DNA from: Candidatus Nitrosopumilus sp.
GTDB taxonomy: Archaea; Thermoproteota; Nitrososphaeria; Nitrososphaerales; Nitrosopumilaceae
Assembly: GCA_028343855.1 (NCBI GenBank)
Contig: JAOLZN010000003.1
Span: forward strand, 1-64,000
Direction of reading: 5' to 3'
DNA length: 64,000 bases
The position numbers were made by a program, and so were the translations under genes. This document shows, piece after piece, positions 1 through 64,000 of this stretch. Under the pieces are notes generated by a model. The model ran no database searches. It was not told the DNA's origin and worked only from the letters and a program-made list of their open reading frames with translations. Within the stretch, counting starts at the first letter, position 1. Every line of letters begins with the position of its first letter.

Positions 1-1317
1 TTCAGTTTCTCGTTTGATATAATTTAGTCTTGAAACATCTCTATCAAAAAACAAATCAATTATCCAATCTAAAAGTACACGTGTTTTTTTATCAAACGTC
101 GGTACTTTTGACAAATACACATTTCTCCAAATCAACCAAGCCAAAAATCCCGATATATTCATACCAAGAATTGTTGCAATACCAGTTCTTTTTCCAATTA
201 TTGCTAATTGACCTTTTGATTGGTAAACAAATTTTTCTTTTTCAGAATTCTTGATTATAGAAATTAAATTTTTAGCAGCTAACTTTGCTTGTGCTTCTGC
301 TATTTGTGCAGTTGGAGGTAATGGTCTATTAGTTATCGGATCTACAAATAAAGCACAATCTCCAATTGCAAATACTCCTGGAAATTCTTTAACTTCAAGA
401 AATCTATTGACTACAATTTTTCCTTTATCTGTTTTAAACATGGATCTTTTAATTGTGCTAACTGAAGTAATTCCTGCAGTCCAAATCAACGTTTTTGTAA
501 TTATGGAACTAACTTCAGATTGATCTATAGAGTCCTTTGGTGTTTCATCTAATGTTTTAATCATTACTTCATTTCCATTAAAACTAGTTACTGCTTTTTT
601 TAATTGAATATCCATTCCTCTTTTCATTAATTCATCTTTTGCAAAATTTGCTAATTTTTTATTTGCTCCACCCAAAATTTCTCCCATTGCTTCTAACACA
701 ATTACTTTAACATCCTCTTTTTGGATTGTTGGATAATGTTTTGTTGCATCAAAAAGTAAATCTAATAATTCTCCAGCAGTTTCAATTCCAGCGTAACCCC
801 CACCAACTACTACAAAATTTAACATACCTTTTCTTAAGATTGGATCTGTCTCATTTTCTGCTTGTTCAAGCATATCAATAACTCTATTTCGTAATAATAT
901 TGCATCATTGAGTGTCTTCATTGTGTAGGCATTTTTTTCAACATCAGCCATACCAAAAAAATTTGTTTCACTACCAAGTGCAACTACTAGAAAATCATAA
1001 TTAATTGAAATACTTCTTTTATCTCTAGTTCCCCAAAGTGTAATTAATTTTCCATGTGGATCAATATTTTTAATTCTTCCTTCATAAAATTTTGTTTTTT
1101 TACAAATTGTTCGAATTGGAAATACTATGTGCCTAGTTTCAATCATTCCTGAGGCTACTTGTGGCAGCATTGGTGTAAATAATAAAAAATTATCTTCACC
1201 TACCATGGTTAATTCAATTTCAGAATTATTACCAAATTCTTTTTCTAATTTTTTTGCACATTCTACTGCAGCAAACCCACTTCCTAAAATTACAATTCTC
1301 TTCTTATTTTTTGCCAC
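1..1317 (-). CDS. Type II NADH dehydrogenase (FAD pyridine nucleotide-disulfide oxidoreductase), 3' end cut by window
   Basis: I read this frame from the minus strand; it stays open for 439 codons to the window edge, so the C-terminus is missing. A GTG start at 1317-1315 is followed by an FAD-binding dinucleotide fold (GSGFAA, residues 12-17). A second glycine-rich fold (VVGGGYAGIE) for NADH lies mid-protein and an FAIGDCA-type FAD motif in the last third. The segment before the break resembles the membrane-associating C-terminal helix of NDH-2. The family transfers electrons from NADH to quinone without pumping protons. An ATG at 1321 is out of frame and stops at once. A related sulfide:quinone or ferredoxin reductase is less likely. 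Confidence 0.85.
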   Translation of the reverse strand, partial: MAKNKKRIVILGSGFAAVECAKKLEKEFGNNSEIELTMVGEDNFLLFTPMLPQVASGMIETRHIVFPIRTICKKTKFYEGRIKNIDPHGKLITLWGTRDKRSISINYDFLVVALGSETNFFGMADVEKNAYTMKTLNDAILLRNRVIDMLEQAENETDPILRKGMLNFVVVGGGYAGIETAGELLDLLFDATKHYPTIQKEDVKVIVLEAMGEILGGANKKLANFAKDELMKRGMDIQLKKAVTSFNGNEVMIKTLDETPKDSIDQSEVSSIITKTLIWTAGITSVSTIKRSMFKTDKGKIVVNRFLEVKEFPGVFAIGDCALFVDPITNRPLPPTAQIAEAQAKLAAKNLISIIKNSEKEKFVYQSKGQLAIIGKRTGIATILGMNISGFLAWLIWRNVYLSKVPTFDKKTRVLLDWIIDLFFDRDVSRLNYIKRETE

Positions 1318-1383
1318 TCATTAATTTCTGTATATTGAATAATTAAAGGGTGTTAATACAATATTAGAAAATGGCACTAGTTG

Positions 1384-2046
1384 TTATTTTCTCATAATAT
1401 CTGAATGTAAAATATCATATGCTCTTGATGAGTCCCTTTCATTCAGAATTATTGTAATGTTATCTTGACTGAAAAATGCGTTAACTAATTCTACACCATT
1501 TGCATGTAATACTTCTGCAACATATGACACTACATCAGATTGATTTTGTGAACTAGGAATTGATATTCTAATTTTTGCAAGACCTGTACTAAACATATCT
1601 TCTCTTTCTGAAACACTATTGAAAATTTGTCTAATGTCATCCATATCTTCTGTAAGGAATCTAAATGAATCAGATAATCTAAAAAATTCATAATTATTTG
1701 TTACCTTAGAAAATTTATCCAAAATTGACATTGGATCCATTTCATTTGAATCCTTTACAGAAAATTTAACATCCATTATTCCATCTGTTAAAGCTAATCT
1801 GGCATTTTTCAAAACTGATTCTTCCTTCATCTCTTCTTTAATTTCAAATGAATCAGCATATCTTTTGATTGCAACAACTATTGTATTGAGATTAACAGAA
1901 TTTCCTAGAATTTTTTCTATTTGCGGTTGGATTTTTACTGCTAATGCAGTATAATTAATCAAATCCATTTTCATACAATCATAAATCGATCTATTCCTTG
2001 TAATGACTTCTCGAACTACTTCAGGAACAGACACTACAGATCTCAT
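1384..2046 (-). CDS. ACT-domain protein, possible amino-acid-responsive regulator
   Basis: The protein has 220 residues. The last ~70 (about 150-218) follow the beta-alpha-beta-beta-alpha-beta pattern of aspartate-kinase ACT domains: hydrophobic strand, helix ending near HANGVELVNAF, strand ITIILNE, then a helix with DSSRAYDIL. The first ~65 residues are helical and basic and could be a helix-turn-helix. There is no kinase or dehydrogenase domain, so this is probably a stand-alone ligand-sensing regulator; the ligand cannot be told from sequence. It is divergent from hsp20, with about 100 bp of AT-rich promoter DNA between them. Confidence 0.6.
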   Translation of the reverse strand: MRSVVSVPEVVREVITRNRSIYDCMKMDLINYTALAVKIQPQIEKILGNSVNLNTIVVAIKRYADSFEIKEEMKEESVLKNARLALTDGIMDVKFSVKDSNEMDPMSILDKFSKVTNNYEFFRLSDSFRFLTEDMDDIRQIFNSVSEREDMFSTGLAKIRISIPSSQNQSDVVSYVAEVLHANGVELVNAFFSQDNITIILNERDSSRAYDILHSDIMRK

Positions 2047-2110
2047 TAAAATATTATAATATGTCAGTTATAATAGGATTATGTAATAAAATTGATATAA
2101 TTTCAATATA

Positions 2111-2136
2111 TTTATATAATGTAATACATATTACAT
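2111..2136 (+). promoter_or_regulatory. hsp20 promoter with an inverted repeat beside the TATA box
   Basis: A TATA-like element (TTTATATA, 2111-2118) is followed at once by a near-perfect inverted repeat, ATGTAATA-c-ATATTACAT (2119-2136). The expected start of transcription is about 2140, just ahead of the hsp20 ATG at 2150, so the mRNA has almost no leader. An inverted repeat between TATA and the transcription start is where archaeal repressors usually bind. The regulator is not identified here. Confidence 0.5.
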
Positions 2137-2149
2137 TATGTAGATAAAT

Positions 2150-2644
2150 ATGACAAGTTTCTTTGATACCGAAATTGATAGAATCTTCAAAAAAATGTCA
2201 AATTCATTTTTTGATGTAAATGATACCTTTGAAGAATTCAATGGTAATTCCAATTCTGACCCAATTTTTTATGGTTATACAATGACCATTGGTTCAGATG
2301 GAAAACCTTCTGTGCAAGAATTTGGAAACGTCAAACCAGATCGTCCCCTAGTTTCTGATGCCAGAGAAGCAATTGTAGATACAATTGTAGATGAAAAAGA
2401 GAAAGTAGTAAAACTCATAGCTGAAATGCCAGGAGTTGAAAAAACTGATGTCAAAATTTTAGTTGACAAAAATGTTGTAAATATAAGTGCAAAACATGGT
2501 GAAAAAAAATACCATTGTAAAGTCCCACTACAGCATAAAGTCAATGAAAATTCAGCAAAGGCTACTTACAAAAATGGAATCTTGCAATTGGTTTTCAAAC
2601 TAGTTGTTGAAAAACAAACTGGTAAAATAGTGGAGGTTGAATAA
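2150..2644 (+). CDS. hsp20: Small heat shock protein, Hsp20/alpha-crystallin family
   Basis: The 164-residue protein has a polar, asparagine-rich N-terminal arm (about 1-70) and then a beta-rich alpha-crystallin domain (about 77-164). Typical signs are the strand KVVKLIAEMPGVEKTDVKI, the strand VVNISAKHGEKKY and the late segment YKNGILQLVF, close to the family's A-x-x-x-n-G-v-L signature. Such proteins are oligomeric ATP-independent holdases. The gene ends 29 bp before cdc48 on the same strand, so the two may be co-transcribed as a proteostasis unit. The only strong promoter seen is upstream of hsp20. Confidence 0.9.
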   Translation: MTSFFDTEIDRIFKKMSNSFFDVNDTFEEFNGNSNSDPIFYGYTMTIGSDGKPSVQEFGNVKPDRPLVSDAREAIVDTIVDEKEKVVKLIAEMPGVEKTDVKILVDKNVVNISAKHGEKKYHCKVPLQHKVNENSAKATYKNGILQLVFKLVVEKQTGKIVEVE

Positions 2645-2673
2645 CCCCCCCTTCATTTTTTTAGTGATATATT

Positions 2674-4815
2674 ATGAATAAAATAATTTTAAAAATTAAT
2701 GAAATTCCACAACAACATGTTGGTAAAGGTAGAGCAATTATTGATCCAAAAATAATTGAAGAACAAAATTGGAATGTTGGTCAAATATTAGAACTAACTT
2801 ATAACAAAAAAACATATGTTAAACTTTGGCCAGCATCACCTCAAGAATATGGTGCAGGAATAATCAAAATTGATGGTATAACTAGACAAAATATTGGTGC
2901 AGGAATAGATGATAAAATATCTTTAAAATCAGTTGAAGCTTTGAATGCTGAACAAATTACCTTATCTCCAACTGAAAAAATTACAACAGATGGATTACAG
3001 GAATATATGATATACAATTATCTTAATCATGTATTTTCTAATGGAGATTCAATATCTCTCAATACACAAATGGGAAGTAAAGTTCAATTTGTTATAACAA
3101 ATACAAAACCATCTAAACCAGTAATTGTTACTGAAAATACTATATTCAAACTTGGTTCATTAACTAAAACTGTCAATTCATCTGTTCCAAGAATTACATA
3201 TGATGAATTGGGAGGTCTAAAAAATGAAGTACAAAAAATTCGTGAAATGGTTGAATTACCAATGCGTCATCCTGAATTATTTGATAAAATAGGCGTGGAA
3301 GCTCCAAAAGGTGTTTTACTTTATGGTCCACCAGGAACTGGCAAGACCTTACTTGCAAAAGCAGTAGCTGGAGAAACAAATGCTCATTTCATCTCATTAA
3401 GTGGTCCTGAAATCATGGGTAAACATTACGGTGAAAGTGAAGAAAGAATTAGAGAAATTTTTGCACAAGCTGAAGAAAATTCTCCTAGTATCATATTCAT
3501 TGATGAAATAGATTCTATTGCGGCTAAAAGAGACGAAGTATCAGGAGAACTTGAGAAAAGAATAGTTTCTCAATTATTAACACTCATGGATGGTATGAAA
3601 TCTAGAGGTAAAGTGGTTGTTATAGCAGCAACAAACAGACCAGATTCTATTGATCCTGCACTTAGAAGACCTGGAAGATTTGACAGAGAAATTGAAATTG
3701 GAATTCCTGATAATGAAGGAAGATTTGATATTCTTTCAATTCACACACGTGGAATGCCAATTAATGAAAAAGTAAATCTTAAAGAAATTTCAAAAACAAC
3801 TCATGGATTTGTAGGAGCTGATTTAGAAGTTTTATCAAAAGAAGCAGCAATGAGATCATTACGTAGAATACTTCCAGAAATTGATCTTGATGAAGATAAA
3901 ATCTCTTCTGAAATTCTTCAAAAAATTGAAATCACAAGTGATGATTTTAGAGAAGCACTTAAAGAAGTGAGACCAAGTGCATTACGGGAAGTTCAAGTAC
4001 AAATTCCTGATGTGAATTGGGATGATGTTGGAGGTCTTGAAGAATTAAAAGATGAACTACGTGAAGCAGTTGAATGGCCTATAAAACATAAAGAAGCATA
4101 TGATTATGTTGATGTAGAATCCCCAAAGGGTATTTTATTACACGGTCCACCAGGAACTGGTAAGACTTTGATTGCAAAAGCACTTGCAAAAATGACAGAA
4201 TCAAATTTCATTAGTATCAAAGGACCTGAATTACTATCAAAATGGGTTGGTGAATCTGAAAAAGGAGTTAGAGAAATTTTTAGAAAGGCACGACAAGCAG
4301 CACCATGTATAATATTTTTAGATGAAGTTGATTCACTTGTTCCTAGACGAGGAAATGGAAATTCTGATTCACATGTAACAGAAAACACTGTTTCACAAAT
4401 TTTAACTGAAATTGATGGATTAGAAGAATTACATAATGTGTTAATTATTGGAGCAACAAATCGATTAGATATTGTTGATGAAGCACTTTTACGACCAGGA
4501 AGATTTGACAGAATAATTGAAGTTGGAAATCCTGACTCCAAAGGAAGAAATCATATTTTACAAATTCATACAAAAAAGAAACCACTTGGAACTGATGTTA
4601 ATATAAAAAAATTAGTTGAATTAACAGATGGATTTAGTGGTGCAGAAATTGCTGCAATTACTAATAGAGCTGCTCTTGTTGCTTTGAAAAGGTATGTTAC
4701 TGGAAAATCTCAAAATATTAAAGAAATTAAAATTTCACAACAAGATTTGATTGATGCTGTAGGTAAAATTAAGCCTCAAAAAAAGGAAGCACCTATACCT
4801 CAAGCGATAAAATAG
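2674..4815 (+). CDS. cdc48: Cdc48/p97-type double AAA+ ATPase
   Basis: This 713-residue protein has the archaeal Cdc48 (VAT) layout. The N-terminal substrate/cofactor domain (about 1-165) holds a double-psi barrel. D1 has Walker A GPPGTGKT at 218-225, Walker B IIFIDEID at 273-280 and an arginine-finger region (RRPGRFDRE) near 331. D2 has Walker A at 491-498, Walker B IIFLDEVD at 546-553 and a second RPGRFDR. Both ATPase sites look intact. The D2 pore loop keeps the aromatic residue (KWVG). The protein unfolds substrates for the proteasome and remodels complexes. No C-terminal HbYX proteasome-docking motif is present; the chain ends PQAIK. Confidence 0.97.
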
Positions 4816-4844
4816 TCTAAATACTGAGATAATGAGATAAGATT

Positions 4845-5063
4845 ATGAAACTTTACCTTGATTTTGAGCCATGCAAAGAATGTAAAGAAATGATGGCTGA
4901 ACTAAGTAGCCCTGAAATGCTATTTGCTGATGAAAAAACACGTTCAGATGAATCTGCAAAATTTCTTAGGCATTTGACATATAATCACAATGAAGTTGTT
5001 CAAGCTGTAATGGAAGATCTTCCAAAACAGAAAAAAGATCAAGAACCTGATTTTTACCAATAA
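4845..5063 (+). CDS. Small conserved-looking hypothetical protein with a CxxC motif
   Basis: The 72-residue protein starts MKLYLDFEPCKECKEM. A single CxxC pair at residues 10-13 could bind metal as a dimer or act in redox chemistry. The rest is acidic and helical, with one His-rich stretch (LRHLTYNHNE). The ATG lies about 29 bp after cdc48, suggesting read-through from the cdc48 unit. I do not recognise a family. Confidence 0.6.
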   Translation: MKLYLDFEPCKECKEMMAELSSPEMLFADEKTRSDESAKFLRHLTYNHNEVVQAVMEDLPKQKKDQEPDFYQ

Positions 5064-5068
5064 TTTAA

Positions 5069-5260
5069 TTATTTTTTGATTGACTCTAAAGAATGTCCAC
5101 GATTTGTAATCATTTGTGTTACTGCTTCAATAGTGTAATCTAATCCATGTTCTTCTTCAAAATGATTTCTTAATTTTTCAATTAAACCTATAGTTAATTC
5201 TTCATTTAATACTAAATCACATTCATAACCATAATCATTACATCTTAATTTAATTGTCAT
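5069..5260 (-). CDS. DUF1059-type small metal-binding protein
   Basis: The 63-residue protein follows the DUF1059 pattern: a cysteine pair on an N-terminal beta-hairpin (C7 and C14, RCNDYGYEC), an acidic helix, then a histidine in the EEEHGLDY segment. The role of the family is unknown. It runs convergent to the preceding small gene, with 5 bp between stop codons. The TATA box on its own strand (5281-5290) centres about 26 bp before the ATG, so the mRNA is probably leaderless. Confidence 0.65.
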   Translation of the reverse strand: MTIKLRCNDYGYECDLVLNEELTIGLIEKLRNHFEEEHGLDYTIEAVTQMITNRGHSLESIKK

Positions 5261-5280
5261 AATCTTTGAACACTTTCAAA

Positions 5281-5309
5281 CCTATAAAAACTGTAATGTA
5301 TTGTAATAC
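5281..5309 (-). promoter_or_regulatory. Promoter of the DUF1059 gene with an adjoining palindrome
   Basis: Read on the minus strand, TTTTTATAGG (5281-5290) is a TATA box about 26 bp from the ATG at 5260, the spacing of a leaderless archaeal transcript. Just upstream, GTATT-gt-AATAC (5298-5309) is a perfect inverted repeat built from the same GTAAT/ATTAC half-site words as the repeat at the hsp20 promoter. Whether one regulator binds both is a guess. Confidence 0.4.
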
Positions 5310-5400
5310 TAGTAAATATTCTAAAAAATATAATATAATTATTACAATTTTAATTAAAAGTAAATCCTTAATGACTAGAAAAATTCATAATTAATTGTAA

Positions 5401-5631
5401 ATGGTCTACTCATATCAAGTAATAAAATTTCAAACAATTTCATTTGTAAATGGGGTTCATTGGTCTCAATCTGTAGGCGATAAAGGTATTTTATACAAAT
5501 CACTAAAGGATCCCTATTCAAAACTTATTGTTCAATCACTAAATGGTTCAAAAAAATTATTCCATATTCCAAAAGATAGAACAGTTGTTGTAAATAATGA
5601 CACTATACATTTTCTTGGTGAACCAGCATAA
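5401..5631 (+). CDS. Hypothetical protein, 76 aa, mostly beta
   Basis: The protein begins MVYSYQVIKFQTISFVNG. It alternates short hydrophobic strands and turns and has no cysteines, signal peptide or membrane span. The 140 bp upstream is very AT-rich and holds several TATA-like words. I do not recognise a family. Amino acid composition matches the neighbouring genes. Confidence 0.5.
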   Translation: MVYSYQVIKFQTISFVNGVHWSQSVGDKGILYKSLKDPYSKLIVQSLNGSKKLFHIPKDRTVVVNNDTIHFLGEPA

Positions 5632-5730
5632 ACATTATTTCTAACATTGATAAATATCAAATTGAATTTATATCAGTAATTTTGTGTTAATACATTGTTA
5701 GAATTAAATAAAAAAGTATTTGGTAATATT

Positions 5731-5994
5731 ATGACTCAAGAAATTATTGGTTCAGAACCATCAATTTCTCAAATTAAAGTAATTTTTGAGAAGGAACTTT
5801 CTATTTTAATTAAAAATTTAGAATCAATTTCAAAAGAAAGCTTAGATAATTTATTACAACAACAAAAAATTTGTGAAAAACATGTAAACACTAGACCTGG
5901 TGCAATGGCTTTGAATCAAAGTAAAATTGAGATGTTTAATGATTACAATAATAAGTATATTAACAAAATTAATGAAAAATTTACTAATTTTTAG
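5731..5994 (+). CDS. Hypothetical helical protein
   Basis: The frame is open from a TTG at 5695, but the ATG at 5731 (MTQEIIGSEPSISQIK) looks the better start because the extra residues look non-coding. The product of about 87 residues is helical and lysine/glutamate/asparagine-rich, suggesting a small coiled coil; there is no known motif. The stop overlaps the 3' end of the convergent antiporter gene by 11 bp. Confidence 0.5.
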   Translation: MTQEIIGSEPSISQIKVIFEKELSILIKNLESISKESLDNLLQQQKICEKHVNTRPGAMALNQSKIEMFNDYNNKYINKINEKFTNF

Positions 5995-7444
5995 AATCGT
6001 CTGATGGTTTCACAAAACCACCATCTAACTTTCCATGATATTCATCTACTTCCTCACTAATTGTTCCATCACCTAATGGATCATCTGATGGTTTCACAAA
6101 ACCACCACGAATTGAATCTGGTGGAGGAATCTTTTTTGATTTACCTAATCCTATAGTTGTAATAATTACTGATGATAAAATTATGAAAAATATCATTTGT
6201 GGATAAGCCTCTGCATTTGGCAATCCCATTGTAATTGGATAAGTTGCAAGTACAGCAGCAGCTAATCCCCTTGGAATCATTGAATTTGTTACTGATTTAT
6301 CTAATTTAGAAAATCTTTTTGTTAATACAGCTTTTACAACACCTGCTCTACCGATATACACTGCAATTGTAATTACAATTCCAAATATCATATATTCAAT
6401 TTGTCCAAATGTAGCCATTAATCCAACAAATACGAAGAAAAATGATCTTACCAAAAATGTTAATTGATTGTGTGTTGGATCATCCATTTCAATCCTTGGA
6501 ACTTTAAATCTAAGAATTCTTGAGAGATGTCTTTTGTTACCAATCATTAAACCAAACACTAGTGCAGTTAATGCTCCTGATTCTCCAAATGAATTTGCCA
6601 AGAAAAATAGAACAAATAATATTGATAATGTCAACATGTAGGCGTGTTGTGCATTTCCAAATTTAGTTGAAATATACATCCAAGGTATGCCAACACCAAA
6701 TCCTAGAACTAAACCAACAACAATTGCTCTACCAATTGTTTCTTGTAATGTTTGTAAGTCAAAATGTCCTGCAAGTACAGCTTCAAATAAAATAAATGCA
6801 ATAATTGTAGCTAGAATATCTGTTACCGCTGATTCAAAACTTAGAATTGATTTAGTTTTTTCTGAAATTCTAATATTTCTTACTAATCCAAAAACAATTG
6901 CCGAACTACTACCTCCAACAATTGAACCCAACAAAATACTTTCTAACCATGTCCATTCTAGTACATAATGAGTGGCAACTGAAATTATTATTACTGATAA
7001 AATAAAACCAACAATTGCCAATGTAACTGAATAATGTGCAGTTTTTACAACATGTTTAATATCTAAATTTAATCCTCCATCAAACATAATAATTATCAAT
7101 GCAAGAGCTGCAAAATATGGTACAACTTGAATTACAGCTTCAGCTTGAATAATTCCAAACACAGGTCCTATAATGACTCCTAGAATCATTAAAAATGCTA
7201 CATCTGGAATTCCAGTTTTTTTAAAAAATGCTTCACCAGCAACTCCAAGAAATATTACAACACCTGCAGCTAGTAATATTATAGGTGCAGTTGCAATTGG
7301 TTCATTCTGTATAGATAATGAAGAAATTGAATTTTGTATTTCTGTTAATTTATTCAAAATTAATGTTAAATCAATTTCTGATAATGAAAAATCTTCAATT
7401 TGTGTAGTTATCAAGTTTAAAATTGAGAAAGTAATTGCATTCAT
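5984..7444 (-). CDS. Cation/proton antiporter (CPA family, NhaP-like)
   Basis: The 486-residue protein has about 12-13 membrane spans from residue 50 to 430. Family features include the early GVAGEAFFKKTGIPDVAFLMILGVIIGP segment, an acidic-residue span (IIIMFDGGLNLD) and the SAVTDILATIIAFILFEA span, whose TD motif supplies ion-binding residues. It would exchange Na+ or K+ for H+. The N-terminus carries an extra ~50-residue segment. The cytoplasmic tail holds a repeated GGFVKPSDD peptide encoded by a 27-bp repeat. Confidence 0.85.
   Translation of the reverse strand: MNAITFSILNLITTQIEDFSLSEIDLTLILNKLTEIQNSISSLSIQNEPIATAPIILLAAGVVIFLGVAGEAFFKKTGIPDVAFLMILGVIIGPVFGIIQAEAVIQVVPYFAALALIIIMFDGGLNLDIKHVVKTAHYSVTLAIVGFILSVIIISVATHYVLEWTWLESILLGSIVGGSSSAIVFGLVRNIRISEKTKSILSFESAVTDILATIIAFILFEAVLAGHFDLQTLQETIGRAIVVGLVLGFGVGIPWMYISTKFGNAQHAYMLTLSILFVLFFLANSFGESGALTALVFGLMIGNKRHLSRILRFKVPRIEMDDPTHNQLTFLVRSFFFVFVGLMATFGQIEYMIFGIVITIAVYIGRAGVVKAVLTKRFSKLDKSVTNSMIPRGLAAAVLATYPITMGLPNAEAYPQMIFFIILSSVIITTIGLGKSKKIPPPDSIRGGFVKPSDDPLGDGTISEEVDEYHGKLDGGFVKPSDDSKN
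5997..6107. repeat. 27-bp direct repeat in the antiporter C-terminal tail
   Basis: Bases 5997-6023 and 6081-6107 match at 26 of 27 positions, start 84 bp apart (a multiple of three), and encode the same peptide GGFVKPSDD on the minus strand. The near-identity of nucleotides, not just residues, points to a recent in-frame duplication. Confidence 0.85.
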
Positions 7445-7551
7445 TACTAATTGATTGAAATTCTATATGGTTAAAAAGTAAACTGAATTTTTCATGAGTA
7501 TGATAAATTTCTAGAAAAACATTAAATCTAATGTAACAATCATTTTTCTTA

Positions 7552-8094
7552 TTGAGTGCAACTGATTCATTACGTGAGGATCATAAACAAATTAGACGTT
7601 TAGATAAAGTCATCATTAAATGTTATACAGATCTTTATGCAGGTAAAAATATTCCAATTTCTGATTTAGAAAAAATTACAATAGTCATCGAAGAATTTTT
7701 TGATTCAATTCATTATTCACGAGAGGAGGACTCTTATTTTCCATGTGTTGCAAGTTACGATCATCTAAAACAAGAAATACGTGCATTACTAATTGAGCAT
7801 GAATTTTCAAGGAGAATTGCAATTCAGATTAAAAAACATGTTAAAAGATGGAAAAATGGTGAAGATGCACGCGAACCTGTTGCACGCTTCTTGAAAACCT
7901 ATTCAACATATCTAATGGATCACATGAAAAAAGAAGAAAATTTTTTTGATAAGGCAGAGGCTGAAATTATATCAAAAGAAGAAGAATTTGAAATGTATGA
8001 ACAATTCAAATCAGTTATGACAGTTACAAAAAAAATGGAAGATATGGTTAAAGAAATTGAGTATTTAGAAAATCAAGATTGGGCTAAAAATTAA
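7552..8094 (+). CDS. Hemerythrin-domain (HHE) protein
   Basis: The 180-residue protein is a four-helix bundle with the histidine/glutamate spacing of HHE cation-binding domains: H near 11 (REDHKQIRR), H/E near 55-60 (SIHYSREEDSYFP), H near 84 (LLIEHEFSRR) and H plus EE near 123-128 (DHMKKEENFF). These would hold a diiron site for oxygen, nitric oxide or iron sensing or handling. Translation starts at TTG (7552); no in-frame ATG occurs near. A helical tail of ~35 residues follows the bundle. Confidence 0.85.
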   Translation: MSATDSLREDHKQIRRLDKVIIKCYTDLYAGKNIPISDLEKITIVIEEFFDSIHYSREEDSYFPCVASYDHLKQEIRALLIEHEFSRRIAIQIKKHVKRWKNGEDAREPVARFLKTYSTYLMDHMKKEENFFDKAEAEIISKEEEFEMYEQFKSVMTVTKKMEDMVKEIEYLENQDWAKN

Positions 8095-8131
8095 CGTAAG
8101 CTCTTTATTGGTTATTCAAATATTTGTGTTC

Positions 8132-8647
8132 ATGAAACCTTTCATTCTTTGGATGACTGGTCTTCCTTGTTCAGGTAAGACTACCATTGTAAAAGATTTG
8201 CAGAAAGATATTCCAAACTTAGCAATGCTTGATGGTGATGAACTAAGAGAATGGTTCTCACCTAAAGATTTTTCAAAAGCAGGACGTGATGAGCATAACA
8301 AAAAAGTTGCTCATTTAGCTAAACTTTTGCTCAATCATGGTGTTCCAAGTATAGTATCTCTAGTTTCACCATATGTTGAAAATAGAGAAAATGCTAGAGA
8401 GATTATTGCTGCAGGTGATCAATTTGCAGAAGTGTATGTAAAGTGTTCATTAGCTAAATGTGAAGAAAGAGATGTCAAAGGCATGTATGCCAAGGCACGA
8501 AAAGGAGAGATTAAGGGATTTACAGGAATTGATGATCCTTATGAAGCTCCTGAAAAAGCAGATTTAGTAATTGATACTGAACATGAACCACTTTCAGATA
8601 GTGCAAATAAAGTAAAGGACTTTCTTAATGAAAGAAACCTACTCTAA
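8132..8647 (+). CDS. cysC: Adenylylsulfate (APS) kinase
   Basis: The product phosphorylates APS to PAPS. The P-loop GLPCSGKTT lies just after the ATG chosen here (8132, MKPFILWMTG); a TTG at 8108 would add eight residues before the first strand. Other family marks are LDGDELREWFS, the DEHNKKVAHLAKLL helix, the YVKCSLAKCEERD segment and the GFTGIDDPYEAP lid loop. At about 171 residues it is a stand-alone kinase, not fused to ATP sulfurylase. The stop overlaps the convergent CysQ-like gene by 9 bp. Confidence 0.92.
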   Translation: MKPFILWMTGLPCSGKTTIVKDLQKDIPNLAMLDGDELREWFSPKDFSKAGRDEHNKKVAHLAKLLLNHGVPSIVSLVSPYVENRENAREIIAAGDQFAEVYVKCSLAKCEERDVKGMYAKARKGEIKGFTGIDDPYEAPEKADLVIDTEHEPLSDSANKVKDFLNERNLL

Positions 8648-9454
8648 TTTTTTAAATTCTTGTAATATTTTATCATGAATTAATCCATTAGTAACTAGAA
8701 TACCATTTTCATGATGCACATTTTTGTTATTGTACGTTAATTCATTTCCTAACATATCTGTCATTTTTCCCCCAGCTTCTGAAATAATACAATGAGATGC
8801 AGCTGTATCCCATTCTTTCATTTTGTTTGTTGTAGTAATGTATGCTTCAGCTTCACCCGAACTAATTTTTCCAACTTTTAATGAACTACCTATACTTGAA
8901 AAATCTTCAATTCCAATTTTTTGAATGAAATCTTTTTCTTTATTAGATAAATGATGTCTTGATCCTACTGTTCTGCATTTAGGAAGTTCATTTATTTTAG
9001 TTACTGAAATTTTATCCCATTTGTCATTTGAATATCTAAACGCACCACAATTTTTTTGTGCTACAAATAGTGTTTTTTCCGTAGGCCATGCAATTACACC
9101 AAGAATTGGTTTTCTATTTTGTATTAGTGCAATCATGACAGTAAATTCTCCAGTTTTATCAATAAAATCTGAAGTTCCATCTAGTGGATCAACAATCCAT
9201 ATCATATCTTTTGATAATCTACTTTGATCATCAGTATCTTCTTCAGAAAGTATTGAATATTTTGTATCTGATAAAATTTTATTAATTATTTTATTGCTTT
9301 GCAAATCTGCATCTGTAACAGGCGAATCATCTTTTTTCGTAAATGTATTGTAATCTTTTTGATATATTTCTAAAATTATGTTACTTGCTTCTTGTGCAGC
9401 TTTTACTGCAATATCTAATTCAGGAATTTTATTAGAAATTGGTATATTGTTCAA
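8639..9454 (-). CDS. cysQ: 3'(2'),5'-bisphosphate nucleotidase / inositol monophosphatase family (CysQ-like)
   Basis: This 271-residue member of the lithium-sensitive phosphatases carries the metal motifs SEED, DPLDGTSDFI and WDTAASHCIISEAGG. Adjacency to the APS kinase gene supports a role in removing PAP, the by-product of PAPS-dependent sulfotransfer or reduction. The same fold also includes inositol monophosphatase and fructose-bisphosphatase, so the substrate rests on context. Confidence 0.85.
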   Translation of the reverse strand: MNNIPISNKIPELDIAVKAAQEASNIILEIYQKDYNTFTKKDDSPVTDADLQSNKIINKILSDTKYSILSEEDTDDQSRLSKDMIWIVDPLDGTSDFIDKTGEFTVMIALIQNRKPILGVIAWPTEKTLFVAQKNCGAFRYSNDKWDKISVTKINELPKCRTVGSRHHLSNKEKDFIQKIGIEDFSSIGSSLKVGKISSGEAEAYITTTNKMKEWDTAASHCIISEAGGKMTDMLGNELTYNNKNVHHENGILVTNGLIHDKILQEFKKLE

Positions 9455-9465
9455 TTGTGATTTCC

Positions 9466-9675
9466 TTACGTTGTTAATTCTGGTTTTAATGACCAGGCTA
9501 TGCCTAGCATGACAAATGGAATTGACATTACTCCGATTATGCCTAATACAGTGTTAAATTGAGCATCTGAAACTGCTGGATTATTGATAATCCATGGTAA
9601 TGGTAATGTAATTACTATCCAAATTGCTCCTAAGAGAATTATTAGTTTAGCCCTAAATTTTTTCTTATCTTCCAT
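9466..9675 (-). CDS. Small two-span membrane protein
   Basis: The protein has 69 residues with two predicted spans (about 9-28 and 43-63) separated by a short polar loop. It begins with charged residues (MEDKKKFRAK), favouring a cytoplasmic N-terminus. It lies between the CysQ-like gene (11 bp away) and an SDR gene on the same strand, so may share their transcript. No family recognised. Confidence 0.55.
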   Translation of the reverse strand: MEDKKKFRAKLIILLGAIWIVITLPLPWIINNPAVSDAQFNTVLGIIGVMSIPFVMLGIAWSLKPELTT

Positions 9676-9715
9676 TATATTTTCTAATTTTGGGTTGTAT
9701 TAAATTCATGTGAAT

Positions 9716-10459
9716 CTATTTTATTGATTCTCCACCATCTACTGTAAGTATAGATCCAGTAACCCAAGATGCATCATCTGATACAAAATATAATACAGCT
9801 TTTCCTATTTCTTCAGGTTGACCAATTCTACCTAACGGATGTTCATTATTCATAAATTCTATATCTTTTTGATTTTTTAAAAATGGTTTTGTCATATCCG
9901 TATCAACTACTCCTGGGCAAATACAATTCACTCTAATCTTGTCTTTTGCATATTCTAATGCCCAGCACTTTGTAAGAACAATCAAGGCAGCTTTTGTCGC
10001 AGAATATGCATCCGCATTAAATCCTTGATATGCTTTTAATCCTGCATCTGATGATATGTTAATTATACAACCAGATGTTTTTTGTAAGTGAGGTATTGCT
10101 TCTTTAGTAAATCTAAACTGTCCTGTCAGATTAACATCTAATACTTCATCCCATTCATTTTCATCAATTTCATGCAATTTTTTTATTTTTGGAAATATTC
10201 CTGCATTATTTACTAAAATATCTAATCTACCAAATTTTTTAATTGTTTCATCTACCACATTTTTTACTTCATTTGTTTTTTTAATATCACATGTTATTCC
10301 AAATGAGTTAGAAATTTTTGATTTTGCTATGTTTAATTTTTCTGAATTTTTTGATGTTATTACAACTGATGCTCCATTTTCTGACAAAGTTTTTGCTATG
10401 GCAAATCCTATACCTCTACTTCCTCCTGTAATTAGAGCAACTTTACCAGATAATTTCAA
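9716..10459 (-). CDS. Short-chain dehydrogenase/reductase
   Basis: The 247-residue protein is a classical SDR: TGGSRGIGFA nucleotide-binding loop near residue 11, NNAG near 87, catalytic serine in IINISSDAG, and YSATK for the Tyr/Lys pair near 152-156. The C-terminal VDGG segment resembles 3-oxoacyl-ACP reductase and glucose dehydrogenase subgroups. Archaea lack the usual fatty-acid synthase, so the substrate is left open. Confidence 0.88.
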   Translation of the reverse strand: MKLSGKVALITGGSRGIGFAIAKTLSENGASVVITSKNSEKLNIAKSKISNSFGITCDIKKTNEVKNVVDETIKKFGRLDILVNNAGIFPKIKKLHEIDENEWDEVLDVNLTGQFRFTKEAIPHLQKTSGCIINISSDAGLKAYQGFNADAYSATKAALIVLTKCWALEYAKDKIRVNCICPGVVDTDMTKPFLKNQKDIEFMNNEHPLGRIGQPEEIGKAVLYFVSDDASWVTGSILTVDGGESIK

Positions 10460-10590
10460 TATCTTAAAAATTCAAATTCGTAATTTATAGATCAATTATT
10501 ATAAAATAATTAAAATATTTTTAAAAAATATCATTTTTTTACTAAATTTTATTAAAAAATCTTAAATACATAAATTTACTATAATAAATA

Positions 10591-10718
10591 ATGTCGAAAG
10601 TTGCTATTTCTATCGACTAGTTAGCGTAGCCCCGCAGAACGAAAAAGGCAATCAGGCGTTTAGACGCTTGACCACAAGAGGAAATCTCTTAATGTTCTGC
10701 AGTTATGGGGTTTACGCC
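10591..10718 (+). ncRNA. Candidate structured non-coding RNA, family unknown
   Basis: A locally GC-rich stretch in an AT-rich gap folds well on the plus strand. GTCGA/TCGAC (10593-10597 with 10613-10617) makes a 5' hairpin. A long closing stem pairs 10624-10628 with 10713-10717, 10630-10633 with 10707-10710 and 10634-10640 with 10694-10700, leaving a 6-nt bulge at 10701-10706. Inside are two hairpins: 10653-10659 with 10664-10670 (loop TTAG) and 10676-10680 with 10686-10690. One pair is G-U on this strand and would be A-C on the other, supporting plus-strand transcription. A TATA-like TTAAATA (10562-10568) lies about 26 bp before 10591, and a T-rich run follows 10718. It does not match tRNA, 5S, SRP or RNase P signatures I know. 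Confidence 0.6.
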
Positions 10719-11158
10719 TCTTTCTTTATCAAATCTACTGATACTGAACCCATTACATTTTGATTTGGATTAATGCTAATTGAAATATTTTGTGATGAGT
10801 TAATCATAATTTCTCCATTTCCTTCATACACCCATGTAAAATATTTTGAAGTTTCTGATTCATGAGGAATACCTATGAGATTAAAATTTTCTACAAATTT
10901 ATAATTTTGACCGGTTAATTTTATTGATAATATCTCTGGACTACTTCCATTTGGAACAAATCTAAAATAATACGTTCCTGGCTCAATTGAAAATTCATCA
11001 GTATAAACTCCATCAGTGTAAAGTTCAGGATTTGCTAAAGTTATATGAAATATGATATTATCGATTTTCTCTTTTTGATCTGAAAAGCCTGTAATCCAAT
11101 CAATTGCAATAAATCCTATTATTACTATGATGGGTATAATCATAATTTTCTTTTTCAT
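10712..11158 (-). CDS. Membrane-anchored hypothetical protein with an extracytoplasmic beta domain
   Basis: The 148-residue protein opens with a basic stretch and one hydrophobic span (about 3-22), an uncleaved signal anchor. The rest is beta-rich, including EPGTYYFRFVPNG and FTWVYEGNGEIMINSSQNISI, as in small immunoglobulin- or jelly-roll-like outer domains. The last codons overlap the closing stem of the convergent candidate RNA. No family recognised. Confidence 0.6.
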   Translation of the reverse strand: MKKKIMIIPIIVIIGFIAIDWITGFSDQKEKIDNIIFHITLANPELYTDGVYTDEFSIEPGTYYFRFVPNGSSPEILSIKLTGQNYKFVENFNLIGIPHESETSKYFTWVYEGNGEIMINSSQNISISINPNQNVMGSVSVDLIKKEA

Positions 11159-11199
11159 GGATTAAATGACAAATTCTATTATAAAAAATATTTTGAACC

Positions 11200-11214
11200 T
11201 AGCTAACTAAATTT
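11200..11214 (+). promoter_or_regulatory. Element upstream of cdvB shared with the second cdvB gene
   Basis: TAGCTAACTAAATTT here resembles TAGCTAAATTT at 34674-34684 upstream of the other cdvB gene. Both lie shortly downstream of a TATA-like run (ATTATAAAAAAT near 11179 here) and about 60-75 bp before the start codon. A shared control signal is possible, but such words are common in AT-rich DNA. Confidence 0.25.
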
Positions 11215-11273
11215 CACGTTCTGTTAAGCAATTTTTACACTTGAAATTAAGTAACAATTTCAGAATTAAACAC

Positions 11274-11915
11274 ATGACTGGTCTTGAAACTAAATGGTCA
11301 ACACAACCAAAAACAGGCATAGCTGATAAAATTAATGATACAATTAAGCCTAAAGGTCCATTAAAACCACGAGTTCAAGATGGAATAAAACGATTACAAT
11401 CACAAATTAAAAAATTAGATTCAATGTTAACTAGTTTACAAGAACGTGATGCTAAATTATTTCAAAGAATTGTTACTGCAACACAAAATCATGACGTTCA
11501 AACTAGTAAAGTTTTAGGAAATGAATTAGCTGAAGTTCGTAAAGTAACAAAAATTTTAAGCAGTGCTAGAATTGCTTTAGAACAAATTGAATTGAGATTA
11601 TCTACTTGTAATGATCTTGGTGACACTGTAGTTGCTATGGTACCAACAATGGGATTAATGAAAAACTTGAAATCTTCTCTAGGAAAAGTGATGCCTGGTG
11701 CTGAACAAGAAATTGGTCAAATGGCAGAAATGCTTGGAGGATTTATGACTGAAAGTTTCGCAGGTGACGCAGCATTTGGAATAGATGAAACAACTAACGC
11801 AGAATCTGAGAAAATATTAAAAGAAGCATCTGCTGTTGCAGAAAGTTCTACAGGTGAAATGTTTCCATCCGTTCCATCCACTAGTAAGGAACAAACATCT
11901 ACCAAATTTTTCTAG
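11274..11915 (+). CDS. cdvB: CdvB paralog, ESCRT-III-like (Snf7) protein
   Basis: The product is an archaeal ESCRT-III subunit of about 213 residues. It has the basic helical-hairpin core (KPRVQDGIKRLQSQIKKLDSMLTSLQERDAKLFQRIV) and a long second helical region ending near residue 130, then an acidic, Ser/Thr-rich tail. It aligns without gaps over the core with the second CdvB at 34745, which supports the ATG at 11274 over a TTG at 11241. CdvB proteins polymerise at midcell and are disassembled by the AAA ATPase CdvC. No winged-helix CdvA-binding domain or clear MIM motif is seen. CdvA and CdvC are not in this window. Confidence 0.9.
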   Translation: MTGLETKWSTQPKTGIADKINDTIKPKGPLKPRVQDGIKRLQSQIKKLDSMLTSLQERDAKLFQRIVTATQNHDVQTSKVLGNELAEVRKVTKILSSARIALEQIELRLSTCNDLGDTVVAMVPTMGLMKNLKSSLGKVMPGAEQEIGQMAEMLGGFMTESFAGDAAFGIDETTNAESEKILKEASAVAESSTGEMFPSVPSTSKEQTSTKFF

Positions 11916-11918
11916 TTA

Positions 11919-12392
11919 CTAATTTTCTATAGAATCTCTAGTTTCTTTAATTTGTTTAACTCTATTTCCTTCTTCCCCAACAATAGTGTCAATACCTGAA
12001 AGTTTATCTCTTAAACTACTGATTATTGTAGCCACTTCATCAGCTTCATTTTCTACTTTCATTCTTTTATCTGCAAGATCTTGAATTCCTCTATTTTCTT
12101 CATCAATGTATTCACTAACTTTTTGTAATTTTTCTTTAAGATTTTTGATATCTACAGATTCTTCCTCTATGTCTTTTTCAAGCATAGTTCTTTTGTCTTT
12201 AAGATTTTTAATCATTAAACCAACGTAATCAATTGCTTCTTCTAGTTTGGCACGTTTCCCCATTAATTCACCAATTCCAATGGTAGATTCACTGTTTGGA
12301 GATGATTCTACTGTTTCACTTTCGCTAGAATTCTCATCAATTCTTTCTTCTACCATCTCTCCACCCTTCTCTTCTTTGAATTTATCAAACAT
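11919..12392 (-). CDS. Coiled-coil hypothetical protein
   Basis: The 157-residue protein has an acidic disordered start (about 1-38) and then a nearly continuous coiled coil. The coil carries a loosely repeated unit in which G/A-x-K-R-x-K-L/V-E alternates with I-x-x-L-K-D-K (for example MGKRAKLEEAIDYV, IKNLKDKRTMLEKDI, DLADKRMKVENEA, ISSLRDKLSGI). It faces cdvB with 3 bp between stop codons. It is not CdvA, because no PRC-barrel domain is present. A structural or adaptor role is an inference. Confidence 0.6.
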   Translation of the reverse strand: MFDKFKEEKGGEMVEERIDENSSESETVESSPNSESTIGIGELMGKRAKLEEAIDYVGLMIKNLKDKRTMLEKDIEEESVDIKNLKEKLQKVSEYIDEENRGIQDLADKRMKVENEADEVATIISSLRDKLSGIDTIVGEEGNRVKQIKETRDSIEN

Positions 12393-12552
12393 TTTATGAT
12401 TTTCTATTGAAATTGGGAATAAAAAGTTATTATGAATCTCAAAGCTGACCTTGTGAATGAATTTTGATACAATTTTTTAGCCTCGTTTTTTTACCATTTC
12501 CCATTAAAATCTCATTTTTGCCAAAATTGTGGGATTTTTTTGAGTGAAACAG

Positions 12553-12580
12553 GTGTTCCGCTTTGTGTTCCGCTATAAAG
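12553..12580 (+). promoter_or_regulatory. Tandem 10-bp repeat overlapping the TATA box of the winged-helix operon
   Basis: GTGTTCCGCT occurs twice, at 12553-12562 and 12565-12574, 12 bp apart start to start. The second copy runs into the TATA box CTATAAAG (12573-12580). The words are GC-richer than their surroundings and cover the TFB-recognition side of the promoter, where both archaeal activators and repressors bind. The next gene encodes a winged-helix protein, so autoregulation is plausible. Confidence 0.5.
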
Positions 12581-12623
12581 TTTCAAAATGTTCCTCATAA
12601 ACTACTACATTCTATACAATTGC

Positions 12624-12911
12624 ATGTCAAAACAACAATACAGGTCCGAAATGGGCATAATGGGTGATATCCTTGACGTAACCGCTAATGGTGGTCGTGA
12701 TGGAATCATTATATCTGCAATATCTAGAAAAGCCAACCTATCTCACTATGCAGTATTAGACAAATGTGAGAAATTGGTAGAAGCTGGCTTGGTAGAATCT
12801 ATCAAAAATGATAGAAATAGGGTCTTTCAAATAACTGAAAAGGGTTTAGGCTTTTTCCAGGAATTCAAGAGATTTCAACAACTTGTAGAAAGCATGAATC
12901 TAAGGTATTAG
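12624..12911 (+). CDS. Winged helix-turn-helix transcriptional regulator
   Basis: The protein of about 95 residues is a single wHTH domain: a helix (YRSEMGIMGDILDVTANGG), a helix-turn-helix (IIISAISRKANLSHYAVLDKCEKLVEAGLV) and a wing (ESIKNDRNRVFQITEKG). It resembles the HTH_45 group common in thaumarchaea and Sso10a-like proteins. The frame is open from an ATG at 12588, but the TATA box at 12573-12580 puts the transcription start near 12600, so ATG 12624 is preferred. It heads a unit with two envelope proteins. Confidence 0.8.
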   Translation: MSKQQYRSEMGIMGDILDVTANGGRDGIIISAISRKANLSHYAVLDKCEKLVEAGLVESIKNDRNRVFQITEKGLGFFQEFKRFQQLVESMNLRY

Positions 12912-12913
12912 CC

Positions 12914-13924
12914 ATGACCTCATTAATCGAACCAACTCAATTGAAACATTCTCTAGGAGACGATGGAATACTTTTTGTAAGGAATGACAGTATCTTTGAT
13001 ACAATGGTCAAAACACCTCTTTTGGTAGCTAGTATGATTATTGTAGCAGCTTTACTCCCTATCCAATCTTCCTTTAGTTCTCCTAGAGATCTTGATCTAA
13101 TTATTTATCCAGATGGCACTACACATGTTACTACAGAAATTGAAGTAGATCCTTTTCTAACTGATTATGAATTAAATCTATTTGGAAGTACTATTGATAA
13201 TTTAGTTGTAATAGGAGATAATGAATTCCTACTAGATACTAATATCATAGATGATTCTGTTTTGATTCAAACTTTTGGAACTACTGTAATAAGTATAGAA
13301 TATGATATTCATGATTTAGTATCTAAACAGGGAAAACTTTGGACATTTTATTTAGATTCGCCTTCTGATTTTAAATTACTATTACCACAAAACTCTGCAA
13401 TTGTTGGAATGACTAATCTTCCAATTAATATGGAAATAGTAAATGATCAAAATCAATTAACATTATCTTCAGGTAAAACTGAAATTGATTATTTTTTTAG
13501 TACAAATACTATTACTAATCCAATAGTTGAACCAAAAAATGAAATTGATTATTTTTCATATTTAATAATTGGTGGAATTATAGTAATTGTCTTAATTGGT
13601 ATTACAATTTTTGTTAGAAATAAACAAAAAAATCTTAATTCTGTAGAACATATTGAAATTCCTATAAAAAATAATATTTTAAATCTTGAAACAATTTTTA
13701 AATTAAAACCAGATCTTCGTGAAGACGATAAAGAATTAGTGAAATTTATTTTTAATAATGATGGAGAAGCACTTGAAAGTGAATTACGAAAAAAATTCTT
13801 ACAACCAAGAACTACCATGTGGCGTGCAGTAAAAAGATTGGAACGTGAAGGAGTAATTGAAATTGAAAAGAAAGATTTACAAAATTTAGTTAAATTACGC
13901 AAGAATATGGAGGAAGAACAATGA
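12914..13924 (+). CDS. Membrane-anchored protein with extracytoplasmic domain and cytoplasmic winged helix
   Basis: The protein has a hydrophobic segment near 33-50, an outer domain rich in beta strands (about 55-210), one membrane span (about 215-234), a basic linker and a C-terminal winged helix (about 268-328, including EALESELRKKFLQPRTTMWRAVKRLEREGVIEIEKK). This is the build of a one-component transmembrane regulator: an outer sensor joined to an inner DNA-binding domain. An ATG at 13004 would make the first span a normal N-terminal signal peptide; the ATG at 12914 adds 30 residues. The stop shares ATGA with the next gene's start. The outer domain matches no family I can name. Confidence 0.7.
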   Translation: MTSLIEPTQLKHSLGDDGILFVRNDSIFDTMVKTPLLVASMIIVAALLPIQSSFSSPRDLDLIIYPDGTTHVTTEIEVDPFLTDYELNLFGSTIDNLVVIGDNEFLLDTNIIDDSVLIQTFGTTVISIEYDIHDLVSKQGKLWTFYLDSPSDFKLLLPQNSAIVGMTNLPINMEIVNDQNQLTLSSGKTEIDYFFSTNTITNPIVEPKNEIDYFSYLIIGGIIVIVLIGITIFVRNKQKNLNSVEHIEIPIKNNILNLETIFKLKPDLREDDKELVKFIFNNDGEALESELRKKFLQPRTTMWRAVKRLEREGVIEIEKKDLQNLVKLRKNMEEEQ

Positions 13925-14754
13925 AAAAACTCGCATTATTTACAATTATTGTCTTAGTCTTTGGTACAATCTCACCCTCACTAGCTAATAATGCATATGC
14001 ACAAACTGATCCAAATATTTTGTTGCGTATTGCTATCCAAGCAGATAAACAAGTTGTAAATCAATTAAATAATATTTATTCAAACCAAGTACCTAAAAAT
14101 ATTGAAATTTTATACGATGAAGGTCATACAGCAGTTAACTCCTTAGATGAATCTTTATCTAATAATGATATTGAAAAGGCAAAACGAGATTTTCTTTTAG
14201 CAATGAATTCATTTATGCAAATTTCTAGAATAATCTCTCAATCTTCAGAAAATGTTGTAGTTAAAACTACACTTGATATATCTAATCAAAAAATTTCTAA
14301 TGAACTTGATAGATTAGAAAAATATGTAGAAAAATTAGAATCAATTTCTAAAAAGCATAATGATGTTGCACAAAATAGTGATAAATTTCCTACTGCTTAT
14401 TCCCTAATTAAAGAAATACGCAATCAAATTTCTACTGGTGAAAATCCATCTGAAAATATTAATGAATTAAAAATTCTTGTAGATTCAATCAAAAATGATA
14501 TGCGTAAATCTGCAGCTGAAAAGCAATCTACTGCAATTAAACGATTTTTTGAAAGATTAATTGATCAAATTGATCAAAAAGTAATTCAAGTAAAAGATTC
14601 AGGTGTAGATCAAACTGAAATTGATAAGGCAAAAGGACTAATTCTTGAAATTAGAGAATTACTTTCAAAAAATCAAATTAATAGTGCAAAAATAGTATAT
14701 TCTGAATTAAAAGTAGTACTAAAAAATATTGGAATTTCAGTAAGGATAACATAA
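13921..14754 (+). CDS. Secreted helical/coiled-coil hypothetical protein
   Basis: This 277-residue protein begins with a clear signal peptide (MKKLALFTIIVLVFGTISPSLA, cleavage near NNAYAQ, residues 24-28). The rest is almost all helix, with several heptad stretches (about 30-170 and 195-270), and has no cysteines. Its start overlaps the membrane winged-helix gene by 4 bp (ATGA), so the two are translationally coupled. It could be the outer partner of that protein. No family recognised. Confidence 0.65.
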   Translation: MKKLALFTIIVLVFGTISPSLANNAYAQTDPNILLRIAIQADKQVVNQLNNIYSNQVPKNIEILYDEGHTAVNSLDESLSNNDIEKAKRDFLLAMNSFMQISRIISQSSENVVVKTTLDISNQKISNELDRLEKYVEKLESISKKHNDVAQNSDKFPTAYSLIKEIRNQISTGENPSENINELKILVDSIKNDMRKSAAEKQSTAIKRFFERLIDQIDQKVIQVKDSGVDQTEIDKAKGLILEIRELLSKNQINSAKIVYSELKVVLKNIGISVRIT

Positions 14755-14785
14755 GCTTCATATACATTTTGTAAAGAATTTCATC

Positions 14786-14980
14786 ATGGTCTCAAAATCA
14801 ATTATTGTAGGCGTAGGCATTCCAATGATTATAGTTGGGGCCCTAATGACTTGGTTAATGTCTCCAATGGGAGGAGAATTACAAAGTCAAGTTGAATTGA
14901 TTGGAAGTACTATTGGAATTTTAGGTGTAGTATTCTTTATTTCTGGATTATTCTATACAAAAGAACCCAATATGCAATAA
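14786..14980 (+). CDS. Small two-span membrane protein
   Basis: The protein has 64 residues and two hydrophobic spans (about 5-25 and 38-57) with a loop containing SPMGGELQSQ. It resembles in layout the 69-residue protein at 9466-9675 but not in sequence. It follows the secreted coiled-coil gene by 31 bp. No family recognised. Confidence 0.55.
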   Translation: MVSKSIIVGVGIPMIIVGALMTWLMSPMGGELQSQVELIGSTIGILGVVFFISGLFYTKEPNMQ

Positions 14981-15024
14981 CACAAACTCATTAAATAAAT
15001 AATGAAAAAAATTAGTATTATTAC

Positions 15025-15738
15025 TTGAAAGTAAGATTATTTGAAATATTTACATCAGTCGAAGGAGAAGGTATTCTTTATGGTACAAAGACTCTTTTTG
15101 TTAGACTTGCAGGATGTCCTTTCACATGTTTTTATTGTGATACTAAGGAATCGTTACCACTTGATTCTGGTGAAGAATATACAATTGATGAAGCAAATGA
15201 GTTAATTGATTCCAATTTACAAAATCAAACTTACAAAGTAAATTTTACTGGAGGTGATCCGTTAATTCAACATCAGGCAGTTGCACAACTTGCAAAACAT
15301 ATTCAAAATAAAAAAATTCCAACATATTTAGAATCATCATGTTTTGATATTGATCGATTTAATCATGTTTTACCTTTTATTGATATTGTCAAAATTGAAT
15401 TTAAAACAAAAGATTCTGATTTTGTAGATTCTGAACATTATGAGAAATTAATAGGTCATACAATGAAATGTCTTCAATCTTCAGTAAAATCTAAAAAAAC
15501 AACATATGTCAAAATTGTTGTAAGTTCTAAAACCCAATTAAATGAATTTAAGAAATTGGTTGATGATATTTTTAGTAATATTTCAAAGGAAAACATTCAT
15601 GGATTTGTAATCCAACCAACATATGGGATTTCTGAGCCTCCTTTAGATCTTTTATTAAATTTGTATGATATCGTCTTTCCACATTATATCGATGTTAAGG
15701 TGGTTCCTCAATTACACAAATTTATTGGTGCCCCATAA
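15025..15738 (+). CDS. queE: 7-carboxy-7-deazaguanine synthase (radical SAM)
   Basis: QueE converts 6-carboxytetrahydropterin to 7-carboxy-7-deazaguanine on the preQ0 path to archaeosine. The CxxxCxxC Fe-S motif is at C31, C35 and C38 (GCPFTCFYCDT), preceded by the substrate segment EIFTSVEGEG and followed by NFTGGDPL for SAM binding. The TTG start at 15025 sits about 30 bp after a TATA-like ATTAAATAAATA. The gene runs with folE and faces queC. Confidence 0.93.
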   Translation: MKVRLFEIFTSVEGEGILYGTKTLFVRLAGCPFTCFYCDTKESLPLDSGEEYTIDEANELIDSNLQNQTYKVNFTGGDPLIQHQAVAQLAKHIQNKKIPTYLESSCFDIDRFNHVLPFIDIVKIEFKTKDSDFVDSEHYEKLIGHTMKCLQSSVKSKKTTYVKIVVSSKTQLNEFKKLVDDIFSNISKENIHGFVIQPTYGISEPPLDLLLNLYDIVFPHYIDVKVVPQLHKFIGAP

Positions 15739-15802
15739 TCTTGGCATCAGCCTAAAAACCAGATTACGTTCAAATACTAGAAAAAATGCATAAAATTACA
15801 AA

Positions 15803-16360
15803 ATGGATGAAGAACGCGTAAAAAAACTTGTTAGAGAATTAATTATTGAAGTTGGTGAGGATCCAACTCGTGAGGGATTAAGAGAAACTCCTAAACGAAT
15901 TGCAAGTATGTATAAAGAAATTTTTGCTGGTTACGATTCAGACTCAGAACTATCTGTACAATTTTCAGAAGACTCAGATGTAGTAATTGCACGAGATATT
16001 CAATTTTATTCAATGTGTGAACATCACATGTTACCATTTTATGGTAAAATTCACATTGCTTATTCTCCAAATGGAAGGGTATTTGGTATATCAAAACTAG
16101 TCAGACTGGTTGAAAAATACTCAAAAAGATTACAAATTCAAGAACGTGTAACTAAAAATATTGCAGACGAACTATATTCTCAAGGAGTAAAGGGTGTTGC
16201 AGTCTTCGCTGATGCTGAGCATCTTTGTATGAAAATGCGTGGTGTTAGAAACGATGCAACTCTGTCTTCATCAGCATTTAGAGGAATTTATGAAAATAAA
16301 GAAGAAAAAGAGAGTGTTTTGGCACTAATTAGAAAACGCTCGTCAGATTCATCATTTTAA
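15803..16360 (+). CDS. folE: GTP cyclohydrolase I
   Basis: The 185-residue protein forms dihydroneopterin triphosphate from GTP, the first step towards preQ0 and pterins. Motifs are complete: DPTREGLRETPKRIA, the zinc segment MCEHHMLPFYGKIHIAY, GISKLVRLVEKYSKRLQIQERVT and the second zinc cysteine in HLCMKMRGV. It is the FolE1 type rather than the MptA type found in many other archaea. Neighbouring queE and queC indicate the archaeosine branch. Confidence 0.95.
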   Translation: MDEERVKKLVRELIIEVGEDPTREGLRETPKRIASMYKEIFAGYDSDSELSVQFSEDSDVVIARDIQFYSMCEHHMLPFYGKIHIAYSPNGRVFGISKLVRLVEKYSKRLQIQERVTKNIADELYSQGVKGVAVFADAEHLCMKMRGVRNDATLSSSAFRGIYENKEEKESVLALIRKRSSDSSF

Positions 16361-16401
16361 GAATCTCAAATATTAAATAATCAATATTTTTCACCATCAA
16401 T

Positions 16402-16647
16402 ATGGGAAAAGCAAATCCATATGTTCACATTCCAAAAGAATCATTTCCAAGCTGGATTTGGTATGCAGTAGAATGTGTTGCTCTTATTGTAATTGCTTTT
16501 CTATCAGCAGTTCAAATTACTAATACATTTGAAGGATTAACTCCTGAACAACATAATTATGTAATTACAGGAATTTTTGCATCATTCTTTTTAGTTTGGT
16601 ATGTGCTAATTAGAAGTATAATTCTAAAAAAGAAAATTCTTAGATAA
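16402..16647 (+). CDS. Small two-span membrane protein
   Basis: The protein has 81 residues with spans at about 20-41 and 54-73 and a basic C-terminus (LKKKILR). It begins MGKANPYVHIPKESFPSW, a short amphipathic lead. It lies between folE and queC, but nothing in it suggests a part in deazapurine synthesis. No family recognised. Confidence 0.6.
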   Translation: MGKANPYVHIPKESFPSWIWYAVECVALIVIAFLSAVQITNTFEGLTPEQHNYVITGIFASFFLVWYVLIRSIILKKKILR

Positions 16648-16652
16648 ATAAT

Positions 16653-17327
16653 TTATTTAAGATACTTTGTTTTATCTGTGATTCCAGCTTTTGTAAATGC
16701 AATTTTTCTATTATTACAAGATTCACAAATTCCACAATGATATTTTTTATTTGCATAGCAACTCCAAGTTTTAAAAATTGAATCACCCAAATTTTTAATT
16801 CCAGATTTTAATAAATCACTTTTTGATAACCCCTTACGATAAGGTGACCAAATTTCAATATTTTTTCTTAATTTTGAATTAATTCCATCAATTTCACCTT
16901 CATTAAACGCATTTTCTAATTTTTTTGCAAACTTTGGTCGACAATCTGGATAATTTGTATCTCCTGTATGTGCACCATATGCAACAAGAGATGCATTAAG
17001 TGTAAAAGCCCATGCAGATGCTATTGAAAGAAATACTGCATTTCTTATTGGAACTACAATTGAATATTCAAATTTTGTTGGAATTTTTCTCTTTGAACTT
17101 GTTAAAACATTTGAATTCCCATAAAGATTTTTCATAAAGCCAATATCAATAATTTTATGTTCTTTCAATCCCAATTTTTTTGCAAAAGATTTTGCTGCTT
17201 TAATTTCCATATTTGCTTTTTGACCATATGAAAATGTAATTCCATATAATTCATATTTTGATTTTAAAAATGATACAGCACATACAGAATCTACTCCACC
17301 ACTAAATACAATCACCGCTTTCTTCAT
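16653..17327 (-). CDS. queC: 7-cyano-7-deazaguanine (preQ0) synthase
   Basis: QueC is an ATP-dependent amide/nitrile synthase acting after QueE. The PP-loop SGGVDS is at residues 9-14, and the zinc site near the C-terminus is C-x7-C-x2-C-x2-C (SCYANKKYHCGICESCNN). The protein is 224 residues, normal length. It is last in a minus-strand run with the GPN GTPase and homoserine kinase genes and convergent with the folE-side genes. Confidence 0.95.
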   Translation of the reverse strand: MKKAVIVFSGGVDSVCAVSFLKSKYELYGITFSYGQKANMEIKAAKSFAKKLGLKEHKIIDIGFMKNLYGNSNVLTSSKRKIPTKFEYSIVVPIRNAVFLSIASAWAFTLNASLVAYGAHTGDTNYPDCRPKFAKKLENAFNEGEIDGINSKLRKNIEIWSPYRKGLSKSDLLKSGIKNLGDSIFKTWSCYANKKYHCGICESCNNRKIAFTKAGITDKTKYLK

Positions 17328-17341
17328 ATCACATCATAAAA

Positions 17342-18265
17342 TTATTTTTTTGTAGATATAGCACCTTTACTTGGTTTGCAAATTATTGTTTGACATTCAA
17401 TATTTGCTGTTTTGAAACCTTTTGCCATTGCAGTACTAATTTTTTTTAAATCAAATGAATTTTTTGAAAATGCAATTACTGATGGACCTGCACCGCTAAT
17501 TGTTACACCATATGCTCCTGCCTTTAGTGCATTTTGCTTAACTTGCTTATATCCCGGAATCATATGTTGTCTTGCAGGCTCCACAATTACATCCACAATC
17601 GAATTTCCAATTAATTTTGGATCTTTTTTCATAAATCCTGCTACTATTGCTGAAGCATTTGATAAATTTAATACAGCATCTGTTAATTTCACTTTTTTAG
17701 GAATTACTCCGCGTGAAACTTTAGTTTTCTTTTTTGGAACCTCAATTTTTGGGACTGCAACACACATTCTCAGATTGGTTGGTGATTCAATTTTAATTAC
17801 ATTTAATGGATCTGTTTTTACTATAACAAATTCTCCTAAAACTGATGCTGCAACATTATCGTAATGTATTGTTCCAGCACTTGCTTTTTCACCAAATCCA
17901 GCAAATTCGACAAGTTGATTAGAATTTAACTTAATTTTAAATAATTTTCTAAATGCTACTGCAGTTGCTGCTGCAGATCCAGCACTACTACCCATTCCAA
18001 ATCCAGCAGGTATTCCTTTTTTTATTTGTATTTCAATACCACTTTTTATTTTTAATTTTTGTTTCATATTTTTCACCACTAATCCAGCAGTATTTTTTTC
18101 TGGATTTGTAGGAATGTTATCATCTGTAATAATTGTAATACCTTTTTTTGTTTTTGTTAATGTAATTTCATCATAAAATGCATCAATTGCTAATCCAAAT
18201 GTATCAAATCCTGGACCCAAATTAGCTGTAGATGATGGTGCTCTTACTGTTACTTTTGATACCAT
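17342..18265 (-). CDS. thrB: Homoserine kinase (GHMP family)
   Basis: The 307-residue kinase phosphorylates homoserine for threonine synthesis. GHMP motif 1 is PSSTANLGPGFDTFG (about 11-25), motif 2 the phosphate loop GFGMGSSAGSAAAT (about 90-103) and motif 3 GAYGVTISGAGPSVI near 255. The ATG directly follows the stop codon of the GPN GTPase gene upstream, indicating one transcript. Confidence 0.93.
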   Translation of the reverse strand: MVSKVTVRAPSSTANLGPGFDTFGLAIDAFYDEITLTKTKKGITIITDDNIPTNPEKNTAGLVVKNMKQKLKIKSGIEIQIKKGIPAGFGMGSSAGSAAATAVAFRKLFKIKLNSNQLVEFAGFGEKASAGTIHYDNVAASVLGEFVIVKTDPLNVIKIESPTNLRMCVAVPKIEVPKKKTKVSRGVIPKKVKLTDAVLNLSNASAIVAGFMKKDPKLIGNSIVDVIVEPARQHMIPGYKQVKQNALKAGAYGVTISGAGPSVIAFSKNSFDLKKISTAMAKGFKTANIECQTIICKPSKGAISTKK

Positions 18266-19024
18266 TTAATCTTCTACCTCTTCACCTAAATTAAGAATTC
18301 TGCTTAATGCACTCTCAAGATTAACAATTCCTTCACCGGTTGAATTTGAAATTGGAATTAATCCTTGTGCAAATCCACTAAGATTTAATCCTCGTAGAAT
18401 GCTTGTAGTAAGTGTATAAGTTTCACCGTCAGTATCATTAGATATTGCATTTTCTAATGTGTTCAAATTAGTTGACCATTGTAGAATATCTTTTAATTTA
18501 GTTTCTATTACATCAGTTTTTGTTATTGCATTTACTGTTGGTAAATTAAGTCGTAACCTAATTGATGTTGCTAATAATGCTATTGATACAAAGTTAACAG
18601 GAGTAGTTACTATTGAACCATCAAAAAGAAAGATACTTGTTTTTTCATCTGATGTAATATTATCTATAATGAATCTACCACTAGAACGATATGCAAATAA
18701 TTCAATCTGACCTGGTGTATCAACAATCAAGTAATCTGGATTTATGTTATTAACTTCATTTTGTATCTCATCAATTTTTGATGCAATCAAATCATTTGCC
18801 ATTACTAATGCACCATTTGGTCCAAGACTATACTGTTGCATTATTGAAACATAATCCACATAATCTCTAACATCAACATCACAATTGTATGGCATGCTTT
18901 CAACACCGGGATCTAAATTTAGTACTGCAGCAAATGCTCCGTTTCTTGTATAATACTCATATAATTTCGATGTTAATGATGATTTACCAGAACCAGCTGT
19001 CCCTGTAACAAAAATTGTTTTCAA
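18266..19024 (-). CDS. GPN-loop GTPase
   Basis: The product belongs to the GPN/XAB1 family. The P-loop GTAGSGKSS starts at residue 8, the family-defining GPN motif is in LGPNGALV near residue 70, and the G4-like AITKTDV lies near 166. Eukaryotic relatives help assemble RNA polymerase II; archaeal homologs form dimers with unknown clients. Translation starts at TTG (19024). Confidence 0.9.
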   Translation of the reverse strand: MKTIFVTGTAGSGKSSLTSKLYEYYTRNGAFAAVLNLDPGVESMPYNCDVDVRDYVDYVSIMQQYSLGPNGALVMANDLIASKIDEIQNEVNNINPDYLIVDTPGQIELFAYRSSGRFIIDNITSDEKTSIFLFDGSIVTTPVNFVSIALLATSIRLRLNLPTVNAITKTDVIETKLKDILQWSTNLNTLENAISNDTDGETYTLTTSILRGLNLSGFAQGLIPISNSTGEGIVNLESALSRILNLGEEVED

Positions 19025-19244
19025 TCTGTCTTGGCTTCTTTTCTTTGCTTATATTTCAAACTAGATGAAAATTGAAGAAATTTTTAATGAATTTTATTTT
19101 ATAATTATTTTAAATTTAGAATTAATCCAAAAAACCACCCAAATCTCAATTTAATCCTCTTTTTTATGCCTAAATATAGGCGTGAAGATTCTATAACTAA
19201 AATTTCATCAACTTTCATATTTGATTCCTTAAAAAAAATATCAA

Positions 19245-20258
19245 ATGAACTGGAGAATAGTAGCTATACCTGTTACATTAATTCCAATTATTCTAATTGC
19301 TATTCAATTTGATATTAAGATAGAAGATATTCTTGCAATTGGTATTTTTCCATTTGTGGGAGCAATTATTGCTATGATGATTAAACTAGGTTTACAGGGA
19401 GTTAAATTTGCATATATCACTAGAAAATATCTTGGCAATACTGATTCATTTTTAAAATTAGTAGGAGTTCGAGTAGGTAGTGAATTTATCAAATTTACAA
19501 CTCCAATGTTTATTGGTGCAGAATTTGTTGTAATTTATTATTTGAAGAAAAAAGGAATAGAACTTTCAAAAGCTACATGGATTGCACTTGTTGATATTGT
19601 AACTGAAGTTCTTGCAGCAGGTTTATTGTCTATGTTGGCAGGAATAATCGCATTATTGAATGGAGCATATGTTGTAGGAATAGTAATTTTAGCTACTAGT
19701 ATTTCTATCACAACGTTATGGATGGTTATGTTTTTCTTATCATCTAAACATACATTTCAAGTTCCAAATGTTTTAGAAACACTTGTTACAAAATTAGGAA
19801 AAGAAAAAGGAACTAAAATTATTAATCAAACAAATAATTGGATGGAAGAAACTTGTACTATGATTAGAGAAAATATAAAAACTCCAGAATCTAAAAAAAT
19901 ATTTACAGTTTCATTTTTACTTTCAATGGTTTCTTGGTCATTCTATGGAATTTCTTTTATGATTATTGCAATGGGAACTGGTTACATAATTAATGCATTT
20001 GATTCGATAATGGCAGTTATGGGTGCAAATGCAATTGGTAATTTACCTATTACAATTGGTGGTTCAGGTTTAGCTGAATTTGGTATTGTGGCTTATCTAA
20101 ATAATTTAAATCCATTTGATTTTAGCATCACTGAAGGAATTCTTGCTTGGGATGCAGTAATTGGTTGGAGAATTGCAACATATTATGTTCCAATAGCAAT
20201 TACATGGCTATTATTAGTAAAATTAGCCTTGAGTAAAATTCCAAAAACACAAAATTAA
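19245..20258 (+). CDS. Lysylphosphatidylglycerol-synthase transmembrane family / flippase-like protein
   Basis: The 337-residue protein has about eight spans and the family marks RVGSEFIKFTTPMFIGAE near 77 and NAIGNLPITIGGSGLAEFG near 262. It lacks the cytoplasmic aminoacyl-transferase domain of true MprF. Archaeal relatives of this size (UPF0104) often accompany glycan or lipid-carrier genes and may flip lipids; no glycosyltransferase is immediately adjacent. Substrate unknown. The 220-bp gap before it is AT-rich and holds no gene I can support. Confidence 0.8.
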   Translation: MNWRIVAIPVTLIPIILIAIQFDIKIEDILAIGIFPFVGAIIAMMIKLGLQGVKFAYITRKYLGNTDSFLKLVGVRVGSEFIKFTTPMFIGAEFVVIYYLKKKGIELSKATWIALVDIVTEVLAAGLLSMLAGIIALLNGAYVVGIVILATSISITTLWMVMFFLSSKHTFQVPNVLETLVTKLGKEKGTKIINQTNNWMEETCTMIRENIKTPESKKIFTVSFLLSMVSWSFYGISFMIIAMGTGYIINAFDSIMAVMGANAIGNLPITIGGSGLAEFGIVAYLNNLNPFDFSITEGILAWDAVIGWRIATYYVPIAITWLLLVKLALSKIPKTQN

Positions 20259-20295
20259 TAGAAACCACTTTATCGCTAAATGATTTTTTTTATTT

Positions 20296-21096
20296 ATGAA
20301 TTATAAAAATAAAACAGTTTTGATTACTGGAGCTTCATCAGGAATTGGTAAACAAACTGCAATTGAATTTGCTAAATTAGGTTCAAATATTATTTTAGTT
20401 GCAAGAAGAAAAGATAAACTTGAACAAGTAGAAAATGAATTGAAGCAATTCAATGTAACCACATTAGTTTGTTCATGTGATGTTTCAAAAAAGGATCAAG
20501 TAGAAATTATGTCAAAAAATGTTCTTGAAGAATTTAATTCTGTAGATATTTTGATAAATAATGCTGGTTTTGCAATTTATGGTTCTGTATTTGATCTCTC
20601 AATTGAAGAAATAGAATCTCAGATGGAAACTAATTATTTCGGTATGATTTATTGTACCAAAAATTTTCTTCCATTAATGTTAAAGAAAAAATCAGGTCAT
20701 ATAGTTAATGTAGCATCAGTTGCAGCAAGTTTTGGATTACCTGGAATTGCTTCATACTGTGCATCAAAATTTGCAATGTTGGGATTTTCTGAAGGTCTTA
20801 AACATGAGCTTAGTGGTACTGGGGTTGGAATAACAGTTGTTAGTCCAATAATGGTAAAAACTGATTTTTTTGAACATCCATCTTTTGAAAAAATGCCAAA
20901 ATACTCTCCAACATCTCTTAATTCTAAAACAGTTGCTAAAGCAATAGTGAAAGCTGCAAATTCATCTAGACTTGAAATTATTACACCATCAGTAGTTAGA
21001 ATTGCAGTATGGTTAAAACACACATTTCCTTATTTTATTAATCCAATTTTGGGAAAATCTTTCAAAAAACAATTAGATTCTACAAAAATTGACTAG
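20296..21096 (+). CDS. Short-chain dehydrogenase/reductase
   Basis: This 266-residue classical SDR has the cofactor loop TGASSGIGKQ near residue 10, NNAG near 92, and the catalytic SVAAS...SYCASK series (Tyr/Lys near 154-158). An arginine after the second strand (VARRKDK) favours NADP(H). The extended C-terminus with hydrophobic residues resembles the DltE/retinol dehydrogenase-like group. Substrate not inferable. Confidence 0.87.
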   Translation: MNYKNKTVLITGASSGIGKQTAIEFAKLGSNIILVARRKDKLEQVENELKQFNVTTLVCSCDVSKKDQVEIMSKNVLEEFNSVDILINNAGFAIYGSVFDLSIEEIESQMETNYFGMIYCTKNFLPLMLKKKSGHIVNVASVAASFGLPGIASYCASKFAMLGFSEGLKHELSGTGVGITVVSPIMVKTDFFEHPSFEKMPKYSPTSLNSKTVAKAIVKAANSSRLEIITPSVVRIAVWLKHTFPYFINPILGKSFKKQLDSTKID

Positions 21097-21098
21097 TT

Positions 21099-21488
21099 TT
21101 ATTCTTCAGATGCTTGATTGGAATTACTCTCATCTATCAATTTAATTGATTTTAATTTAAAATCATAAATTGCATTCATTTCGATTTCTTTCTCTTTTTC
21201 TAAAAACTCTGAAACTTTTTTACTTAATGGTGCTTTATGTTGTTCAAAATTAAATTCGTAAACAAGTCCTTTTTCTAATTCTGCAATTTTAATTTTTTCT
21301 GATAAATCCATTGTAACTATTTGTCTTCCATCCTCTACAGGTTCATACAATTGAGTGTCTATTTTATTATCATCTTGATACATTTCTAAAACATATCCTG
21401 AAATTTTTAATTTTTTAGGTTTTTCAAATTTAGCATTTTGAATTTCATCAGTAACCCAATCAGGAATCTCATCTTTCTTTTTTACCAT
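21099..21488 (-). CDS. Hypothetical acidic protein
   Basis: The 129-residue protein mixes strands and charged helices, is acidic at the C-terminus, and has no cysteines or membrane span. It starts MVKKKDEIPDWVTDEIQNAKFEKPKKLKISGYVLEM. The beta-rich middle (EPVEDGRQIVTMDLSEKIKIAEL) could be an OB-like fold, but I cannot assign it. It follows the zinc-protein gene by 12 bp on the same strand, so the pair is probably one transcript. Confidence 0.6.
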   Translation of the reverse strand: MVKKKDEIPDWVTDEIQNAKFEKPKKLKISGYVLEMYQDDNKIDTQLYEPVEDGRQIVTMDLSEKIKIAELEKGLVYEFNFEQHKAPLSKKVSEFLEKEKEIEMNAIYDFKLKSIKLIDESNSNQASEE

Positions 21489-21500
21489 TTTAAATTACCA

Positions 21501-21812
21501 CTAACTATCTAGATTTTTATCTTTTTTACTTTTATTCCACCATTCAAGGTAGTCATCACTTTTATCATCACGTGTTCTTTCTTTTTGATTTAATTTGTAT
21601 CTAATATCTGAAATTTGTTCTCTTGATGCATATAATCCACATTTTTTACAAATGAAATTCTTTGTATTTTTATCCATTTCCATTGGAATTTCAACTTCAT
21701 CGTATAATTTGTAAAGATCTTGTCTGTCTCTATCTTCTTCTGCAACTTCCTCTTCGTACTTAGTTAGAATTTTCTTCTTTGCTCTTGCTGTACATTCAGG
21801 ACAAACAACCAA
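21501..21812 (-). CDS. Small zinc-binding protein (two CxxC)
   Basis: The 103-residue protein has CPEC at 4-7 and CKKC at about 54-57, enough for one zinc site. Between them is a highly charged helix and after them a charged tail (RYKLNQKERTRDDKSDDYLEWW). It starts at TTG (21812). Charged zinc proteins of this kind often bind nucleic acid or ribosomes, but no family is recognised. A strong hairpin (21874-21941) precedes it, and ATAAAATAT read on the minus strand near 21870 may be its TATA box. Confidence 0.65.
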   Translation of the reverse strand: MVVCPECTARAKKKILTKYEEEVAEEDRDRQDLYKLYDEVEIPMEMDKNTKNFICKKCGLYASREQISDIRYKLNQKERTRDDKSDDYLEWWNKSKKDKNLDS

Positions 21813-21873
21813 TGAAATTCAGATTAATTTTTTCCATAAAAGCGTTCGCACGTTCTTTATTGATCGATATTTT

Positions 21874-21941
21874 ATCTGACACGCGGATTTTTTCATCATC
21901 CCTTGCGGTCCGTTCGCCCATCGAAATCCCGCGTGCCAGAT
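21874..21941 (-). ncRNA. Long intergenic hairpin: candidate RNA element or 5' leader structure
   Basis: Arms 21874-21890 and 21924-21941 pair over 17 bases with one bulged G, around a 33-nt loop (21891-21923). One pair is G-U if the RNA is read from the minus strand but would be A-C on the plus strand, so minus-strand transcription is favoured. The arms contain CACGCG-type GC-rich words unlike the AT-rich surroundings. The heptamer CGTTCGC occurs at 21843-21849 and in the loop at 21911-21917. It could be a small RNA, a leader element of the zinc-protein gene, or the 3' end of the glycosyltransferase mRNA. Confidence 0.5.
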
Positions 21942-21965
21942 GAGAAAATTCCTAAAAATAATCTA

Positions 21966-23201
21966 TTATCTCTTTTCTTCCAATATTTCAGCTGCAATTT
22001 TTGCTGAATTTTGAGCACCATTAGGAATAAAATTTTTTGAAAATTCCTTCAAATTGTCCTCAAAATCAGTATAATTCTCTTTAATTCTTGAGATTCCTTC
22101 TGTTACATGTTTAGTTTTAAGCGCTAAAATTCCAAGATTTTTCTCTTGAGCCCATTTGATATTATTTGTATGCTCATCGTATATTGGAATTCCAATAATT
22201 GGCTTTGATTTTCCACCCATTATTTCACCCATTACTGTATGTGAACCATTAACAACAGTATATTCACACAAATTCAATACAGTATCTTTTTCTTGTTCAG
22301 ATAAAAATCCAATATCAATTTGTACCCAATCAATTTTTTTTTCTAATGCATCTGAAATTGAATATTTATTTCCATCTTTATCTAATACTGAATCAATAGC
22401 GGATTCATTTCTTGCATGTGAGATAATTCTTTTTTCTTTTTTCATTTCATTTTGATGAAATACTTCTTCATATCTTTGACCTGTTCCATCATTTGTAGAT
22501 TTATTTCCTGTTCTCATCCAATATCCAAAATTATTATTTTCAACTAATTTTTCAAGATCTGTTTTAGTTTCATTTTTAATTTCTTTATTATTTGTAAAAT
22601 GTCCAACATAAACTACTTTGTGTTCAGCTTCTTTTATGAAATTTAAATTATATTCACACATAGTATATGGGGGAGGAGAATCTGCAACAAGAATTTTTGT
22701 TGCTTTATTGATTTGTTTTGCAATAAAAATTAATGATGGATAAAGATATGATCTTGAATTATATAATTTTGGTCTAAATTGATTTGTAACAAACAAACTT
22801 GGAATATTTCTATTATTTGCTAAAATATTTGATCCCATATCTCCATCATTAATTACTAAATCAAATTTTTCTTTATTGTATAATTTTCTCTCTTCTCGTA
22901 AATAATTAATAATTTGTCTAATGAGTGAGGGATTATTTTGAATTGGTAATAGAATATTCATTAATGATTTTGAAACACTAGGTCCAAATTTTCCATCAAT
23001 AGGTGTAGGCATTAAAATTTCATGAATTTTTTCTTTTTTATCAGGAAATTTTTTCAATAATTTTTCATAAACATGGTCCTTACTAGAAAAATGAACATCT
23101 AATTCTTCTTTAAATTCAACTGCTAATGCATCATTTAATCTCATCATTCGAGAATAATGACCACTTCCCCATGGATAGATAAATTCACCTATTTTGAGCA
23201 C
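21966..23201 (-). CDS. Glycosyltransferase-like protein (GT-B fold)
   Basis: The 411-residue protein starts with a GT-B-type N-domain (MLKIGEFIYPWGSGHYSRMMRL, with a glycine-rich loop and GHYSR). Late in the chain, VNGSHTVMGEIMGGKSKPIIGIPIYDEHTNN matches the donor-binding segment of MurG/UGT-like enzymes, where a glycine run precedes P-x-G-x-P. Relatives transfer sugars to lipids or polymers. Donor and acceptor are not predictable. It lies just downstream of the ThiI-like gene on the same strand. Confidence 0.7.
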   Translation of the reverse strand: MLKIGEFIYPWGSGHYSRMMRLNDALAVEFKEELDVHFSSKDHVYEKLLKKFPDKKEKIHEILMPTPIDGKFGPSVSKSLMNILLPIQNNPSLIRQIINYLREERKLYNKEKFDLVINDGDMGSNILANNRNIPSLFVTNQFRPKLYNSRSYLYPSLIFIAKQINKATKILVADSPPPYTMCEYNLNFIKEAEHKVVYVGHFTNNKEIKNETKTDLEKLVENNNFGYWMRTGNKSTNDGTGQRYEEVFHQNEMKKEKRIISHARNESAIDSVLDKDGNKYSISDALEKKIDWVQIDIGFLSEQEKDTVLNLCEYTVVNGSHTVMGEIMGGKSKPIIGIPIYDEHTNNIKWAQEKNLGILALKTKHVTEGISRIKENYTDFEDNLKEFSKNFIPNGAQNSAKIAAEILEEKR

Positions 23202-23231
23202 AATTTCTAATTAAATATGGTGTTTAAATTT

Positions 23232-24347
23232 TCAATGATTTTCATCTAATGAGTCTAAAATATCATGAACATTATTTGCTCCTAATCTAACAAAAATTTC
23301 TTGTTTTGTTTTGTGAGCAGATTCTACACTAGTTTTAGAAAATGTAGTAACATCATTTGAAGTAATATTGATCATTTTTTCTAATTTTTTGATATTTCGT
23401 TCCAAACCTATCTCTTTTGCTTCTGTAAATAATTCGTTATCTACACCTGTAAGAGGAATAATTGGAATTCTGTTTTTAGTAAATACATGATTTAATGCAT
23501 TATCAATAAAATTTGCAGGAAATATTAGTGGTGATAATGCTAAAGATATTTTTTTGTTTGAATGATTTAACATTATTTCTAATATTGAATTTACATAAAT
23601 TAAATAATTTTTAACCCCATTTGGTTTTATTTTTAAATGATAAAATTCTAATTCAACTTTTTCTTGTACTAATCTTGGAATTATTTGATTAATTATTTTA
23701 GCTAGATTCATTAGTTCAGATTTTTGTCTATAACAAACTATGATTTTTGTATCATAACCTTGCTTAATTGTTTCATAACATGATACTGCTGAAATTTCAT
23801 CGTAAATTGCACAAATTGTTTGTTGATCTTGTGATTGATATGGAATTCCACCTTTACCATTATCTGAAAAAATGCAAATGTATGCATTATTTTTTGTTAA
23901 ATATGTATAAAGCAATTTATCAAAATTTTCATCAGTTCCAGGATAAGCTCCTAAATTAGATTTTTTTTCAATTATACTTGATGTAGCGGCTATTTCTATA
24001 TCTTTAACAAGAAATCCTTTTGATATTCCCTCTACTTTTACTAAAAATTTTTCTCCTTTTAATAATAAATTTCCTCCAATTGCTGTTATTTCTGAAATGA
24101 TATTTTGAAAATCATTTTTTACTTGTCTTGCGATAGCAATTTTTTCAATACCAAAAAGTAAATTGATAGCTGATGATGCAAAAACAGGATCATTTGCATC
24201 AACTAAAATAATATCTCCATCACGTTTTACAGAATTATATTCTTGATTTTTTATTTTAAGAATTTTTTTAATATTTTTTATTAATTGAGGAATTTTATTT
24301 TTAGAAAATATACTTGGAAAAACTACTACATATGATATTTCATTCAT
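23232..24347 (-). CDS. ThiI-like THUMP protein with a degenerate PP-loop
   Basis: The 371-residue protein has a ferredoxin-like start and a THUMP domain (about 70-165) ending in GKGGIP, which matches the GPGGLP linker of ThiI. The next segment aligns with the ThiI adenylation domain (SAVSCYETIKQG versus SPVAGYLAMKRG), but the ATP-binding SGGxDS is replaced by residues around IYDEIS (184-188 region). A C-terminal segment (IIPLTGVDNELFTEAKEIGL) also resembles ThiI. ThiI makes 4-thiouridine in tRNA; this one probably binds tRNA but cannot use ATP the usual way. It is divergent from the APS reductase gene. Confidence 0.65.
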   Translation of the reverse strand: MNEISYVVVFPSIFSKNKIPQLIKNIKKILKIKNQEYNSVKRDGDIILVDANDPVFASSAINLLFGIEKIAIARQVKNDFQNIISEITAIGGNLLLKGEKFLVKVEGISKGFLVKDIEIAATSSIIEKKSNLGAYPGTDENFDKLLYTYLTKNNAYICIFSDNGKGGIPYQSQDQQTICAIYDEISAVSCYETIKQGYDTKIIVCYRQKSELMNLAKIINQIIPRLVQEKVELEFYHLKIKPNGVKNYLIYVNSILEIMLNHSNKKISLALSPLIFPANFIDNALNHVFTKNRIPIIPLTGVDNELFTEAKEIGLERNIKKLEKMINITSNDVTTFSKTSVESAHKTKQEIFVRLGANNVHDILDSLDENH

Positions 24348-24392
24348 CTTTTATATTTTCAATTCTACTTGTTTATAATTTAGCACAAATTT

Positions 24393-25148
24393 TTGGGTAA
24401 TCAATATAAAAGAAATATTTTAAATGAATATGTGACAAAATTTACGCAAGAACAAGTAGATGATCTTAATTCTACAATTAAAACAACTGAAGAAGCTTTA
24501 CAATGGGTATCTGATAATTTGCATCCTAAGGTTGCTAAAGCATCAAGTTTTGGTGCAGAAGATGCAGTTGTGATGGATATAATGTTGAAAATTAATCCTA
24601 ATTTTCGATTTTTTACTCTTGATACTGGAAGACTTCCACAAGAAACCTATGATATTATGGATATTGTTAGAAAAAAATACAATATTTCAATTGAAGTATT
24701 GTTTCCTGATACAAAGGAAGTTGAAGAAATGGTTAAAGAAAAAGGAATGAATCTTTTCTATGAAAGTGTAGATAACAGAAAACAATGTTGTGAAATTCGT
24801 AAGGTGCATCCAATGAATAAAATGTTGAATACTTTAGATGGTTGGATAACAGGATTGAGGCGTGATCAAACCAAAAATCGCGAGGATGTTACTATTTTTC
24901 AATTAGATCATGGTCATGGTGGAATTTTAAAAATTAATCCAATAGTTGACTGGACATGGGATCAAATTCAAGAATATATTAAAAAAAATAATTTGCCATA
25001 CAACAGTCTTCTTGACAAGGGTTTTCCAAGTATTGGTTGTGAACCTTGTACTCGAGCAATAAAACCTGGTGAGGATATCCGTGCAGGTCGATGGTGGTGG
25101 GAACAAGATGGTAACAAAGAGTGTGGCCTTCATATAGACCATAAATAG
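24393..25148 (+). CDS. cysH: Adenylylsulfate (APS) reductase, assimilatory, Fe-S type
   Basis: The 251-residue protein reduces activated sulfate to sulfite. Signature cysteines of the 4Fe-4S APS-reducing subgroup are complete: CC at 132-133 and CxxC at 216-219, with the catalytic ECGLH at 243-247. The nucleotide-binding motif [12 protein letters not shown] (51-62) and [11 protein letters not shown] (76-86) are present. The CC/CxxC pair implies APS rather than PAPS as substrate. Translation starts at TTG. It is 10 bp upstream of the ATP sulfurylase gene. Confidence 0.93.
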
Positions 25149-25158
25149 AGGCTTAGAT

Positions 25159-26301
25159 ATGTCCGAAAATAATTCAATTAAAGCACATGGCGGAGTTTTA
25201 ATTAATAGAATTACTAAGGTAGATTCTACCGGATTATTTTCAATTACTATTACTGAAGATTTAGCAAATGATGTAGAGAACATTGCTGATGGAATTTTTA
25301 GTCCTCTAGAGGGATTTTTGGGACAACAAGATTTCGAAAGTGTTGTATCTCGTGGAAGATTATCCAATGATTTAGCATGGACTATTCCAATTGTACTTGA
25401 TGTTGATGAAGAAACTGCCTCTAAAATGAAAGAAGCTAAAGATGTTTTGTTAAAAAATCCAGATGGTATTGGAGTTGCAGTATTACATGTCGATGAAACA
25501 TTTAGTTTTGATAAAGAAAAAACTGCTCAAGGAGTTTATGGTACTACTGATTCATCACACCCTGGTGTGGCATATACAATGTCAATGAAAGATTTCTTGG
25601 TTAGTGGAAAAATTGATTTTATTCAAAGACCAAATGATACTGAAATTAGAAATAATAGATTGACACCTACTCAAACTCGAGAATCATTTGCAAAAGCTGG
25701 TTGGAAAACAATTTGTGCATTTCAAACAAGAAATCCACCACATGTAGCACATGAAATGTTGCAAAAGACATCCATAACTACCCGTGATGGTGTTTTTGTT
25801 AATCCTGTAATTGGTAAGAAAAAATCTGGTGATTTTGTAGATGAAGTGATTGTAAAGTGTTATGAAACTATGATAAAATTATACTATCCTGAGAACAGAT
25901 GTAAACTGGGAACATTACACACACAAATGAAATACGCCGGTCCAAAAGAGGCAATTCATCATGCAATTATGAGACAAAACTATGGTTGTACTCATATCAT
26001 TATAGGACGTGATCACGCAGGTGTTGGCAAATTCTATGATCCTATGGCAGCACAAAAAATCTTTGATGATTACCCTGAACTAGAAATTTCTCCAGTGTTC
26101 TTCCCACCATTCTTTTATTGTAAAAAATGCTTAACATACACAACTCCAAAAGCATGTCCACACGATAATGATGTAAAAGAGCAAATTAGTGGAACTGCAC
26201 TTAGAGAAATGATTCAAAATGGTCAAGCACCATCTGAATTTATCTTAAGACCTGAAGTAGCAAAGGTAATTTTGGATACTCCAAAACCTTTTGTTGATTA
26301 G
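25159..26301 (+). CDS. sat: ATP sulfurylase (sulfate adenylyltransferase)
   Basis: The 380-residue enzyme makes APS from ATP and sulfate. Active-site motifs [11 protein letters not shown] (about 190-200) and GRDHAGVG (about 284-291) are intact. A late zinc-type cluster ([20 protein letters not shown]) is typical of the archaeal and bacterial homo-oligomeric Sat. No kinase domain is fused; the APS kinase is a separate gene at 8.1 kb. It is co-directional and closely spaced with the APS reductase gene. Confidence 0.96.
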
Positions 26302-26331
26302 ATATTTATTCAAACAAATTTACATTAGCTC

Positions 26332-26997
26332 ATGAAGTATATCATTCCAATAATCTTATTTCTTGGATTTTTAATTATCCCTGCATTTGCCCAAGAAGAA
26401 GTTAATCCCTCTTTAACTATAGAAAATTTAGAAATTTCTGCTGAAAATTTCAATACTGTGTTACGTAATGCACCAATTATTCCACTAGATACTGTTCACA
26501 GTGTTAGCTGGCAAATTACTCTTGATAATAACTTACTTTATGCGAATCCAAATGGAAATGCAGTTTTTAGGGTATATGATAAATTGGATAATACTGAATT
26601 TATTGAAGTAGGTATGGGTCCAAAACCTGATCTTAAATTTTGGGTTGCAGTACAAACTCCTGATGAAGGATACGTTGTTGTTCATAGGGATTTAGATAGA
26701 GGTTGGTATCCTGAAGCAAAATCTATAGTATCATTTACTGATAGAGCAGGATTAACTGTAAACAATGGAGCAAGAATAGTAGTAACAAATTTGGATATAG
26801 GACAATTTGAACTTGAATCATATTCAGTTCATGGAATGGAAGGAAGCCAAGACCCACCTGCAATAAATTCTGGAATTATGATTGTAGAAATTTTATCAGG
26901 TGATCCTGCAAAAAATCAGTTTGCATTTTTTCCATTTTATGTTGCAGCAGGAATTGGAATTTTAGTTGGAACTTTATATTTGACTAAGAAACGTTAA
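26332..26997 (+). CDS. Secreted, membrane-tethered hypothetical protein
   Basis: The 221-residue protein has a signal peptide (MKYIIPIILFLGFLIIPAFAQEE, cleavage near residue 20), a beta-rich outer domain of ~170 residues, and a C-terminal span (FFPFYVAAGIGILVGTLYL) followed by KKR, so it is anchored with its bulk outside. No catalytic motif or family recognised. Its 3' end overlaps the convergent endonuclease III gene by 14 bp. Confidence 0.65.
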   Translation: MKYIIPIILFLGFLIIPAFAQEEVNPSLTIENLEISAENFNTVLRNAPIIPLDTVHSVSWQITLDNNLLYANPNGNAVFRVYDKLDNTEFIEVGMGPKPDLKFWVAVQTPDEGYVVVHRDLDRGWYPEAKSIVSFTDRAGLTVNNGARIVVTNLDIGQFELESYSVHGMEGSQDPPAINSGIMIVEILSGDPAKNQFAFFPFYVAAGIGILVGTLYLTKKR

Positions 26998-27655
26998 GAG
27001 TTTTATAATATTTACAACTTTTTTTAATTTTACAGACGTCACACATTGGTGAAATTGGTTTACAAATATTTTGACCATACATTACAAATGTATCATTAAT
27101 ATCAATCCAAAATTTTTTATCAATTTTTTTCATTAATTCTTGTTCTGTATCTTCAGGATTTTTTGTTTCAACTAAACCTAATCTATTTGAAATTCTATGA
27201 ACATGAATATCAACAGGTATTGCTGGTTTTTCAAATGCATATACTAAAACACAATTAGCAGTTTTTCTTCCAACACCTGGTAATTGTACTAATGTGTCAA
27301 GATCTTCAGGAACTTTATCTTTGTATTTTTTATGAATTATTTTTGAAACTTCAATTATTCTTTTAGATTTCACATGATAAAATCCAATTGATTTAATTAT
27401 TTTTTCCACATCTTTAATTTTTGCATTTGCAAGATCTTTTGGATTTTTATATTTTGAAAATAATGCTTTCACTGCTTTAGTTGTTGTTTCATCTTTCGTT
27501 CTTGCAGAAAGTATAGTTCCAATTAAAATACTAAATGGACCTGTTTCAGCATTGTGTAGATCTCTTAATGCTGTAATTCTTGGTGGTTTTACAGAATTCA
27601 TGGTATTTGTCATACCATCAAGTATTTTTTTCATTTTCAATTGTAATCTACGCAC
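26984..27655 (-). CDS. nth: Endonuclease III (DNA glycosylase/AP lyase)
   Basis: The 223-residue enzyme has the helix-hairpin-helix LPGVGRKTANCVL with the catalytic lysine, the catalytic aspartate in PVDIHVHRISNRLG, and the C-terminal 4Fe-4S loop C-x6-C-x2-C-x5-C (CKPISPMCDVCKIKKSC). It removes oxidised pyrimidines from DNA and nicks the abasic site. Length and motifs are standard. Confidence 0.95.
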   Translation of the reverse strand: MRRLQLKMKKILDGMTNTMNSVKPPRITALRDLHNAETGPFSILIGTILSARTKDETTTKAVKALFSKYKNPKDLANAKIKDVEKIIKSIGFYHVKSKRIIEVSKIIHKKYKDKVPEDLDTLVQLPGVGRKTANCVLVYAFEKPAIPVDIHVHRISNRLGLVETKNPEDTEQELMKKIDKKFWIDINDTFVMYGQNICKPISPMCDVCKIKKSCKYYKTLNVS

Positions 27656-27688
27656 AAGTATTATAACTGTAATAATGATAATTTACCA

Positions 27689-28843
27689 TTGGAATTAACT
27701 CGAGAAGAAGAATCTGCGTTAAAGGGTGAGCAAGGTGAAATTATGCAAATGGCATATAGAATTTTAGTTGCAACTGGTGAAGCAACAGACGCTGAAAAAT
27801 TAATTCCAATTGAATGGGCTCATCTTTCTGGTGTAAATTATAATACTATTGGAGATGCAGGTGAAGAATTTTTATCTAAAATTAGTAAGGATGCTCGTGT
27901 TAAAGTAAAAACAACTTTGAATCCAATGGGATTTGATATTGATAATGTGTCTAATTACAAATTAGATGAAAATTTTATTTCTAAACAATTATCAATAAAA
28001 AATTCATATGAAACAATGGGTGTTATTCCTTCATTTTCTTGTATTCCATATGAAATTTTTGATATTCCAAAAAATGGAACACAAGTTGCATTTGCAGAAA
28101 GTAATGCTGCAATTCATGCAAATTCTTATGATAATTTAAAAACAAATAAGGAAAGTGCATTTAGTGCATTAGCTAGTGCCATTGTTGGTAAGAGCCCTTA
28201 CTCTTCATTACGAAAAGAAGATACTCCAAACATTACAATTCAAATGAAAGTAAAAGATCCAAACGAATTGACATATGGAATGTTAGGATTTTATGCTGGG
28301 AAAATAGGTGATACCTCTGTAAATATTTCTGGTCTTGCACAGATGGATCAAAGACAATGTAAAGCAATGTGTGGAGGAATGGGAACATCTGGAACTTGTG
28401 CTAAATTTAATTTTGGTGAGGGAGATTCAAATACTGAAAAAATAGATTTTGACGAAAAAGAGATGCAAACTGTTCATGATGAACTAAATACTTCAGAAAA
28501 AGGTGATTTGATTACATTGGGAAGCCCCCAATTAGGTTTAGATGAAATTTCTGATTTGACTGCTAAACTGAAAGGTCGTTCTTTTCAAAAAAGATGTATG
28601 GTTTTCTTACCAAGAACTGTAAAGCAACAGGCTCAAAAAATTGGCTACATTACTGAACTTGAGCGTGCTGGATGTGAAATTCTTTCTGATTGTTGCACAT
28701 GTTTGACTCCATTGATATCTAAAGATGATGTAGATGCAGTTACTACTAATAGTATCAAAGGTGCATTTTATCTTAAAAATTCTAATGGCGTAGGTGTTAA
28801 TTTGAAATCATTAAAAGAAATTGTTGAAGATGAAACAAGATGA
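27689..28843 (+). CDS. Phosphomevalonate dehydratase, large subunit (aconitase X)
   Basis: The 384-residue protein is the DUF521/aconitase X catalytic subunit. In the modified archaeal mevalonate pathway it dehydrates mevalonate 5-phosphate to trans-anhydromevalonate phosphate using an Fe-S cluster. Recognisable segments are the N-terminal LTREEESALKGEQGE, AESNAAIHANSYDN and the cysteine-rich CKAMCGGMGTSGTCAKF and CEILSDCCTCLTPL. It starts at TTG (27689) and overlaps the small-subunit gene by 4 bp (ATGA). Confidence 0.9.
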   Translation: MELTREEESALKGEQGEIMQMAYRILVATGEATDAEKLIPIEWAHLSGVNYNTIGDAGEEFLSKISKDARVKVKTTLNPMGFDIDNVSNYKLDENFISKQLSIKNSYETMGVIPSFSCIPYEIFDIPKNGTQVAFAESNAAIHANSYDNLKTNKESAFSALASAIVGKSPYSSLRKEDTPNITIQMKVKDPNELTYGMLGFYAGKIGDTSVNISGLAQMDQRQCKAMCGGMGTSGTCAKFNFGEGDSNTEKIDFDEKEMQTVHDELNTSEKGDLITLGSPQLGLDEISDLTAKLKGRSFQKRCMVFLPRTVKQQAQKIGYITELERAGCEILSDCCTCLTPLISKDDVDAVTTNSIKGAFYLKNSNGVGVNLKSLKEIVEDETR

Positions 28844-29229
28844 ATAAAATTTTAGTTTCAGGTAAAATTGAAGGAATTGTTTTAAAATCAAATGACCCAA
28901 TAAATTTTTTAGGAACAGTAGATAAAAAAACTGGAATTATTAGCGATAAGGATCATACACTTTTTGAAAAATCTATCAAAAATTCAATTCTAGTATTCCC
29001 ATCTGGGATTGGTAGTAGTGTTGGTGCATATACCATATACTCTATTAAATCAAATAATACTGCACCGCTTGCAATGATTTGTAAAAAAGCAGATCTGACA
29101 GTTGCTACTGGATGTGCATTAGCTAATATTCCATTAATTACTATTAGTGATAAAGAATTTGAATCAATTCAAACTGGAATGAAAATATTACTTGATACTG
29201 ATTCAACTAATCCAATTGTTCATCGTTAG
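28840..29229 (+). CDS. Phosphomevalonate dehydratase, small subunit (DUF126)
   Basis: This 129-residue partner of aconitase X has the swivelling-domain pattern of DUF126: LVSGKIEGIVLKS, FLGTVDKKTGIISDKDH, VFPSGIGSSVGAYTIYS near 50-66, and VATGCALANIPLI near 90. The GSS loop supplies a conserved active-site serine in the family. It is translationally coupled to the large subunit. The 3' end overlaps the convergent RqcH gene by 23 bp. Confidence 0.9.
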   Translation: MNKILVSGKIEGIVLKSNDPINFLGTVDKKTGIISDKDHTLFEKSIKNSILVFPSGIGSSVGAYTIYSIKSNNTAPLAMICKKADLTVATGCALANIPLITISDKEFESIQTGMKILLDTDSTNPIVHR

Positions 29230-31156
29230 AATTTTCTTTTTCTAAATCCCCTAAACTAATTTCTTTAATTTGACTTTTACCTGCAGGTAATGCACGAACA
29301 AATTCATCAATATTTATTTTTCTTGTAATATCTTCAAATATTTTTAAAAATTCTATTCTTATTTTTTTTGCATTTTCAGCCATTTCTAATCCATTTGGTT
29401 CAATTATTGCATAGCAAATAGAATTTTTTTTAATTGGTTCTGGAGGTCCACATGTTAATACATAATCATTATCTTCCAATCGTATTATTCCCACAGCCAA
29501 TTTTAGAGTCTCTGATTTGATAAAATTTCGTTGTCCTTCTATTGTAAAGGAACCTTTAGGCAAGAATTCTCCACTTGGAGCAGATTTTTTCACTTGTTCT
29601 GGATTTACCCAATATGCACTCACCCCATACAATCCCTCTCTCCAGGCTCTACTAAAACAAACAGTTGCATGCGCAATTTCATTCATTGTTGAATCTGGTA
29701 CATTTTCAGCATCTTTCAAAATAAAAAATGGAGAACCAAAAATATCCCCATGAAACACTTTATCATTTTTATCTAAATGTTTTCTAATTACAGCTGAATT
29801 TGATGCTGCATCCCTACCTCCAATTGTAAGGTAACCATCAGTGGTCATAAACCATCTATATCTTTCATACCAATTTTTCTTTCTAATTTCTGAAACAACA
29901 ACTAAATTTCTTTCAGCTTCAGTTTGATTTTGGAATTTTGCTAATTTCTTTTCTGTTTTTTCTTTTATTGCTTGAATTGAATTAATAGCACCCGATTGTT
30001 TCTTTGCTTGATTAAATAAAACAGATGCAATTGATTGAAGTGGAGAATCTGTATTTATTTTGATTTTTTCATCTTCAACAATAATTATTGAAATTCCTTT
30101 TTCATTAATCAATTTTGCATTATTTGTTGCTAAAATTTCTTGTGCAGAAGTATCTTTTATTGAAATTATACCTTTTGAAACCATCACAAAAAGAGAATTT
30201 GCTACATTTGTAATATTTTTTGATTTTTCTTTAACTGTTTGAATAGCTTTTTCCTGTTCAGAGATTTGAGTCTCTAAATCTTTAATTTTTTTATCAGCAC
30301 CACTAGATTGAATTGATTTACCTTTTTCAACGATATTCTTTGTAAATACCGAATCTAATCCTTCAATAAATGTGGGAATATTAGTTATTTCACCTTCTAG
30401 ATTCCCCAATTTTACAGGTAAAACTTCTATTTTTTCATTTTCAATTATTACTGGTTGATGATTTCCTGATACAACATCTGAAACAATTTTTTTTGTTGTT
30501 TCATGAATTTTTATTATTTCTTCATTTGTTAACAAATTCCCAATTTTTTTACGATCAACATTTGCAATTTCAAATATAGATTCAACATATTTTTTTGGAA
30601 GACCTAAAGTTCTTCCAAACCATTTTGCAGAAATTAAATCAGTTGTTTTTAACTCATCAAAATTTGATTCAGTTAAATTAAAAATATCTAAATTATTTTC
30701 TGGAGGTTGTGTATATTCTAACCCTACACTAAGTTTTCTATGTCTAACTTCTATTGAATGCTGTAAGGCTAAAATTTTCATTTCCTTATTACAAAGTATA
30801 ATATTTCCATCTCCAAAAAATTCACCAACTAAAATGAATTCTTTACCAAATCCTTCAAAAGTAAAATATGCAATTCTTTCAGCACCTATTTGTTCAATTT
30901 TTTTTAATTTTAATCGTAGTAAATCACTTCTTAATCTCTTAAGTAATCTGTTTGGTTCCATTTGATCAATTTTTACTTTAGTTAACCAAACACCAGATGT
31001 TGAAATCATCATAAAGAGATCACTTTTTTCAGTATGATGAAGTTTGAAGAGAATACTGTCTTTGTTGATGCCATAAATATTGCTAATATAGTAACCTTGA
31101 ACTTGTTCAGAAATTTGATTTACTAAATATCTTAATTCTATTCCAGCTAATGCCAT
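29207..31156 (-). CDS. rqcH: NEMF/Rqc2/RqcH homolog (ribosome-associated quality control)
   Basis: The 649-residue protein has the NFACT architecture: NFACT-N (about 1-175, MALAGIELRYLVNQI), a helix-hairpin-helix-like region, a long coiled coil (about 280-440) and NFACT-R near 450-560 (WFMTTDGYLTIGGRDAASNSAVIRKHL). The family binds split large ribosomal subunits with peptidyl-tRNA and, in bacteria and eukaryotes, adds C-terminal tails to stalled chains. Archaeal members are presumed to do the same. Confidence 0.93.
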   Translation of the reverse strand: MALAGIELRYLVNQISEQVQGYYISNIYGINKDSILFKLHHTEKSDLFMMISTSGVWLTKVKIDQMEPNRLLKRLRSDLLRLKLKKIEQIGAERIAYFTFEGFGKEFILVGEFFGDGNIILCNKEMKILALQHSIEVRHRKLSVGLEYTQPPENNLDIFNLTESNFDELKTTDLISAKWFGRTLGLPKKYVESIFEIANVDRKKIGNLLTNEEIIKIHETTKKIVSDVVSGNHQPVIIENEKIEVLPVKLGNLEGEITNIPTFIEGLDSVFTKNIVEKGKSIQSSGADKKIKDLETQISEQEKAIQTVKEKSKNITNVANSLFVMVSKGIISIKDTSAQEILATNNAKLINEKGISIIIVEDEKIKINTDSPLQSIASVLFNQAKKQSGAINSIQAIKEKTEKKLAKFQNQTEAERNLVVVSEIRKKNWYERYRWFMTTDGYLTIGGRDAASNSAVIRKHLDKNDKVFHGDIFGSPFFILKDAENVPDSTMNEIAHATVCFSRAWREGLYGVSAYWVNPEQVKKSAPSGEFLPKGSFTIEGQRNFIKSETLKLAVGIIRLEDNDYVLTCGPPEPIKKNSICYAIIEPNGLEMAENAKKIRIEFLKIFEDITRKINIDEFVRALPAGKSQIKEISLGDLEKENSNDEQLD

Positions 31157-31260
31157 AATATTCGTATTTTATGTCTAAAATTATACCCTTGCTATGATGT
31201 GCTCAAATTTTTACCAAAGATATTAAACATGGTTTGCTTGATTTACGCTAGAAATTTAAT

Positions 31261-31743
31261 TTGGCCAAATTTAAAAAGAAAAAATCTGCACCTACGCCTG
31301 GATCTGATGATTCTAAACCTAAAATTGTAGATGAAATTGATGCTCCAGAGATAGAAAAATCTGAACCTACAGTAAATAATTCTAAAGAACCATCTAAAGA
31401 TCCACCGATTAGCGATGCAGCTAAAAGTGAAAAAGATAAAAAATTAGCTAAATTATTTTGGATGCGTATTGCTTTAGGAGTTATTGCAGGTATTGCAACA
31501 ACATTCATTTTTGAAGGTATTGAGGGTGAAGAAAGACGATGGGCATCAATTGCATTTATGATAATTATATTTTTTGGTTCAATTATAGTTGCTAAAGGAA
31601 TGAAAATGCAATTGCCGTCATCAGATAGAAAGAAAATTGTTACACAGGGTATAGGAAGTTATGTCTTTTTGTATTTATTCACATGGATTGTAAGTTATAC
31701 ATTAACACATCTTGGTGACGTCTCTACAGGAATTAATTTATAA
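31261..31743 (+). CDS. Membrane protein with charged N-terminal tail, function unknown
   Basis: The 160-residue protein has a cytoplasmic, proline- and charge-rich N-terminal half (about 1-65) and three membrane spans (about 68-85, 92-110 and 128-148). A TTG start at 31261 is used; a TATA-like GATATTAAAC lies about 40 bp upstream. The three-span layout is loosely like Emc6/Get-type insertion helpers, but I see no diagnostic residues. It precedes the cbiT-cbiL-cbiF genes by 29 bp, which may be chance. Confidence 0.55.
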   Translation: MAKFKKKKSAPTPGSDDSKPKIVDEIDAPEIEKSEPTVNNSKEPSKDPPISDAAKSEKDKKLAKLFWMRIALGVIAGIATTFIFEGIEGEERRWASIAFMIIIFFGSIIVAKGMKMQLPSSDRKKIVTQGIGSYVFLYLFTWIVSYTLTHLGDVSTGINL

Positions 31744-31772
31744 AAAAATTAAAAAAAGTAGGAAAATAGATT

Positions 31773-32363
31773 ATGTGGAATTATAAAACACCTGGAATAC
31801 CTGATGAATATTTTGAACGTGCTGAAAAAGTTCCAATAACAAAAGAAGAAGTAAGAACAATACAACTTAGTAAAGCAAGATTACAACCAGGTCAAACTGT
31901 TTATGATATTGGTTGTGGTAGTGGATCCATTTCTGTTGAAGCTGCATTTCAAATTGAATCAAATGGAAAAGTTTTAGCTGTTGATTATGATGAAAATGCT
32001 GTTGAATTAACTAAAAAGAATTTAAAAAAATTTAATCTTTCTAATGTTTCTGTAATTTATGGTAATGCTAAAGAAAAGATATCTGAACTTGAATCTGCTG
32101 ATGTTATTTTTATTGGAGGAACTGGTGGCGATACTGCAGAAATAGTTAAGCTTTCTGAAAATAAATTAAAAACTGGTGGTAGAATTGTTATTGGAATTAT
32201 TTTAATTGAAACACTCTATTCTGTATTACAAATTCTTGATAAATTGAAGTTTGATTCTATTGATATCACTCAAGTTACCATTTCTAAGAGCAGAAAAACT
32301 ACTACTGGCACTATGATGCTAGCTAGAAACCCTGTTACTATAATATCTGCCACTAAAATTTAA
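31773..32363 (+). CDS. cbiT: Cobalt-precorrin-6B C15-methyltransferase (decarboxylating)
   Basis: The 196-residue class I methyltransferase has the SAM loop VYDIGCGSGSISVEAA (about 45-60), the acidic loop AVDYDENAVELTKKN and the IFIGGTGGD segment typical of CbiT. The N-terminal GIPDEYFERAEKVPITKEEVRTI is diagnostic for the family. The separate CbiE (C5-methylation) subunit is not in the window. It is first in a three-gene corrin block. Confidence 0.92.
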   Translation: MWNYKTPGIPDEYFERAEKVPITKEEVRTIQLSKARLQPGQTVYDIGCGSGSISVEAAFQIESNGKVLAVDYDENAVELTKKNLKKFNLSNVSVIYGNAKEKISELESADVIFIGGTGGDTAEIVKLSENKLKTGGRIVIGIILIETLYSVLQILDKLKFDSIDITQVTISKSRKTTTGTMMLARNPVTIISATKI

Positions 32364-32390
32364 TCTAGACTTTTAATTGGGTAAAAAGGC

Positions 32391-33122
32391 ATGAAAATCA
32401 TGCCTGGATTAATTGGAATTGGAGTAGGTCCTGGAGATGTAGAACTACTTACAGTAAAAGCAGTCAAAGCAATCCAAAATGCCGATATTATCATGTGTCC
32501 AGCCTCTAAAGAAACGCGACCTAGTATTGCATTATCCGTTGTTTCACCTATTATCGATAAATCAAAAAACCAAGAAGTCATAAAACTAATTTTCCCAATG
32601 ACTAAAGATAAAGATATTCTTGAAGCATCTTGGAAAAAAAATGCGAAAATAATGGCTGAAACTGTTTTGAAAGGAAAAAATGTTGTATATCTTACAGTAG
32701 GTGATCCGTATCTGTATAGTACATGGATCTATATGCACAGAGATTTAACAGAAAAATATCCTGATATGAACATTAGTGTAGTACCAGGTATTGTATCGAT
32801 ATTTTCATTTGCATCAAAAGTTGGTGTTAGTGTTGCAGAAGGTGCTGAAAAAGTTGCAATCATTCCATCATGTTATGATTTATCAAGTGTCAAAGAAATT
32901 GCAAAACATTCTGAATCAATGATATTTTTAAAAGATGGTAGATATTTTGATAAAGTAATTGAAGTTTTAAAAGAATCTGGTTTTCCTGATGATTCTCTTT
33001 TTGCAATTGGACAAGACTTGGGTACAGAAAATGAAATTGTTAGAACAATGAAATTAGGTGAAGTAAACGATGATTCTTTAACTACAAAATATTTTTCAAT
33101 TTTGGTGGTAAAACGTGTCTAA
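32391..33122 (+). CDS. cbiL: Precorrin-2 / cobalt-precorrin-2 C20-methyltransferase
   Basis: The 243-residue tetrapyrrole methylase has the N-terminal signature GIGVGPGDVELLTVKAVKAI, then GDPYLYSTWIYMHRDL near 104-120 and the PGIVSIFSFASKVGVS loop near 132-147 that marks the CbiL/CobI group. The ATG at 32391 is followed three codons later by a second ATG. The end overlaps cbiF by 8 bp. Confidence 0.9.
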   Translation: MKIMPGLIGIGVGPGDVELLTVKAVKAIQNADIIMCPASKETRPSIALSVVSPIIDKSKNQEVIKLIFPMTKDKDILEASWKKNAKIMAETVLKGKNVVYLTVGDPYLYSTWIYMHRDLTEKYPDMNISVVPGIVSIFSFASKVGVSVAEGAEKVAIIPSCYDLSSVKEIAKHSESMIFLKDGRYFDKVIEVLKESGFPDDSLFAIGQDLGTENEIVRTMKLGEVNDDSLTTKYFSILVVKRV

Positions 33123-33879
33123 CGTCTTTTTTGTTGGTTGTGGTCCTGGTGATCCTGAATTAATTACAGTAAAAGCAAAAAAATTAATTCAAAAAGCTGA
33201 TGTTGTAGTTTATTCTGGTTCGTTAATTCCTGAACCAATTTTGAAATTATGTAAAAAAGGTAAACTACACGATGCTGCAAAATTAGTTAGAGAAGAAATT
33301 TTTGATTTATTATACAAAAATGCAAAAAAAGACAAATTAGTTGTTAGATTACACGATGGTGATCCTGCAATTTATGGTGCAATTAGGGAACAAATTGACA
33401 ATTTAGAAAAAAAAGGAATAGATTCTACTGTTGTGCCTGGTGTTACCTCTTTTCTAGCCTCAGCTGCAGCGCTTGGAACTCAATTAACACTACCTGGAGT
33501 AACTCAAACAATGATAATTACAAGAGCAGAGGCAAGAACAAAAGTTCCTAAAAGAGAACAAATTTCTGAACTTGCAAAACATCAAGCAACATTAATTTTT
33601 TATCTTAGTGTTCATTTGCTTAATAAAATTTCAAAAGAAGCAATTGAAGGTGGATATAAAAAAACTACACCTGTTGCAGTTGTTTATAGAGCCAGTAGAA
33701 AAGATCAAAAAATAATTATTGGAACACTAATAGATATTGCAAGTAAAGTAAAAGCTGAAAAAATTACAATGACTGCTATTGTTATTATTGGTGATGTAAT
33801 AAAACCAAAATCTTATGAATACTCAAAACTTTATGATAAAACATTTACTCATGGTTTTAGAAAAGCTAAAACTAAGTAG
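33115..33879 (+). CDS. cbiF: Cobalt-precorrin-4 C11-methyltransferase
   Basis: The 254-residue methylase has FVGCGPGDPELITVKAKKLI at the start, VYSGSLIPEPILKLC (a CbiF/CobM mark), HDGDPAIYGAIREQ and PGVTSFLASAAALGTQLTLP. Start is GTG at 33115, inside the end of cbiL. The 3' end overlaps the convergent racemase-like gene by 8 bp. Confidence 0.93.
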   Translation: MSNVFFVGCGPGDPELITVKAKKLIQKADVVVYSGSLIPEPILKLCKKGKLHDAAKLVREEIFDLLYKNAKKDKLVVRLHDGDPAIYGAIREQIDNLEKKGIDSTVVPGVTSFLASAAALGTQLTLPGVTQTMIITRAEARTKVPKREQISELAKHQATLIFYLSVHLLNKISKEAIEGGYKKTTPVAVVYRASRKDQKIIIGTLIDIASKVKAEKITMTAIVIIGDVIKPKSYEYSKLYDKTFTHGFRKAKTK

Positions 33880-34636
33880 ATAAATAATTTATTTTATTAT
33901 TAATACCAATTTTATTTAATTTATTTTTAAAATCAGTTACATTACCAGAAGTAAAAATTTTTAATGAATTTCTTTTTGATTGTTTATTTTTTATTTTTAG
34001 TAAAATTTTTGTCGCAACTAAATTTCCTGGATCAATAAATTGTACTTTTGGAAATTCTTTTTTTAATAATGTTTTTAAAAATACTAAATGAGTACTAGAT
34101 AATGTAATAGTATCAATTTTTTCTTTAATAATATAATTTTCTAAATTTTCTTTAATTACTTTTTTACAATAATTTTTCTTATTAAGAAATTTTCCTGATT
34201 CCACTAAATCAACAAGATTTGTTCCGTTAATTTTAAAAATTTTATATGATTTTGGAATATTATTTTTATTAATATAATTTTCAAGTCCCTTACTGTTAAT
34301 AGCAGATTTTGTAGCAAGTATTGCAATTTTTTTTGATTTTGATTTTTTTTGAGCTAATTTTAAAGGAGGTTTGACGCCTACAATTTTCTTTCTTTCTAAA
34401 TTTAACATTAAACTGGGTGTATTTGACGCAACAACAATAATGTCAGGCATAAATTTTTCTTCAAGCAGATTAATTGTTTTTTCCATTATTCTGTTTAATT
34501 GAGCCTGTGATTTCTTTCCATATGGGTAATTTTTTTGATCAGCAAAATACACAATGTCTGCTTTTACAATTTTTTGAATTTCTTTAATTATTGAAAGTGA
34601 GCCTAAACCTGAATCAAAAACAACAATTTTTGCCAA
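33872..34636 (-). CDS. Glutamate-racemase-like protein lacking both catalytic cysteines
   Basis: The 254-residue protein keeps the MurI/aspartate-glutamate racemase scaffold: VFDSGLGSLSI (6-16), a paired DQKNYPYG loop (33-40), IIVVASNTPS (66-75), IAILATKSAI (104-113) and TITLSSTHLVF (176-186). In active racemases the first loop reads ACNT and the second GCTH; here Ser71 and Ser181 replace the two cysteines that exchange the alpha proton. Both serines are clear in the DNA (TCA and AGT). Racemase activity is therefore unlikely. Archaea of this type have no murein. The real role is unknown. Confidence 0.8.
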   Translation of the reverse strand: MAKIVVFDSGLGSLSIIKEIQKIVKADIVYFADQKNYPYGKKSQAQLNRIMEKTINLLEEKFMPDIIVVASNTPSLMLNLERKKIVGVKPPLKLAQKKSKSKKIAILATKSAINSKGLENYINKNNIPKSYKIFKINGTNLVDLVESGKFLNKKNYCKKVIKENLENYIIKEKIDTITLSSTHLVFLKTLLKKEFPKVQFIDPGNLVATKILLKIKNKQSKRNSLKIFTSGNVTDFKNKLNKIGINNKINYLST

Positions 34637-34673
34637 TATTTCATATTTTAATTAATCATCCATAATAGTTTGT

Positions 34674-34684
34674 TAGCTAAATTT
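34674..34684 (+). promoter_or_regulatory. Element upstream of the second cdvB gene
   Basis: TAGCTAAATTT is a shortened form of the word upstream of the first cdvB gene (11200-11214). It lies about 27 bp after a TATA-like ATATTTTAATTA (34643-34654). CTAAATTT recurs at about 34699 and 34725. The evidence is sequence similarity alone. Confidence 0.25.
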
Positions 34685-34744
34685 AGTCAAAAGCTGATCT
34701 AAATTTACACCGCTCATTAAGACTAAATTTCTAAATTCATTATC

Positions 34745-35398
34745 ATGCCAAACTTCGACAGTACATGGGCTCGACAAGAGACCCAAAGTGTAACTGGCAA
34801 ACTACGCGATGCAGTAAAGCCTCAAGGTGCATTAAAACCACGTATTCAAACTGCAGTTAACAAACTACAAGTTCAAATTTCGAAAATGGACTCAATGTTA
34901 GGTAAACTGCAAGAAAGAGATGCGCAACTCTTTCAACGAGTCGTGACTGCAATGCAGCAACATGATACTAGCACAAGTAGAGTTTTGTCTAACGAATTAG
35001 CTGAAATTCGTAAAGTTACAAAGATGCTCGGCAACGCAAGAATGTCATTAGAACAAGTTCAACTAAGACTGACAACTATTCATGATCTTGGTGATGCTAT
35101 GGTAGCAATTGGACCAGCTATGTCTACAATGAAGGGATTGAAGTCATCGCTCGGAAGATTCATGCCAGAAGCTGATTCAGAATTGAATAGTATGACCCAG
35201 ACACTTAATGGACTTATGATGGATTCACTTGCAGGAGACTCATTTAACATGGAGTCTGATGTTTCAAATGAAGAAACAGATAAGATTCTTCAAGAAGCAT
35301 CTGCAGTAGCTGAGCAACAGATAGGAGACAAATTCCCATCTGTACCATCTTCAACCGGACTTTCGTCACAAACCTCTTCTACTTCTTCCTTTGAGTAG
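34745..35398 (+). CDS. cdvB: CdvB paralog, ESCRT-III-like (Snf7) protein
   Basis: This second ESCRT-III subunit has 217 residues. The core (KPRIQTAVNKLQVQISKMDSMLGKLQERDAQLFQRVVTAMQQHD) aligns closely with the paralog at 11274. The C-terminal tail (about 150-217) is acidic and Ser/Thr-rich and shares the ending pattern KILQEASAVAE...FPSVPS. Its codons include more GC-ending choices and more CGA/CGC/CTC than neighbouring genes, which may reflect high expression. Two paralogs fit the several CdvB copies known in thaumarchaea. Confidence 0.92.
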   Translation: MPNFDSTWARQETQSVTGKLRDAVKPQGALKPRIQTAVNKLQVQISKMDSMLGKLQERDAQLFQRVVTAMQQHDTSTSRVLSNELAEIRKVTKMLGNARMSLEQVQLRLTTIHDLGDAMVAIGPAMSTMKGLKSSLGRFMPEADSELNSMTQTLNGLMMDSLAGDSFNMESDVSNEETDKILQEASAVAEQQIGDKFPSVPSSTGLSSQTSSTSSFE

Positions 35399-35468
35399 CT
35401 AGTTGAGATTAGGCGATAGTTAATTTTTATTTTATTTTCTAAAAAAACTATTAAGCTAAATTAAAAAA

Positions 35469-36926
35469 TTAAGGAAATGCTACAGATTCTAATAAAATTG
35501 AATCAATTTTTGAAATATCAACTCTACTTTGCTCCATCGAATCTCTTTTTCTAATTGTAACTGTATTATCCTCTAATGTTTGGTGATCAACTGTTATTGC
35601 AAATGGAGCTCCAATTTCATCTAGTCTTCGATATCTTCTACCAATTGCACCTGAATGATCTAAAAATGCATCAAATTTTCTTTTAATATTTAGAAAAATT
35701 TCATCTGTTTTTTCTTTTAATCCATCTTTTTTAACTAATGATAAAATTCCAACATGAACTGGAGATAAATATGGTTTTAGTGATAAAACCATCCTTTCAT
35801 GTTCTTCATCATTTTTCAATGAATGTTCTAAAATTGTATATAGACTTCTATCAATTCCCATTGAAATTTCAAACACATGTGGCAAAACTTTTTCATCATT
35901 ATCCATTACTTCAAATTTTTCTTTACTCTTATTTGCGTGACTAGATAGATCATAATCTGATCTATAGTTACATGCTACGAGCTCAAGCCAACCAATTGTG
36001 GTTTCAACTTCAAAATCAAACGCAACTTCTGCATAGAATGCTTTTTCTTTATCACCTAATTTTCTAAATCTACTTTTTGTAACATCAATGCCTGTTTTTT
36101 CATAAAATTCTGTTAAAATTCCTAAATAATATGCCACAAATTTATTCGGAACAGTTCCTGATTCTAGTGCTTCCTTACATGTCATAGTAACCGGTTCAGC
36201 ATCTGTTTGAACTCTGATTATGGTATTCTCAATTTCAGTAAATTTTTCAACTTCATTTAGTCTATTAGGATTACAAAATACTTCAATTTCCGCTTGATAA
36301 AATTCTCTTAGACGAAGTAAACTTTGTCTTGGTGCTATTTCATTTCTAAAACTTTTTCCAACTTGAGCAATTCCTAATGGCAGTTTTCCTCTCATAGTTT
36401 TAAAAAGTCTAGGAAAATCCACAAATATTGATTGACATGTCTCAGGTCTAAGATATGCTTCTTCTTCTTGAGGACCAATTCCAACTTTAAACATCATATT
36501 GAATTTCTTTGTTGAACTAAAATCACCCTTACATTTTGGACATTGAATTTTATTTTCTTTAATTGCATAATCAAATTCATCTAAATCTGCACTTTCAGGA
36601 ATTTCAATATTTGCGATCTCTGCAATTGTTCTGTCTGCCCTAAATGTTGAATTACATTTTGTACATTTTATTATTGGATCTGCAAAATTACCTAAATGAC
36701 CTGATGCTTCAAAAACTGATTTAGACATAATTTGAGAACCATCTATTTCCATCATTCCATCTCTTCTGATTAATTCCCTTCTCCATAATTCCAAAAATTT
36801 ATTTTTTAATCCAACACCTGATGGGCCGTATTCCCAAAACCCAGCATTTGCATCAGAATAAACTTCACAACTAGGAAAATAAAATCCCCGTTCAAGTGCT
36901 AATTTCATTACTTCTTCATAATTCAT
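35469..36926 (-). CDS. glyS: Glycyl-tRNA synthetase (class II, dimeric type)
   Basis: The 485-residue enzyme charges tRNA-Gly. Evidence includes the N-terminal RGFYFPSCEVYSDANAGFWEYGP, motif 2 (GKSFRNEIAPRQSLLRLREFYQAEIE), motif 3 near the middle (MGIDRSLYTIL) and the anticodon-binding C-terminal domain (LSPVHVGILSL through DHQTLEDNTVTIRKRDS). Two CxxC pairs (CTKC, CPKC) in the insertion likely bind zinc. It is shorter than many archaeal GlyRS. Confidence 0.96.
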   Translation of the reverse strand: MNYEEVMKLALERGFYFPSCEVYSDANAGFWEYGPSGVGLKNKFLELWRRELIRRDGMMEIDGSQIMSKSVFEASGHLGNFADPIIKCTKCNSTFRADRTIAEIANIEIPESADLDEFDYAIKENKIQCPKCKGDFSSTKKFNMMFKVGIGPQEEEAYLRPETCQSIFVDFPRLFKTMRGKLPLGIAQVGKSFRNEIAPRQSLLRLREFYQAEIEVFCNPNRLNEVEKFTEIENTIIRVQTDAEPVTMTCKEALESGTVPNKFVAYYLGILTEFYEKTGIDVTKSRFRKLGDKEKAFYAEVAFDFEVETTIGWLELVACNYRSDYDLSSHANKSKEKFEVMDNDEKVLPHVFEISMGIDRSLYTILEHSLKNDEEHERMVLSLKPYLSPVHVGILSLVKKDGLKEKTDEIFLNIKRKFDAFLDHSGAIGRRYRRLDEIGAPFAITVDHQTLEDNTVTIRKRDSMEQSRVDISKIDSILLESVAFP

Positions 36927-36957
36927 TATTTAATTTCCTCAATAATTGTATACATTT

Positions 36958-37797
36958 CTATGCATATCCTTTTGCTACTTTGACATTTTCAAAATCATCT
37001 CTGTCATCATCAATAGGAGTTTCTAAAATTATAGGAATTTTTTTCTTATTGGCAAATTTTACTACTGATGTTATACCTTCTTCTCCAATTCCACCTAAAC
37101 CTAAATGATAATGTCTGTCTAAATTACATCCTAGTTCTCCTCTTGCATCATTTAGATGAAGAATTTTCAAATTTTCTATTCCGACATATTTATCAAATTC
37201 TTTAAAAGTTTCTTTAACTTTATCTGCTGTTCGTAAGTCATATCCTGCAACAAATGCATGACATGTATCAAGACAAACGCCAAATTTCTTTCCTGGTTTT
37301 AATTGCTTAAAAATTTCACCAAGTTGTTTAAAATCTGAACCAACAGAATTTTTTTGTCCAGCAGTATTTTCTAATAAAATCATTACATCATTTTTTGTTT
37401 GTCCAGATTTTGTTAGAGCTTCTACTAATTTTTTAATTCCAGCTTCTTCTCCAGTTCCTAAATGACTACCTAGATGTGTAACTAAATATGGTATTCCTAA
37501 TTGTGCACATCTTTCAACTTCGTTTAGCAATGTATTAACTGATTTTTCAAATGCATCATCTTTTGGTGTAGCCAAATTTGGTAAATATGGCATATGTGCA
37601 CAAGTTGCAAATCTATCGATTTTACTAGCTTTTAATTTAGATTTAAAAGCGTCAATTACTTCTTTTGTAAGATCTTTTGCATGCCATGATCTTGGACTTC
37701 TTGTAAATATCTGAAATGCTGAACAATTTCTTTCAACTGCATTATCTACTGATTTATCAATTGAACCTGATGCTGATACATGACAACCAACTTGCAT
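36958..37797 (-). CDS. nfo: Endonuclease IV (AP endonuclease)
   Basis: The 279-residue TIM-barrel enzyme cleaves at abasic sites. Trinuclear zinc ligands are in the expected motifs: THLGSHLG, LENTAGQ, CLDTCHAFVAGYD, HLNDARGELGCNLDRHYHLGLGGIG and the final ILETP. The start MQVGCHVSASGSID is typical. It is upstream of glyS on the same strand, 31 bp apart. Confidence 0.95.
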   Translation of the reverse strand: MQVGCHVSASGSIDKSVDNAVERNCSAFQIFTRSPRSWHAKDLTKEVIDAFKSKLKASKIDRFATCAHMPYLPNLATPKDDAFEKSVNTLLNEVERCAQLGIPYLVTHLGSHLGTGEEAGIKKLVEALTKSGQTKNDVMILLENTAGQKNSVGSDFKQLGEIFKQLKPGKKFGVCLDTCHAFVAGYDLRTADKVKETFKEFDKYVGIENLKILHLNDARGELGCNLDRHYHLGLGGIGEEGITSVVKFANKKKIPIILETPIDDDRDDFENVKVAKGYA

Positions 37798-37883
37798 ATT
37801 TTATCAATTTCTTAAAACATAATTTAAACCAGCGTTCAAATCTTGAGAACCAGATTTTTATGTAAATTACTCAGATAACTATT

Positions 37884-38915
37884 ATGCTAGTACTTGGACA
37901 AGATGAAAAAGCAAAATACCCTTTTTTGGCTGACGCAGGTGAATATTTGAAAGATAAGGGCTTTTCTTTAGTCCAATTTGGAAGCGATCCAGTCTTAAAA
38001 TTATCTGTTGAAAAAGCATTACATAGAATTAAGGTTGCAGCAGCAGGTGAAGTTTACAAATCAGATATTGATAAAGATGGTCAGGCATCAAAAGATTATG
38101 TTCTTGAAAGAGAAGTTTTTTCTTTTCTTCTAGCTATAGTGCTGATAAAATTAACTGGTATGTCTACACTTATCAAAAGATTCGCACTGGCAGAAGCTAG
38201 ACGGGCAGAAAATTACTTAGAAAAAGATTTAGGAAATGCATCTAATAAATCAAAAATTGATTTAGCAACTAGAATTATCTATGATTTATTTAATATTGAA
38301 ATAATAAAAGAAAATGATTTTTTTGTTATACCCGTATCTGATTATCTAAAACATTCAGTCACTTTTCATGAACGTGAATGGAAATTAATCAATAGACATG
38401 TTGAGAATGGTAAAGTATTCCTTACTCCTGACAAAACAGTTAGACTAATTCGAAAAGAATTAGGAAATTACATTAGTTCTAAAATTATCAATGCTCCCAA
38501 GCCTTCTATGATTCCTGGACTTGAAAATATTGTTAATGAATTAATTTTAATTTCTAAAAAACTGACACCAACTTATACGATTACCACTGGTGAATATCCT
38601 CCATGCATAAAACATGCAATTGACATACTTGAAAAAGGTGAAAACCTTCCACACTCTGGAAGATTTATGCTTGCAACTTTTCTTTTATCACGAGGACAAA
38701 CAGTTCAACAAATTGCACCACTATTCAAAAATGCACCTGATTATAATCCACGAGTAACACTTTACCAACTTAATCATCTTGCTGGAACTTCAGGCAGTTC
38801 AACAAAATATGCTTGCCCTTCATGTGAAAAATTAAAAACACAAGATCTTTGTTTTATTACAAAAGAATGTGATAATATCATTAATCCATCACAATTTGGA
38901 AAGAAGAGAAAATAA
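37884..38915 (+). CDS. priL: DNA primase large subunit
   Basis: The 343-residue protein is the archaeal PriL. The C-terminal domain has the four Fe-S cysteines (PPCIKHA near 238, then YACPSCEKL, DLCF and KECD close to the end). The segment FHEREWKLINRHVENGKVFL in the middle is family-typical. Its stop overlaps the priS start (shared A of TAATG at 38915), so the two primase subunits are translationally coupled. Confidence 0.93.
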   Translation: MLVLGQDEKAKYPFLADAGEYLKDKGFSLVQFGSDPVLKLSVEKALHRIKVAAAGEVYKSDIDKDGQASKDYVLEREVFSFLLAIVLIKLTGMSTLIKRFALAEARRAENYLEKDLGNASNKSKIDLATRIIYDLFNIEIIKENDFFVIPVSDYLKHSVTFHEREWKLINRHVENGKVFLTPDKTVRLIRKELGNYISSKIINAPKPSMIPGLENIVNELILISKKLTPTYTITTGEYPPCIKHAIDILEKGENLPHSGRFMLATFLLSRGQTVQQIAPLFKNAPDYNPRVTLYQLNHLAGTSGSSTKYACPSCEKLKTQDLCFITKECDNIINPSQFGKKRK

Positions 38916-40039
38916 TGAATGAAATCGATATTAAATTTTTAGAGGATTCGTTTAAGAAATATTATTTTAATCATTTTGATCTTATTTCTAGTCCTGGACG
39001 TACATCTGAGAGAGAGTTTGGTTATCAAAAATTCAATTCCAGTTTTTTTAATAGACATATTTCATTGAAAGATGATAAGGAATTACATTTGTTATTTATG
39101 CAAAACATTCCATCAGATGTTTATTGCTCAAATGCATATTATGCATTTCCTAATTCTCCAATGAATGAAAAAGATTGGAAAGAAGCTGATTTGATTTTTG
39201 ATATTGATGCAAAAGATCTTAATTTATCATGTAGAAAAAACCACACCGTATCTATTTGTAATCAATGTAATGAAATTTCAAAAAATACTAATCAATGTGT
39301 AAAATGTAATTCAACTAAATTAGAAAAAAAATCTTTACCATGTAAAACTTGTATCGAAGCATCAAAAATTGAAGTTCTAAAATTATCTAATGTTTTGACA
39401 GATGATTTGGGAATCAATAAAGAAGATATTCATATTTATTTTTCAGGTAATGAAGGATTTCATGTTTATGTCTATAATTCACAATTTCAACAATTAGGTT
39501 CAAAAGAAAGATCAGAACTTGTTGATTACATTATGTTTCATGGTGCAATTCCGGAAACATTTGGAATGAAAAAATTTAAGCCTAATAGATCTTCATTTCC
39601 AGATTTTGATCAAAAAGGTTGGAATGGAAGATTTTCAAAACAAGTTTTTGGTTCAAAATCAAAACGTTCAAAAATTATTTCAGAATTACTTTCTAATGGT
39701 TATTCTTCATTTCAAAAAACACTTGATGATGTTTCAGAACAAATTGGTGTGAAAATTGATCCTAATGTTACAATGGATATTCATAGGATTTTTAGATTAC
39801 CAGGCTCTATTAACAGTAAAAGTGGTCTTACCAAAAGTCTTTGTACTGATGTTATAAAATTTGAACCATATACTGATGCATGTTTTCTTAATGATGATTC
39901 TGTTGAGGTTTTAGCTAACTGCCCAGTTGAATTTAAATTGAAAAATAAAAAATTTGGACCATACAAAAATCAAAAAATATCTATTCCGACATATGCTGCA
40001 GCTTATCTAATTTGTAAAAAATTAGCAACAATTGCTTAA
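38915..40039 (+). CDS. priS: DNA primase small (catalytic) subunit
   Basis: The 374-residue subunit makes RNA/DNA primers. Catalytic aspartates are in IFDIDAKD (D96, D98), followed by a cysteine-rich knob (C106, C115, C118, C128, C131 and LPCKTC) that binds zinc. The SGNEGFHVYV loop at 177-186 corresponds to the SGxxGxH phosphate-binding motif, and RIFRLPGSINSKSGL near 288 completes the active site. Confidence 0.95.
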   Translation: MNEIDIKFLEDSFKKYYFNHFDLISSPGRTSEREFGYQKFNSSFFNRHISLKDDKELHLLFMQNIPSDVYCSNAYYAFPNSPMNEKDWKEADLIFDIDAKDLNLSCRKNHTVSICNQCNEISKNTNQCVKCNSTKLEKKSLPCKTCIEASKIEVLKLSNVLTDDLGINKEDIHIYFSGNEGFHVYVYNSQFQQLGSKERSELVDYIMFHGAIPETFGMKKFKPNRSSFPDFDQKGWNGRFSKQVFGSKSKRSKIISELLSNGYSSFQKTLDDVSEQIGVKIDPNVTMDIHRIFRLPGSINSKSGLTKSLCTDVIKFEPYTDACFLNDDSVEVLANCPVEFKLKNKKFGPYKNQKISIPTYAAAYLICKKLATIA

Positions 40040-40080
40040 TTTTGCTGGTAAGGCTTTAATTTAGTGAATCTCGATTAAAT

Positions 40081-42942
40081 GTGATTTTGTATAGCGCCTC
40101 TACTGATAAGCAGACTCCACCAACTGATACTGGAAAATTCATCAGATTAGCCATAATTGCAATTATTGGAATTGTGATTTTTGCTATGGTTGGAAATCAA
40201 GCAGTAATTTTATCAATGAATTTTACTGAATTTGGGGAACAATTTACTAAACCACTTTACTACACTTTACTTTCCACTTTAATTTTATCTGCAATTGCTT
40301 TGATTCGTGTAAATATTTCCAGCAGATCTTCAATTTTCTGGTATGGTATCAATACTGCAATTGGATTTATTGCTAGAGGTCCTCAACAATCTGCTTCAGT
40401 AGATATTCAAAGTTTTAGAGATTACAAATTATCTTCTCCACAATTCATTTTATGGCAAATTACTAAGATTCTCCTATTTGGTGCATTTTTTGCAAATATT
40501 ATGTTTGGATTTGCAGCAATGTCATTTATCGATGGAAATACTTTAGGTGTTGAAAATTTACCAAAATTATTTTCATTACCATTTGTAACTCCTGATACCA
40601 ATCCAAACTATGCATCTGAACAAGTAGTTCCAATGATTCCTGCATTAGTTATTTTAATTCCACCAATCCTTGCAGCTATTGGTTTACGTTTAGTTCTGTA
40701 TGTTGGAATTCATAGAATTATTGATGTTGTTACATCTTATTTGAAAGACTCTCAAGAAGGAAAACCTCGTTACCTAAATTATGTTTCAACTATTGAGGGA
40801 ATTTTTGGAATTGCTATATTGTGGATTGGTGTTAATCTTTTCTTTACAGATCAAATTGATTATAACACAAGATATGTAATTGGTGGTACACTTGTAATTG
40901 GTGCAGCTTTAATTGCATTCTCACTTATTGATAGGGTTAGAGCACGTGTTTTAACTCACATGTTTAAACGTGATGTGATAATCAGATTTGCAACAATTCT
41001 TGTTATTGCATTGATAGTTGGTGGTGTAGTAGCAGTAAACAATAGTATTGCTGATGCAAAGAAAATTGAATTTTTAGGACCATATACAGCTCAACAAATT
41101 GGAGTTAATAGATATCTTGGAGAATTAAATGATGTTCAAGAAAATATTCATGATGTACAATTAACATCCGTTTCAGCGAATAATATTAAAAATTATGTAA
41201 ATCAAAATAGTGATGTTTTAGATGTAATTCGAGTTTGGGATTGGGAAGCTGCATTTGCTAAATTAAAACCTGAAATAGGATTAATCCCTTACGTTGATTT
41301 TGAAGATAATGACATTCTTAGATTTAACAATACTTTGTATTGGACTGCATCGATGAAACCAATTCTCCCATCTTCTGTTAGTCTTGATAATAGATGGTAC
41401 AATGAACATTTAGTCTATACTCACGTTCCAGAAGGATTTTTGACTTTAGAAGCAACTGATGGTCAGATTGTTGACAGTGGAGAATTTTTCAAACAAAGAG
41501 AAATTTACTATGGTGAAGGTGGATTATTTGAACAAACTTGGTCAGGATTTCCAACAGGAAGAGGAGATACTAGTGCAGAACTTGGCGGTGTATCCTATTC
41601 TGGTATTGGAGGTTTAGATGTTGCACCACCACTTAGTTGGATCTTTGAACCAAATTTCTTACTATCATTTCCAGGTGAATCTGTACATATTATGAGATAC
41701 AAGGATGTGCATGATAGAATGGAAACATTGTATCCATATTTCCTATATGATTTATTTGGAAAAGAATTGGATTCATTGCCTGTAACTGATGGAGAAAATT
41801 CCTATTGGTTAATTCCATTAATTATTGGATTTGATACACGTGATGTTCCATGGTCTGTTGGTAATCCATACTTACGTTTGGTAGGTTATGCACTCGTTGA
41901 TTCCTATAATGGTGATATCCAATTATTGAAAACTGGTGATGATTTCTTTACCGATATGTTTGCTAGTCAATATTCTGAACAATTTGAACCAATGCCTTCA
42001 TGGTTAGAAGAACAAATTAGATATCCAGTAGAATTATTCAATTGGAAAACTGAGATGTATAATATTTACCACGTAACAAATGTTGAAACATTCATTCAAG
42101 CCAATGAATTTTATGAAATTCCACGCGGTCTTGATACTTACTATGTAGAAGCAAAACCACCTGGATTTGAGAAAACTTCCTTTTTGGGATTACTCTCATT
42201 AGAATTGAAGGGTTCACAAGGAAGAAATCTTGCCGGATATATGGTAGTTGAAAATGATCTTGCTACTTTAGGTGATTTACAATTTTATGAAATACCACTA
42301 GATTCTGAAACAAAATTAATTGGACCTACTGCAGTTAGGGAAGCTCTTGATAGAGATCCTGAATTTGCTCAATTGAAAACATTACTTAGAAATCCAAGAA
42401 TTGGTGATAATATTTTGTATCGTGTAGGTGATCATGATGTATACTTCATTCCTGTTTATACAGCTGGTGCAGGCGGTGTAGTTGCACAATTAGGTACAAT
42501 TGCAGCAGTTGGTGCAGCATTTAATGGAGAATACTTTGTAGGATTGGGTGATACTCAAGAACAAGCATTTGAACAATATTTGAAAAAGGTATCTGGTGTA
42601 GCATCAACTACAACAACTGCTGATGATGATTACGTTGAATTACTAAAATCAGATAGAATTGATATTATAAAATCCATATTTGAAAATAATGAAATTGTGA
42701 TTGCTGAACCAACATCAATTCAGATACCTTTGTCATTTAATGAAGGAGAATTATTCTTCTTTACCGAAGATGATCGTGCAGATACAGAAGAATTCCTATC
42801 CCAATTCATTGATGACTTCGTAAAACCACGTAGTGATAGAGTATTCATGTGGGAAGAAGACACAATTCTCAATATTGGAACTGTATTTGTGAAAGATGGA
42901 TTACCTGAGATACATTATGTATCAATTGAGGTTGGCAACTAA
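40081..42942 (+). CDS. UPF0182 family large membrane protein
   Basis: The 953-residue protein has seven spans in the first ~330 residues and a long outer domain. The opening of that domain (NNSIADAKKIEFLGPYTAQQIGVNRYL) and LRVWDWEA-like and SAELGGVSYSGIGGLD segments match UPF0182. Function in the family is unknown. Translation starts at GTG (40081). The outer domain is large, acidic and beta-rich. The next gene starts on the base after its stop. Confidence 0.85.
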   Translation: MILYSASTDKQTPPTDTGKFIRLAIIAIIGIVIFAMVGNQAVILSMNFTEFGEQFTKPLYYTLLSTLILSAIALIRVNISSRSSIFWYGINTAIGFIARGPQQSASVDIQSFRDYKLSSPQFILWQITKILLFGAFFANIMFGFAAMSFIDGNTLGVENLPKLFSLPFVTPDTNPNYASEQVVPMIPALVILIPPILAAIGLRLVLYVGIHRIIDVVTSYLKDSQEGKPRYLNYVSTIEGIFGIAILWIGVNLFFTDQIDYNTRYVIGGTLVIGAALIAFSLIDRVRARVLTHMFKRDVIIRFATILVIALIVGGVVAVNNSIADAKKIEFLGPYTAQQIGVNRYLGELNDVQENIHDVQLTSVSANNIKNYVNQNSDVLDVIRVWDWEAAFAKLKPEIGLIPYVDFEDNDILRFNNTLYWTASMKPILPSSVSLDNRWYNEHLVYTHVPEGFLTLEATDGQIVDSGEFFKQREIYYGEGGLFEQTWSGFPTGRGDTSAELGGVSYSGIGGLDVAPPLSWIFEPNFLLSFPGESVHIMRYKDVHDRMETLYPYFLYDLFGKELDSLPVTDGENSYWLIPLIIGFDTRDVPWSVGNPYLRLVGYALVDSYNGDIQLLKTGDDFFTDMFASQYSEQFEPMPSWLEEQIRYPVELFNWKTEMYNIYHVTNVETFIQANEFYEIPRGLDTYYVEAKPPGFEKTSFLGLLSLELKGSQGRNLAGYMVVENDLATLGDLQFYEIPLDSETKLIGPTAVREALDRDPEFAQLKTLLRNPRIGDNILYRVGDHDVYFIPVYTAGAGGVVAQLGTIAAVGAAFNGEYFVGLGDTQEQAFEQYLKKVSGVASTTTTADDDYVELLKSDRIDIIKSIFENNEIVIAEPTSIQIPLSFNEGELFFFTEDDRADTEEFLSQFIDDFVKPRSDRVFMWEEDTILNIGTVFVKDGLPEIHYVSIEVGN

Positions 42943-43485
42943 TTGCTTCTTGTTGTTGATAACGGTTCTATCTATACAAAACAATTAACAGATTTTTTAA
43001 TCAAAAAAAATATTTCTTTTGAAAAATATACTCCACATATTTTAGATTTAAATTCATTAAAAAAATATGAATTTATTATTTTATCTGGAAGACGAAAAAA
43101 TGATAAGAAAATAAATGAAGTTAATTCTAAAATTATTAATTTTTCAATTGATAATAATAAAAAATTACTTGGTATATGCTATGGAGCTGAAATATTAGCT
43201 TTAACATTAGGAGGTACAATTAGAAAAACAAAATCTATTCAGAAGGGAAGTGAAACAGTTAAAATTTTGAGTAATAATTTAATTACAAAAAATTCAATCA
43301 ATGTATTTGAAAGTCATACATTTGAAATTTCTAAATTACCTAATATGCTAACTATGATTGGTAAATCAAATAATTGTACATATGAAATTATTCAACATAA
43401 AGAAAAACTAATTTTTGGAACTCAATTTCATCCTGAAATGAGTTTTGATGGTAATAATTTAATAGAAAATTTTTGTTCACTTTGA
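42943..43485 (+). CDS. Class I glutamine amidotransferase (GMP synthase subunit A-like)
   Basis: The 180-residue domain has the nucleophile in LGICYGAEI (C79) and the His/Glu of FHPEM (163, 165). Overall it is closest to the split archaeal GMP synthase glutaminase subunit (SHTFEISKLP, YEIIQHKEKLIFGTQFHPE). It starts at TTG immediately after the UPF0182 stop. No GuaA ATP-pyrophosphatase partner is in the window, so the ammonia acceptor is not shown. Confidence 0.8.
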   Translation: MLLVVDNGSIYTKQLTDFLIKKNISFEKYTPHILDLNSLKKYEFIILSGRRKNDKKINEVNSKIINFSIDNNKKLLGICYGAEILALTLGGTIRKTKSIQKGSETVKILSNNLITKNSINVFESHTFEISKLPNMLTMIGKSNNCTYEIIQHKEKLIFGTQFHPEMSFDGNNLIENFCSL

Positions 43486-43518
43486 TTGATTTTAATAACT
43501 CTCAAAATTCTTTATTTT

Positions 43519-44484
43519 ATGGATGAAGAACAGGAACATCAATTGCTTTTGCCTCTAGTTGAGGAAGAAAATATTTGCCTACCTTTACCCATCAATGTTG
43601 TTTCTAGATATTGGAATATTGAATTACCTATGGCAGAAGCTACTGAATCTGCTAAAAAATATTCTGATTTCAATGGAAGTATAATGATTGAAGGAATAGA
43701 ACTAGCAGAGAGACATGGATTATCCTGTAAAATTGTCCATTCTTCTTTAATTGAATTAAAAAAAATTATTGACTCCGGTATTCCACCAATTGTAATTCTT
43801 CCTGGAATTCCTGAAATTACACAACATGCTTCAGTAATTACTGGTTATAATGAAGAAGAAAAAACAATTCTTCATTATATTCAAAAAGGTAATCAAGAGG
43901 GTGAACAACAAGAAGGAGCAATTCCACAAAATGTTTTTGATAGGGAATGGTCTGAAGAAGGAAGATTATTGATAATTATATCACCATCTGAGATTTTATC
44001 TAAAGTTACATTAGAAAATAATTCACAAAATGAATCTAATCGCTTATGTTTTAATTCTGAAAAACTAAACATTCTAAAAAATTCTACTGAAGCAATATCA
44101 TCATTAAAAAAATCTATTGAACTTGATTCAAATAATTCAACAGCTTTACATTTGTATGGCACAATGTTGAATCAACAAAATTCTCCAGAATGTATTTCAT
44201 TTTATGAAAGAAGCCTAAAAATTAATGCTAGATCATATTTGACATTTAACGGGTTAGGAAATTTTTATTTAAAAATAAATGAATTTGAAAAAGCTGAAAA
44301 TTCTTACAGTAAGGCAATTGAAATTAATCCAAAAAGATCTGCAAAAATTTACAAAAATCGTGCGTACTTGCGTGAAAAATTAAATAAAAATTCTGATGCT
44401 AAAGAGGATCTTAAATCATATTTGCAATATTTTCCAAAAGCACCTGATAGAGGAATAATAGAACAAGCAATTAGAGAAATTTGA
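43519..44484 (+). CDS. C39-peptidase-like domain fused to TPR repeats
   Basis: The frame is open from 43486, but ATG 43519 (MDEEQEHQLLLP) is preferred. Residues ~8-150 look like a C39-like papain fold: Cys20 in ENICLPLPINVVSRYW and His103 in TQHASVITGYNE fit the catalytic pair, though the usual QCGP motif is altered to ICLP. Residues ~180-310 form three to four TPR units (for example AISSLKKSIELDSNNSTALHLYG and AENSYSKAIEINPKRSAKIYKNRAY). No signal peptide, so it is cytoplasmic. Substrate unknown. Confidence 0.7.
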   Translation: MDEEQEHQLLLPLVEEENICLPLPINVVSRYWNIELPMAEATESAKKYSDFNGSIMIEGIELAERHGLSCKIVHSSLIELKKIIDSGIPPIVILPGIPEITQHASVITGYNEEEKTILHYIQKGNQEGEQQEGAIPQNVFDREWSEEGRLLIIISPSEILSKVTLENNSQNESNRLCFNSEKLNILKNSTEAISSLKKSIELDSNNSTALHLYGTMLNQQNSPECISFYERSLKINARSYLTFNGLGNFYLKINEFEKAENSYSKAIEINPKRSAKIYKNRAYLREKLNKNSDAKEDLKSYLQYFPKAPDRGIIEQAIREI

Positions 44485-44570
44485 GCATACATAGAGGATA
44501 ATCTTACGTTATACGACTGTGAAATACTCCAATTGAAATGTAACTCAATAATTATAATTAAATATCTTCA

Positions 44571-44759
44571 TTGACTAACTACAGTATGGATGCAAAATGT
44601 CCCGAATGTGAAAGAGTCGCAGTTTTAGATGACGATGTCACCAGTGTAAAATGTCCTCATTGTAATTTTGAAGCAGACTATGACACTTATCTTGAAATCA
44701 TGAAGGATCATGCAATGAACATAGCATCTGATTATATTCCAGATCGACCTGGTATGTAA
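44571..44759 (+). CDS. Small zinc-ribbon protein
   Basis: The protein of 62 residues from TTG 44571 (or 57 from ATG 44586) has CPEC and CPHC 17 residues apart, a complete zinc ribbon, then a short acidic helix (YDTYLEIMKDHAMNIASDY). No family assigned. It is convergent with another tiny zinc-ribbon gene, with no spacer between the stop codons. Confidence 0.6.
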   Translation: MTNYSMDAKCPECERVAVLDDDVTSVKCPHCNFEADYDTYLEIMKDHAMNIASDYIPDRPGM

Positions 44760-44882
44760 TTACCAATAATTTCCCTTATCTGAACAATCTAAATGAGCGC
44801 CACAATTTGGACAAAACATATGACATGCTTGCATGTCTACCATTTTATTTTCACATCTTGGACATATGATTTCTTCTGCCAT
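44760..44882 (-). CDS. Tiny zinc-ribbon protein, 40 aa
   Basis: I read this frame directly: ATG at 44882 through the stop at 44760 encodes 40 residues with CPRC, a lone Cys and His, CPNC and a final cysteine (MAEEIICPRCENKMVDMQAC, then HMFCPNCGAHLDC). Four cysteines in two CxxC pairs make a full zinc site. Regular spacing supports a real gene. Function unknown; possibly a transcription- or translation-linked ribbon. Confidence 0.6.
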   Translation of the reverse strand: MAEEIICPRCENKMVDMQACHMFCPNCGAHLDCSDKGNYW

Positions 44883-44956
44883 GACTATCCATAGAAATTC
44901 TGATTTAAAAATAATGTCCAAAGGTTAATTAGTACTTCAACTTTTTTTTTGAATAA

Positions 44957-45355
44957 TTGGCAAACTTCAAGATTACAATATCTGACATTAAAGGAAAATC
45001 TCTATCCAAAGAACTCAAAGATAGCGATGCAAATCCATTATTGGGATTACAATTAGGAAACGAAACAGATGCAACTGTTGTTGGCCTTAGTGGAAAATTA
45101 AAACTCACCGGAGGCAGTGATAAATCTGGAGTTCCTATGAGAGACGATGTTCATGGTTCTGCAAGAAAACGTGTTTTACTTTCTAAAGGTGTAGGATTAC
45201 AAGATGCAGAACATGGAGATAGGGTTAGAAAATTAATTCGTGGAAATACAATCTCTGAAGAAATTTATCAAATTAATTGTAGATTTGATGGTGAATTACC
45301 TGTTGAAGCACCAGCTGAAGAACCAGCTGCAGAAACCGAAGATAAGAAAGAATAA
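44957..45355 (+). CDS. rps6e: Ribosomal protein S6e
   Basis: The 132-residue 30S protein has the S6e N-terminal beta barrel: FKITISDIKGKSLSKEL, then LSGKLKLTGGSDKSGVPMRDDVHGSARKRVLLSKGVG, the most conserved part. The acidic alanine-rich tail (about 112-132) is typical of archaeal ribosomal proteins. TTG start at 44957. The aIF2 gamma gene follows after 31 bp; this S6e-aIF2gamma order is common in archaea. Confidence 0.95.
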   Translation: MANFKITISDIKGKSLSKELKDSDANPLLGLQLGNETDATVVGLSGKLKLTGGSDKSGVPMRDDVHGSARKRVLLSKGVGLQDAEHGDRVRKLIRGNTISEEIYQINCRFDGELPVEAPAEEPAAETEDKKE

Positions 45356-45386
45356 CTTAACATATACCGATTCTATATTTTGACTC

Positions 45387-46649
45387 ATGCATTGGCGAGA
45401 TACACTTCCTGATTGGTACATTAAAAAATATGGTTATCAACCATGTGTAAACATTGGAACTTCTGGTCATGTCGATCATGGAAAAACTAGTCTTATTCAA
45501 GCATTAACAGGTTCGTGGACTAGTGTACACAGTCAAGAATTAAAACGTGGAATTACAATACGTGTTGGTTATTCTGACGCTGCTTTTTACAAATGTAAAA
45601 AATGTGAAGAACCTTTAGGATATTCTACAACTCCAAAATGTAATAATTGTGGGGATGAAAGTGAATTAACTAGAGTTGTAAGCTTTGTAGATAGTCCTGG
45701 ACACGAAAGTCTGATGGCAAATATGCTTTCTGGTTCTGCATTAATGGATGGTGCATTATTATTAGTTGCAGCAAATGAACAAGTTCCTAAACCACAAACC
45801 AAAGAACATCTTTTGGCTCTTCAAACTCTTGGAATTCAACAAATAGTTGTACTTCAAAATAAAGTAGATTTAGTTGCATATGATGAAGTAATGACAAATT
45901 ATAAGGATATTACAAAATTTGTTAAGGGAACTAACGCATCAAAATCTCCTATTATTCCAATTTCTGCTCAATCTGGGTTAAATCTTGATGCATTAATTGG
46001 TGCCATTGAATCTTCAATTAAAACACCTGAACGAGATGAAAAAGCTGATCCTGTCATGCATGTATTACGTTCTTTTGATGTAAACAAACCTGGTATCAAA
46101 TTAAAAGACATCAAAGGAGGTGTCATTGGTGGTAGTTTAACTCAAGGAATTTTCAACGTTGGGGATGAAATAGAAATTAAACCTGGTTTAATGAATGAAA
46201 AAAAGAAATCTTATGAACCTATTCTTACACAAATCACTTCATTAGGAACTGCTGCAGGAATTGTTGAATCTGTAAAACCTGGAGGTTTAGTTGCAATTGG
46301 TACAAAATTAGATCCATCAATGACTAGAAGTGATTCATTCATTGGTTCAGTAATTGGAAAACCAGGAACACTTCCAGAAAACTCTACAAAGCTAAAACTA
46401 GATGTAAATTTATTTGATTCAGCTGTAGGTACTACTGAAGATATCAAAGTAGATCCAATCAAAACAGGTGAATTACTAAGATTAAACATTGGAACTGCTC
46501 CAGTATTAGGTAAAGTCATTAAAGTGAAATCATCCAAAGTAGAAATTGAACTCAGACGACCTGCTTGCATCTTTGAAAATGGACATGTAGCAATAAGTAG
46601 AAGAATTGCTGAAAGATGGAGATTAATTGGTGCAGGTATAGTTGGTTGA
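45387..46649 (+). CDS. eif2g: Translation initiation factor aIF2, gamma subunit
   Basis: The 420-residue GTPase carries initiator tRNA to the ribosome. G1 is GHVDHGKT (about 28-35), G3 is DSPGHE (about 109-114) and G4 is QNKVD (about 157-161). The zinc knuckle CKKC/CNNC lies between G1 and G3. Domains II and III follow. The gene overlaps the PIN-domain gene by 8 bp. Confidence 0.97.
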   Translation: MHWRDTLPDWYIKKYGYQPCVNIGTSGHVDHGKTSLIQALTGSWTSVHSQELKRGITIRVGYSDAAFYKCKKCEEPLGYSTTPKCNNCGDESELTRVVSFVDSPGHESLMANMLSGSALMDGALLLVAANEQVPKPQTKEHLLALQTLGIQQIVVLQNKVDLVAYDEVMTNYKDITKFVKGTNASKSPIIPISAQSGLNLDALIGAIESSIKTPERDEKADPVMHVLRSFDVNKPGIKLKDIKGGVIGGSLTQGIFNVGDEIEIKPGLMNEKKKSYEPILTQITSLGTAAGIVESVKPGGLVAIGTKLDPSMTRSDSFIGSVIGKPGTLPENSTKLKLDVNLFDSAVGTTEDIKVDPIKTGELLRLNIGTAPVLGKVIKVKSSKVEIELRRPACIFENGHVAISRRIAERWRLIGAGIVG

Positions 46650-47010
46650 AGTACTCTGTGACACCAATTTTTTAATTCATTTAGCAACTAAGCGAATTAA
46701 AAATATTGATAATTTAGATATGGAAATAGGCTCAATTTCTTTTATTGTTCCAGAAGTTGTTAAAAATGAATTAATAAGACTACAAGAAATTCCAGAAAAA
46801 AATCAAGAAGTAACTATAACATTAAATTTTATTAAAAATTTTAAAATAATTTCAATTAATGGAACTTATGCGGATGAAGAATTAATTGATTATGTAAAAA
46901 ATAATCGAAGTATAATAGGTACAATGGATAAAGGACTTAAAAATAAAATCAAGAAACTAGGAAGTTCTATTTTATCTATACATAATGATAAGATTGTTCT
47001 TGAAAGTTAG
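46642..47010 (+). CDS. PIN-domain ribonuclease
   Basis: The 122-residue PIN domain has the acidic active-site set D7 (CDTNFL), E43 (KNELIRL), D78/D83 and D96 (GTMDKGLKNKI). The GTMDK segment resembles the Fcf1/VapC9 archaeal group linked to rRNA or mRNA processing. It begins at TTG inside the end of the aIF2 gamma gene. No antitoxin gene is next to it, which argues against a VapBC module. Confidence 0.8.
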   Translation: MVEVLCDTNFLIHLATKRIKNIDNLDMEIGSISFIVPEVVKNELIRLQEIPEKNQEVTITLNFIKNFKIISINGTYADEELIDYVKNNRSIIGTMDKGLKNKIKKLGSSILSIHNDKIVLES

Positions 47011-47045
47011 TAAACTTTATTTTAAAAATAATTCACTGAATTTGT

Positions 47046-47495
47046 ATGTCCACATTTTCTATTACTTCTGAAGATTTTAAAGAAGGTGAAGAGATTCCAA
47101 AGAAATTTGGCTATAAATTTGAAAATAAACAACCAAATATTGAACTTCATAATGTTCCAGAAAATACTATGACTATTGCATTAATTATGGATGATCCTGA
47201 TGCAATGGCAGCAGTTGGAAAAATTTGGGTACATTGGTTATTGGTTGATGGAAATTCTCTAAATTTTCCAAATGGTAACATAGCAGGAGTATTTGGAAAA
47301 GGTCTAAATGATTTTGGTGAACTTGGATATGGAGGACCTGCACCACCTAATGGTCGACATACATACATTTTCAAAGCATACGCATTAGATACAACACCAG
47401 AACTAAAGGAAGGTTACTCAAAACAAGAGTTAGAAGATGCAATGAAAGGTCATATTATTGCTGAAGCAAAATTAACTGGAACTTTTACGCCTTAA
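47046..47495 (+). CDS. PEBP family protein (YbhB/Raf-kinase-inhibitor-like)
   Basis: The 149-residue protein has the PEBP anion pocket motifs IALIMDDPDAM (about 38-48), WVHWLLVDG (about 59-67) and YGGPAPPNGRHTYIFKAYAL (about 97-116). Prokaryotic PEBP members bind small phosphorylated or lipid ligands; function unclear. A TATA-like TTTAAAAATA (47021-47030) about 24 bp before the ATG suggests a leaderless transcript. Confidence 0.9.
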   Translation: MSTFSITSEDFKEGEEIPKKFGYKFENKQPNIELHNVPENTMTIALIMDDPDAMAAVGKIWVHWLLVDGNSLNFPNGNIAGVFGKGLNDFGELGYGGPAPPNGRHTYIFKAYALDTTPELKEGYSKQELEDAMKGHIIAEAKLTGTFTP

Positions 47496-47505
47496 TTTTT
47501 ATCCT

Positions 47506-47661
47506 TTAAGAATATCTTTCTGCTAATCTATATCTCATGTATTTATCATCTGGTGAAAATTTAGCTGGATGTACTGATTTTGTATCTCCATCACACTTTG
47601 GACATTTGTCTTTTAATGTATAATGACTACACTTTGTACATTTTCGTAATTGAAATCTCAT
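47506..47661 (-). CDS. nop10: H/ACA ribonucleoprotein subunit Nop10
   Basis: I read this 51-residue frame from ATG 47661 to stop 47506. It has the Nop10 layout: an N-terminal zinc ribbon with two CxxC pairs (RKCTKC, CPKC), then HPAKFSPDDKYMRYRL, the segment that binds Cbf5. With Cbf5, Gar1 and L7Ae it forms the guide-RNA pseudouridine synthase. It follows the aIF2 alpha gene by one base, the usual archaeal gene order. Confidence 0.93.
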   Translation of the reverse strand: MRFQLRKCTKCSHYTLKDKCPKCDGDTKSVHPAKFSPDDKYMRYRLAERYS

Positions 47662-47662
47662 T

Positions 47663-48454
47663 TTAATTTTCTCTTGTTTTCTTAGAATCTTCCCTTGTAA
47701 ATTTGAAAATACCTTTTTTCTTTTCTATGTTGGTTTGAATTTCTTCAATAATTGGTTTAAGTGATTTTTCTGCAGATTTAAAATCTTCAGAAGTAATAGA
47801 TATTCTATATTTTGGTGCACCAAGATACGTAATGTCCATTGTTGAATCTTTTTTGATTACATCCAATAATGTTTTTTTAATTATTTCCACTCCATCTGAT
47901 TTATTATTTGTAATTTCCATAATTCCTCTAATTTCTACTGACGGTAATTTAATTTTGGAACAAATTTCTTCAATTGCAGTTGAAGTTTTTTTTGCAAGTT
48001 TAAGTTCTTTAATTATATCAATTCCATTTCTTGCAATTTCCATAAATGCGTCATAAACTGAATCAAATTTTGTATAAATTTTATCCTCTATTTTTTCGAT
48101 TTCTTCATCTGTTAATTTTGTCTTATCTTGTACATTTTGTAATAATGTTTTACCTTTTTCATATTTTTTTACTTCTTTTAGTTTCTGCTTTTTTTGATCT
48201 TTTGAAACTTGTTTTAATGACAAGTCTATATCTCTAGCTTTTACTTTTTTAACAAGTAAAACTTTCTTTTCCCCATCTTTTACAAATCGATTAACTGATC
48301 TAATCCAACCTGGTGCTATTTCTGAAATATGCAAAAATCCTTGAACATCATCATATTCATCTAATGTAACGTAGGCACCATGATCCATAACTTTAGTTAC
48401 TGTGGCTAGAATAATTTCTCCCTGTTCAGGCATTTCTTGAATTTCAGCAGACAA
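47663..48454 (-). CDS. eif2a: Translation initiation factor aIF2, alpha subunit
   Basis: The 263-residue protein has an S1 domain (about 10-85, GEIILATVTKVMDHGAYVTLDEYDDVQGFLHISEIAPGW), a helical middle, and an alpha-beta C-domain that binds aIF2 gamma. Translation seems to start at TTG (48454); upstream codons in frame run into a stop with no better start. It is in one operon with nop10. Confidence 0.96.
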   Translation of the reverse strand: MSAEIQEMPEQGEIILATVTKVMDHGAYVTLDEYDDVQGFLHISEIAPGWIRSVNRFVKDGEKKVLLVKKVKARDIDLSLKQVSKDQKKQKLKEVKKYEKGKTLLQNVQDKTKLTDEEIEKIEDKIYTKFDSVYDAFMEIARNGIDIIKELKLAKKTSTAIEEICSKIKLPSVEIRGIMEITNNKSDGVEIIKKTLLDVIKKDSTMDITYLGAPKYRISITSEDFKSAEKSLKPIIEEIQTNIEKKKGIFKFTREDSKKTREN

Positions 48455-48494
48455 TTCTTCTAAAACTTTCCAATCTGTACATTAATGTTGCTCG

Positions 48495-49028
48495 TCAGAA
48501 ATCAATCCCTTTTTTTGCTTTAATACCCTGTTGAAATGGATGTTTAATTTCTCTCATTTCTGTTACTAAATCTGCTACCTCAATTACTTCTTCTTTAGCA
48601 TAATTGCCAGTAAGTATTAGATCTATATTTTCTGGTTTTGATTTAATTAAATCTAATACAGCTTCTAATGAAATTAAGTTCAAATTTACTGCATAATTTA
48701 TCTCATCTAGAATTACTATATCGTACTTTTTAGATTGAATTTTTTCATTACTAATTCTAATTGCTTCTTTTGCAACTTTTTCATGATCTGTTTTTTCACT
48801 TGTGTCATCTATAATTCCAACAAATCCTTTACCTATTGCTACCATTTCAAACTCTGGCTCTAATCTCTTTGATGAATCCATTTCACCATAATGCCATGAA
48901 CCCTTGATAAATTGAATCATACAAATTTTCTTTTTATATCCTGTAGCTCTTAATGCAATGCCTAATGCTGCAGTTGTTTTACCTTTACCTTTTCCTGTAT
49001 AGACAATTGTTAAGCCTTTTTCTACCAT
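48495..49028 (-). CDS. cobA: Cob(I)yrinic acid a,c-diamide adenosyltransferase
   Basis: The 177-residue P-loop enzyme (CobA/BtuR/CobO) adds the 5'-deoxyadenosyl ligand to cobalt corrinoids. The modified P-loop GKGKGKTTAALGIALRA is at about 12-28, with IVILDEINYAVNL near 103 and a C-terminal VTEMREIKHPFQQGIKAKKGID motif. The orphan cbiA gene begins 84 bp away on the opposite strand. Confidence 0.95.
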   Translation of the reverse strand: MVEKGLTIVYTGKGKGKTTAALGIALRATGYKKKICMIQFIKGSWHYGEMDSSKRLEPEFEMVAIGKGFVGIIDDTSEKTDHEKVAKEAIRISNEKIQSKKYDIVILDEINYAVNLNLISLEAVLDLIKSKPENIDLILTGNYAKEEVIEVADLVTEMREIKHPFQQGIKAKKGIDF

Positions 49029-49112
49029 AATTATTCATTAATTTTTATCAGTAAAAACATTCGTTATTTTTTAAGGTATTAATTTAAATAAAAAAAAAAT
49101 TCTACACATACA

Positions 49113-50468
49113 TTGAAAATAAAAAGAATTGTTTTAGCAGGAGCAACTAGTGGTGTTGGAAAAACATCGATCACATGTGCAATTATCTATGCTTTACAAA
49201 AAAGAGGTTTTTCTGTACAACCTTTCAAAGTAGGTCCTGATTATATTGATCCTAGTTATCTCTCATCTATTTCAAAAAATGAAACATACAATCTTGATGT
49301 TTGGTTAATGGGTCAGAAACAAGTTTTAGATAGTTTTGTATCTCATTCAAACTCTGATATTTCAATTATTGAGGGCGTAATGGGATATTATGATGGCTAT
49401 GAAGGAAATTCTAACCATGCTAGTACTCATCATGTAGCATCCATAACTAAATCTCCTGTAATTTTAGTATTAGATGCAAGTAAAACAGCACGTTCTATTG
49501 GTGCAACTGCTTTAGGATATCAAAAATTTCATAAAAATTCAAGAATTGTAGGAATTATTTTAAATAAAATTGGAAGTAAAAAACATGAAATTCTTTGTAG
49601 AAATGCTTTAGAAAAAATAAAATTACCTATTATTGGCGTAATTCCAAAAAACCCTATGTTAAATTTAGAATCAAGACATCTTGGATTAATTTCTACATAT
49701 GATAATAAAATTTTAAAAAATAAACTTGAAAAAGTTTCAAAAATTATTTCTAAATCATTAGATGTAGATGAAATAATTAAAATTCTTAAAAATCCAATAC
49801 CTATCCCTAAAAATAAGAAAGTAACTAACAAAAAGAATAAAGTAATAATTGCTGTTGCTTTAGATAATTCTTTTAATTTCTACTATGATGATAATTTGAA
49901 TGCATTAAAACGCGAAGGTGCATCATTAACTTTCTTTAGTCCAATAAAAAATAAAAAAATTCCTAAATGTGACGGACTATACATTGGAGGTGGATTCCCT
50001 GAAATTTTAGGAAATGATCTTTCTAAAAATCAAATTATGAAAAAATCAATTAAAAAATTATCTGAAGATAACTTCCCTATTTATGCAGAATGTGGAGGGT
50101 TGATGTATCTAACTAAATCTATTAGTAATAATAAAAAAAAATACAAAATGGTTGGTTTGTTTGATGCTGAAACAGTAATGACGAAGAAAATGAGGCTAAA
50201 TTATACAAAAGGGAACTTTTCTAATAAAAATATTCTATCTGATACACTACATGGATTTCGTGGTCATGAATTTCATTATTCCCAATTAGAATCTGTATCA
50301 TCTGATTCACAATTTGCTTTTAATTTAGATATTGGAGAAGGAATAAAAAACCGTCAAGATGGATTAATTCAAAATAACACTCTTGCATCATATGGTCATC
50401 TTTACTTTGATAGTTCTAATTATGCTGAAATTTTTGTAAAAAACTGTTTTAATGAATCCCGTAGATAA
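49113..50468 (+). CDS. cbiA: Cobyrinate a,c-diamide synthase
   Basis: The 451-residue enzyme amidates the a and c side chains of cobyrinate. The N-terminal domain has a dethiobiotin-synthetase-like P-loop GATSGVGKTS (about 8-17) and KVGPDYIDPSYL. The C-terminal class I amidotransferase has IYAECGGLMYL (Cys near 330) and HEFHYSQLE. It starts at TTG (49113). Confidence 0.94.
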   Translation: MKIKRIVLAGATSGVGKTSITCAIIYALQKRGFSVQPFKVGPDYIDPSYLSSISKNETYNLDVWLMGQKQVLDSFVSHSNSDISIIEGVMGYYDGYEGNSNHASTHHVASITKSPVILVLDASKTARSIGATALGYQKFHKNSRIVGIILNKIGSKKHEILCRNALEKIKLPIIGVIPKNPMLNLESRHLGLISTYDNKILKNKLEKVSKIISKSLDVDEIIKILKNPIPIPKNKKVTNKKNKVIIAVALDNSFNFYYDDNLNALKREGASLTFFSPIKNKKIPKCDGLYIGGGFPEILGNDLSKNQIMKKSIKKLSEDNFPIYAECGGLMYLTKSISNNKKKYKMVGLFDAETVMTKKMRLNYTKGNFSNKNILSDTLHGFRGHEFHYSQLESVSSDSQFAFNLDIGEGIKNRQDGLIQNNTLASYGHLYFDSSNYAEIFVKNCFNESRR

Positions 50469-50555
50469 TTAGTCACAAATTATTTGGTAATTGTTAAAAT
50501 CTAATACTATTTTCCTATCTAATTTGTTCATATATTTCATTATAAAATAATTATA

Positions 50556-52070
50556 TCAAATTGTTTTCATAAATTCTTTTGAATCCTTTTCAATCTGTTT
50601 TTTTCTTTCTTCAGACATATTTTTAATATTTGAAAATACTGTCCACAGTCTTGGATTCTTTTTCAATTTTTCTTGATTTTTTAAAAAAAAGTTCCAATAA
50701 AGATAATTAAATGGACATGCATTTTCTCCATTTTTTATTTTAACATCATATTCACAATTTGTACAATAATCTGACATTTTATTGATATAATTCCCACTTG
50801 CAGCATATGGTTTAGAACCAAGAATACCTCCATCTGCATAAAGAATCATTCCATGTGTATTGGGTAATTCTACCCATTCAAATGCATCTGCATATACAGA
50901 TAAGTACCAATCACAAACTTGTTTAGGATTTATTCCTGCAATTAATGCAAAATTCCCAGTAATCATCAGTCTTTGAATATGGTGTGCATATGCTTCATGC
51001 TTTGTTTGATCAATACAGCATTTCATACAATTCATTTTTGTTTCTCCAGTCCAGTAAAAATTTGGAAGTTTATTTTTTGCATTAAAAAAATTTGTTTGAG
51101 AATATTTTGGCATATGATACCAATAAATTCCTCTTACGTATTCTCTCCATCCTAAAATCTGTCTTACAAATCCTTCAATTGATTCAATTGGCAAATCTTT
51201 ATTTTGTAAAACTTTTTGAATTACGTCCTGTGGATTTAACAATCCTATGTTTAGATAAACGGATAAAACTGAATGATATAGAAATTTTTCTTTTTCTTTC
51301 ATTGCATCTTCATATGGTCCAAAAAATTCTAATCTATTTTTTATAAAATCGTCTAAACTTTTCATTGCCTCTTGTTTTGTCGTTGCAAACCAAAATGGTT
51401 CTATATTTCCAAAATGTTTTGTATATTTTTTCTTTAACTGTGATATTACACGCTGTGTAATTTTATCTGGTTTGCAAATTAATGGAGAGGAAATTTTTGG
51501 ATGATTTTTTGGTAATCTTTTTCTATTTTTAACATCATAATTCCATTTTCCACCAATTGGTTTTCCTTTATCATCGATTAGAATTTTGTATTTTTTTCTC
51601 ATTTTTTGATAAAAATTTTCCATTTTTAGCTCTTTTCTAGACTTAGCCCAGTCTGAAAATTCAGCTATTTTACAAAAAAATCTTGTATCTTCTAAAATTG
51701 TAACAGGAATATCTAACAATTTTTCCCATTTTTTTATCTCTTCTAAGACACGATATTCACTTGGATGAGTAATTTTAATGGTTTTTGGATTAAATTTCCT
51801 ACATTGATTCTCTAATTCTTTTGTAAAACTTATCTCTGATTTATCAAATTCAATATAGGTTACATCAAATTTCTTTTTTTTAAGCTCACTTGCAAAATGA
51901 CGCATTGCACTAAATATCAAAACAAGTTTTTTCCTATGATGATTCGCGTATTCTATTTCATCTGAAACTTCCATCATCAAAATTTTATCTTCACTTTTAC
52001 TAATTTTTTCTAATGATGAAATTTCAAAAGATAATTGATCTCCTAATATTACTATTAAATTACGAACCAA
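50556..52070 (-). CDS. Iron-sulfur cryptochrome/photolyase (FeS-BCP, CryPro group)
   Basis: The 504-residue protein belongs to the deoxyribodipyrimidine-photolyase-related group. It opens NLIVILGDQLS and has the FAD-domain segments GFVRQILGWREYVRGIYW and FALIAGINPKQVCDWYLSVYADAFEWVELPNTHGM. Fe-S cysteines fit the group: one in CCIDQT, two in YCTNCEYD and one in ACPFNYLYW. Known members repair (6-4) photoproducts or sense light. It sits between two B12 blocks. Confidence 0.9.
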   Translation of the reverse strand: MVRNLIVILGDQLSFEISSLEKISKSEDKILMMEVSDEIEYANHHRKKLVLIFSAMRHFASELKKKKFDVTYIEFDKSEISFTKELENQCRKFNPKTIKITHPSEYRVLEEIKKWEKLLDIPVTILEDTRFFCKIAEFSDWAKSRKELKMENFYQKMRKKYKILIDDKGKPIGGKWNYDVKNRKRLPKNHPKISSPLICKPDKITQRVISQLKKKYTKHFGNIEPFWFATTKQEAMKSLDDFIKNRLEFFGPYEDAMKEKEKFLYHSVLSVYLNIGLLNPQDVIQKVLQNKDLPIESIEGFVRQILGWREYVRGIYWYHMPKYSQTNFFNAKNKLPNFYWTGETKMNCMKCCIDQTKHEAYAHHIQRLMITGNFALIAGINPKQVCDWYLSVYADAFEWVELPNTHGMILYADGGILGSKPYAASGNYINKMSDYCTNCEYDVKIKNGENACPFNYLYWNFFLKNQEKLKKNPRLWTVFSNIKNMSEERKKQIEKDSKEFMKTI

Positions 52071-52136
52071 AGTGAATCAATTTTAAATAAATTTCTTAAC
52101 TTATTACCCTTATTTCAAATAATGAAATTTTTTGTA

Positions 52137-52778
52137 TCAATTAGATGATTCTGCTCTGATTAGTTTAAAAATTGCATTAATTATTGCTGAAGCTGAAGAA
52201 CTTCCTCCTTTTCTACCTAAATTAGTAATGAAAGGAGTTCCTTCCAACTTTGACAATTCTTCTTTTGATTCTGGTGCACAGATAAATCCAACTGGAATTC
52301 CTATGATTAATGCAGGTTTTACTATACCTTCTTTTACCATTTCAATTACTTCCATTAATGCCGTTGGTGCATTTCCTATAGCAACTATTCCGCCATCAAT
52401 ATCATTTTTTGCAACTCTCATTGAAACTTGAGAACGTGTTTTTCCTTCATCCTTAGCTTGTTGCATTATTTCTGGTTTAGATATATTACAAACTATTTCA
52501 TTACCAAAATCTTTTGGATTTTGTTTATTGAGTCCACCTATTACTCCATTTACGTCCACTACGATGCTACATCCATTTTTGAGCGCCTTCATACCACTTT
52601 CAATAGCATTTTTTTGAAAAATGAGCCTATTTTTATCTGCAAAATCAAAATCAGCAGTAGAATGAATAATTCTTCTTACAATTGGCCATTCTTTTTTATT
52701 ATAATTATGTGGGCCTATTTCATCTTCAATCATTTTCATACTAGCGTCTTCAATTGATTGGCCTTTCTTAGTTTGCAT
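52137..52778 (-). CDS. cbiC: Precorrin-8X / cobalt-precorrin-8 methylmutase
   Basis: The 213-residue protein moves a methyl group from C11 to C12 of the corrin. The substrate histidine lies in RRIIHSTADFDFA (His near 40), with the typical GNAPTALMEVIEM and GIPVGFICAPESKEEL segments later. It ends near a long run of glycine/serine/alanine (GRKGGSSSASAIINAI). Its start overlaps the end of cbiX by 11 bp. Confidence 0.94.
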   Translation of the reverse strand: MQTKKGQSIEDASMKMIEDEIGPHNYNKKEWPIVRRIIHSTADFDFADKNRLIFQKNAIESGMKALKNGCSIVVDVNGVIGGLNKQNPKDFGNEIVCNISKPEIMQQAKDEGKTRSQVSMRVAKNDIDGGIVAIGNAPTALMEVIEMVKEGIVKPALIIGIPVGFICAPESKEELSKLEGTPFITNLGRKGGSSSASAIINAIFKLIRAESSN

Positions 52779-53520
52779 TCTCTACTTCCTTTGCTCTTTC
52801 TAATATTAAATCTACCATTTTTTGATCTGTTCCAATATGTTTTGTAATATAGCTCTTGCCAATCTTAGAATTTTCTAATGCTGGGATTAAATCATTATTG
52901 ATATCTGTTTTTACATGAGCTCCTTCATGAAGAAAATAAAATACATTTACTAGAACATTTGGATTATTTTTTTCACAACTTTTTATTCCTTCAAAAATAT
53001 CTGGCTGTTCTATTTCTAACCATGATCTACTTACATTTCTATAATTATCTTTTAATCCATTTACAATATAGTCTAGTGATCTTTGTGCATTAGGATCTAC
53101 ACTTCCATGACCAATAACCATAACATCTACATCTTTAGACTCAAGAGTAATTTGATTTTCTTTTAATGTTGAGTCTACCCTACTTTGAACTATTTCTACC
53201 AAAGTTTTATGCATCATCATTGGTTTAGTAACAAGAAATTTTATTTTAGTATCTTTTTGAAATTTCATTACATCTGTTACAGCATTTTTAACTTTTTTCC
53301 CTGGATATAGAAAATATGGAACTATTGTAAGTATATCAATATCTTGTTTTAGCGATTTCTCAATGCCATCTTCAATATATGGTGGTTCTACTTCTAAAAA
53401 GCAATAATCAACAAAATTATAATCTCCTTTATCTCTAATTCCTTCACAAATAACTTCTAATTCTTCAGATGCCTCTCTTTGCCTACTTCCTCTATCAATA
53501 AGTAATAATCCTCTTTTCAA
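52768..53520 (-). CDS. cbiX: Two-domain CbiX-type sirohydrochlorin cobaltochelatase
   Basis: The 250-residue protein has two CbiX-like halves. The C-half keeps the metal histidines: H138 in VIGHGSVDP and H202 in FLHEGAHVKTDI. In the N-half the matching positions read IDRGSR (Arg10) and LYPGKKVKNA (Lys75/76), so only the second half should bind cobalt. The class II chelatase fold otherwise looks whole. It overlaps cbiG and cbiC in one minus-strand operon. Confidence 0.85.
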   Translation of the reverse strand: MKRGLLLIDRGSRQREASEELEVICEGIRDKGDYNFVDYCFLEVEPPYIEDGIEKSLKQDIDILTIVPYFLYPGKKVKNAVTDVMKFQKDTKIKFLVTKPMMMHKTLVEIVQSRVDSTLKENQITLESKDVDVMVIGHGSVDPNAQRSLDYIVNGLKDNYRNVSRSWLEIEQPDIFEGIKSCEKNNPNVLVNVFYFLHEGAHVKTDINNDLIPALENSKIGKSYITKHIGTDQKMVDLILERAKEVENAN

Positions 53521-54575
53521 TCTATTTTCCTCGCAATTGCTACTGTTAAATTTGGAGGGAATTTCTGCTTTTCTACAATTAATTCCCCTTTTGATACTTT
53601 AATTGCAGCAGCTTCAGAAACACTTGCAGTTCCTTCAAATGCTTTTACTGTGGTAGATGGATTTGGAGTAATAATTTCTGCAAGTTCTTCTCTATCGACA
53701 TATTCTACAGGTACTTGCATTTCTTTTCCAAGATCTATTAATCCTTGAACATCTTCAGGTTTTTTTATTGAAACTAACTTTGCAATAGATTTCGAACTTA
53801 AATTAAATTTTTTCAAACAGTGTTCTATTCCTTCTTTGATTGTATCTTTTGTTGTATCCCAATGCAATCCAATACCGATCACTAAACTTTGTGGACGATA
53901 AATTACAGATTCTTGAGATAATTCATTATCAATAATTGTGTCTGAAATTATAAGATATGCTTTAGAATTTGATTTTTTTAACTCTTCTAAACTATCATAA
54001 ATTGTAACATTTTTTGGTAATTGTTTATACCATTTTTGATCATTTGTTTGTTGAAAAACACCAATAGGTTCTGCATTTACCATGTGTGCACTAATTTTAG
54101 TTACTGTTGTGTCATCATCAATCTTCCAACCAAATTCTCTACCTACTAAATCCACTGCAATCGTTTTGTTTACATCTGCTGCAGTTGTTATTACAGGTAA
54201 AGCATTTAATTTTTCAGAAATTTCCTGAGTTAATTCATTTGCTCCACCAATATGGCCAGATAAAACACTAATTACAAAATTTGTCTTATCATCAATTACA
54301 ATTACTGCGGGATCTGTTTTCTTATCTTTCAAATGAGGTGCAATTAATCTAATAACTGCACCTAAAGAAAAAAGACAAATTAATGCATTAGAATTTTTAA
54401 AAAGTTCAATAATTTTATCTGTTGTAGGCTCAGCATACCAAGTAATACTATTATTTTGATTTGATAATTTGATTGGAGCAAAAATATCCCAATTAGGAAA
54501 AAGTTCTTTTAATTTTTCTCCAATATTAATACCATTTTTAGTAATTGCAAGAACTGATACTTTTTCCATAATCAA
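53517..54575 (-). CDS. cbiG: Cobalt-precorrin-5A hydrolase
   Basis: The 352-residue protein opens the delta-lactone ring of cobalt-precorrin-5A. N-domain: SLGAVIRLIAPHLKDKKTDPAVIVIDD and SVLSGHIGGANELTQEIS. C-domain: VIGIGLHWDTTKDTIKEGIEHCL and FEGTASVSEAAAIKVS. CbiG is often fused to CbiH in archaea, but here it stands alone and no CbiH is in the window. The stop overlaps cbiX by 4 bp. Confidence 0.93.
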   Translation of the reverse strand: MIMEKVSVLAITKNGINIGEKLKELFPNWDIFAPIKLSNQNNSITWYAEPTTDKIIELFKNSNALICLFSLGAVIRLIAPHLKDKKTDPAVIVIDDKTNFVISVLSGHIGGANELTQEISEKLNALPVITTAADVNKTIAVDLVGREFGWKIDDDTTVTKISAHMVNAEPIGVFQQTNDQKWYKQLPKNVTIYDSLEELKKSNSKAYLIISDTIIDNELSQESVIYRPQSLVIGIGLHWDTTKDTIKEGIEHCLKKFNLSSKSIAKLVSIKKPEDVQGLIDLGKEMQVPVEYVDREELAEIITPNPSTTVKAFEGTASVSEAAAIKVSKGELIVEKQKFPPNLTVAIARKID

Positions 54576-54600
54576 AACTTTCTAACTTTAATAAAATACC

Positions 54601-55704
54601 TTACTCTTGTGATTTTCTAGCAAGTATTTCTCCTTCAAAATCAAATAATATTACATCTATTGGAACTTTTTCTTCAGAATGTTTTCTCATATGTTTATAG
54701 GTTTCACCACAAATTAGTTCAAAAAATCCAGAAATATTATTTTCTTTAATTATTTCTGAAACATGTCTAGCTGTATTTGCTTTTTTAATACTTGCAATAA
54801 CTTTTTCATTTGCATTTGCTTTTTTTGCTAATTCTGATAAAAAGTTCATATCTACTTTTGATCCTTTAACATGAGTTTGTTTAACACCAGCTGCCATTTT
54901 TGCAAGTTTCCCAATAAATCCAACTACGTATGCTTTTCTAATATTTTTTCTACCACACTGTTGTATTGTATATCCTGAAAAATCACCCATTTGTACAAAA
55001 CAATGTATTGGTAAATCTACAATCTTTTTTGCGTACTCCTCACTTCTACCACCAGTTGTTAATACTACGGTTTCATTTCCTGCCGCAATTGCAACATCCA
55101 AATTTTGTCTAATTGATGCTGCATATGATGCTGTAGAAAATGGAATTACAATTCCACTGGTTCCTAAAATTGAAATTCCATCCTTAATTCCCAATCTAGG
55201 GTTATCCGTTTTTGGTGCTAATTCTCTTCCTTTTGGAACTGTAATTATAATTTTAATTCCTTTTTTGTCAAGAATTTCTTTTCCAGCTTCTCTTAAATTT
55301 TCATTAATCATTTTTTTAGGTACGGGATTAATTGCTGGTTTTCCTATTTCTAAACCCAATCCTTGTTTCGTAACAATTCCTACTCCTTCACCACCACCAA
55401 TTTCAATTTCATTTACTTTATCTGTAAATGATAACTCTACAATTATTTCGGCACCATGAGTTACATCCGGATCATCACCACCATTTTTTATAACACAACA
55501 CTTTGCATTTTCATTTTCAAATTCACAAGATTCTACTGGAATTTGGAGAAATGATCTTCTGGGTAAAATAATATCTACATTTTGAATTTTTTTTTGATGA
55601 ATAATTGATAATAATGCAGCTTTTGCAGCAGCAGTTGCAGAACTTCCAGTCGTATAACCAGTTTTTAATTCCACTTTTTCTTCGACCATGACTCTTAGAT
55701 TCAT
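54601..55704 (-). CDS. cbiD: Cobalt-precorrin-5B C1-methyltransferase
   Basis: The 367-residue protein has the CbiD opening KTGYTTGSSATAAAKAAL (about 13-30), the GGDDPDVTHGAEI segment near 76, GTSGIVIPFSTASYAASIRQ and GGRSEEYAK. It heads the cbiD-cbiG-cbiX-cbiC operon. Start is ATG 55704; an ATG five codons later is an alternative. Confidence 0.95.
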   Translation of the reverse strand: MNLRVMVEEKVELKTGYTTGSSATAAAKAALLSIIHQKKIQNVDIILPRRSFLQIPVESCEFENENAKCCVIKNGGDDPDVTHGAEIIVELSFTDKVNEIEIGGGEGVGIVTKQGLGLEIGKPAINPVPKKMINENLREAGKEILDKKGIKIIITVPKGRELAPKTDNPRLGIKDGISILGTSGIVIPFSTASYAASIRQNLDVAIAAGNETVVLTTGGRSEEYAKKIVDLPIHCFVQMGDFSGYTIQQCGRKNIRKAYVVGFIGKLAKMAAGVKQTHVKGSKVDMNFLSELAKKANANEKVIASIKKANTARHVSEIIKENNISGFFELICGETYKHMRKHSEEKVPIDVILFDFEGEILARKSQE

Positions 55705-55782
55705 TTTCTAGTATTAACTCTTATTTCAAGAATTTTGAAATTCTCTGAATAGATTTAAAATTAAAAGTAAATTTAGATAATC

Positions 55783-56652
55783 ATGGTGAAACGTATTCAA
55801 GTTGTTATTACTGGAGCAAATGGATTTGTAGCAAAAAACCTTAGAAAATATTTATCTAAAAATAATATAGATTTAATTTCAATTTCACGAAGTGATTTTA
55901 AAGAATACAAAAATGAATCTAAAATTATTTCAAAAAATTATGATGAAAAAATTATTTTGAATAAAATTAAAAATTCTGACGTAATAATTCATCTTGTAGG
56001 ACTTGGAAAGCAATCTGTTGATATTGATTATGAAATGATAAATGTTGAATTTACAAAACATATTGTAAATTTGGCTAAAAAAGCTAAAATTAAAAAAATT
56101 ATCTATAACAGTGGTCTTGGGGTTTCAAGTAAAACTTCTGTGGGGTATTTTATTTCTAAATATAAAGCTGAAAAAATTATTATAAATTCTGGTTTAAACT
56201 ACACTATTTTTAGACCATCTTATATTGTTGGAAAAGATGATTTATTTACAAAGTTTTTGAAAAAACGAATTAAAATTAAAACAATTGAAATTCCTGGTTC
56301 TGGAAATTATTCTATTCAACCAATTTCTATTAATGATGTAGTAAAAATTATTTTTCAATCATTTGATCAAATTAAATTTAAAAATAAAATAATTGACCTT
56401 GTTGGTCCTGATTACCTTACATTTGAACAATATGTGAAACTTTTTTCTAAAGGAACAAAAACAAAAATTAAAAAAATTAATTTAGAAAATGCATATTTTG
56501 ATGCTATAACTAATTCAAAATCTAATTTTGGAGTTGATGATTTGAATATTCTAATTGGTGATTTTAAGGGAAATTATAATAAATTACAAAAAATAACTCA
56601 AATGAATTTTGAATCTGTTATAGAATTATTAAAGTCCGGCAGATTGCTTTAG
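55783..56652 (+). CDS. NAD-dependent epimerase/atypical SDR (NDUFA9-like)
   Basis: The 289-residue protein has an N-terminal nucleotide loop [11 protein letters not shown] (about 9-19), a central [10 protein letters not shown] and [29 protein letters not shown], matching the NmrA/NDUFA9-like atypical SDR group. The Tyr-x-x-x-Lys pair is conserved (YFISK near 125). Members act as NAD(P)-binding enzymes or assembly factors. It is lysine- and isoleucine-rich. Its end overlaps metK by 24 bp on the opposite strand. Confidence 0.75.
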
Positions 56653-57795
56653 CGTTTCTGCTTTGTCTGTTTTTTCCCAACTAAATTCTGGTTCATTTCT
56701 TCCAAAATGACCATATGCTGCTGTTTTTTTGTAAATTGGTCTTTTCAAATCTAGTTCTGTAATAATACCTGAGGGTTTCATATCAAAATTCTTTCTAACT
56801 AATTCTTCTATTTGATTTTCTGGAATTTTATTGGTACCAAACGTATTGACATAAAGTGAAACTGGTTCTGCTACACCAATTGCATATGCAAGTTGAACTT
56901 CACATCTATCAGCAAATTTTGCTGCAACAAGATTTTTTGCAATATATCTACACATGTAACAAGCGGATCTATCTACTTTAGATGGATCCTTTCCTGAAAA
57001 AGCTCCTCCCCCATGTCTTCCAAAACCACCGTAACTATCAACAATGATTTTTCTTCCAGTTAAACCTGCATCTCCATGAGGTCCACCAATAACAAATTTA
57101 CCTGTAGGGTTTATGTGAATTTTAATTTTATCATTCCAAAGATTCCCTAAAACAGGTTTGATTACCTTGTCAATTATCTCCTTTGTAATTTCTTCTTGAG
57201 ATATTTCAGGTGCATGCTGTGTTGAAATTACAACTGTTTCAATTCCAGTTGGTTTGTTATCTTCATATTTTACTGAAACTTGAGATTTTCCGTCTGGTCT
57301 AACCCATGCTAATGTATTATTTCTTCTAACTTCTGACAATCTTTGAATTAATTTATGAGCTAACAAAATTGGCATAGGCATTAACTCTTCAGTTTCATTT
57401 GTTGCATAACCAAACATTAATCCTTGATCACCCGCACCTTGTTCTTTTTCTTCAGTTGCTGTTACTCCTTGACTGATATCTGGACTTTGTGAATGTAATC
57501 TTAAATCAACTTTACATGTATCCCCGTCAAACATCAATTCTTTATCATTATATCCAATTTCTTTGATTGTTTTTCTTACCAATTCTTCTTGTGCTTTTTT
57601 ATCAAAAACTGCTTTTGATGTTACTTCACCTGATACAACTACAAAATCTGTTGTAACCATTGTTTCAACTGCTACTCTTGAATTTGGATCTTGTTTTAGA
57701 TATTCATCTAAAAATGCATCTGAAATATTATCACATATTTTGTCTGGATGACCTTCTGTTACTGATTCTGATGTAAATAGAAAAGTATTGGTCAT
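56629..57795 (-). CDS. metK: S-adenosylmethionine synthetase, bacterial type
   Basis: The 388-residue enzyme has the bacterial/eukaryotic MAT layout: [24 protein letters not shown] at the start, [12 protein letters not shown] mid N-half, then [44 protein letters not shown] (continuous, residues near 235-280) and YGHFGR. Most archaea use a different MAT with little similarity, so this gene is probably of bacterial origin, as known for thaumarchaea. It is 19 bp downstream of the Sm gene. B12 synthesis nearby is a heavy SAM consumer. Confidence 0.97.
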
Positions 57796-57814
57796 AAAAC
57801 CACTTATAATTTAA

Positions 57815-58090
57815 TTAAAGTTCATTTTCTAATTTGATAAATAATACATTGTTTCCTCTAACGATAACTCTACCATAGTTTGCAATGGTTTTACCGTCAT
57901 GGATTTCTTCTGCATCTGTCATTATCAAATTCATGTATGAATCAACGTTGTCCATTTTACCTTTGTATTCAACTTCGTTTTTTAATCTAACTGTAACTTT
58001 TTTCTTTGTGCTTTTTTGAAGAATTGTTAATGGTCTTTTTGCACTGTTTGTTTGAGACACTAAATGTTCACTTATTTTCAAAACTTTCAA
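57815..58090 (-). CDS. Sm-like (LSm) archaeal protein
   Basis: The 91-residue protein has Sm1 (KKKVTVRLKNEVEYKGKMDNVDSYMNLIMTDAEEI, about 28-62) and Sm2 (YGRVIVRGNNVLFIKL, about 72-87) with the conserved D-x-Y-M-N and RG. It would form a ring that binds U-rich RNA. It begins at TTG (58090); residues 1-18 are an extra N-terminal tail. It shares a transcript with metK. Confidence 0.93.
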   Translation of the reverse strand: MKVLKISEHLVSQTNSAKRPLTILQKSTKKKVTVRLKNEVEYKGKMDNVDSYMNLIMTDAEEIHDGKTIANYGRVIVRGNNVLFIKLENEL

Positions 58091-58168
58091 TCCAGCATAA
58101 AAGCCTTCCCACGCCTGTAAGAATTGTAATTCTTTAAATTTTTTCTTATTTTTGTATAAATTGTATAG

Positions 58169-58822
58169 ATGATCTCAACGGGTTTACAAGAATTAGATAC
58201 TTTTTTGTCTGGAGGAATTCCTAATGGGGTAATAATAGATATTTTTGGAGGAAATGGAACTGGAAAAACTCAGTTAGCATTACAATTATCAATTAATTCA
58301 ATTAAAAATGGTGGAAATGTTTTATTTTTAGATACTACTGGTGGATTTAGACCTGAAAGAATATTGGAAATACAAAAAAAATCTAATTTAGATATTAATT
58401 TACTTGATAAAATTACTGTATCTAGAATAACAAATACATCTGAACAAATTAATTTACTTAACACTCTTACAGAAAATAATTTCTCTTTAATTGTAATTGA
58501 TAATGTTACTGACTTATTTTCTTATGAATATAAAAATAATAAATCCATCTTTGAGAAAAATTCTTTATTCATGAAATACATGCATGATTTGTCTGCTTAT
58601 GCAATTAATCATAAAATTCCTATTGTAATAACTAATATGATTAGAAATATGGATGATAAGGAAATAGAAAATATGGCAAATTCAATAGATCTTTTTACTC
58701 ATATCAAAATCCATCTTTCAAAAAATTCGTCAATATTCAATGGAAAAATCTATTCAGCCTTCAATAAAGCATCTTTTTCTTATACAATTACACCGTCAGG
58801 CATATCTACTGACAATTACTAA
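58169..58822 (+). CDS. RadA/RadB-type RecA-fold ATPase
   Basis: The 217-residue protein is a single RecA core with ISTGLQELDTFLSGGIPNGVI at the start, Walker A GGNGTGKTQ (about 30-38) and Walker B-like SLIVIDNVT near 110. It lacks the N-terminal helix-hairpin-helix domain of RadA, as RadB and other recombination mediators do. It overlaps the convergent RPA gene by 4 bp. Function: likely RadA paralog in recombination. Confidence 0.85.
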   Translation: MISTGLQELDTFLSGGIPNGVIIDIFGGNGTGKTQLALQLSINSIKNGGNVLFLDTTGGFRPERILEIQKKSNLDINLLDKITVSRITNTSEQINLLNTLTENNFSLIVIDNVTDLFSYEYKNNKSIFEKNSLFMKYMHDLSAYAINHKIPIVITNMIRNMDDKEIENMANSIDLFTHIKIHLSKNSSIFNGKIYSAFNKASFSYTITPSGISTDNY

Positions 58823-60222
58823 TTTTTCTTAATAATTTTTGAATGTGCAGTTAAGAATAATTCTATTCTGCCTTCTCCATAATTATTCAATTTAGCAGTT
58901 AATCCAGTAATGGAAATAATTTCTCCTAATTCACATTTATCAATAATTTTTCCTTGATTTCTCCAACCCTTTATCCAAATTTGACCTGAATCATCTTCAA
59001 CAAACATTTCTGAAAGTGAAATTGATTCACCTGATTTGGTTTGGATTTCTTTTCTCTCAGGAACTTTTAGCACTATTGATTCAATGCAATATGTTTCATC
59101 TGCTTTTACATCACTAATTTTTGTTCTGATTTTTGATAATGAAGGAATTGTTTCATCATTTTCTAATTTTCTTACAAATGAATTTTCATCTAATGTTACT
59201 GAATTTCCATATACTTTAGACGGCATACATTCAATGACATCACCTTCAACACAAATGCTTGTTGAATTTGAAAAATCACTGATATTGTAGATATTTTTTT
59301 GATTATCTACTGCTACTATCATATTTTTCCCAGTTTCTGTAATTACAACTGATAAAATTCTTGCAACAATAGGTTCTGCTTCTTTTCCACCTTCAATTTC
59401 AATAATTGTTGCTTCATTACCATGAATTTCTAATCCCTGATTTCCTGATTTCACTCTAACTCCTAGTAGTTTCACATTTGCTGATTGTGAAATCATATTT
59501 GGAATTAGTGATTCATCTTTACCCCAAAGAACTACTCTCATTCCAGATCCATCATTTCCTTTTAGTCTCATTCTAAGTGCTGTACCAGGTTGACCTTTAG
59601 AATTTGTAAATTGCATTCCACTAATTATTCCATCAATGGTTCCTGATATTACAAGATCTTTTTGTCCATCTTGTAATTCACTAATATCTTTTGTAATTTT
59701 ATCAATCATTGGAATTTGACTTTCAGTATCTATAGTTTGAATATTTGATCCTGATCCAATATTGATAGTTGGTGAACCATCTAAATCTGATTTTACATAG
59801 GCCTTTATGATTTTAATTAAATCTCCAGGTTTTAGATTTTCAATACCTGGTAAGCTTGCTTTTTCATCCCATAATTTTACACTAGCTGTAGAACCAGAAT
59901 CATAAACTGTCATTGTTCTTAAATCAAATGTAGAACCATCTTTTCTTGAAAATTGTTTTGTAGGTGAGAGATTTAAAACTCTTGTTTCTAAAGAGATTTC
60001 TTTTGCACCTGCATAAAGATCCTTTATACTAATTTCTGTTTTTGTTGATTCTGTTAATGTAACTCCATAATCTGATGCTATTAGAAATAAAGCACCTTGG
60101 TCTGTTAGATAACCTGCCCCTATTTTCTCCTTTTTTTCTGCAATTTTTTCATCAATAATTTCTTTGGTTAACTCAGATTTTTGTTCTAATAATTTATCAA
60201 TTAGATCTTGTGATTCTGACAT
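58819..60222 (-). CDS. rpa: Replication protein A-like single-stranded DNA-binding protein
   Basis: The 467-residue protein has an N-terminal helical lead (about 1-60) and then three OB folds: about 65-175 (VLNLSPTKQFSRKDGSTFDLRTMTVYDSGSTASVKLWD), 180-285 (GTIDGIISGMQFTNSKGQPGTALRMRLKGNDGSGMRVVLWG) and 360-467 (KVPERKEIQTKSGESISLSEMFVEDDSGQIWIKGW). No zinc finger is obvious. It protects single-stranded DNA in replication and repair. Confidence 0.92.
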   Translation of the reverse strand: MSESQDLIDKLLEQKSELTKEIIDEKIAEKKEKIGAGYLTDQGALFLIASDYGVTLTESTKTEISIKDLYAGAKEISLETRVLNLSPTKQFSRKDGSTFDLRTMTVYDSGSTASVKLWDEKASLPGIENLKPGDLIKIIKAYVKSDLDGSPTINIGSGSNIQTIDTESQIPMIDKITKDISELQDGQKDLVISGTIDGIISGMQFTNSKGQPGTALRMRLKGNDGSGMRVVLWGKDESLIPNMISQSANVKLLGVRVKSGNQGLEIHGNEATIIEIEGGKEAEPIVARILSVVITETGKNMIVAVDNQKNIYNISDFSNSTSICVEGDVIECMPSKVYGNSVTLDENSFVRKLENDETIPSLSKIRTKISDVKADETYCIESIVLKVPERKEIQTKSGESISLSEMFVEDDSGQIWIKGWRNQGKIIDKCELGEIISITGLTAKLNNYGEGRIELFLTAHSKIIKKN

Positions 60223-60433
60223 TCAGTTTTCATAAACATCTTGTATTAATAAAAATTTCATTGATTTCTAAATTAATTTTAATAGAAATGATAGATTTTC
60301 TTTAATTATAAAATTGATAAGTCCACTTTTTGTAAAATTTTTAGACTATTTTTTAATAAATAAAATCAAATCATTGGTAAATATCCCTATTTCATCTCAT
60401 TACCTAAATTAATAGGATGATCGCAGTTTGATT

Positions 60434-61372
60434 ATGTCTTGTATTGATGTTAATCATTTATCCAAATCATATGGATCAATTAATGCTGTAGATGATCTAA
60501 TTTTATCCGTTAAGAAAGGTCAGGTTTTTGGATTTTTGGGACCTAATGGTGCTGGAAAATCCACTACCATCAAATTACTTACAACTTTGATTAGACCATC
60601 ATCTGGCTCATTATCTATTTTAGGAATAGATGCAATTTCAAATCCATTAAAAATTCGTAGTAAAATCGGTGTAGTTTTACAACAACCTAGCTATGAACCT
60701 ACACTATCAGTTGAAAAATCTCTTGATAAATATGGTATGATGTGGAATATTTCAAAAACTGAGCGTAAAAAACGATTAGAACAACTTTTGAAAGATTTTG
60801 ATTTAATTGAAATTCGTAAAAAACGAAATGAGGATCTTTCTATAGGTCAAAGAAGACGTGTGCAAGTTGCACGTGAATTTATGCATGATATGGAACTTTT
60901 ATTTTTAGATGAACCTACTGTGGGATTAGATCCTGAAGCACGTAGAAAATTATTAGATTATTTAAAAAATAAAGTTAAAACTGGTCTAACAATTTTTTAT
61001 ACTACTCATATTTTATCTGAAGCAGAATATCTTTGTGATAAAATAGCTATAATTGATAAGGGAAAAATTCTTACCGTTGATTCACCAGATGATTTAAAAA
61101 ATCAATTTGGAAAAGAAAAAACAATTAAAATTCATTTATTAAAAAAATACTCTGATATTGATTCTTTATTAGATGACATACCAGATTACGAAATTAATTT
61201 TGATACTGGAACAACAATAATTATTCATTCAGAACAATCAGAATTAATTTTACTTAGAGTATTAAAAATTCTTAATGAAAATAATATAGATATTGAAGAT
61301 TTATCTGCAGTACCAACAAATCTTGAAGATATATTTTTAAAAATGATGAGGGAAAATGCATCCAATAATTAG
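60434..61372 (+). CDS. ABC transporter ATP-binding protein (DrrA-like exporter)
   Basis: The ~312-residue ATPase has Walker A GPNGAGKST, Q-loop in VVLQQPSYEP, signature LSIGQRRRV (a variant of LSGGQ), Walker B LLFLDEPTVGLDP and the switch TTHILSE. A C-terminal domain of about 90 residues is typical of the DrrA/NatA export group. ATG 60434 follows a TTG at 60428. It overlaps the permease gene by 17 bp. The 211-bp gap before it is AT-rich with no gene seen. Confidence 0.93.
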   Translation: MSCIDVNHLSKSYGSINAVDDLILSVKKGQVFGFLGPNGAGKSTTIKLLTTLIRPSSGSLSILGIDAISNPLKIRSKIGVVLQQPSYEPTLSVEKSLDKYGMMWNISKTERKKRLEQLLKDFDLIEIRKKRNEDLSIGQRRRVQVAREFMHDMELLFLDEPTVGLDPEARRKLLDYLKNKVKTGLTIFYTTHILSEAEYLCDKIAIIDKGKILTVDSPDDLKNQFGKEKTIKIHLLKKYSDIDSLLDDIPDYEINFDTGTTIIIHSEQSELILLRVLKILNENNIDIEDLSAVPTNLEDIFLKMMRENASNN

Positions 61373-62117
61373 ACTTGTTAATAGAAATCTAACGATTTCA
61401 CTTAATCCTGGATTTTTAATTTGGCAAATTATTTTTCCTTTAATCTATATTTTTGTAGCAGGTTTTGCATATGGTCCGTTAATCAATCAAGTTCCATTTG
61501 GTGGAAAAGATCTTGATTATCCTGCATTCTTAGCATCTGGTATGATTGGGTTTAATATTATGAATAGTACATTGATTTCTGGAATTTTAATTTGGAATGA
61601 TAGAAGACATGGAATGTTTGAACAGATTATGTCCGGTCCATTTACCAGAAGCCATTACATTCTTAGTAATATTTGCACTATAGGCATAATTGGACTTGTT
61701 AGTGCTTCGTTAATTGCAATAGTTGGATATCCTGTCATTTTCCAATCAGCAGAATTTTCAATTGTTACAATTCCAATCATTATTTTTGGTGCAATTGTAG
61801 GTTCAATATTGTTTGGATCTTTAGCCTCGATTATTTCTACTAGATTACGCTCAAGTGAAGGATTTAACGTAATTATTAATACTGTTTTTCTTTTCTTTGC
61901 GTTTGTTAGTTCTGCATTCTATCCTGCTGACACTGCACCTGAACCATTACGCACTGCATTTTATCTAAATCCATTAACATATCTTGTTGATATCATTAGA
62001 GCAGGAATTTTTGGAACTGTAACAGAATTTGTTATTTATGAAATGATTATTCTTGCTACACTTGCCGCTATTCTTTTTATTATTGCATCAAAATTATTAA
62101 CAAGATTAGATTTTTAA
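61356..62117 (+). CDS. ABC-2 type permease
   Basis: The 253-residue protein has six spans and the ABC-2 signature near the end (AFYPADTAPEPLRTAFYLNPLTYLVDIIRAGIFG). It pairs with the upstream ATPase as an exporter of lipids, polymers or drugs; the substrate is not determined. Translation starts at an ATG inside the ATPase gene. Confidence 0.92.
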   Translation: MHPIIRLVNRNLTISLNPGFLIWQIIFPLIYIFVAGFAYGPLINQVPFGGKDLDYPAFLASGMIGFNIMNSTLISGILIWNDRRHGMFEQIMSGPFTRSHYILSNICTIGIIGLVSASLIAIVGYPVIFQSAEFSIVTIPIIIFGAIVGSILFGSLASIISTRLRSSEGFNVIINTVFLFFAFVSSAFYPADTAPEPLRTAFYLNPLTYLVDIIRAGIFGTVTEFVIYEMIILATLAAILFIIASKLLTRLDF

Positions 62118-62120
62118 AAT

Positions 62121-62858
62121 TTATTTTTTAAATTTTTTATACATTTCGTTAATTGCTTTAATCATATCTAAATTTTCATACTCTACTAAATTTAAATTTG
62201 GAATGACACAATGTCCTCCAATAATACCTGGAAACATTTTTGGTCTATTACCTAAATTTTCATGAATTTCATCAGCAAATTTCCACATTTCCTCAAAATC
62301 AACATTCTCTTTTTCACAAATCATCTTAGTAATTTGAGCATAATTAATTAACCATCCATAATATGTTGTATCCACTAATATTTTTGCAAGCTCTGCAGTT
62401 TTTGTAGTTGACATCCAATCAATTTTTTCAAATCTATTCTCTAAATCTTTTTTAATTTTTGAATCTATGTTTGCATCATCAAATGAAATAAATTTTGTAT
62501 ATTTTTTAATATCATCTAAAAATCTTCTATGTACTCCTCTAACTGGCGAAAATAAAATTGGTATTGATAATTTTTCCTGAATACTTTTTGTAGTTCCTGG
62601 TTTAACAGTTGAATGAATTACAACTACTTGTACATTTTTTATTTTATCAACCCACTCAATTACAATATTTGTAAATTTTTCTAATTCTCCTGGCAAACAT
62701 ACATGAAGGTATTGTGGATTTTGAATAACTTGATTTTCTGAATAATTTTTACATTTTGAATTATCTAAATCAATTCCAACACAATCAAATTTTCTATCTA
62801 CAAGTAAATCAAATAATGTCTCGCCTACTTCTCCCATTCCTAAAATAATATCTGTCAT
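62121..62858 (-). CDS. Nucleotide-sugar dehydrogenase-like protein, short form
   Basis: The 245-residue protein starts with an NAD loop (DIILGMGEVGETLFD) and has the UDP-glucose/UDP-ManNAc dehydrogenase marks VVIHSTVKPGTTKSI and a central helix KTAELAKILVDTTYYGWLINYAQITKM. It ends just after IGGHCVIPN, so the UDP-binding C-terminal domain is missing, and the usual catalytic-cysteine loop of that domain is absent. It may be a truncated or regulatory form. It is near a DUF354 gene. Confidence 0.75.
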   Translation of the reverse strand: MTDIILGMGEVGETLFDLLVDRKFDCVGIDLDNSKCKNYSENQVIQNPQYLHVCLPGELEKFTNIVIEWVDKIKNVQVVVIHSTVKPGTTKSIQEKLSIPILFSPVRGVHRRFLDDIKKYTKFISFDDANIDSKIKKDLENRFEKIDWMSTTKTAELAKILVDTTYYGWLINYAQITKMICEKENVDFEEMWKFADEIHENLGNRPKMFPGIIGGHCVIPNLNLVEYENLDMIKAINEMYKKFKK

Positions 62859-62927
62859 TATGCCTAATCTGAGTAATATTGACTATATTATGTTCATGCT
62901 ACCATTATCATTGATTTTTAAATAGAG

Positions 62928-63000
62928 TAGCCCGGGCAAGACTCGAACTTGCGTCTCGGGCTTCAAAGGCCCAAATGCTTGACCGCTACACTACCGGGCT
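62928..63000 (-). tRNA. tRNA-Gln (anticodon TTG)
   Basis: On the minus strand, acceptor arms AGCCCGG (63000-62994) and CCGGGCT (62935-62929) pair fully, with an A discriminator at 62928. The D arm (GTGT/GCAT), anticodon arm (TGGGC with loop CTTTGAA, then GCCCG) and T arm (GCAAG-TTCGAGT-CTTGC) fold normally. The anticodon is TTG at 62966-62964. No intron and no encoded CCA. An AT-rich TATA-like run near 63038 on this strand implies a short 5' leader. Confidence 0.96.
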
Positions 63001-63070
63001 ACTAAATCGAGCACTGCTATTCCCTTAATGAACTTTTTAATTCAATTTGACTCTTAAAAGTAAAATTAAA

Positions 63071-64000
63071 TTAATTTCTGATTATTTTAATTAGTTTTTC
63101 TATGGGATCTTCCATTTCTTTAACAATTTTTTCTGCTCTTTTTTGATTTTGTTTGTTTTTTAATTCAAAAATTTTCTTTATATAATTTGAAATTTTAACT
63201 GGATTTGTTTCTCTTTTTACTAGGTATTTTTTTACTAAGAAATTCTCTACTATATTTGGAACTGCATTATATGATATTGTGGGAACTCCCATTAAAGCAG
63301 ATTCTGCCGTCATAGTTCCACCAGATCCTATAAAAATATCTGTATTGTTAAGTAGGTATTTTCCATCAAATGACATTTTAACAATTTTTACATTTTTATC
63401 AATTACTTTTTGTAAATTAATAATTTGTTTAGTATATCTTCCTAATACTACAATGTTTTCATTTTTGTAATCATTTGAAATTTTTTGAATTATTGGAATA
63501 ATTTTACTTGATTCTGATGTATATGCTGCTTCTTCCTCTTCTACTCTGATCAAAATATTTTTTCTATTATTATTTTTAAACGGTGATTTAACATCCTCAT
63601 TAATTTCTCTTTTCATTGTTACTACTGCATCAATTGCTTTGTATTGAACAATATCTTTTTCATTAATTCCATACTTAGAAAATTCTTTTTTTGGTATTAC
63701 AAATGGAATAAGTAATTTTTGAATTAATGGCAATGTTAATTTCATTACTGCATTGGCATGAGGAGAATCACAAAACATTACATGTTTAATTCCTAATCCA
63801 AATGAAATTCGTGCAGCCTCCGGTGATCCAAAACTAATTACTAAATCAGGTTGAAATTTCTTTATTTTCTTTGATAATTTTTCTATTCTTTCAATACTTG
63901 CTTTGAGCTTACTTTTTTTATCCCCACCACCATGTTTTCCAATAAAAACAAGGTCAAAATGACGTATTTTTGATAATTTTGAAACTTCATGGTATTCTCT
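63071..64000 (-). CDS. DUF354 family protein, glycosyltransferase-like, 5' end beyond the window
   Basis: The minus-strand frame stays open to base 64000, so the N-terminus is missing. An internal ATG at 63778 is not the real start: residues upstream (VSKLSKIRHFDLVFIGKHGGGDKK, then KKFQPDLVISFGSPEAARISFGLG) are clearly coding and match DUF354, a GT-B-like family related to UDP-GlcNAc 2-epimerase. Later segments IGSGGTMTAESALMGVPTISYNA fit its donor-binding loop. It probably acts in surface-glycan or lipid sugar metabolism with the nearby dehydrogenase-like gene. Confidence 0.85.
   Translation of the reverse strand, partial: REYHEVSKLSKIRHFDLVFIGKHGGGDKKSKLKASIERIEKLSKKIKKFQPDLVISFGSPEAARISFGLGIKHVMFCDSPHANAVMKLTLPLIQKLLIPFVIPKKEFSKYGINEKDIVQYKAIDAVVTMKREINEDVKSPFKNNNRKNILIRVEEEEAAYTSESSKIIPIIQKISNDYKNENIVVLGRYTKQIINLQKVIDKNVKIVKMSFDGKYLLNNTDIFIGSGGTMTAESALMGVPTISYNAVPNIVENFLVKKYLVKRETNPVKISNYIKKIFELKNKQNQKRAEKIVKEMEDPIEKLIKIIRN

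Follow-up and report, generated by a model that had tools for sequence, protein, structure and literature searches.

The element at positions 10591-10718 (plus strand) of the window, by which we mean the whole 64,000-nt stretch of Candidatus Nitrosopumilus DNA analysed here, is by comparative evidence a real structured RNA gene, and it has no family in Rfam. Comparison of genomes shows that it belongs to a family of independent small RNA genes of about 125-135 nt (bounds set by the promoter spacing and the T-rich end), specific to Nitrosopumilaceae, a major ocean lineage of ammonia-oxidising archaea. The RNA begins with a leaderless open reading frame (ORF), almost always of nine codons. The way this ORF changes among relatives shows selection on its start, frame, stop and position and not on the peptide sequence. 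What may be selected is the translation itself, up to the foot of the fold.

Fold, promoter and gene context

On one side of the very AT-rich gap that contains the element is a short-chain dehydrogenase (SDR) gene (9716-10459, minus strand; PF13561/PF00106). On the other is a convergent gene (10712-11158, minus strand), which encodes a small protein that is hydrophobic over an N-terminal stretch and matches nothing in Pfam. The GC content is 3-8% upstream and 45-52% within the element, which bears out the GC-richer island in AT-rich DNA described in an earlier note on this sequence. The minimum free energy of the plus strand is -43.6 kcal/mol (z = -4.4), and none of 200 shuffled sequences folded as well. 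The predicted fold matches that of the earlier note, with a 5' hairpin, a three-segment closing stem with a 6-nt bulge, and two enclosed hairpins. The 5' hairpin (10593-10617) overlaps the codons of the ORF. It is followed by the spacer between the stop codon and the closing stem, 3 nt long here (10621-10623), and by the 5' arm of that stem (10624-10640). The 3' arm (10694-10717), indicated by covariation as well as by folding, carries the bulge at 10701-10706; in the predicted fold the three segments pair 10624-10629 with 10712-10717, 10630-10633 with 10707-10710, and 10634-10640 with 10694-10700. Hairpin 2 (10652-10671) and hairpin 3 (10676-10690, AAGAG-GAAAU-CUCUU) are enclosed. Hairpin 3 raises the idea of Shine-Dalgarno mimicry: it reads GAGAGGNAAUCUCUC, in two copies (L078 and L080) it is GGAGGUGAUCUCC, a perfect Shine-Dalgarno-like stretch, and the family consensus GAGAGGNAAUCUC resembles GGAGGUGAUCUCC.

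Is this fold maintained in evolution? In an alignment of 99 distinct copies, which was fitted to the model so that structure is favoured, 94.3% of the paired cells hold and double changes occur in 31 of 35 pairs, against a shuffle mean of 20 pairs. Cells changed on both sides number 363 (shuffle mean 73), and the covariation score is 0.368, compared with at most 0.071 when the arms are slid. Sliding the 3' partners by 1-3 columns lowers the pairing to 35-53%, and all covariation measures exceed those of 500 shuffles and of all slides. The MAFFT alignment A1, made without model fitting, still has 8 pairs with double changes. By helix, alignment A3 gives the following values. Helices 1 and 2 (5' hairpin) are 83-92% paired with every pair changed on both sides; helices 3 and 4 (closing stem) are 96% paired with double changes in 14 of 17 pairs, the compensatory changes that the earlier note had proposed looking for; helices 5 and 6 (hairpin 2) are 92-95% paired with double changes in 8 of 8 pairs; and helix 7 (hairpin 3) is 97% paired.

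The strand is a separate question. The minus strand of the element folds nearly equally well (z = -4.1), thus folding energy cannot settle the strand and other evidence is needed. The earlier note had argued for the plus strand from a G-U pair. Across relatives there are 204 G-U pairs against 49 A-C mismatches, in an alignment fitted to the plus-strand model, and this excess is in keeping with a plus-strand RNA. The TATA-like element and T-rich 3' end of the same note are both present. A TATA box (TTAAATA, 10562-10568, plus strand) is found upstream of nearly all copies, and the T-rich tail TCTTTCTTTA (10719-10728, plus strand) follows the stem as a probable terminator, with 1 terminator-like site against 0.1 expected. 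By these sequence features the element is an independent small RNA gene with its own promoter and terminator.

The genus has at least three paralogous types of this RNA, of which the window carries one, and further types occur in other genera. For type A, to which it belongs, the order in most genomes is inositol monophosphatase, c1, dehydrogenase, RNA, c0 and Snf7/CdvB-like. In the window the Snf7/ESCRT-III-like (CdvB-like) gene, with a weak match to PF03357 below the Pfam cut-off, is the second gene downstream of the RNA (11241-11915, plus strand), in conserved synteny. The type B locus adjoins a gene which we take, by eye, to be PurP-like. The type C locus lies antisense in the gap between two genes named by eye, presumably aroA-like and aroC-like, and this position makes a link to aromatic amino acid synthesis possible. 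The type C paralogue (MQKRVNYNE*-type; L144-L162) is present in nearly all genomes of the genus examined. Note that at most loci of type B, and at almost every locus of types A and C, the next gene on the 3' side is convergent, therefore the RNA is not the leader of a downstream gene. Its 3' end had been described as antisense to the stop of the convergent gene. The 7-nt overlap is real in the window; since the convergent gene ends before the stem in most relatives, the overlap is incidental, and a role in antisense control of that gene is not supported.

Spread and novelty of the family

A nucleotide search found matches in 87 of 200 genomes of the same family, often two or more in each. A first covariance model (R1), built with alignment A1 from 29 copies, was positive in 196 of 400 genomes of the order and reached other genera. 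A second model (R2), built from 101 copies, was positive in 204 of 400 genomes of the class, all of them Nitrosopumilaceae, with 17 more genomes of the family having no match. The covariance model of relatives proposed in the earlier note thus gives 204 positives among about 221 sampled Nitrosopumilaceae genomes, usually with two or three loci per genome. In a 300-genome sample of the phylum there were 44 positives, every one in Nitrosopumilaceae, and in 30 genomes belonging to other families of the order there was no match even with permissive filters. Outside the family, then, the RNA was found in none of the sampled genomes of the order, class and phylum, where divergence beyond the model is possible. 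By a pattern search of named genomes, the carriers are Nitrosopumilus, Nitrosarchaeum and related Nitrosopumilaceae.

Several single cases may be added. In the source genome, a 95.7% complete draft of 49 contigs, a single copy was found. The RNA was not detected in three genomes of genus g5 (G004, G026 and G042), which at 0.8 Mb are the smallest of the family and two of which are at least 93% complete, nor in G013. Viral contigs gave no match to the exact core pattern, which tests for close relatives only, and the idea of a virus-borne element was dropped. The sole exact match of this pattern in a bacterium (L227, Rhodobacteraceae IMCC1909) is probably due to chance, because about one chance match is expected.

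Has the RNA been described before? With Rfam 15 the element has no match at the gathering threshold or at E up to 5, and ten distant homologous loci have none at E up to 1, which answers the Rfam search suggested earlier. The only Rfam match in the window is a tRNA gene (62928-63000, minus strand). Ideas of a C/D or H/ACA guide RNA, which found no Rfam match, were set aside; boxes were looked for in the alignments by eye only. In the part of the full-text literature that was covered, on small RNAs of Nitrosopumilus and other Thaumarchaeota, on analogues and on ribosome geometry, the RNA is not described, and the main text of a survey of 104 motifs (PMC2864571) does not mention Nitrosopumilus, Cenarchaeum or Thaumarchaeota. 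Its novelty is thus the lack of an Rfam family together with the lack of a description in the part of the literature covered. Covariation, promoter, synteny and the Rfam result all agree with the central claim of the earlier note, that the plus strand carries an undescribed small RNA of archaea which has a promoter of its own.

A leaderless reading frame of nine codons

That claim was largely right about a structured plus-strand RNA and overlooked that its first 30 nt are a conserved leaderless ORF: ATG TCG AAA GTT GCT ATT TCT ATC GAC TAG (MSKVAISID*; 10591-10620, plus strand), with the frame conserved in relatives. The distance from the end of the TATA box to the start codon is 21-22 nt in 184 of 206 copies, and 22 nt in the window. 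Among protein genes of these organisms that have a strong TATA box upstream, the distance from box to ATG is mostly 21-24 nt (13 of 21 hits). This spacing is the arrangement expected of leaderless genes, and transcription is predicted to start at or just before the ATG at 10591.

A start followed by 8-10 codons and a stop is found in 208 of 211 distinct 5' ends, compared with 29 ± 5 after shuffling. The strict form, in which ATG or GTG stands where it is expected and the codons number exactly nine, is found in 187 of 211 (shuffled mean 1.2). Since the shuffles keep the relatedness of the copies, the manner in which the ORF changes is the stronger evidence. A tree made from the rest of the RNA, with the ORF left out, requires 36 or more changes of stop codon, each from one of TAA, TAG and TGA to another; tree error inflates this number, and the conservative count is 12, on the edges of a minimum spanning tree. 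All 12 are transitions, against 61 transitions and 62 transversions in the body of the ORF (chance about 0.0002). Copies whose first codon is now ACA, ACT or GCT (L118, L205-L207, L231, L246, L006 and L195) have come to have TTG or GTG as codon 2. The length of the ORF changes by three bases, giving forms of 8, 9 and 10 codons, whereas single-base differences in length occur in the segment that follows the stop. The exceptions are L100, in which the ORF is frameshifted, and L094, which has 12 codons and its stop inside the stem. What a leaderless mini-mRNA should have in its sequence is therefore all found: a start at the site set by the TATA box, an in-frame stop, and a frame kept in evolution.

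Some unusual copies were also seen. L143 (G146:C1:696135-696260), an AT-rich extra copy (25% GC), no longer has the nine-codon frame and is probably a duplicate in decay. At the type A locus L120 (G187:C3) the RNA core is decayed (51 bits) and the MSKGTICID* ORF and TATA box are intact; this genome holds two further copies. L082 and L099 (G049:C184) are tandem copies about 300 nt apart, with an 8-codon and a 9-codon ORF.

Is the peptide conserved as well? Close relatives differ by 23 synonymous and 100 non-synonymous changes, with expected fractions of 0.24 and 0.73, a ratio to be taken as a guide only because the hairpin in the ORF also constrains the bases. Purifying selection on the peptide, as looked for in a micropeptide gene, gives no sign among these relatives. 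Peptides such as MSKVAISID, MSLVIKSGD, MQKRVNYNE and MLVKPQKMA have length and position in common and little else. That the start and stop signals are kept and the peptide is not suggests that translating the ORF matters rather than its product.

A proposed ribosome at the foot of the fold

Where would a ribosome stand at the end of this ORF? Its footprint is about 30 nt, from which we infer that nine codons leave no room for a second one. In 140 of 146 aligned copies, 3-5 nt separate the stop codon from the closing stem. For a ribosome that has the stop in its A site and the last sense codon in its P site, the stem would begin at +10 to +12, counted from the P-site codon, at the mouth of the mRNA channel, so the whole ORF should be readable by melting at most about two stem pairs. 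In bacteria the channel takes up 11 nt past the first base of the P site (PMC7282821). Stem-loops that lie 11-12 nt downstream, with their first base at +12 to +13, bind either in the A site or at uS3/uS4/uS5 (PMC7282821; numbering of PMC8861025). Stem-loops there slow or hinder tRNA binding, and the hairpin of phage T4 gene 60 excludes RF1 (PMC7282821); with a longer-stem variant tRNA binding was not hindered (PMC8861025). By the numbering of PMC8861025 most copies have their stem 9-10 nt downstream, one or two bases nearer than the tested 11-12 and on a channel geometry that is bacterial, so pausing of the ribosome here is what we infer from those positions.

A possible course of events is as follows. 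A ribosome would bind the exposed 5' AUG of the RNA, open the 5' hairpin, read nine codons and arrive at the stop, where it would pause at the foot of the fold, with only one ribosome on each ORF at a time. More speculatively, the presence or slow release of this ribosome might set the state, lifetime or activity of the folded domain, and the RNA might report or respond to the translation state of the cell. Taken as a whole, including the single ribosome, the explanation in which selection acts on translation as far as the foot of the fold and not on the peptide leaves us almost evenly balanced, with a slight lean to doubt. Counting against it, the fixed spacing between stop and stem could partly reflect common descent, and the ORF is frameshifted in L100 and lost in L143. 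A tentative extension, possible although we rather doubt it, is that the peptide-independent ORF of fixed length brings one ribosome to the fold as a ligand that switches or stabilises the RNA, making it a ribosome-sensing or ribosome-parking device. In type C and in one copy set of genus g9 the 5' hairpin (GYAAAUU...AAUUUGC) extends over the stop codon and into the closing stem, of which it takes the first two bases. Opened by a passing ribosome, it would complete the stem, thus the idea of a switch may be strongest there.

Could the ribosome itself be the target? Under stress or starvation the RNA might trap ribosomes competent for leaderless initiation at the stop against the stem, as a reversible store. 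The leaderless start, an ORF with room for one ribosome only, the position of the stem at the mouth of the channel and the published pausing and RF1 exclusion by hairpins there (PMC7282821) would all suit it. However, the RNA would have to be abundant, two or three single-copy loci per genome are a small dose, and pausing at archaeal termination is itself deduced; we consider such sequestration unlikely. Another explanation, also unlikely, is an ordinary trans-acting small RNA that pairs with targets, the ORF being a by-product of the 5' hairpin and the spacing. An independent gene with promoter and terminator and conserved unpaired stretches, for example GAAAAAGGC in types A and B, would fit. 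Against it, the stop codons swap only among the three stops, a start that is lost is replaced at the next codon, and, except in L100, the ORF changes length in multiples of three. The RNA might also be an mRNA that encodes functional peptides of nine residues and has a structured 3' untranslated region, because start, frame and stop are conserved and like peptides recur within types (MPKDIIPID, MRKDxNPID, MQKDVKSTA). This seems improbable to us: a synonymous excess is absent, the peptides diverge strongly between paralogous types and genera, and the fold is much better conserved than they are.

A functional minus strand, as the leader or riboswitch of the gene next to the 5' end of the plus-strand element (the SDR gene in type A, aroC in type C), would agree with the folding of that strand and with the minus-strand genes flanking types A, B and C. 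It is very improbable, and as a leader of the SDR gene, aroC or the c9 gene it was rejected, on the G-U asymmetry of the plus-fitted alignment, on the plus-strand TATA box and ORF that are nearly always present, and on four loci (L107, L112, L085 and L074) where no suitable minus-strand gene follows. An archaeal tmRNA analogue that rescues ribosomes with a short tag is scarcely credible: a structured RNA with a short ORF and a stop codon recalls it, but there is no tRNA-like fold, no conserved CCA end and no Rfam match to tmRNA or tRNA, the start codon is at the 5' end, and the C-termini of the peptides are unconserved.

Returning to translation up to the foot of the fold as the selected feature, why does it matter? 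A conserved small RNA family is present in about nine of ten sampled genomes of Nitrosopumilaceae, and a comparable description was not found in the literature searched. Its design, a nine-codon ORF in which the peptide drifts and the distance from stop to stem stays at 3-5 nt, suggests a small RNA that takes the act of translation as its input. Among known systems, rnTrpL of Sinorhizobium meliloti, a small RNA derived from the trp attenuator, is likewise structured and has as its 5' end the ATG of a short leaderless ORF, of 14 codons, that encodes peTrpL (PMC7298713). In that system the peptide acts in trans, whereas the archaeal RNA has no regulated downstream gene, an ORF fixed at about nine codons and an unconserved peptide. 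As in leader-peptide attenuators, a short ORF overlaps a hairpin ahead of more structure, and the position of the ribosome could set the fold; unlike attenuators and riboswitches, the RNA is not upstream of a co-oriented regulated gene, and an enriched sensor codon is not evident. The stem-loops of dnaX, HIV gag-pol and T4 gene 60 also place a stem at the mRNA entry with a given codon in the A site (PMC7282821, PMC8861025), but the slippery site and continuing frame of such frameshifting or pausing elements are not seen here, and the ORF just ends. Haloferax sRNA132, whose abstract reports no conserved ORF, is similarly an archaeal intergenic gene with its own promoter (PMC6560208).
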